From positions 1-23,096 of IMG/VR virus record IMGVR_UViG_3300028895_000669: a DNA stretch of 23,096 nt, one strand, 5' to 3'. Position 1 is the first letter of the stretch; each line of letters opens with the position of its first letter. Shown here one piece after another: positions 1 to 23,096 of this stretch. Position numbers and translations under genes: made by a program. Under the pieces are notes generated by a model that saw only the letters and a list, made by a program, of their open reading frames with translations, did no database searches and was not told the DNA's origin. Origin of the DNA: a virus.

Positions 1-381
1 AACTGCGCCACGCTGATGCTGGTCGAATTCCGTGCTTTGACCCTGGCCATGAATGATGCGCTCGATTACGTCGACCTCATCATGCTTCGTCCGCGTATCC
101 GGCCCGAGGTCGCCCCCGGCGCAATGCCAGTGACCCAGTATCGGCAATACGTGCTGTTGAATTTTTTACCCGAGTACCGAGCAATGCCATCTCCGCGGTT
201 CCACGTGCTGGCGTGGAAGAACTTCGCGAAGCAAAAAGGAAAGAGCCATGAGCGATCAGGATTCAGCAACGACCATCGAGTTGAAGGGGACGAGGTTCCG
301 CTTGAAGAAGACGGACCCACTGAACTGGACGGTGCAGGAGAGGAAGACACGGAAGAAGAAGAACTCGACGAAGAAGTATGA
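1..381 (+). CDS. 3' end of an unknown phage gene with an acidic C-terminal tail (partial)
   Basis: The frame is open from the first base of the window to a stop at 379-381, and it is the only forward frame open across 1-247, so this is most likely the end of a gene that starts upstream. An internal ATG at 16 could also be used, but it has no good ribosome site. I do not recognise the product. The first 80 or so residues are mixed and look protein-like (hydrophobic and aromatic residues spread evenly). The last 25 or so are almost entirely Glu/Asp with few other residues. That tail lies over the start of the next gene, where the same bases encode a lysine-rich stretch, so the acidic composition may partly be a by-product of the other frame. 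The neighbouring helicase suggests a replication or early-region protein, but this is inference. Confidence 0.5.
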   Translation, partial: NCATLMLVEFRALTLAMNDALDYVDLIMLRPRIRPEVAPGAMPVTQYRQYVLLNFLPEYRAMPSPRFHVLAWKNFAKQKGKSHERSGFSNDHRVEGDEVPLEEDGPTELDGAGEEDTEEEELDEEV

Positions 382-553
382 CGACTGGCAGAACGTGTCT
401 CACCACGCTCGCATGTCCCAAGCACTCAAGTCGGTATCGCTTCGAATCGCCGACGAGAACACCAATAACACAACGGTCGTGGAGTACATGCTGAATCTCG
501 AACGCATCTCGGACAATCTCGTGCAGCAGGTGGAGCGGATCTGTGCAGCCTGA
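248..553 (+). CDS. small phage protein, DUF5405-like, upstream of helicase
   Basis: This is a 101-residue protein starting at an ATG preceded by a good ribosome site (AGGAAAG, about 6 bases upstream). The pattern is a short beta-like N-terminus (RFRLKKTDPLNWTVQER), a lysine-rich turn (RKKKNSTKK), a Trp-containing segment and a C-terminal helix of Leu/Val/Ile heptads (VVEYMLNLERISDNLVQQV). This resembles small phage accessory proteins of the DUF5405 type, which have no known function; the assignment is from memory of the pattern. The first 134 bases overlap the preceding frame. The end overlaps the helicase GTG start by 11 bases, so the two are probably translationally coupled and expressed together in the replication region. 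Confidence 0.75.
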   Translation: MSDQDSATTIELKGTRFRLKKTDPLNWTVQERKTRKKKNSTKKYDDWQNVSHHARMSQALKSVSLRIADENTNNTTVVEYMLNLERISDNLVQQVERICAA

Positions 554-1919
554 TCCACCGCAAAACATCGAGGCCGAGCGCTCTGTATTGGGCGCTATAC
601 TTTTGAATGGCGATGCAGCCGAAGTTGCTGTAGAGACTCTTGGGCCGCGCTCCGATGTTTTTTACTCCAATCCCCATGGCACTATCTACAAGACGATGGT
701 GGGCATGCACGCAGCCGATGTTCCCATCGACGTGCTCACGCTCATAACGCGACTTGGCAAGAAGGGCAAACTGGAGGATGTTGGTGGCGCCTCCTACGTT
801 GCGGACCTGACCAGTGCCGTACCTACCTCGGCCAACATCGAACACTATGCGCGAATCGTGCTGGAGTGTCATCGGCTTCGCGGGATAATCGAGTCGGCGA
901 CCAAAGCCGCTTCACTTGCTTTCCATTCGGATACCGACTCGGCCGAAATCATGGAAGAGTTGGAAGCGAGCCTGACGGCCTTGCAGCACAACGACCTCCA
1001 AGGAGAGCAGTTCACCCTTGACGCGATCGTTCCAGAGGTTATCGAAAATCGTTGCCGTATTGTCGAGGGCAAGGTGGAGCCTGGGCTTTTGATGGGCGTT
1101 CGATCAGTGGACGAGGTCACGCAGGGAATCAATAAGGGCGATCTGGTGGTCTGCGCAGCGCGCCCGGGTGTCGGCAAGACAGCCATGCTGATGAACGCTG
1201 TGCATCACATAGGCGTCGAGCGCAAGCTACCAGTATTGATCTTTTCCCTCGAAATGCCGCGAAATCAGTTGGTCGAGCGCATTCTGTCCATCCACAACAA
1301 GATCTGCATTGCCGATATCAAGCACAACGGGTTTCTTGCTCAACAGCGACTCGGCACACTTGCCTCCACAGCGGGCGACTTCACCGACACCAAGGTCTCA
1401 ATCGTGGACGCTTCGACCATGGATATCACCGAAATGCGGAAGCACGCTCGACGCTGGGCCCGAGAGAATGAGCAGTTGGGATTTATCGGAATCGACTACT
1501 TGCAGTTAATGCGCGGACAATCCAATCGTAAGCGCGTAGAGGAAATCGAAGAGACGTCGCGCGGCCTCAAGGCGCTGGCGAAGGAGTTGCATGTCCCCAT
1601 ATTGGCGTTGGCCCAGCTTAACCGCATGGCCGACCAAGAAAAGAATCCCTACAACCTGCTGAGTCACATGAAGGGCGGCGGCTCCATCGAAGAGGATGCC
1701 GATAAAGTGATCGTGCTGTATCCGACCAAGGCCCCGAAGGGCGATGGCGGCGAGATAGACCCGAACAACGTTCTCGGCTGGTGTGTCGCGAAACACAGGG
1801 GCGGACCAGTGGGGATGGGTAAACTCTACTTTGAGAAGTCCACCCAACAGGTCATGGAACTCAGCGAAGTAGAGCAGGAACCAGAGCTTCCTTATAGTGA
1901 GGATGAGGTCTTGTTCTAG
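543..1919 (+). CDS. dnaB: replicative DNA helicase, DnaB family
   Basis: This 458-residue protein has the normal length and layout of DnaB. Residues 1-105 match the N-terminal domain (IEAERSVLGAILL near the start, then YxxI/TxxxxxxxPID). Residues 160-440 are the RecA-like motor. Visible motifs are Walker A ARPGVGKT (206-213), the SLEMP motif (235-239), Walker B with FIGIDYLQLM (314-323), LAQLNR (356-361), GGSIEEDADKVIVLY (379-393) and the arginine-finger region AKHRGGPVG (416-424). The enzyme unwinds DNA 5' to 3' as a hexameric ring at the phage replication fork. There is no fused primase or zinc-binding domain, so priming must come from another phage or host protein. The start is GTG at 543, overlapping the upstream gene by 11 bases with a GGTGGAG-like site before it; the next in-frame ATGs would remove conserved N-terminal residues. 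Confidence 0.96.
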   Translation: MQPDPPQNIEAERSVLGAILLNGDAAEVAVETLGPRSDVFYSNPHGTIYKTMVGMHAADVPIDVLTLITRLGKKGKLEDVGGASYVADLTSAVPTSANIEHYARIVLECHRLRGIIESATKAASLAFHSDTDSAEIMEELEASLTALQHNDLQGEQFTLDAIVPEVIENRCRIVEGKVEPGLLMGVRSVDEVTQGINKGDLVVCAARPGVGKTAMLMNAVHHIGVERKLPVLIFSLEMPRNQLVERILSIHNKICIADIKHNGFLAQQRLGTLASTAGDFTDTKVSIVDASTMDITEMRKHARRWARENEQLGFIGIDYLQLMRGQSNRKRVEEIEETSRGLKALAKELHVPILALAQLNRMADQEKNPYNLLSHMKGGGSIEEDADKVIVLYPTKAPKGDGGEIDPNNVLGWCVAKHRGGPVGMGKLYFEKSTQQVMELSEVEQEPELPYSEDEVLF

Positions 1920-1948
1920 TTGACGCCAACGGGTGTTTGCGGTATCGT
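1920..1948 (+). promoter_or_regulatory. candidate sigma70-type promoter before the lysis gene
   Basis: TTGACG at 1920-1925 (5 of 6 consensus bases) is followed after exactly 17 bases by TATCGT at 1943-1948 (4 of 6). It sits in one of the few non-coding gaps (1920-1970), immediately before the peptidase gene. This would allow host RNA polymerase to start a lysis/packaging/structural transcript here. It is a motif match only; the -10 is imperfect. Confidence 0.42.
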
Positions 1949-1970
1949 GTGCTCCGGATAGGAGCGAGTC

Positions 1971-2426
1971 ATGCAAGAACCTGGCGTTTTGACAGATCTG
2001 GATCTTCGTGGTGATTGGGAATCATGGCCCTACGGACTGGATTCGCGCTGGCCCAATTTTTCGCCGTGGGAGTTCCGCAGTCGTGACGACGATTACTTCC
2101 TGATTTCGACTCGCCTGCTTGATGGGTTGCAGTTTGTCCGGAATCTTGTCGACACGGGCCTGTACGTCAATCAGCCCGAAAACGGCCTGCTACTCCGCGG
2201 GTTTCGCACACGGGAGGCCAATGCCAGCATCCCAGGCTCCGCAGCGTTCTCACAGCACATGAGCGGCCGCGCCTGTGATGTAGACGCTCGCGGCGCCTTG
2301 ACCCCCCGTGAGCTGGCGGAAGTTGCCGTGCAGGTGAATTGTTTTGCCCGCGGGGGCATCAAGGTATACCGCTCGTTTGTTCATCTCGATGTTCGACCGG
2401 GGCCGGTCTGGCACGTTTTCAACTAG
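1971..2426 (+). CDS. M15-type zinc peptidase, probable endolysin
   Basis: This 151-residue protein carries the metal-site pattern of the peptidase M15 / D,D-D,L-carboxypeptidase-like group. SQHMSGRACDVD (95-105) contains H96 and D103 in the HxxxxxxD arrangement, and VHLDVRPG (137-144) supplies the third zinc ligand H138 and the nearby Asp. Enzymes of this family cut peptide cross-links of peptidoglycan. The region FSPWEFRSRDD (30-40) is also typical of small phage and prophage members of the family. No signal peptide or membrane anchor is visible, so release through a holin-type pore would be needed, and the next gene is a small membrane protein. The start has a good site (TAGGAG, about 7 bases before the ATG). 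A tail-associated murein hydrolase is the alternative role, less likely for such a short single-domain protein beside a membrane protein. Confidence 0.87.
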   Translation: MQEPGVLTDLDLRGDWESWPYGLDSRWPNFSPWEFRSRDDDYFLISTRLLDGLQFVRNLVDTGLYVNQPENGLLLRGFRTREANASIPGSAAFSQHMSGRACDVDARGALTPRELAEVAVQVNCFARGGIKVYRSFVHLDVRPGPVWHVFN

Positions 2427-2436
2427 GAGTTACACC

Positions 2437-2664
2437 ATGAATCTTCCTGCCCCCAAGAAAGTCAGCCCAACCGTACCTGGTTGGCTCAATCAGATATTGT
2501 GGATTGCTGCGGCCATGTGTGTTGGCGCTGCCGCCGTCCTCACCACCGACAACGAAGCGCTGGCCGCCGGGGGCGGCGCGCTTTGGGTTGCCGCCCGCGT
2601 TGGTATGCAGTGGTATCGCAACAACGTTGCGGTGGATGGGTCTTTCTTGGATCGCGTGCTTTGA
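2437..2664 (+). CDS. small membrane protein, holin candidate
   Basis: This is a 75-residue protein. I chose the ATG at 2437 because it follows TAGGAG by a normal distance (about 8 bases); an in-frame ATG at 2344 lies inside the peptidase gene and has no such site. A hydrophobic stretch at about residues 17-37 (ILWIAAAMCVGAAAVLTT) and a second Ala/Gly-rich one at about 42-58 (ALAAGGGALWVAARVGM) could form one or two membrane segments. The C-terminus is short and mixed. Position directly after the peptidase gene, size and membrane segments fit a class II-like holin that triggers lysis, but there is no diagnostic motif. It could instead be an unrelated small inner-membrane protein. Confidence 0.6.
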   Translation: MNLPAPKKVSPTVPGWLNQILWIAAAMCVGAAAVLTTDNEALAAGGGALWVAARVGMQWYRNNVAVDGSFLDRVL

Positions 2665-3257
2665 ACCCGGACACCGAAACTGCGATCGCGAAAGACTTTT
2701 CCCAGCTCGTCACCCAGATCCCCAAGGGGGGGATTCGCGCCAGTGGCAACTACAAATACGACAACTTCTGGGAGCAGGCGCCGCCCGATCACCGTATAAT
2801 TGCCCAGCTTCGAGTCGAGGGCGTCACCGTCGACGATATCTGCGATCTGACCAAGATCGGCAAGCCGGCGGTGATGAAGGTGTTGGCGTTCGAGCCCGTG
2901 CGCCAGTACATCGCCTACATCAAGTTCCAGGTGCAGCAGGAGATGAAGGCGCTGAATGCGCGCAGGGAGAAAATGGCGGTTCAGGGCTTCGAATATCAAG
3001 AGGGCGTAGTAAAGGGGAGCCGGCGTGCCAGTCGTGTCCGACTCGACGCCAGTATGGACGCCCAAGATCGCGACCCCAAGCGGCGATTTGCAAAACCCAC
3101 AGGGAATGAAGGAACATCCACGCCGCAGACCACCGACAGCTTAACCGACTTCGTGGAGAAGAGCAGGAGAATGCTTACATCGAACGAGGTCATAATAGAG
3201 GACTCCGACCATGACACCAGCATCCCAGCTTCTGACCCATCTCCGCCAGACCCCTGA
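2661..3257 (+). CDS. terS: small terminase-like DNA-binding protein
   Basis: The frame is open from further upstream, but the part that does not overlap the membrane protein begins at TTG 2661, giving a TTGA start/stop overlap and 198 residues; no ATG is well placed. Residues about 44-86 (starting HRIIAQLRVEGVTVDDICDL) look like a helix-turn-helix: a helix, a turn and a second helix reading TKIGKPAVMKVLAF. A charged helix follows to about residue 106, and the last 80 residues are polar and low in structure. A DNA-binding N-terminus followed by an oligomerisation helix, upstream of a large terminase and portal, fits the small terminase that recognises the packaging site. No clear sequence signature fixes the name, and a transcription regulator is possible. 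The tail overlaps the next gene by 47 bases. Confidence 0.65.
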   Translation: MNPDTETAIAKDFSQLVTQIPKGGIRASGNYKYDNFWEQAPPDHRIIAQLRVEGVTVDDICDLTKIGKPAVMKVLAFEPVRQYIAYIKFQVQQEMKALNARREKMAVQGFEYQEGVVKGSRRASRVRLDASMDAQDRDPKRRFAKPTGNEGTSTPQTTDSLTDFVEKSRRMLTSNEVIIEDSDHDTSIPASDPSPPDP

Positions 3258-3591
3258 GGGGGGTGAGATCGTCGCCAAGATCAACGGCCAGTGCCACCGC
3301 GTTACGGGCTCTTGCACCGTTGACGGCGTCCAGGCCGGCAAGCCCAACATCGTGATTTTCGCCGAGCCCGAGGCGCGCGACGAGGTTCAGGTGAACGCTG
3401 AGCCGCCCGCGCCGCCGGAAGAAGCGTTGAAGTCGGAGATCGCCGAGATCACCAAGGATTTGGTCGAGCAGATTGGCGAAATGCGTGAAGCGCTGGCCGA
3501 ACTCACCGGCAAGAAAACGTCGGAGCCGAAGGAAGAGAAGTCCGACACTCCGCCGCCGCCGAAGAAACCCGGCCCGAAGCCGAAGGGGTAA
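3211..3591 (+). CDS. hypothetical protein with coiled coil and Pro/Lys-rich tail
   Basis: This 126-residue protein starts at an ATG preceded by AGAGGA at a normal distance. Residues 1-60 look like a small alpha/beta segment (GGEIVAKINGQCHRVTG, then PNIVIFAEPE). Residues 60-72 are Pro/Glu-rich. Residues 72-101 form a heptad-like helix (ALKSEIAEITKDLVEQIGEM) likely to be a coiled coil. The last 25 residues are Lys/Pro/Glu-rich, ending in PPPPKKPGPKPKG. I do not recognise a family. It lies between the two terminase genes, so a packaging or minor virion role is possible but unproven. The start overlaps the end of the upstream frame by 47 bases. Confidence 0.72.
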   Translation: MTPASQLLTHLRQTPEGGEIVAKINGQCHRVTGSCTVDGVQAGKPNIVIFAEPEARDEVQVNAEPPAPPEEALKSEIAEITKDLVEQIGEMREALAELTGKKTSEPKEEKSDTPPPPKKPGPKPKG

Positions 3592-3594
3592 CCG

Positions 3595-4614
3595 ATGCCG
3601 ACCGTCTACTCCCGGCCTGAGCAGCTTGGCCACCAAATGCGTGAGTGTGGCCAGGCTTTGATTGAGGGTGGCGATGCGACGCTTGCGATCGGGCGGCTGG
3701 TCGAGCAGTTGCAGGCGCAGGGAGAGACACCGGACACCATCGAAACCCGTGTGAACAACCTCCTGGAAGCGTCCGATGCGCTGATGCGGCGTATCGGAGC
3801 CGAGCTTGGGGATGAGAGCACGGCACCCTTGATTGCGTCGGCATGGGCCAAAGAGTATCGCCGCAATTCCCCGTCAGGTCTCAAGCATTTCGATCTGGGA
3901 GTCAAGCCCGACTACCACTATGACAACCGCTACGAAACGCTGATGCCACGGAGCGTGATGCTCTACAATGACGCCGCTTCGATTGCGGATATTTGGGATG
4001 ACTTCGCCGCCGGATCTGTGTTGAGCGTGCGCGGCAGTCGGAAGCAAGAGCTCAACGGCAACTACACGCTCAGATACGCCGTTGATGCCAAGGGGTCGAG
4101 TGGCAATCCGGCAGCCGCAGCGACCTACGGCCCCAACAACGGCACGGACGGTTTTTGGGAAGGCGACTTTCGCAATGACACCGGTGAGGCGTGGACCGAG
4201 GGCACGGGCTGGTCGCAGGGCAGCAACAAGGCGTCGTACAACCATGCTTCGAGTAACGCTGCGCTGACCCACGCGCTGGCGGGCATGACCGCGGACTCCT
4301 TCTACATGATCGAGTTCGGGCTGACCTATGACAACTCAGGGACGGGCGACCTAAAGGTCGATATCGGTGGCGACTTCTACTGGGAGCGCACCGGCATTTC
4401 GTCGACCAGTTTCAACGGCCGGTACGTGCTCTACACCAACGCCCCCAGCGCAACGCCGACGCTTTCGTTTACCCCCACGGTTACCGATGGAACGTTTCAG
4501 ATCTCGATTGATCACGTGAATGTTTACGGTGTCCCTGGGGTCATGGTAGAAGAAGAGTTTTCGCGCAACTTCAAAGACGACATGGCAGTCGTCGCGCTTG
4601 AGCGCATTCCGTAG
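3595..4614 (+). CDS. minor virion protein with a CBM-like jelly-roll insert
   Basis: This is a 339-residue protein whose ATG begins 3 bases after the previous stop. Residues 1-90 are helical (REQ-type heptads, with RVNNLLEASDALMRRIGAEL in the middle). Residues 95-185 look like a phage structural domain (RYETLMPRSVMLYNDAASIA). Residues about 186-312 form a separate beta-rich module with the carbohydrate-binding-module look: GTGWSQGSNKASY, then SFYMIEFGLTYDNSG, and a final ISIDHVNVYG strand. The host domain seems to resume after it (EEFSRNFKDDMAVVALERIP). This is a virion-type protein that may display a ligand-binding domain. The same kind of module occurs in two other genes here. No signal peptide is seen. 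The exact place in the virion is unknown. Confidence 0.75.
   Translation: MPTVYSRPEQLGHQMRECGQALIEGGDATLAIGRLVEQLQAQGETPDTIETRVNNLLEASDALMRRIGAELGDESTAPLIASAWAKEYRRNSPSGLKHFDLGVKPDYHYDNRYETLMPRSVMLYNDAASIADIWDDFAAGSVLSVRGSRKQELNGNYTLRYAVDAKGSSGNPAAAATYGPNNGTDGFWEGDFRNDTGEAWTEGTGWSQGSNKASYNHASSNAALTHALAGMTADSFYMIEFGLTYDNSGTGDLKVDIGGDFYWERTGISSTSFNGRYVLYTNAPSATPTLSFTPTVTDGTFQISIDHVNVYGVPGVMVEEEFSRNFKDDMAVVALERIP
4150..4530 (+). other. CBM-like jelly-roll module (copy 1) inside a minor virion gene
   Basis: This stretch encodes about residues 186-312 of the preceding protein entry. Typical signs are a TGW turn followed by SNKASY, a central hydrophobic strand (FYMIEFGLTYD), alternating Thr/Ser/Val strands and a closing strand reading ISIDHVNVYG. 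The boundaries are approximate and set by where the composition changes. Confidence 0.6.
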
Positions 4615-4624
4615 GAGAATCATC

Positions 4625-4999
4625 ATGCTTCGACAGCAAGAAGGTGCGGAGACCAGCACTGCCGCGATCACGACCGCCAAGAGTATCACCCCCAATATCT
4701 TGGTCAAAAGCTATTCGCAACTCGTCATCCACATCAGCAACACCAGCGCCAATGCGTTGACGAATCTGATCATGGAGGCGCGGTTCACGCCCAACGGGAC
4801 GTGGTACACCGTGCTCACTGGTTCCGACTGGGGCACCATCGCCGGCATTCTTCGCGGCGTTCAGGGCGGGCTGAACACCCTGGCCGGCGGGGCCAACGGC
4901 ATGGCGCAGATCGACTTGTTCCCGTTTCACGAAATCCGGTTCCAGGCGACCGCAGGGTCGGCCGCGGAGACGACCGTTGTTCATCGCATGAGGGAGTAG
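4625..4999 (+). CDS. beta-rich minor structural protein (decoration-like)
   Basis: I chose the ATG at 4625, giving 124 residues, because TAGGAGAA lies just before it; the in-frame ATG at 4598 is inside the upstream gene. The middle (YSQLVIHISNTSANALTNL) and end (FHEIRFQATAGSAAETTVVH) have alternating hydrophobic strands with Asn/Ser/Thr turns, and NGTWYTVLTGSDW adds a Trp-containing hairpin. The pattern resembles small beta-sandwich proteins that decorate phage heads or tails, but I cannot name a family. It follows another virion-like gene and precedes a tiny conserved-looking gene and the terminator. Confidence 0.72.
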   Translation: MLRQQEGAETSTAAITTAKSITPNILVKSYSQLVIHISNTSANALTNLIMEARFTPNGTWYTVLTGSDWGTIAGILRGVQGGLNTLAGGANGMAQIDLFPFHEIRFQATAGSAAETTVVHRMRE

Positions 5000-5001
5000 C
5001 A

Positions 5002-5103
5002 GTGTCCGAGAAAGAGTTTTGGCGTGATATGATGCGGGGGCTCCTGCTGATGGCCAACGCGATTGCACGACGTTATGGCTTCAAACTGACCAGAGAGGAA
5101 TAA
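5002..5103 (+). CDS. 33-residue small phage protein
   Basis: A GTG start at 5002 follows GAGGGAG closely (about 5 bases) and encodes 33 residues beginning SEKEFWRDMMRGLLLMANAI after the initiator and ending RRYGFKLTREE. I recall very similar tiny frames (SEKEFWRDIRRGLLL-type) near the packaging genes of many tailed phages, with no known function. The sequence would form one amphipathic helix. It is too short to be called by many gene finders, and only 2 bases separate it from the stop of the upstream gene. Confidence 0.62.
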   Translation: MSEKEFWRDMMRGLLLMANAIARRYGFKLTREE

Positions 5104-5130
5104 AAGACGCCCCCACGGGAAACCGTCGCG

Positions 5131-5164
5131 GCCCACTTGTCCAACAGGACCGGTGGGCTTTTTT
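5131..5164 (+). terminator. rho-independent terminator before the large terminase gene
   Basis: The arms are GCCCAC (5131-5136) paired with GTGGGC (5153-5158) and GTCC (5139-5142) paired with GGAC (5147-5150), with a small internal TT/CG bulge and loop AACA (5143-5146). A run of six T follows directly (5159-5164). This is a textbook intrinsic terminator in the only clear gap between the 33-residue gene and the large terminase. It would end or attenuate transcripts coming from the lysis and TerS region. Confidence 0.86.
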
Positions 5165-5167
5165 ATT

Positions 5168-6973
5168 ATGAGCGCCAATTTCTACACATACGCCGACTCC
5201 GGACTGGACTCGATCTGCGACACGAAGGACGCAGCGATTCAAGAGATCATGGTGTACTCCGCCTACGGGACGGAGAAGCTGACGCCGAGTCAGTATTGGG
5301 CTCATACCGTTCTGCACCAGACCTTCGACCGCCCCGACGACAAGTATGCGTGTGAGTCGTGGCGCACGATTGACGACATGGAGCAGACCAACGCGGTGCA
5401 ATGCAACCACCGCGGCGACGGCAAGACCTCGCGCTCGGCCGCGTTCGTTTCCCGTGGACTGTGCTTCCGCCTGCTGGAGTTCGTGCTGTACCTGCAATCG
5501 ACCTACGAAGACGCCGCCACGGAGATGGACAACGTCAAGCAGGAGTTGCTGACGAACGATTTTATTGTGGAGGTATTCGGCCTGATGAAGCCGAAGCAGA
5601 TCGACACGGATCTGCAAAAGACCTTCGGTCGGCGAGCATGGTTCCTGTGCAATCCCCATCACCCGAAGATTCCCAAGGCGGAGCGCGGCGAGCCCTTTGC
5701 CTTTGTGTTGCCGCGCGGTGCCAACCAGCGTGTGCGCGGCCGCAACATCTTACTTCGAGGAAAGCGCATTCGTCCGGACGCTACGTTCGCGGATGACATT
5801 GAGGACGATGAGGAAGTCTTGAACCCGGACAACCGGCGTAAGCTCAAGTCGTGGTGGTTCGGTGCGGTCGAGAAAGCAGCGCCGCAGCACGTAGCACCCG
5901 ACGCTAAGACCTGGCGCTGGAAGAAGCCGGCCGACGCGCTCTACAACTGGCGTCCACCGTTCATCCGGCGCTTCAACGGCACCTACATTCATAACGACGC
6001 GCTGATCGTAACCCTGCTCAATTCCGATGCGTGGAAACACGTTCGCACGCCGATGGGCAAGGCGGTGGAGATTCCGCAGTCCGATGGGACCACGCGGGTC
6101 GTTTACAAGTCGCTTCGGCCGCATATCCGCACCGACGCGCAGTTGCAGGCGGAGGCGGACGTTGCTCGCAAGAATCGGTATCTGGACACGTTCTACCGCG
6201 AAGTTCTGTGCGAGCCCAGCGCCAAGGAGTTCGTGTGCTGGACCCGCGACATGTTCCGGTACTACACGCGGGAGATGGACGCCGAACTCCAAAGCGACCC
6301 GGAAACGATCCGGTTTGTCGTAGTGGACCCGTCGAAAAGCGCGAGCCAGCAGGCAGACCTGACCGGCATGATCGCCGTGGCAGTTCGCCCGCGTGAGGGT
6401 CGCGTGTACGTGCGCCGGGCACGGGCGCTTCACCTGAACTCGAATCAGGTGCCCCATGCCGCTCTTGAGATGTGCGTCGAGACCAACTCCCAGATGGTGT
6501 TCGTGGAAATCATCGGCCAGCGCGGCGTGACGGATATCAACTTCACCAATTCGATCACCAAGCGGGGCATGCCGGTGCAGCTCTTCTTGCTTGACCGCGG
6601 GCACACGCCGCAAGGTGAGTACGGTGTCGGCCGTGACGCGATCAAGGCGTGGCGTGCCCAGCAGATTCTCCCCTACTACCAGGACGGCGACGTTTACCAC
6701 CACCCCGATCTACAGGCCATGGGAGGCGACGAGTTCACGTCTGGCGTGGTTGACTCCCAGTCTACCCTCGAACGCACGCTCCTAGACTTCCCAGAGCCCG
6801 AGGACTGGTGTTTCCCCGATTGCCTCGGGTACATCCCGGCGTGCCTGGCCGAGCTCGGTGTCGTGTTCGACAAGATCGAGCGGTACAAAAACATTGAGCA
6901 GTTCCCGGTTATGCAGGCGTATGAGCAAATGACCCAAGATATCGAAGACGGCACATGGATGGCGGTGCAATGA
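5168..6973 (+). CDS. terL: terminase large subunit
   Basis: This 601-residue protein has both activities of a phage packaging motor. The N-terminal ATPase shows a Walker A-like HRGDGKTS (81-88) and an acidic Walker B region FADDIEDDEE (207-216). The C-terminal RNase H-like nuclease has VVVDPSKSASQQADLTG with D387 and D397, FVEIIGQRG with E447, and PDCLGYIPA with D551 as plausible metal ligands. It cuts concatemeric DNA and drives it into the prohead through the portal. I chose ATG 5168. A GTG at 5153 in the same frame would add five residues but lies inside the terminator stem. The only Shine-Dalgarno-like bases for 5168 (GGTGGG, 5152-5157) are also in that stem. The end overlaps the portal start as ATGA. 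Confidence 0.95.
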   Translation: MSANFYTYADSGLDSICDTKDAAIQEIMVYSAYGTEKLTPSQYWAHTVLHQTFDRPDDKYACESWRTIDDMEQTNAVQCNHRGDGKTSRSAAFVSRGLCFRLLEFVLYLQSTYEDAATEMDNVKQELLTNDFIVEVFGLMKPKQIDTDLQKTFGRRAWFLCNPHHPKIPKAERGEPFAFVLPRGANQRVRGRNILLRGKRIRPDATFADDIEDDEEVLNPDNRRKLKSWWFGAVEKAAPQHVAPDAKTWRWKKPADALYNWRPPFIRRFNGTYIHNDALIVTLLNSDAWKHVRTPMGKAVEIPQSDGTTRVVYKSLRPHIRTDAQLQAEADVARKNRYLDTFYREVLCEPSAKEFVCWTRDMFRYYTREMDAELQSDPETIRFVVVDPSKSASQQADLTGMIAVAVRPREGRVYVRRARALHLNSNQVPHAALEMCVETNSQMVFVEIIGQRGVTDINFTNSITKRGMPVQLFLLDRGHTPQGEYGVGRDAIKAWRAQQILPYYQDGDVYHHPDLQAMGGDEFTSGVVDSQSTLERTLLDFPEPEDWCFPDCLGYIPACLAELGVVFDKIERYKNIEQFPVMQAYEQMTQDIEDGTWMAVQ

Positions 6974-9015
6974 GGAAAGAAGACTGGCAAGAAATCAACG
7001 CGGCATCAGAAATCCGCAAGAAGCTCCTCAAGGACAAGGTCTTCGAGTACGACTACGGCGAGCTTGGGGAGAAATTGCGCCCGGGGCACGAGTTTCACGA
7101 AAAGCTGGTCCGATACTCCTTGGATATTGCCGATCGTGGCATGTCTGCGGTTCGCCCGATGCACTCCCTGATGCGAAAGATGGATTGGAAGTGCAACGGC
7201 TTCGTGTCTCCCGAGGATGCCAACCCGCGAAACAACTCCAAGGATCGCCCGCGCAACGTCGTCCACACTATGTCGTTTGCGGCCGAAGAGGAGTTTTGTT
7301 CAGCGTTTCAGGCGGTGTTCAATCAAGACCCGGTCTTTCGCTGGAAGCCCTTCCCCGGTACGGACTCGCTGGTGATGGCGGCAACCGCGGAATACATGGT
7401 GCAGAGACAGTGCATCTCGTTCGATGCCATGCTGCACTCGGATGATATTGCCCGTGTGTCATTCCGCTATGGCAAGGGCATGGGTAACCTGTGCTATCGC
7501 CGGCGCCGCAAGCAGCGCTCCGTTCAGCGCGAGATTACAGAGGAAGCCCTTAAGTTTGCGTCGGAGGCCATGGGCCAGAAACTTCCTCGCCACCTTGTCG
7601 GCAAAATCATCCGCGACATGGAGGAAGAAGTCGAGGCGGAGGGCTCTGAGATCGAGCCGTGGGACATGTATAACTCCTACCACGATCCGGCCTGCACGCC
7701 CAACAAGATCGACCGCGCCGCGTTTCGGGGGACAACGTGGTCGTGTGAGGCCAATGAACTGCTTGACCTGGAGCGCGAGTTCCCGGGGCAGTGGTTCAAC
7801 GGCTGGTACACGAAGCTGCTTGCCCAGAACGGCGTCGGCATCAGTCGCAACAACTACAAGCGGCAATCGGGCCGAGAGGACAAGCAGGGCACGACCTACG
7901 CGGATTCACACCCAAACGCCAGCGAGCACTTCCACAACGTCGATATCAATTACAACGAGATTCGCATTGTCCCCGCGGAGTGGGGCATTGGCGACGAGAC
8001 GTATCCCGTGCGCTATGCGCTGGGGGTCGGCGCCGACGAGGTGGTGAACTGCTTCTACCGGCTCGACCTGGAGCACTACGGCGATAACGGTCTGATGATG
8101 GCACCCAACGCGGACGGTCAATCGTTCTTCCCGATGGGACACGTGATGAGCACCATCGGCATCCACGATCACGTCGACCACATTTTCCGCACGACGCAGG
8201 CCAGCATGACCAAGAACGTCAACGGCGGCCTGACGATTTTCAACCACAATATCCTGAACTGGGGCGACTATGTCGCAAGCGATCTTCCCGGTAAGACGGT
8301 GCGTCCAATCGTGCCGGCGCTGACGAAGGAGATGATGGAGGCGGGAATCATGCAGTTCCCGCACATGGACAACTCCGCCCAGAACATGCAGCTCATCGCG
8401 ATGTTCGAGGAGATTGCGCGCAGTGGCAACGGCTCGCAGCAAATCGGCGGCCCCGGCGAACTGGCTGGCAGCGAGCGCCCGACGAAGTTCGGGATGCAGG
8501 CTCAGGTGCAGTCGACGTCAACGCGGTTCCGGCGCCTTGCCTTCAAGATTGGCGCACAGTACATGAAGAACCTCGGCTGGAAGATGCTCCACAACATGAT
8601 CCAGTTCGGGCAGACGCCGCAGCATGTCGACCTCGCGGGCCGCTTCGCCGACCGCATTCGCAAGCAGATCGGCGACAACCCCACGGGCATGTCGTTCCTG
8701 GCCGACCCGCGGAACATCGAGATCAAGTTCGAGATGGAGCCCTACTCCGGCGCGATGCCGCAGACGGACGATATGTCGGCGCTGTCGGAGCTTTTGAAAG
8801 TGGGCATGTCCATCCCCGAGGTAGCGATGGAGATGACCGAGGGCATTCCGTGGGCCGGCGTGATGAAGACCTTTCTTCGAAAGAACGGCGTCGACAATCT
8901 GGACGATTACCCCGAGGTCGAGCAGGTGACCCGCACTCCGATGCCAGACGAGATGGTGGAAGAGCAGGCGGCAGCCGGCAACCTCGTGCCTATTGGCCAG
9001 CAGCAGGTGATCTGA
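6970..9015 (+). CDS. portal protein
   Basis: I chose the ATG at 6970, which overlaps the terminase stop as ATGA and gives 681 residues; an in-frame ATG at 6955 adds five residues within the terminase gene. The length, the position right after the large terminase and before the scaffold/capsid genes, and the sequence pattern all fit the large portals of short-tailed phages. That pattern is a helical N-terminus (EIRKKLLKDK), a long alpha/beta body with many aromatic residues, a wing/stem-like helical part including QSTSTRFRRLAFKIGAQYM, and a Gln-rich end. The portal forms the 12-subunit ring at one head vertex through which terminase packages DNA and to which the adaptor and tail attach. I see no fused domain. 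Confidence 0.92.
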   Translation: MRKEDWQEINAASEIRKKLLKDKVFEYDYGELGEKLRPGHEFHEKLVRYSLDIADRGMSAVRPMHSLMRKMDWKCNGFVSPEDANPRNNSKDRPRNVVHTMSFAAEEEFCSAFQAVFNQDPVFRWKPFPGTDSLVMAATAEYMVQRQCISFDAMLHSDDIARVSFRYGKGMGNLCYRRRRKQRSVQREITEEALKFASEAMGQKLPRHLVGKIIRDMEEEVEAEGSEIEPWDMYNSYHDPACTPNKIDRAAFRGTTWSCEANELLDLEREFPGQWFNGWYTKLLAQNGVGISRNNYKRQSGREDKQGTTYADSHPNASEHFHNVDINYNEIRIVPAEWGIGDETYPVRYALGVGADEVVNCFYRLDLEHYGDNGLMMAPNADGQSFFPMGHVMSTIGIHDHVDHIFRTTQASMTKNVNGGLTIFNHNILNWGDYVASDLPGKTVRPIVPALTKEMMEAGIMQFPHMDNSAQNMQLIAMFEEIARSGNGSQQIGGPGELAGSERPTKFGMQAQVQSTSTRFRRLAFKIGAQYMKNLGWKMLHNMIQFGQTPQHVDLAGRFADRIRKQIGDNPTGMSFLADPRNIEIKFEMEPYSGAMPQTDDMSALSELLKVGMSIPEVAMEMTEGIPWAGVMKTFLRKNGVDNLDDYPEVEQVTRTPMPDEMVEEQAAAGNLVPIGQQQVI

Positions 9016-9278
9016 TGTACCAACAACCCGAGCGCACACCGACCCTTGCCGAAATCGCTGAGTTCAAGAAAAGCCTGTGCTGGCAGTGGTTTGAGTTTCA
9101 GACGTACATGCAGGCAGTCGCGTGCCAAGGCAAGCGCGACGACGAATCCTGCCCGCGGGATACAGAACGATTTTTGCTGGGGAAGATGAAGCAGTGCGAA
9201 TGGGATCTCAAATTCCCGGAGCACTTGGCTCACATGGATGAAATGCCTGAACACGAGGAAGACAACAATGTCACTTGA
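9015..9278 (+). CDS. small hypothetical protein with four evenly spaced cysteines
   Basis: This is an 87-residue protein with a TGATG overlap with the portal stop. An in-frame longer frame opens inside the portal gene but is a shadow there. The sequence is mostly helical and charged, with Cys at 22, 37, 46 and 61, giving a symmetric spacing of 14, 8 and 14 residues between them, and an acidic His-containing end (EHEEDNN). I do not recognise a family. It lies between portal and scaffold, where small assembly factors are often found. The end overlaps the next start by 11 bases. Confidence 0.78.
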   Translation: MYQQPERTPTLAEIAEFKKSLCWQWFEFQTYMQAVACQGKRDDESCPRDTERFLLGKMKQCEWDLKFPEHLAHMDEMPEHEEDNNVT

Positions 9279-10263
9279 ACAAGAAACCCAGCCCGAAGCT
9301 GCTCCGCCGTCCGCCAGCCCGTCTATTGAGGGCGGTCCTTTCGAGGATCGACAGGGCTTTGCGAGCGTGTTGTCGAGCATGCGTCCGAATGATGACGCAC
9401 AAGACGATATCGAACCCGGCGCCGAAGAGATTGCGCCGGTGGAGAATACGAGTGCCCCCGAAGACATGAACCCGGCGGAAGAGCCCACCGAACCCGCGGA
9501 GCCGGCAAATGCCGCGGCGGACGAGGGCGATTCGGATGCGCCGGTGGATATCATCACGGCACTCGGAGAACTGGAGCAGGAAGAGCAGCAAGCTGTGCTC
9601 GAATCGTTCCAGGAATGGCTCAGGACGCAGGATACTGCCCCGGCGGAAAGCGAGGAAGCCCCCGAGGAACCGGACGCCCCCGCTTCGCCGACGCCGGAGC
9701 AGGTCCAGCAGGCACAGGAAGCGGAATTGCGGCAACTCATGGAAGCTGCTGGCTCCGACTTCGATCTCGAACTGACGGAAGACGACATGTTGGACGGCGC
9801 TGGCGCAGCCAGCAAGGTGAAAACCTTCGTCCAAGGCATGTTGGCGAAGCAGCACGGGCGACAGGTTCAGGAGACGGCCCGGACACTTATTCCGATTGTG
9901 GGCTCCATGATGGAGTCCATGATGGTCGGAATGCTTGCCGAACAGCAGTACCCGGAACTGGAAGGCAAGGTGGAAGACCTTGTCGCTGCGGCAGGTGTAA
10001 TGCGGCGCGACAATCCCGACATGGAGCCGTCAGCACTCTTTCGGGGTGTTGTCGAAAAACTCCGCAAGGACACCAAGACCGGGAACGCTCTGGAGAAGCT
10101 GATCAAGTCTGGAAAGGGTTTCGACGCTCGTGGCGGTGGAACTCCTCAGCCCAGTGCCAACTCCGCTTCTTCGCTCCAGGCCCCAACCAACCCCAACACG
10201 AAGCGTCAGCCACCAGTCGTCGATACGATCGAACGGCTCAAGGCGGCGTACAACAAACAATAA
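9268..10263 (+). CDS. scaffolding protein candidate
   Basis: The ATG at 9268 follows GAGGAA at a normal distance and gives 331 residues; the earlier in-frame ATG at 9238 lies in the upstream gene. Residues 1-145 are highly acidic and rich in Ala, Pro and Glu, probably disordered. Residues 145-285 are helical with heptad-like stretches (QVQQAQEAELRQLMEAAG; LIPIVGSMMESMMVGMLAEQ; LEKLIKSGKGF). A Gly/Pro/Ser/Asn linker (288-313) leads to a short basic C-terminal helix (VVDTIERLKAAYNK). Acidic body, helices and a small basic C-terminal helix, with position between portal and capsid genes, match internal scaffolds that bind capsid protein by the C-terminus during prohead assembly. There is no sequence signature, so the call rests on composition and context. 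Confidence 0.78.
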   Translation: MSLEQETQPEAAPPSASPSIEGGPFEDRQGFASVLSSMRPNDDAQDDIEPGAEEIAPVENTSAPEDMNPAEEPTEPAEPANAAADEGDSDAPVDIITALGELEQEEQQAVLESFQEWLRTQDTAPAESEEAPEEPDAPASPTPEQVQQAQEAELRQLMEAAGSDFDLELTEDDMLDGAGAASKVKTFVQGMLAKQHGRQVQETARTLIPIVGSMMESMMVGMLAEQQYPELEGKVEDLVAAAGVMRRDNPDMEPSALFRGVVEKLRKDTKTGNALEKLIKSGKGFDARGGGTPQPSANSASSLQAPTNPNTKRQPPVVDTIERLKAAYNKQ

Positions 10264-10275
10264 GGACAACGAGTA

Positions 10276-10644
10276 ATGGACAAAATGTCATCGACTCCGC
10301 AGCATCCGCTGCCGTCGTCGAGCGGCTTCGAGAAAAGCCACGCTCAGCCCAAGATCATTGTGGGTACGGCAGGCGGCTCGACCCAGCTCGACCCCAAGGA
10401 TCGTTTTGTCATCGTGACTCCGCCGGCTTCCGGCGTACACACGATCATCGCTCCGAAGTACAGCGAGTGGCAGAACGACGATCTCAGCATCTATTCGAAC
10501 GGCGCCGCCGGTGGTGCCGTCACGCTGGTCGATCAGAATGCCACCGACCTGGTTGGCGACAACCTCACGGCGTCTGGTGACCACGCGGTCGTTCGGAATT
10601 GGTGGGGCCGATACACGGCTGTCATCAAAGACGTGACCACGTAA
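10276..10644 (+). CDS. small beta-rich protein, head decoration candidate
   Basis: This is a 122-residue protein whose ATG lies about 10 bases after AAGGAC; an ATG three codons later is an alternative. After a Ser/Pro-rich lead, strands alternate (KIIVGTAGG, RFVIVTPPASGVHTIIAPKY, AVTLVDQNATDLVGDNL, DHAVVRNWWGRYTAVIKD). This is the layout of small beta proteins that phages place on capsid or head fibres. It sits between the scaffold and the capsid genes, where decoration proteins are commonly encoded. No family is named with certainty. Confidence 0.72.
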   Translation: MDKMSSTPQHPLPSSSGFEKSHAQPKIIVGTAGGSTQLDPKDRFVIVTPPASGVHTIIAPKYSEWQNDDLSIYSNGAAGGAVTLVDQNATDLVGDNLTASGDHAVVRNWWGRYTAVIKDVTT

Positions 10645-10655
10645 GGAGCATCAGC

Positions 10656-11369
10656 ATGAAGCAATTCAACAGCATTGCCATCTTGTCGTTGTTGGCTCTT
10701 CTTGTGTTCGCGCCGGTATTGGCGTTTGCACAACAGAACTTCATCAACGACGGCAATCGCGCGTATGGCGTGCAGCGCACCTTCGATTCCAATAACGAGG
10801 GCGTGCCCAGTTTTACGCGCGGTGCGACGATTGAAAACGCTGATGCCGGCGGGCTTCTCTACGTCAATACGGCGGACTCGACAGCAGTCACGGCCGCCTC
10901 GGGTGACGCCTCGACCGATGAGACAGCCTACGACGTCAGCTACACCATTCCCGCGGACACGTTGGCCGCCGGTGATACCGTCCGAGTGCAAGGCGCAATA
11001 ACGGTAACGGGCAGCCACACAACCGCTGGCAACATTACGGTCAAGGTCAAACTGGATGGTCAGATCATCTTCAGTTCTGGCACCTTGACTATGGATGATG
11101 CGGTGGGTGGTGCCGGGGATGCCAGCGAGTTTGTGTCATGGGACATGACGGTTGGCATTCGAAGCACCACGGCCGGTCTCGTCACTGGAGAGGGTAAGCA
11201 CGACGTTGGCGACAGTCAGGCGGTAACGCTTTTGGGGTCGGCATCGAGTTCACTCTCATCCATTGATACGACCGGCACCATGGCAGTCACGGTGACTGTC
11301 CAGTACGGAACCGAAAACGCAGCCAATACCAGCACGCTCAAGCAGCTTGCTGTGTACCGAAACGCCTAG
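10656..11369 (+). CDS. secreted jelly-roll protein with Sec signal peptide, in the capsid cluster
   Basis: The ATG at 10656 has a strong site (AAGGAG, about 8 bases before). It gives 237 residues beginning MKQFNSIAILSLLALLVFA and continuing to an AFA/QQ junction at 25/26. This is a normal signal peptide: short basic n-region, about 15 hydrophobic residues and an AxA cleavage motif. The mature part has a linker to about 90 and then a beta domain (DVSYTIPADTLAAGDTVRV near 93-111, VKVKLDGQIIFSSGTL, a GIRSTTAG strand, and an end reading TVQYGTENAANTSTLKQLAV). That pattern, IPA-xTL-xxGDxxR, is one I associate with jelly-roll domains of phage head and tail fibres. A virion-type domain behind an export signal is odd. 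It might act in the periplasm or envelope of the infected cell, or the hydrophobic segment may anchor it. Confidence 0.82.
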   Translation: MKQFNSIAILSLLALLVFAPVLAFAQQNFINDGNRAYGVQRTFDSNNEGVPSFTRGATIENADAGGLLYVNTADSTAVTAASGDASTDETAYDVSYTIPADTLAAGDTVRVQGAITVTGSHTTAGNITVKVKLDGQIIFSSGTLTMDDAVGGAGDASEFVSWDMTVGIRSTTAGLVTGEGKHDVGDSQAVTLLGSASSSLSSIDTTGTMAVTVTVQYGTENAANTSTLKQLAVYRNA

Positions 11370-11411
11370 CGCTCGCGCTGGGATCAAACCGAAACAACAG
11401 GAGAAAATCCT

Positions 11412-12791
11412 ATGAGTTCACCAATCGCTCCGGTGATGCGCCAAGACCCGGTCTTGCAGACCGAGCGCACTGCCGACGTACACGATCGTCATTGGTTTCC
11501 CGAGGTCTTCAAGTACATGCCGATGGGCTTGAAGCGGGTCGGGCAGATGACGTCCTTCATTAGCATGAAGGGTCAGGAAATCCAGACCGAATCCCGCTCG
11601 CTGACGTGGTGGGAAAAGGGCTGGAATCAGCGTGATTGCCCGGTCGTCGACGTGTTCGACGGCCCCGGCCTGACGAACGCCGCCTCCGGCACGACTGCGG
11701 TCGATACGGAAGTCAATGTTCAGATGACCGAGAACAACGCCAAGAAGTGGGACGCCGGCATGATGTGCGTCATCTGGGAGTTCGCGGACTCCGCGTACAA
11801 GCAGGTGTCGGGCAAGGTCAAGGGGCTCGTCACGGGCAAGTCCCTGAACGGCGATTCCGACTCCTACGTGACGGTAAAGCTGCTGGCCGCGGATAGCGAC
11901 CAGGCGCTCGCCGCCTCGTACATTCGCATGACGCCGGCTGGTCAGAAGCACAGCGACGTCCACACGTTGCCCGAGGGTCGGTTCGAGGATCTGGTCAAGC
12001 GTGAAGGCGCCATGTCCACGTTCCTCGGCTCGTACACGGTCAACGATTACGAACGCAAGGAAAAGAGCCGCCCGAACTACGATGTTCTCGCGGAATCCGA
12101 AGCCGACGCGCTCAAGGACTTCCTGATCGACAAGGAGATGGCGTTCATTGAGTCCGTGCTGGACGACTCCGACAAGGAGTATCAGTCGACGGGCGGCCTC
12201 GAATACTACCTCACGACGTATGAGGAGCAGGCGGGGCAGAACTACATCGACGCGCTGACCGACACCATCTACCTCGGCTCGACCACCGGCCCGGCGTACA
12301 CGTGGATCAAGCAGCTCTTGACCAATGTCGTCGAGTACGTCTCGCGCTGGCACGACAACACCGAGGATCTCCCCGCTTGGGCGGGGCCGGAAGTGATGCT
12401 CGTGCTGGAGCAGTACATGCAGGACCGGTTGACGTTCAACGTCGACCAGCCGACCGAGACGGACGAAGTCGGTATCCGGTTCAATCGGATCAAGCTCCAG
12501 AACGGCAACATCCGTTTCTACGAGCACCCGCTGATGAAAAACTCGTCCGCATACCGTGGCACGCTGATCATGCCCAACATGGAGCTCATCACGCAGGCCA
12601 CGTTCATGCCGTTCGAGTCGATTCCGGCCGACGTGATGAACAGTGAGCGCGCCAAGCGCGCCAAGCGCGATGGCACGATCTGGAGCTCGAACGCCAAAGG
12701 CGGCTTCCGTGAGTGCTGTGGCTGGAAGTTCAACGGGATCTCGAATCACGTGATCATCCGCAACATCCACCGGGATCTGGCCCGCTCGTAA
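11412..12791 (+). CDS. major capsid protein (HK97-fold expected)
   Basis: This 459-residue protein starts at an ATG preceded by ACAGGAGAA. It has the layout of large tailed-phage capsid proteins: an N-terminal arm with mixed charge (DPVLQTERTADVHDRHWFPE), a long region with E-loop-like turns and beta strands, a helix-rich central part (DFLIDKEMAFIESVLDDSDK), an axial-like region and a C-terminal part including NIRFYEHPLMKNSSAYRGTL. There is no signal peptide. Position directly downstream of scaffold and decoration-type genes and upstream of the adaptor gene, and the near-complete lack of rare features, support the call. The exact capsid family cannot be fixed from this reading alone. The strong hairpin after the stop suggests control of downstream expression. 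Confidence 0.86.
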   Translation: MSSPIAPVMRQDPVLQTERTADVHDRHWFPEVFKYMPMGLKRVGQMTSFISMKGQEIQTESRSLTWWEKGWNQRDCPVVDVFDGPGLTNAASGTTAVDTEVNVQMTENNAKKWDAGMMCVIWEFADSAYKQVSGKVKGLVTGKSLNGDSDSYVTVKLLAADSDQALAASYIRMTPAGQKHSDVHTLPEGRFEDLVKREGAMSTFLGSYTVNDYERKEKSRPNYDVLAESEADALKDFLIDKEMAFIESVLDDSDKEYQSTGGLEYYLTTYEEQAGQNYIDALTDTIYLGSTTGPAYTWIKQLLTNVVEYVSRWHDNTEDLPAWAGPEVMLVLEQYMQDRLTFNVDQPTETDEVGIRFNRIKLQNGNIRFYEHPLMKNSSAYRGTLIMPNMELITQATFMPFESIPADVMNSERAKRAKRDGTIWSSNAKGGFRECCGWKFNGISNHVIIRNIHRDLARS

Positions 12792-12813
12792 CGTATGCCA
12801 GGGGTTCATAGTA

Positions 12814-12843
12814 GCCCGGCCTCGGGTTCGCCCGGGGCCGGGC
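12814..12843 (+). terminator. strong GC hairpin with TTCG loop after the capsid gene
   Basis: GCCCGGCC (12814-12821), T, CGGG (12823-12826) pairs with CCCG (12831-12834), G, GGCCGGGC (12836-12843), closing a TTCG tetraloop (12827-12830). The T/G pair makes the 13-bp stem continuous. There is no T-run after it (ATTCAAGG follows), so it is not a classic intrinsic terminator. It may act as a transcript 3'-end stabiliser, an RNA processing site, a weak terminator or a partial barrier that lowers expression of the tail genes after the abundant capsid message. Confidence 0.75.
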
Positions 12844-12860
12844 ATTCAAGGGGAAGACAA

Positions 12861-12950
12861 ATGCTTAGGAGCACGTCGCAAGATGCACACGTCGATTCTC
12901 GCGCTGGCACTGGTGCTGGCGAACGTCGCGGAGATTTCCACCATGTCTAG
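12861..12950 (+). CDS. possible 29-residue upstream frame coupled to the adaptor gene
   Basis: The best ribosome site in this gap (AAGGGGAAG, 12848-12856) precedes an ATG at 12861 that encodes only 29 residues and ends at TAG 12948-12950, overlapping the adaptor ATG at 12943. The product is polar with no recognisable domain. It may be a leader peptide that couples translation to the adaptor, or an accident of spacing between the two ATGs (12861 and 12883). Codon composition alone cannot settle it. Confidence 0.3.
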   Translation: MLRSTSQDAHVDSRAGTGAGERRGDFHHV

Positions 12951-14136
12951 CCTCAACCACGTTCAAGCGCGCCGCGTTCTGTGCGAGCAGTCCGGGTATC
13001 ACGAGTTGGTGACCGACTTCAACGGCGGGGACTACTCGAACAACTCGGCGCTGATCAGTAATGCCACCTACTACCTGAACGCGGGGCAGCGCTGGATCGA
13101 TCAGCGATGGAGCAATCAGCAGGTGCGCAAGCGCTTCGTTACAACGATTCCGACTGGCGCATGGAGCGTGTCTATTCCCTTGCTCGACTACGTTGAGCGA
13201 GTCGATATTTGGGATGGCGACGATCGGTATCGACTGGCTCAGAAAACAGAAGCGGAACTCCGCGATATGTATAGCGAGGACTTGTTCGGCAACGTGACGC
13301 AGGCGCGTCCAAAGTATTATGCCGAGGCAACGCATTACGAAGTCGAGTTGCTGCAAAACCCCGACTTCGATTCGTCGCCGGTAATCATTGATTTTCCCGC
13401 TGACGGCTTGGCTGGGCTGCTCACCCAGATACAGCAGAGTCCGGGGGCATGGATTGCAATGGGTGGAGAGCAGTCTGGGGATGGCTCCGCAATCCCTTGG
13501 TCATGGGCAAACGGTGAACTGAGTGTCAGTAACTATGGTGCAGGAGATTCCCCAGTCGTAGCCCAATACGTGGGTGAGGTTGCGGCGGGCGATGTGACCG
13601 TCACGGTGGAGTTGGGTGGTGATGGAGAGGGCAGTGTCTCGATCTGGATAAGGAGCGTCGATGGCACCACTTCGGAATTTCAAACCCTCAGCCATGTTAC
13701 TACCCTGACTCACACATTCGAGGATCTGGGCGCGTGGAGCATCATACAGGTGATCAACACTGGTGGCGACAACACGGTGATTAGCGGAGTGTCTGTGACT
13801 GCGGAATCGGTCGAAGCCAACCCCCTGCCGTCAATCCGAGTGCCTTGGTTCGTCACAATGCCGCCGGCAGACAAAACCTATCTGCTTCATGTATTCGGCG
13901 ACTTTCGGATGGAGAGCCTGATCGATGATGCGGATACCAATTACTGGCTACAAGCGTATCCTGAGCATGTGATCCGGGCCGCACGCCTGCAATTGGAAAT
14001 GGATGGCCACCGCAATATCAGCGGCGTGAAAGCGTTCAAGTCGATGCTTGAGGATGACCTTGAGCGAATGCTGGCCGAGGACCGCTTTGCCTTCATCAGC
14101 GGTCTTACCCCCGAAGAGGCGGTGCGCAATGGCTGA
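12943..14136 (+). CDS. head-tail adaptor-like protein with a CBM-like insert
   Basis: I chose ATG 12943 (GCGGAG about 9 bases upstream), giving 397 residues and an N-terminus like other adaptors. An in-frame ATG at 12883 adds 20 hydrophobic residues (HTSILALALVLANVAEIST) that mimic a signal peptide; it is the alternative. Residues 1-135 fit an adaptor fold with helices around YYLNAGQRWIDQRWSNQQ and a beta arm ending YYAEATHYEVE. Residues about 136-290 are a beta module starting LLQNPDF, with GDVTVTVELGGDGEGSVSIW and a closing NTVISGVSVTAE strand. The adaptor body resumes with IRVPWFVTMPPADKTYLLHV and a helical C-terminus. Adaptors of this kind bind the portal and receive the tail. The gene starts just after the capsid hairpin. 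Confidence 0.8.
   Translation: MSSLNHVQARRVLCEQSGYHELVTDFNGGDYSNNSALISNATYYLNAGQRWIDQRWSNQQVRKRFVTTIPTGAWSVSIPLLDYVERVDIWDGDDRYRLAQKTEAELRDMYSEDLFGNVTQARPKYYAEATHYEVELLQNPDFDSSPVIIDFPADGLAGLLTQIQQSPGAWIAMGGEQSGDGSAIPWSWANGELSVSNYGAGDSPVVAQYVGEVAAGDVTVTVELGGDGEGSVSIWIRSVDGTTSEFQTLSHVTTLTHTFEDLGAWSIIQVINTGGDNTVISGVSVTAESVEANPLPSIRVPWFVTMPPADKTYLLHVFGDFRMESLIDDADTNYWLQAYPEHVIRAARLQLEMDGHRNISGVKAFKSMLEDDLERMLAEDRFAFISGLTPEEAVRNG
13348..13812 (+). other. CBM-like beta module (copy 2) inside the adaptor gene
   Basis: This stretch encodes about residues 136-290 of the adaptor. It begins after the beta arm (THYEVE), opens with LLQNPDF and a GAWIAMGG turn, has SWANGELSVSNYG and GDVTVTVELGG strands and closes with GVSVTAES. 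The open N-terminal LLQNPDF followed by a Gly/Trp turn and a closing strand is typical of CBM-like jelly rolls. Boundaries are approximate. Confidence 0.55.
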
Positions 14137-14566
14137 ACGGGCAACACCATGGCAGCAGCGCACGGCCGCGGCTCGTGAGGAGTTTCAGCGCCGCCGAATC
14201 CAGGTATCGAAAGAACGTCACAAGCGAGGCAAACTCCGCCGCAAGCCGGCAGTACCTTTGGGCGGGCCCCTCAATGACGTTCAGTTCGGTGGGGACACGC
14301 TACAAGTGATCGTGATGGAGCACGAGTTCCAGACCCCCGGGGAGTTGGTGGCGCCCACCATCATGTGTGGCGAGGTCGATGGCGAGGTCCAGTTGAACGC
14401 ACAATGGAACGGCGAGGTCGTACTTAGCCAGACGGTCCAGCCCGGCACTAAGATCTTCGAAGAGGTCATTCCTGTGTCGGCTGGTGACAAGCTGCTTGTG
14501 ACCCTGGGCTCCGATTCTGGGGCGTTTCGTCGGACGTCCTTCCTCGCCATGTTTCGGGAGGGGTGA
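14129..14566 (+). CDS. small virion-like protein, basic N-terminus and beta C-terminus
   Basis: The ATG at 14129 (AGAGG about 10 bases upstream, 8-base overlap with the adaptor) gives 145 residues; the longer in-frame start at 14048 lies in the adaptor gene. Residues 1-45 are strongly basic (REEFQRRRIQVSKERHKRGK), probably helical and nucleic acid- or portal-binding. Residues 55-145 form a small beta sandwich (LQVIVMEHEFQTPGELV, EVQLNAQWNGEVVLSQTV, EVIPVSAGDKLLVTLG). The family is not recognised. Its place between adaptor and tail genes suggests a joining or head-completion component. Confidence 0.78.
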   Translation: MAERATPWQQRTAAAREEFQRRRIQVSKERHKRGKLRRKPAVPLGGPLNDVQFGGDTLQVIVMEHEFQTPGELVAPTIMCGEVDGEVQLNAQWNGEVVLSQTVQPGTKIFEEVIPVSAGDKLLVTLGSDSGAFRRTSFLAMFREG

Positions 14567-14568
14567 CG

Positions 14569-16206
14569 GTGATCAAGGTCAGCCTCGCGAAGACCCTGCA
14601 AAACGGCTACCAGCCTGACGATCGGTTGCCGAGCAATGTGGACTATGCGCGCAGGTTTGACATGGCCGCAGCGACCGAGTTCGGTCTGGTGCCCATTCGA
14701 AACGTCGTCCAACCAATCACCAACGCGGCCCTGTCATCCGCGTCAATCGTGAAGTCTCACCCATGGCCGCAACTGATAAGGGCGAAGAAGCTGACCGCCC
14801 TGCTGGATCAAGATGACTTCTTTGTGGTCTCCGAAAACGCGAGCTCGGACTGGTCTCCGTTTCCGGTGACGGTATACGACTGGCAAAGCTACAACTGGGA
14901 CGGTGACTCTGGCTCCAGCGCCACGCTGACGGGCGGAAAAGAATGGCATTACGCAGATCTCATGGACACCATATGGATGTTCAACGGAGTGGACACCCTG
15001 CATTACGCTGGCTTCGCGAATAAGACGTTTCACCAGAACCAGGTGACATTTGCCACGGGTGCAGCCTATCAGGACTCTCGCTTGTTTCTTGGCGGCTTCG
15101 AGACCAACCTGCATGCGCTCGCCGACTGGGAAACCTACATGCGCGGCTTGCGCGGTGATGTGGTGCCCGACGATATCGATCGTCTGTACTCCGCGACCAA
15201 CAAGCAGTCATGGATATGGTGGTCGAGTATCGGCGCGGTGGACATGCTGCGGTTCTACTCGATCCCGTTCATGATCTACGGCACGCTTTCCAACAACCCA
15301 GACACAGGGTTCGACGAGGACAATCCGTGGTGGAGGTCTATCGAGTCCCGCCGGCAAAGCGGTTTCATGCCGCTGCCCGGGCGCGGGCAGGTGCTCAAGA
15401 TGATGCAGCTTGATAAGGCCATGGTGGTGTACATGAGCGACGGCTGTCACCTGGCCGTCCCGGATTACTCGGACCACTCAAAAGGCTTCGGGTATGCGGA
15501 GATCCAAGGGCAGGCACCGCGGCTCGGGGTAAAGCAGGGCACAAACACGCGCGCCGCGGCGGGCGGCAATGAGCAGGTGCAGGCGGCGATCATGGAGAAC
15601 GGCGACCTGTATGTGCTGACCCCGACCGGCAACGGTGGCGTCAAGGGCGAGTACCTGGGCTATCGTTGGGCGTTCACCGAGGGAGACGACTGGCTGGTTC
15701 ACTACGACCCATCCGAGAAGGAGTTTCATTTCAGTGCGAGCGACCGATGCTACCGGCTGTCTCAAGCGCGCGGGTTCGTCAAAGCGCCGCAGATCCCGAC
15801 GACGGTGTTTTTTGGCCGCAGCAACGACACGAGCGCGCCAATTGGTATCTACGAATCGGACGCCGCCGCGGGTACGGTGACATATCGCTCCGATTATTTC
15901 GACGACATGGAGGGAATCAAGGTTCCCCAAGCGATCCGTTTGTGGCTGGAGTCTGATGGCTACGACATGAGCGGTTGGTCGGTGACGGTGTACGCCCGGC
16001 GAAAGGTGACAGATACTTTGCACCAGAACTCGGGTACACTGACCCCGACTGCGCGCGGTGCGTGCGAATTGAAACTCAGTGGATCGGGAGGCTTCTACGT
16101 GGAGGCCACCCACTCGACGCCTGCACAGGCATACCTGAAAGATATCATCGTCGAGTTCGACGACGGGAAACGTAGGAGTCTTGCGTCATGGACCCAATTA
16201 TCCTGA
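14569..16206 (+). CDS. tail nozzle/propeller-like protein, paralogue 1
   Basis: GTG 14569 is chosen because GGGAGGGG (14556-14563) lies at the right distance. A GTG at 14563 in the same frame overlaps the upstream stop as GTGA but is too close to that site. The protein has 545 residues. It shares a layout with the next two genes: an opening motif (ARRFDMAAATEFGLVPI), repeated short beta strands, AAYQDSRLFLGGFETN, WWSSIGAVDMLRF, a GDLYVLTP strand, HYDPSEKEFHFSASD and a final beta domain. Repeated strands with W/F/Y-rich blades suggest a beta-propeller, as in the tail nozzle (tubular protein B) of T7-like phages; that is inference, since no sequence signature is visible. It has no CBM-like insert. 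Confidence 0.8.
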   Translation: MIKVSLAKTLQNGYQPDDRLPSNVDYARRFDMAAATEFGLVPIRNVVQPITNAALSSASIVKSHPWPQLIRAKKLTALLDQDDFFVVSENASSDWSPFPVTVYDWQSYNWDGDSGSSATLTGGKEWHYADLMDTIWMFNGVDTLHYAGFANKTFHQNQVTFATGAAYQDSRLFLGGFETNLHALADWETYMRGLRGDVVPDDIDRLYSATNKQSWIWWSSIGAVDMLRFYSIPFMIYGTLSNNPDTGFDEDNPWWRSIESRRQSGFMPLPGRGQVLKMMQLDKAMVVYMSDGCHLAVPDYSDHSKGFGYAEIQGQAPRLGVKQGTNTRAAAGGNEQVQAAIMENGDLYVLTPTGNGGVKGEYLGYRWAFTEGDDWLVHYDPSEKEFHFSASDRCYRLSQARGFVKAPQIPTTVFFGRSNDTSAPIGIYESDAAAGTVTYRSDYFDDMEGIKVPQAIRLWLESDGYDMSGWSVTVYARRKVTDTLHQNSGTLTPTARGACELKLSGSGGFYVEATHSTPAQAYLKDIIVEFDDGKRRSLASWTQLS

Positions 16207-18128
16207 ACGAAGCACCGGGCCGCGGACTGCGACCCAAGCGGGACAAATCGCGGGGCGGCGACTGGCTGCGGACGATGCAGAACCAGTTGCCGTTTGGAGA
16301 TCGGGGCGCGCTCACTCTGCGCCAGATCACCTATCCGATCGATACCGGCGACATTGCCAACTCGGTGACCCACCCGTTTCCGCAGGTTCATCGCAGCGAG
16401 AAGACGTTCCTTGCCTTCCAAAATCAGGAGGTCTGGGACTTGGACGTATCGTCCTACCCATGGCCGGCCACGCAATTCACTGTGTACGATGCCCGACAGG
16501 AAATCACCAATCGCTTCTTCGATGAGGATGCCGACTGGGCGAAAGGTTCGGGCTGGACGATCACGGGCGGCAAGGCTGTGGGCACCAGCACGTCGGCGGC
16601 ACTTACCCAGAGTGGCCCGCTCGTACTCAGCACGGTCTACCTGGTGGAGTTCTCCGTTGTGGTGTCGGCGGGCTCGGTCACGCCGAACTGTGGCACGCAG
16701 GCCGGCACGACGCGCAGCTCGACCGGCACGTACTACGAAACCATCACGTGTTCGGGTGGTACGGATTTCAGTTTTACGACCAGCGGGTTCACCGGCACCA
16801 TCGACAATGTGTCGGTTGTGGCGCAGGTGACGCTTGCATCGGGTGGCCTTGGCTACAACGTGTGCGGATTTCAGGATCAGGTCTGGTTCGCCCACAATCA
16901 GCAAAACTTCCTGTGGCGCCTACCATCCAACCCCAAGTCTGCGGCCGATACGACTGTGGTCGTTGAGGCTCAAGATCTCAACGTAGGGGCTGTGGGCAAG
17001 CACAATAACGCCGTGGTGATTGGCGGCATGAGTGGCACGCGCCTGAATCAGCAAATCGTCACCGATCTGTTCGACCACTGGCGCGAAAACCAGCAGCAGA
17101 ACCAGGTGACAACGCAGAACGACTCCCTTGACGACACGTATATCTTCTTCTCCGAGATGGGTGGCCTTGCGAATGACCTTCCGTTCCAAGTGTTCTTGGC
17201 CGCGCTGGGATACCCCGACCCCGACTACGAAGGGGAGAACTTCAAGGGCATCGTGCATGGCAACTTCGAAGAAGGCATGCTGGGCTTCTATCGGCCCCAG
17301 TGGTGCGGTGCCATCCGCCATCTAAAGCAGCTCGGCAATGATCTGATCTGCTACGGCAAGGACGGCATCTGTCGCCTGGTTCGCGGGGAGAATGGTTACA
17401 CGGAGGTCGCCATCGAAGTGGTCGACGAGTCGAACATGGTGCAGACTCTCAATCACGTTGGCGTCCCTAACAACACATCGGTTTGCGGTAGCGAATCCAT
17501 GCACTATTTCGTGTCCAACCGTGGCGATTTGTACGTGATCAACGGCAACTCGGCCACACGACTCGATTACAGCGAGTATCTGGAAACCCTGACGCTTACG
17601 CAGGTTGTTGCGTCCTACGACCCGATCCGCTCGGTGTCATTTTTTGCCGACTCGTCGGACTGTTTTGCCTACACGGGCTACGGCCTTGGACAGAGCGCAG
17701 CAGTTCGCCCGACCAGTCTGGTTCGACTGGATAGCGACGACACGCTTCTTGGCTGCGCCGAGGTCGCTTCCGACCCGCAGCAGGCGGTGCTGGAGTGGAC
17801 GATGATCAGCCGTCCCGACCGCAAGACCTTCGAGGTCAGTTCGATGGACGTGCAATGCCAGGAGGCGGACGCGAGTTCATGGACAGCCCAGGCCCAGTGG
17901 CGGCTGCGCTCCAGCGATGAGTTCCGCCGGCAGACTGCGGTTGATGTTGATGACCGTGGTCGCGCCTTCGTGAAGCGGACGGGGGCGGACTTCAAACCGC
18001 GGCTGGTGGCGCCCAACTACAAGGAAGTGGATTGCCAAGGTCTGATGGTCAACCCGAAGCTGGGCAAGCCGTCGATGAATGCGATCATGTCGGGCACCGA
18101 CACCATCCTGAGTGAGACGAACAAGTAA
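16188..18128 (+). CDS. tail nozzle/propeller-like protein, paralogue 2, with CBM-like insert
   Basis: The ATG at 16188 follows TAGGAG and overlaps the previous end by 19 bases. The 646-residue protein aligns by eye with its neighbours: GGDWLRTMQNQLPFGDRGAL near the start, AVGKHNNAVVIGGMSGTR (268-285), TYIFFSEMGGLANDLPF (317-333), RGDLYVINGNSATRLDYS (445-462), LTLTQVVASYDPIRSVSFF and PTSLVRLDS (508-516). It is about 105 residues longer than the others because of a beta module at about 106-213 starting after TVYDARQEI, with GSGWTITGGKA, GTYYETITCSG and FTGTIDNVSVV. Removing it leaves about 540 residues, near the length of its paralogues. Likely a tail component; the module could bind a surface glycan. 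Confidence 0.8.
   Translation: MDPIILNEAPGRGLRPKRDKSRGGDWLRTMQNQLPFGDRGALTLRQITYPIDTGDIANSVTHPFPQVHRSEKTFLAFQNQEVWDLDVSSYPWPATQFTVYDARQEITNRFFDEDADWAKGSGWTITGGKAVGTSTSAALTQSGPLVLSTVYLVEFSVVVSAGSVTPNCGTQAGTTRSSTGTYYETITCSGGTDFSFTTSGFTGTIDNVSVVAQVTLASGGLGYNVCGFQDQVWFAHNQQNFLWRLPSNPKSAADTTVVVEAQDLNVGAVGKHNNAVVIGGMSGTRLNQQIVTDLFDHWRENQQQNQVTTQNDSLDDTYIFFSEMGGLANDLPFQVFLAALGYPDPDYEGENFKGIVHGNFEEGMLGFYRPQWCGAIRHLKQLGNDLICYGKDGICRLVRGENGYTEVAIEVVDESNMVQTLNHVGVPNNTSVCGSESMHYFVSNRGDLYVINGNSATRLDYSEYLETLTLTQVVASYDPIRSVSFFADSSDCFAYTGYGLGQSAAVRPTSLVRLDSDDTLLGCAEVASDPQQAVLEWTMISRPDRKTFEVSSMDVQCQEADASSWTAQAQWRLRSSDEFRRQTAVDVDDRGRAFVKRTGADFKPRLVAPNYKEVDCQGLMVNPKLGKPSMNAIMSGTDTILSETNK
16503..16826 (+). other. 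CBM-like jelly-roll module (copy 3) inside paralogue 2
   Basis: This stretch encodes about residues 106-213. It begins with NRFFDEDADWAKGSGW, has the GGKAVGTSTS turn, hydrophobic YLVEFSVVVSAG strands and a TGTYYETITCSG strand, and ends FTGTIDNVSVVAQ. The FTGTIDNVSV close is typical of such phage modules. It interrupts a chain whose two paralogues lack any such insert. Boundaries are approximate. Confidence 0.65.
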
Positions 18129-19687
18129 TGGAGCGTGACCGGACACTGACGGGGCGCATGGAGGGCGGGTATCGCGAATACTCCCTGATGGCCCGTGAGG
18201 CTCTTGGCAATGGTCTTAGCCCCGACGCCCGGGCTCCGCGCAACACGCCCTACGCGGAGACCATGCAGAACCTACAGCCGCTTGGATACGCTGCGGCGAC
18301 CCCCGATGAAATCACCAATCCGGTAACCAATGGGCCGACGCCCAACTGGGCGACCGATGGCACGGTGCAGCTTTTTCGCGGCGAAGCGAATCGCTGGGTG
18401 ATGGGGCAGACGCAAGCGTACAGCGCCGATGAGTCATGGGATGCGTCAGCGGTGGGGGCGACCTTCTCGGCCGGCACACACCCATGGCGCGGCGTATTCT
18501 TCGATGAGATCCCTTTCTTCACCAACTCCGACGTTTTCCTGTGGGGCACCGGACTGTCGCGTGTAACCACGCCGACGGTGCTCGGGGTCGGCAAACACGA
18601 GGGGCGATTACTGCTTGGCGGCATGGCCGGCGATGTGTTCTCTTCCGACGTGTTCGGCCGAGTCTTCCAGAAGTGGAAGGATATGAACGATTCCGATCGC
18701 ATTGCCTACAGCACACAGTCGTGGGGCCTCGGGTGGATGATGTTCGGTGAGCGTGGTGGCGGCTCCTCCGACCGCCCTTTCGATGCGCTGCTTTCGCTGC
18801 TCGACATGTACACGTCTCAGAACCAGACAGATATGGAGGGGCACGTCATGTCCCGCCTGGAGGATCGCGAGTGGGGCTTCGCCCTGCTGCGGAGTCCCGG
18901 TGCGATTCAGGCGTTCCATGAACTCGACGACGCGCCGATTGTCTTCGGAACCAATGGCGTTGCCCGCTTGATGCCAGACGGAGATATTTACCGCGATCAG
19001 CGCCTTTCCGGAATCGGCATTGCCGCGCCTGCCGCGGTTGGCGGTGACCTCGACGCCTGTGTATACCTGACTCCCGAGCGTGAACTGTGGAAGATCACGC
19101 CGCAGCAACGTCCGCGGCGCCTCAAGTTCTCCCAGCACTTGGGCTCCTTGACGCTGGCCGACGTCACGATCTCGTTCGACTCACTTGAGCGGACATGGTG
19201 GATTGCCGACAAGGCGCAAGCGTTCATCTTAGATGACGACGATCGGCTGGGCGGCCCAATGGAGATCGTTCCAACCAGCTTGGTGCGGGACGGCGGAAAC
19301 TTGTACGGCATTGCGCGCGACACACGGTCGGACGACACGAAGCGCACAGTTCTGTTCCGCAGCCTGCCATTGGATATTGGGGAGCGCGGGCGGAAGATGG
19401 CGCAGGTGATTCAGGTATCTCGCGAAGGTGTCACCAACCTGTCGGCCGGCGTCGACTATCGGTACAACGACGAGACCAGCACGTTCCGCAGCGGTGCGCT
19501 TTGCCAGGGGAGAAAAGACGGGTCCGTGATGCTGTACCCCAAGGTCCAGTTCAACGACGCAAAGATCAAGGTGCAGGGCGATGTTGCCAATGGCACTCGC
19601 GGCGTCATTGATCGGCTTCGGTTCCAGTATCAGGCGGATGATATCACCACCACCCGAGGCACTCGGGGGGTTCCGAGGGGTGACTGA
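18128..19687 (+). CDS. tail nozzle/propeller-like protein, paralogue 3
   Basis: The ATG at 18128 shares its A with the previous stop (TAATG). It has no good ribosome site; an in-frame ATG at 18158 that precedes EGGYREYSLMAREALG is an alternative. The 519-residue protein matches paralogues 1 and 2 with PYAETMQNLQPLGYAAAT (compare MQNQLPFGDRGA), VGKHEGRLLLGGMAGDV, STQSWGLGWMMFGERGGGS, SLTLADVTISFDSLERTWW and IVPTSLVRDGG. It has no insert. The C-terminal third, including VSREGVTNLSAGVDYRY, is a beta domain. With the two upstream genes it would form a tail or nozzle assembly; which ring each makes cannot be told. Confidence 0.8.
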   Translation: MERDRTLTGRMEGGYREYSLMAREALGNGLSPDARAPRNTPYAETMQNLQPLGYAAATPDEITNPVTNGPTPNWATDGTVQLFRGEANRWVMGQTQAYSADESWDASAVGATFSAGTHPWRGVFFDEIPFFTNSDVFLWGTGLSRVTTPTVLGVGKHEGRLLLGGMAGDVFSSDVFGRVFQKWKDMNDSDRIAYSTQSWGLGWMMFGERGGGSSDRPFDALLSLLDMYTSQNQTDMEGHVMSRLEDREWGFALLRSPGAIQAFHELDDAPIVFGTNGVARLMPDGDIYRDQRLSGIGIAAPAAVGGDLDACVYLTPERELWKITPQQRPRRLKFSQHLGSLTLADVTISFDSLERTWWIADKAQAFILDDDDRLGGPMEIVPTSLVRDGGNLYGIARDTRSDDTKRTVLFRSLPLDIGERGRKMAQVIQVSREGVTNLSAGVDYRYNDETSTFRSGALCQGRKDGSVMLYPKVQFNDAKIKVQGDVANGTRGVIDRLRFQYQADDITTTRGTRGVPRGD

Positions 19688-20151
19688 TGGAACCGGAAGA
19701 GAAGCCGCAAGGCGAACTGCACCTGACCAAACTGGAGCCAGCGGACATACTGATGATGTGGGATCTTCTGTTCCACTTCCTCCGCTCGTCCGGGCTGTAC
19801 CGCAACCCCTTGAAGATTGTCCAGATGCTTCTCGATGCCATGATCTGGCGTCTTGAGTTCTGGGTGATTCGCCGGTTCGATGGTGACAATATCGAGTTCA
19901 TCGGGCTCATGGGGACGCAGATCTACAAGACCCCTTACACGGAAGAGTGTATTTTTTCCGTGGTTCATGGCAATATACGCGAAGGAGCCGTTGTCACCAC
20001 GAAGGAGTGGCAGCAGGTATACAAAGCTCTGATTCGGTACGCCCGTGGCAAGAACGCCGCCGCCGTTGAAATCTTCAGTGTGAACCCAAGGGTGCAGCGG
20101 TTGTTGTCCGGTTTCGGGTTTCAACCCTCAGCGTACAAGAAGGAGTTGTAG
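19687..20151 (+). CDS. GNAT-fold acetyltransferase-like protein in the tail cluster
   Basis: The ATG overlaps the previous stop as TGATG and gives 154 residues. The fold pattern fits GNAT: helices at 20-60, strands NIEFIGLMGTQIY and EECIFSVVHGNI, a long helix (WQQVYKALIRYARGKNA), a strand (AVEIFSVNPRV) and a terminal RLLSGFGFQPSAYKKEL. The NPRVQRLLSGFGF segment is typical of GNAT C-terminal motifs. The acetyl-CoA pyrophosphate loop (Q/RxxGxG/A) is not obvious, so the enzyme may be inactive or only structurally related. GNAT-like proteins do occur beside tail genes of some short-tailed phages; substrate and role are unknown. Confidence 0.7.
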   Translation: MEPEEKPQGELHLTKLEPADILMMWDLLFHFLRSSGLYRNPLKIVQMLLDAMIWRLEFWVIRRFDGDNIEFIGLMGTQIYKTPYTEECIFSVVHGNIREGAVVTTKEWQQVYKALIRYARGKNAAAVEIFSVNPRVQRLLSGFGFQPSAYKKEL

Positions 20152-20153
20152 CC

Positions 20154-21182
20154 ATGCCTGGTGGCGGTGCCTCGGGGGACGTCGTACTCCCCATCCCCCA
20201 GCTATTGCAGCACGCCCGGTGGCTCAACGCTGTCGAGCCGCCCGATATGACCGGCACCCCTGCTCACTCCGCAAATATGGCGTACTGGGACGAAATGGTG
20301 TATGCGCTGGAAGACACCGACCTTGTGTCCGACGGGCCAACCACCGCGCTACTCGCTCTAAACGTCGCCGAGGAAATGGAGATCGCGGCCGCACTCAACC
20401 CGTTCGAAGGAGTGGCGTCATTCGACCCGGGCATGGCGATCCAGAAGCTCGACCGAACCGTGGATAGCTTCACCAGTGTCATCGACGAATTGGACCCAAA
20501 CGCGATTCTCGACGCCGCCGTCCGAACTGCGGTCAAGTTTACTGAGGACGAGCTGGAAAACGACGATCGTGTACAGCGTGCCATTGAAACGTTCGAACGC
20601 TCTACTGAGGATGCGTTCCAGCGGCGCGTCAGCGATGCTCTGATCTCTCACGAAATGGGACGCTCGGTGATGAGCACCGGATTTGACCACACGCTATCGG
20701 CCATGAATCACGATCGCGCCCGACAGATCGATGACTTTGGCGCCAAGCTCGCACTGAGCGGGTATGAGCGCAAAGTGCAGATCGTGCAGAACTACGTCGG
20801 GCAGTTTATCAACCTGTGGCAGCTTCGCTTGCAGTCCAGGCAGACGGCGGTGCAGGTGGTGCAGGAAGCCGCTCGCTTCGAAATTGTCGCTCGCAACGAT
20901 CAGCTTAACGCCGATCTTCGCCTTGACCAGAGCGAAACCCAGTGGCGTCTCGACCAATTCCCCTACGGATCTCAGGTGCTCGCCAGTTATGCGGGCGCCG
21001 GGCCAGTGACGCTACCAAAGGAAGAGGGTTTGGGCTCGCGTCTTATCGGGTCGGCTGGCACCGCGGTCAGCGCGGGCATCGGTATCGGCACTGCTTTGGG
21101 CAACCCAGCCGCCGGTGTGATTGGCGGTCTTGGCGTATTGGCAATTTCCGCTCTCGGCGGACTCATCGACGCAAGGAACTGA
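20154..21182 (+). CDS. internal virion/ejection protein candidate with Gly-rich C-terminus
   Basis: The ATG begins 2 bases after the previous stop and gives 342 residues. The N-terminus is polar, the centre is mostly helical (DRARQIDDFGAKLALSGYER; LWQLRLQSRQTAVQVVQEA; FEIVARNDQLNADLRL). Residues about 293-342 form a Gly/Ala-rich hydrophobic tail with two likely membrane or insertion segments (GTAVSAGIGIGTALGNPAAG and GLGVLAISALGGLIDARN). Helical body plus Gly-rich hydrophobic end, downstream of tail genes, is the layout of internal proteins that short-tailed phages eject to make a channel across the envelope. There is no name-giving motif. Confidence 0.68.
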   Translation: MPGGGASGDVVLPIPQLLQHARWLNAVEPPDMTGTPAHSANMAYWDEMVYALEDTDLVSDGPTTALLALNVAEEMEIAAALNPFEGVASFDPGMAIQKLDRTVDSFTSVIDELDPNAILDAAVRTAVKFTEDELENDDRVQRAIETFERSTEDAFQRRVSDALISHEMGRSVMSTGFDHTLSAMNHDRARQIDDFGAKLALSGYERKVQIVQNYVGQFINLWQLRLQSRQTAVQVVQEAARFEIVARNDQLNADLRLDQSETQWRLDQFPYGSQVLASYAGAGPVTLPKEEGLGSRLIGSAGTAVSAGIGIGTALGNPAAGVIGGLGVLAISALGGLIDARN

Positions 21183-21184
21183 TT

Positions 21185-21913
21185 ATGGGCATCGACTACA
21201 ACGCACTCGGCAGTGTACTGACGCAGACTACGCAGTCTCTCACCGATCCGAACTCCCGGTACAACACCGGTGCGCAGGGCTTCCAGAAGATGTTCCAGGC
21301 CAAGCAGGCGGAGCAGGCGATGAAGGAAGCAGAGAAGGCGCGGAAGAAGCAGAAGAAGGCGGGGTTCGTCGGCAAGCTGGCCGGCATGGCTTCGAACTTC
21401 ATTCCGGTCGTGGGTCCATTCGTATCGCCGATGGTCGAGGCGGGGGTTACCGACCTCGCGGGTGGTCAAGTCGACTACGGGGATGCGCTGATGAACACGG
21501 CAATTTCTGGTGGCACGAATGCGATTGCCGGCATGGCGACGGGGCGAGCCGCGAAGCAGGACGCCTTGGCCAATCTCGGCGATAACCCCGAGGTCGGGCC
21601 GGCGATGACGGAGCAGCAGATCCAGAGCTATGGCCAGGCCGCGGCGAAGGATGCCCGCCGCAGTTTCTTCAAGACGGGCGGTCTCGCGAATGCCGACAAC
21701 ATGAGCAAGTTTTCCCCGGCCATGCAAGGCATGTTCAAGACGGCGCTGGGCGGCATGCAGTATAACTCTGCACTTTCGCCGCGTCCGGGCAACTCCCAGT
21801 ATGGGAAACTCATCACCATCAACGGCCGGCGTGTATGGGCAGAGACCGACGATCAAGGCAACATCATCAACATCGGCCAGCCCGCTCCCAACAACGCGCT
21901 CGGAGGGTACTAG
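21185..21913 (+). CDS. internal virion protein candidate with basic helix and amphipathic segment
   Basis: The ATG at 21185 follows AAGGAA closely and is 2 bases after the previous stop; it gives 242 residues, and the longer in-frame start at 20942 lies in the upstream gene. Residues 30-58 form a Lys/Ala/Gln-rich helix (MKEAEKARKKQKKAG). Residues 60-95 are Gly/Pro/hydrophobic (GFVGKLAGMASNFIPVVGPF). A Gly/Ala/Ser stretch (ALMNTAISGGTNAIAGMATG) and a C-terminal beta part ending ITINGRRVWAETDDQGNI follow. The pattern fits a membrane-interacting ejection protein next to its neighbours. The family is not recognised. Confidence 0.65.
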   Translation: MGIDYNALGSVLTQTTQSLTDPNSRYNTGAQGFQKMFQAKQAEQAMKEAEKARKKQKKAGFVGKLAGMASNFIPVVGPFVSPMVEAGVTDLAGGQVDYGDALMNTAISGGTNAIAGMATGRAAKQDALANLGDNPEVGPAMTEQQIQSYGQAAAKDARRSFFKTGGLANADNMSKFSPAMQGMFKTALGGMQYNSALSPRPGNSQYGKLITINGRRVWAETDDQGNIINIGQPAPNNALGGY

Positions 21914-21915
21914 GC

Positions 21916-22932
21916 ATGCAGGTAACGACACTGGCCGATGGACAGACAATCGAGTTTCCCGACAACATCCCAGAGGAACAAATTGTCGCGGAGCTCAACC
22001 GCATTACCGGCGAGCGCCGGCAGGCGGAGTCCATGCAGCAGATGACCCCCATGGCGCGCGGAGCCATGCAGGTGTTCGGTGATATCGCCGGCATGCGCCA
22101 GCAGTCTCAGGAAGAACTACAGTACCCAACCGTTCCCGGCCACAGCTTCGGCATGAATTTCGACCAGATGATGCAGGTGACGGACAGGATCAACAACACC
22201 AATCAGGCCAACGCAAGCGAACGCATTCGTCTGCGCGCACAGCGTGAGAGCGCGATGGAGGCGGAGAAGGATCGTGCCCAGCAACTAAAACTGGAGCAGC
22301 AGCGCCAAAAGAACGAGATGCAGATGCAGAAGATGCGGGATACGGCGCAGATGGAATTGGAGAAGCAGAAACAGGGCGGGCGCCAAGACGAGAACTCCCA
22401 GCTATTTCGGCAGAGCCTTGAGCAGCAGCGCCAGGAATACGGGCTCCGCGGCGACCTGTATGAGCGGCAGTCCGACGCGGACCTCGCCCGTGGCCTGGCC
22501 ATCATGGAGCGCGAGAACCAGATCAACCGAGAACTTCGAACGCTCGAGCAGAAGTATTACATGAATCGCCTTGATGCCGAGGGCTCGCAGCGCATGGAGC
22601 AGTTGCGCGCCGAACTCGATTCCCTGTGGGCTCGACAGACCCGGGAATTGGATTCATCGGGGAACAGCTTGGCCGATGCCGAGCGCAAGCAGCGTTTGCG
22701 GCAGAGCGTGATAAGCGAGCTTTATCAGCGCTACCTCAACGACCCAAACTACGTGACGATCACGGCGGACTCGCAGACCGGACAAAGCGTCCCCAACTTC
22801 ACGCCGCAGTTTTGGCAACTGGTCGACCAGGAATTAAATCGTCGCACCGGCGGCACGACGCACCTGGACACCGGCGGCGGAAGCGGCTTGCGGCAAGACA
22901 GCAACGGCAACTGGACATGGGGAATGCCCTAA
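21916..22932 (+). CDS. long coiled-coil protein with N-terminal IEFPD motif
   Basis: The ATG at 21916 follows GGAGG (21902-21906) and gives 338 residues. It begins MQVTTLADGQTIEFPDN and continues IPEEQIVAELN, a short motif found at the start of many phage internal or tail proteins and repeated at the start of the next gene. Residues 90-270 are extremely rich in Gln, Glu, Arg and Met with heptad-like helices (ELRTLEQKYYMNRLDAEG), a long coiled coil. The C-terminal 60 residues are mixed and end GLRQDSNGNWTWGMP. A structural or ejection role is likely from context; no catalytic motif is visible. Confidence 0.68.
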   Translation: MQVTTLADGQTIEFPDNIPEEQIVAELNRITGERRQAESMQQMTPMARGAMQVFGDIAGMRQQSQEELQYPTVPGHSFGMNFDQMMQVTDRINNTNQANASERIRLRAQRESAMEAEKDRAQQLKLEQQRQKNEMQMQKMRDTAQMELEKQKQGGRQDENSQLFRQSLEQQRQEYGLRGDLYERQSDADLARGLAIMERENQINRELRTLEQKYYMNRLDAEGSQRMEQLRAELDSLWARQTRELDSSGNSLADAERKQRLRQSVISELYQRYLNDPNYVTITADSQTGQSVPNFTPQFWQLVDQELNRRTGGTTHLDTGGGSGLRQDSNGNWTWGMP

Positions 22933-22944
22933 CAGGAGAACTCA

Positions 22945-23096
22945 ATGCGCGTCGAAATCCCTGACCTTGGCACCCATGTTGAGTTCCCTGACGGCACACC
23001 ACCCGAGCAAATCGACTCCATCCTTCGCGAAAACTTCGACACCATTCGTCGTGGCGAGGCCGAGAAGGCGGGGCTGACGCCGGAGGAGTTTGACCG
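22945..23096 (+). CDS. 5' end of a protein with N-terminal EFPD motif (partial)
   Basis: An ATG preceded by CAGGAGAA starts a frame that stays open to the end of the window (50 codons). It begins MRVEIPDLGTHVEFPDG and continues with TPPEQIDSILRENFD, clearly paralogous in its first 25 residues to the preceding gene (compare DGQTIEFPD and IPEEQI). A charged segment (RRGEAEKAGLTPEEFD) follows. In many phages this motif opens a large internal virion or murein-degrading protein, so a long gene probably continues downstream; that is inference. Confidence 0.7.
   Translation, partial: MRVEIPDLGTHVEFPDGTPPEQIDSILRENFDTIRRGEAEKAGLTPEEFD

Follow-up and report, generated by a model that had tools for sequence, protein, structure and literature searches.

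The window analysed here is the whole of a 23,096-base virus record (IMGVR_UViG_3300028895_000669), which carries on its plus strand a cluster of head genes, with the gene of a 237-amino-acid protein, predicted to bear an export signal ahead of a jelly-roll domain, directly before the capsid gene. For comparison we used a second strain of the same virus and two uncultured phages, L100 (also handled as L090; IMGVR_UViG_3300016471_000182) and L101 (IMGVR_UViG_3300034019_000289). The features are as follows:

5153..6973, plus strand: large terminase (phrog_38, E 2.7e-32)
6955..9015, plus strand: portal protein (three named phages have matching portal genes, two of them so annotated; 34% to L090/L100 in alignment)
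9238..10263, plus strand: scaffold-like protein, start at 9238 or 9268 (acidic; lies after the portal gene and before the capsid gene, as in relatives)
10276..10644, plus strand: small beta-type protein, 122 aa, orthologue of a 114-aa gene in L100/L101 (31% identity, same position)
10643..10648, plus strand: Shine-Dalgarno AAGGAG, 7 nt 5' of the ATG, sharing bases with the stop codon of the gene before it (sequence and anti-Shine-Dalgarno energy)
10656..11369, plus strand: coding sequence of the jelly-roll protein with predicted signal, 237 aa, ATG start (open reading frame; identical protein in the second strain)
10656..10730, plus strand: predicted Sec/SPase I signal peptide, residues 1-25, cleaved after AFA (rule score, shuffles and a model helix at residues 7-26)
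10731..10847, plus strand: low-confidence linker, residues 26-64 (pLDDT mostly ~50)
10848..11366, plus strand: jelly-roll domain, residues 65-237 (motif family in 71 viral contigs, alignment, model and Foldseek)
10947..10976, plus strand: IPA[ND]TLxAGD family motif (motif scan)
11412..12791, plus strand: major capsid protein (matches the L100 capsid protein, E 5.9e-35, 27%)

Head cluster and start of the gene

L090 was reached as a motif match and then proved to be a true relative by its portal, large terminase (TerL) and capsid genes. L100 and L101 are ~32% identical to this phage in the portal and 42-43% in TerL; alignment with L090 gives 34% and 45%, respectively. The L100/L090 capsid protein is 27% identical and matches Pfam SU10_MCP (5.6e-13); the scaffold-like protein gave no family match. 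Gene order is scaffold, 114 aa, jelly-roll and capsid in L100 and L101, and scaffold, 122 aa, 237 aa and capsid here, a synteny that supports the position between scaffold and capsid genes given in the preliminary description. Three named phages are distantly related, Desulfofustis phage LS06-2018-MD01, Vibrio phage VS-ABTNL-3 and Caulobacter phage Kuura; as annotated, their capsid gene follows the scaffold-position gene with nothing in between. Scans for close relatives returned the same virus only, scans of genome contigs gave no match, and a terminase-motif scan reached only distant relatives, in which portal, capsid and jelly-roll homologues were not found.

The second strain is a 53,009-base contig (IMGVR_UViG_3300029258_001781) with both ends in the portal/scaffold region, which points to a close to complete, circularly permuted genome. 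The two strains share 97.5-99% DNA identity where compared, and their 237-aa proteins are identical, with three synonymous differences in 714 nt and none in the 75 nt of the signal. At the level of these two sequences, changes that are only synonymous show that the frame is kept, and are too few to demonstrate selection on the signal.

From the stop of the preceding gene to the start at 10656 there are 11 nt. Pairing with the anti-Shine-Dalgarno sequence is stronger for this gene (-8.4 kcal/mol) than for the capsid gene (-7.4) or the scaffold and 122-aa genes (both -5.9), and by this measure it has the strongest ribosome site among the head genes, in agreement with the strong site in the capsid cluster that had been described for this open reading frame.

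Predicted signal peptide

The protein begins with MKQFNSIAILSLLALLVFAPVLAFA, followed by QQ, and this N-terminus fits a Sec/SPase I signal. Its layout, MKQFNS-IAILSLLALLVFAPVL-AFA/QQ, comprises a basic n-region, a hydrophobic core of 16 residues and an AXA site. By a home-made rule it scores 55.0, where seven known signal peptides score 37-48, and none of 20,000 shuffles reached its score by the same rule, which supports the complete Sec signal (basic start, hydrophobic core, AFA/QQ) initially read from the sequence. The rule alone is no proof, since an antisense mechanical open reading frame (4351-4707, minus strand) scores 59.7, the value of a strong signal peptide, and cautions against rule-based prediction on six-frame reading frames. 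Because that frame scores equally high, the call presented here is based on the rule together with the quality of the start, the reading frame and conservation.

No cysteine follows the hydrophobic core, i.e., the sequence contains no lipobox, and a lipid anchor was rejected on these grounds. Of the outcomes proposed earlier, a receptor blocker and addition to particles after lysis are possible, as is envelope anchoring, with the restriction that anchoring by a lipid is unlikely.

Jelly-roll domain and its family

The string IPADTLAAGD, which we took to be a family motif by its likeness to similar phage proteins, was then tested by a scan of viral contigs. The scan retrieved 71 matching stretches, against ~1 expected by chance according to our own estimate from the information content of the pattern, and in nearly all of them the translation shows a beta-rich domain that can be recognised, at the C-terminus or close to it. 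This domain forms the end of tail-fibre-like proteins in most members and a stand-alone protein in some. The 237-aa protein belongs to the IPA[ND]TLxAGD family, having the motif in frame and a beta-rich C-terminal domain that can be aligned over its length; however, where the tail-fibre-like members (e.g., L029, L033 and L055) carry the domain at the end of long proteins that have no signal, it is signal-bearing by prediction. A jelly-roll common to this protein and the phage's own tail fibre was not found. Its nearest phmmer match is L086 (4e-11), followed by L067, L051 and L080; in L086 the domain is preceded by another one at the N-terminus and the gene of a major head protein (phrog_1005, 2e-41) follows directly, and in L080 the jelly-roll gene lies shortly beyond an HK97-type capsid gene (Phage_capsid, 3.8e-57).

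A structural model built from 25 sequences (pLDDT 73.7), which supersedes a single-sequence fold (pLDDT 45.7), has strands within residues 66-236, a linker modelled at low confidence and read as disordered, and a helix at residues 7-26 of the N-terminus. Foldseek returned uncharacterised phage proteins and tailspikes for the poor single-sequence model, and lectin-like/jelly-roll sandwiches and lambda gpJ for the 25-sequence model, with TM-scores that are low (~0.3). The model thus supports the fold class, with no close structural relative at such scores, and together with the family alignment it bears out the jelly-roll assignment of the preliminary description. Searches of Pfam, PHROGs and NCBIfam with the 237-aa protein gave nothing useful and a PDB sequence search gave no match; tblastn pointed to Burkholderia phage CSP3 (E = 10), which was dropped because the likeness, to a Lessievirus virion protein, is short and local.

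Orthologues without a signal

The jelly-roll proteins of L100 and L101 (203 and 224 aa) share with the 237-aa protein the gene order, the place, a homologous jelly-roll and a good, strong ribosome site. In contrast, they lack a hydrophobic core of the signal type, and their first residues form a conserved segment (MALLGG[IL].KT[LF]RDN), where the 237-aa protein has its predicted signal instead. Between the two, the first 36 residues are 58% identical and the remainder 33%, the pattern that would be expected of a docking segment joined to a variable binding domain. Residues 26-75 of the 237-aa protein match this N-terminus weakly (pairwise p = 0.06 and 0.48); for the residues after the cleavage site against the orthologous segment (GNRAYGVQRTFDSN / EGVPSFTRGATIEN) the ordered blocks give p = 0.03. 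By these comparisons the conserved orthologous N-terminus is neither clearly retained nor clearly lost.

Among 73 motif-bearing reading frames, some of which are truncated at the contig start and therefore not assessable, no convincing signal was found except in the two copies from this virus; none was present in three translated homologues from named phage records, and the 53-kb relative genome holds no second, signal-less jelly-roll copy. That homologues might all lack the signal had been named beforehand as the observation that would speak against it, and both syntenic orthologues and the other motif-bearing viral proteins examined do lack it; the signal itself still stands, as it is present in both available strains of this virus. 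Since the syntenic orthologues, the other motif-bearing frames and the named-record homologues are without it, we consider the signal a lineage-specific addition: it was most likely gained in this lineage, with export as a derived state, and the ancestral role was probably that of an ordinary virion surface protein assembled in the cytoplasm.

Proposed fate and function

Tailed phages assemble in the cytoplasm, and a surface protein of the head cluster that bears a Sec signal departs from this usual rule. Judging from its sequence features, the phage probably ships the 237-aa protein out of the cell rather than building it into particles in the cytoplasm. Stated broadly, a virion-surface protein would have been rerouted via Sec, so that particles are decorated only after lysis or a lectin-like factor is secreted, a proposal whose chances we regard as evenly balanced. 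We infer that this former virion-surface protein is now probably exported, glycan-binding and released around lysis.

In the mechanism that we propose, a head-cluster jelly-roll protein, ancestrally at the virion surface (decoration-type), would have gained an N-terminal Sec signal. The protein would be synthesised late and abundantly, enter the periplasm via Sec, be cut after AFA (residue 25) and stay soluble there until lysis frees it; the jelly-roll would then most likely bind and mask a cell-surface glycan or receptor, and progeny would not be lost on debris or already infected cells, as with T5 Llp. As a complete path from decoration-type ancestor through Sec export to a soluble glycan/receptor mask released at lysis, with export, cleavage, ligand and function all putative, this reading is plausible but tentative. 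The best fit is a soluble lectin-like mask, given that carbohydrate binding occurs in several decoration proteins and that T5 Llp is exported and blocks a receptor. In its favour are the strong signal, the best ribosome site, the presence in two strains, the signal-less orthologues and a domain as in tail-fibre C-termini; against it are the head-operon location, where one would by default expect a virion protein, and the match of residues 26-75, which may leave room for retained capsid docking.

In the main competing explanation the exported protein is still a decoration protein: it would stay in the periplasm until lysis lets the compartments mix, and would then bind capsids on their outer face. 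The syntenic orthologues occupy the same scaffold-capsid interval and a remnant of their N-terminal segment may persist past the cleavage site, but their conserved N-terminus is not clearly kept, and no tailed phage is known in which a periplasmic protein decorates capsids after lysis, both of which count against this explanation; we consider it rather unlikely, if a serious contender. Somewhat less likely still, the hydrophobic N-terminus might not be cleaved off as a signal but remain as a membrane anchor, or serve as a structural helix in the particle: its 16-residue core is long and cleavage is predicted by a simple rule only, but AFA/QQ is near-ideal as an SPase I site and all relatives are without a hydrophobic N-terminal helix. 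It is improbable that the true start lies downstream of 10656 and the signal-like stretch is not read, even though initiation at GTG 10770 (codon 39) would give ~199 aa, close to the orthologue length of 203, and chance antisense frames with a signal-like look exist. The ATG at 10656 has the best Shine-Dalgarno sequence among the head genes, whereas the in-frame alternatives have weak or wrongly spaced ones (almost none at GTG 10770, too near the codon at GTG 10803); initiation at 10770 would open a ~125-nt gap within a tight operon, and codon-position GC in 10656-10766 appears coding. Least probable of all is an ordinary virion protein with a signal-like start of no export function, which would accord with the signal-less orthologues at the same position but not with a strong n/h/c architecture that is in frame with the best start and intact in two strains.

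Comparison with known systems

With decoration proteins, several of which bind carbohydrates (T4 Hoc, T5 pb10 and phi29 gp8.5; PMC7602432) and one of which, epsilon15 gp10, is a predicted jelly-roll (PMC7602432), the 237-aa protein shares the head location, its gene lying between scaffold and capsid genes in synteny with L100/L101, and, in the case of some of them, a beta-sandwich surface domain. No sequence match to these proteins was found, and the decoration protein review makes no mention of signal peptides or secretion (PMC7602432). Llp of T5/BF23 is a phage-encoded, exported lipoprotein that blocks the receptor and presumably cuts progeny loss on debris (PMC4728585), the same receptor block protecting progeny that we propose here. 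However, Llp is lipid-anchored and encoded next to the receptor-binding gene, whereas the 237-aa protein has AFA/QQ with no cysteine and a gene in the head operon, and membership in the Llp family was rejected for the missing lipobox and the different location. Ltp of TP-J34 and the Ltp-like gp41 of a Cutibacterium phage also combine a signal peptide with an outward-facing domain, but theirs is a membrane-tethered HTH domain and not a head-cluster jelly-roll (PMC11480721).

Taken singly, the domain, its location and the export of phage proteins are already known. In the literature searched, of partial coverage, no report was found of a tailed-phage decoration protein that carries a Sec signal (an absence of evidence), nor of the combination of a signal and a head-cluster jelly-roll with signal-less orthologues in the same place. 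Those orthologues provide a clean before/after pair, which makes the benefit of export, as soluble receptor mask or as post-lysis decoration, directly testable. If true, a virion part would have switched in evolution to an exported effector through the gain of a signal peptide.

Other observations in the window

In gene 12883-14136 the first ATG adds a 20-residue hydrophobic extension (MHTSILALALVLANVAEIST), whereas the L100/L101 orthologues start where the second ATG (12943) lies; the ribosome sites of the two starts are alike, and the extension is probably an annotation ambiguity and possibly a second signal-like start. Inside this gene downstream of the capsid gene, the two strains cannot be aligned over 13133-13960, with flanks 97.5-99% identical, which looks like a swapped segment. 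Genes 14563-16206, 16188-18128 and 18128-19687 are consecutive paralogues (E ~3e-24 for 16188 against 18128, ~1e-7 for 14563 against 16188) and likely tail components. By eye, 3595-4614, 12883-14136 and 16188-18128 carry similar-looking beta insertions of carbohydrate-binding type, with related ones in L100. Gene 1971-2426, which matches MepK weakly (E 4e-5), likely encodes an endolysin of the M15 peptidase type, and the gene starting at 22945 of the window corresponds to a 2760-aa protein (L006, 11225-19507, minus strand) that has, by eye, a lytic-transglycosylase-like stretch and resembles a podophage internal ejection protein.
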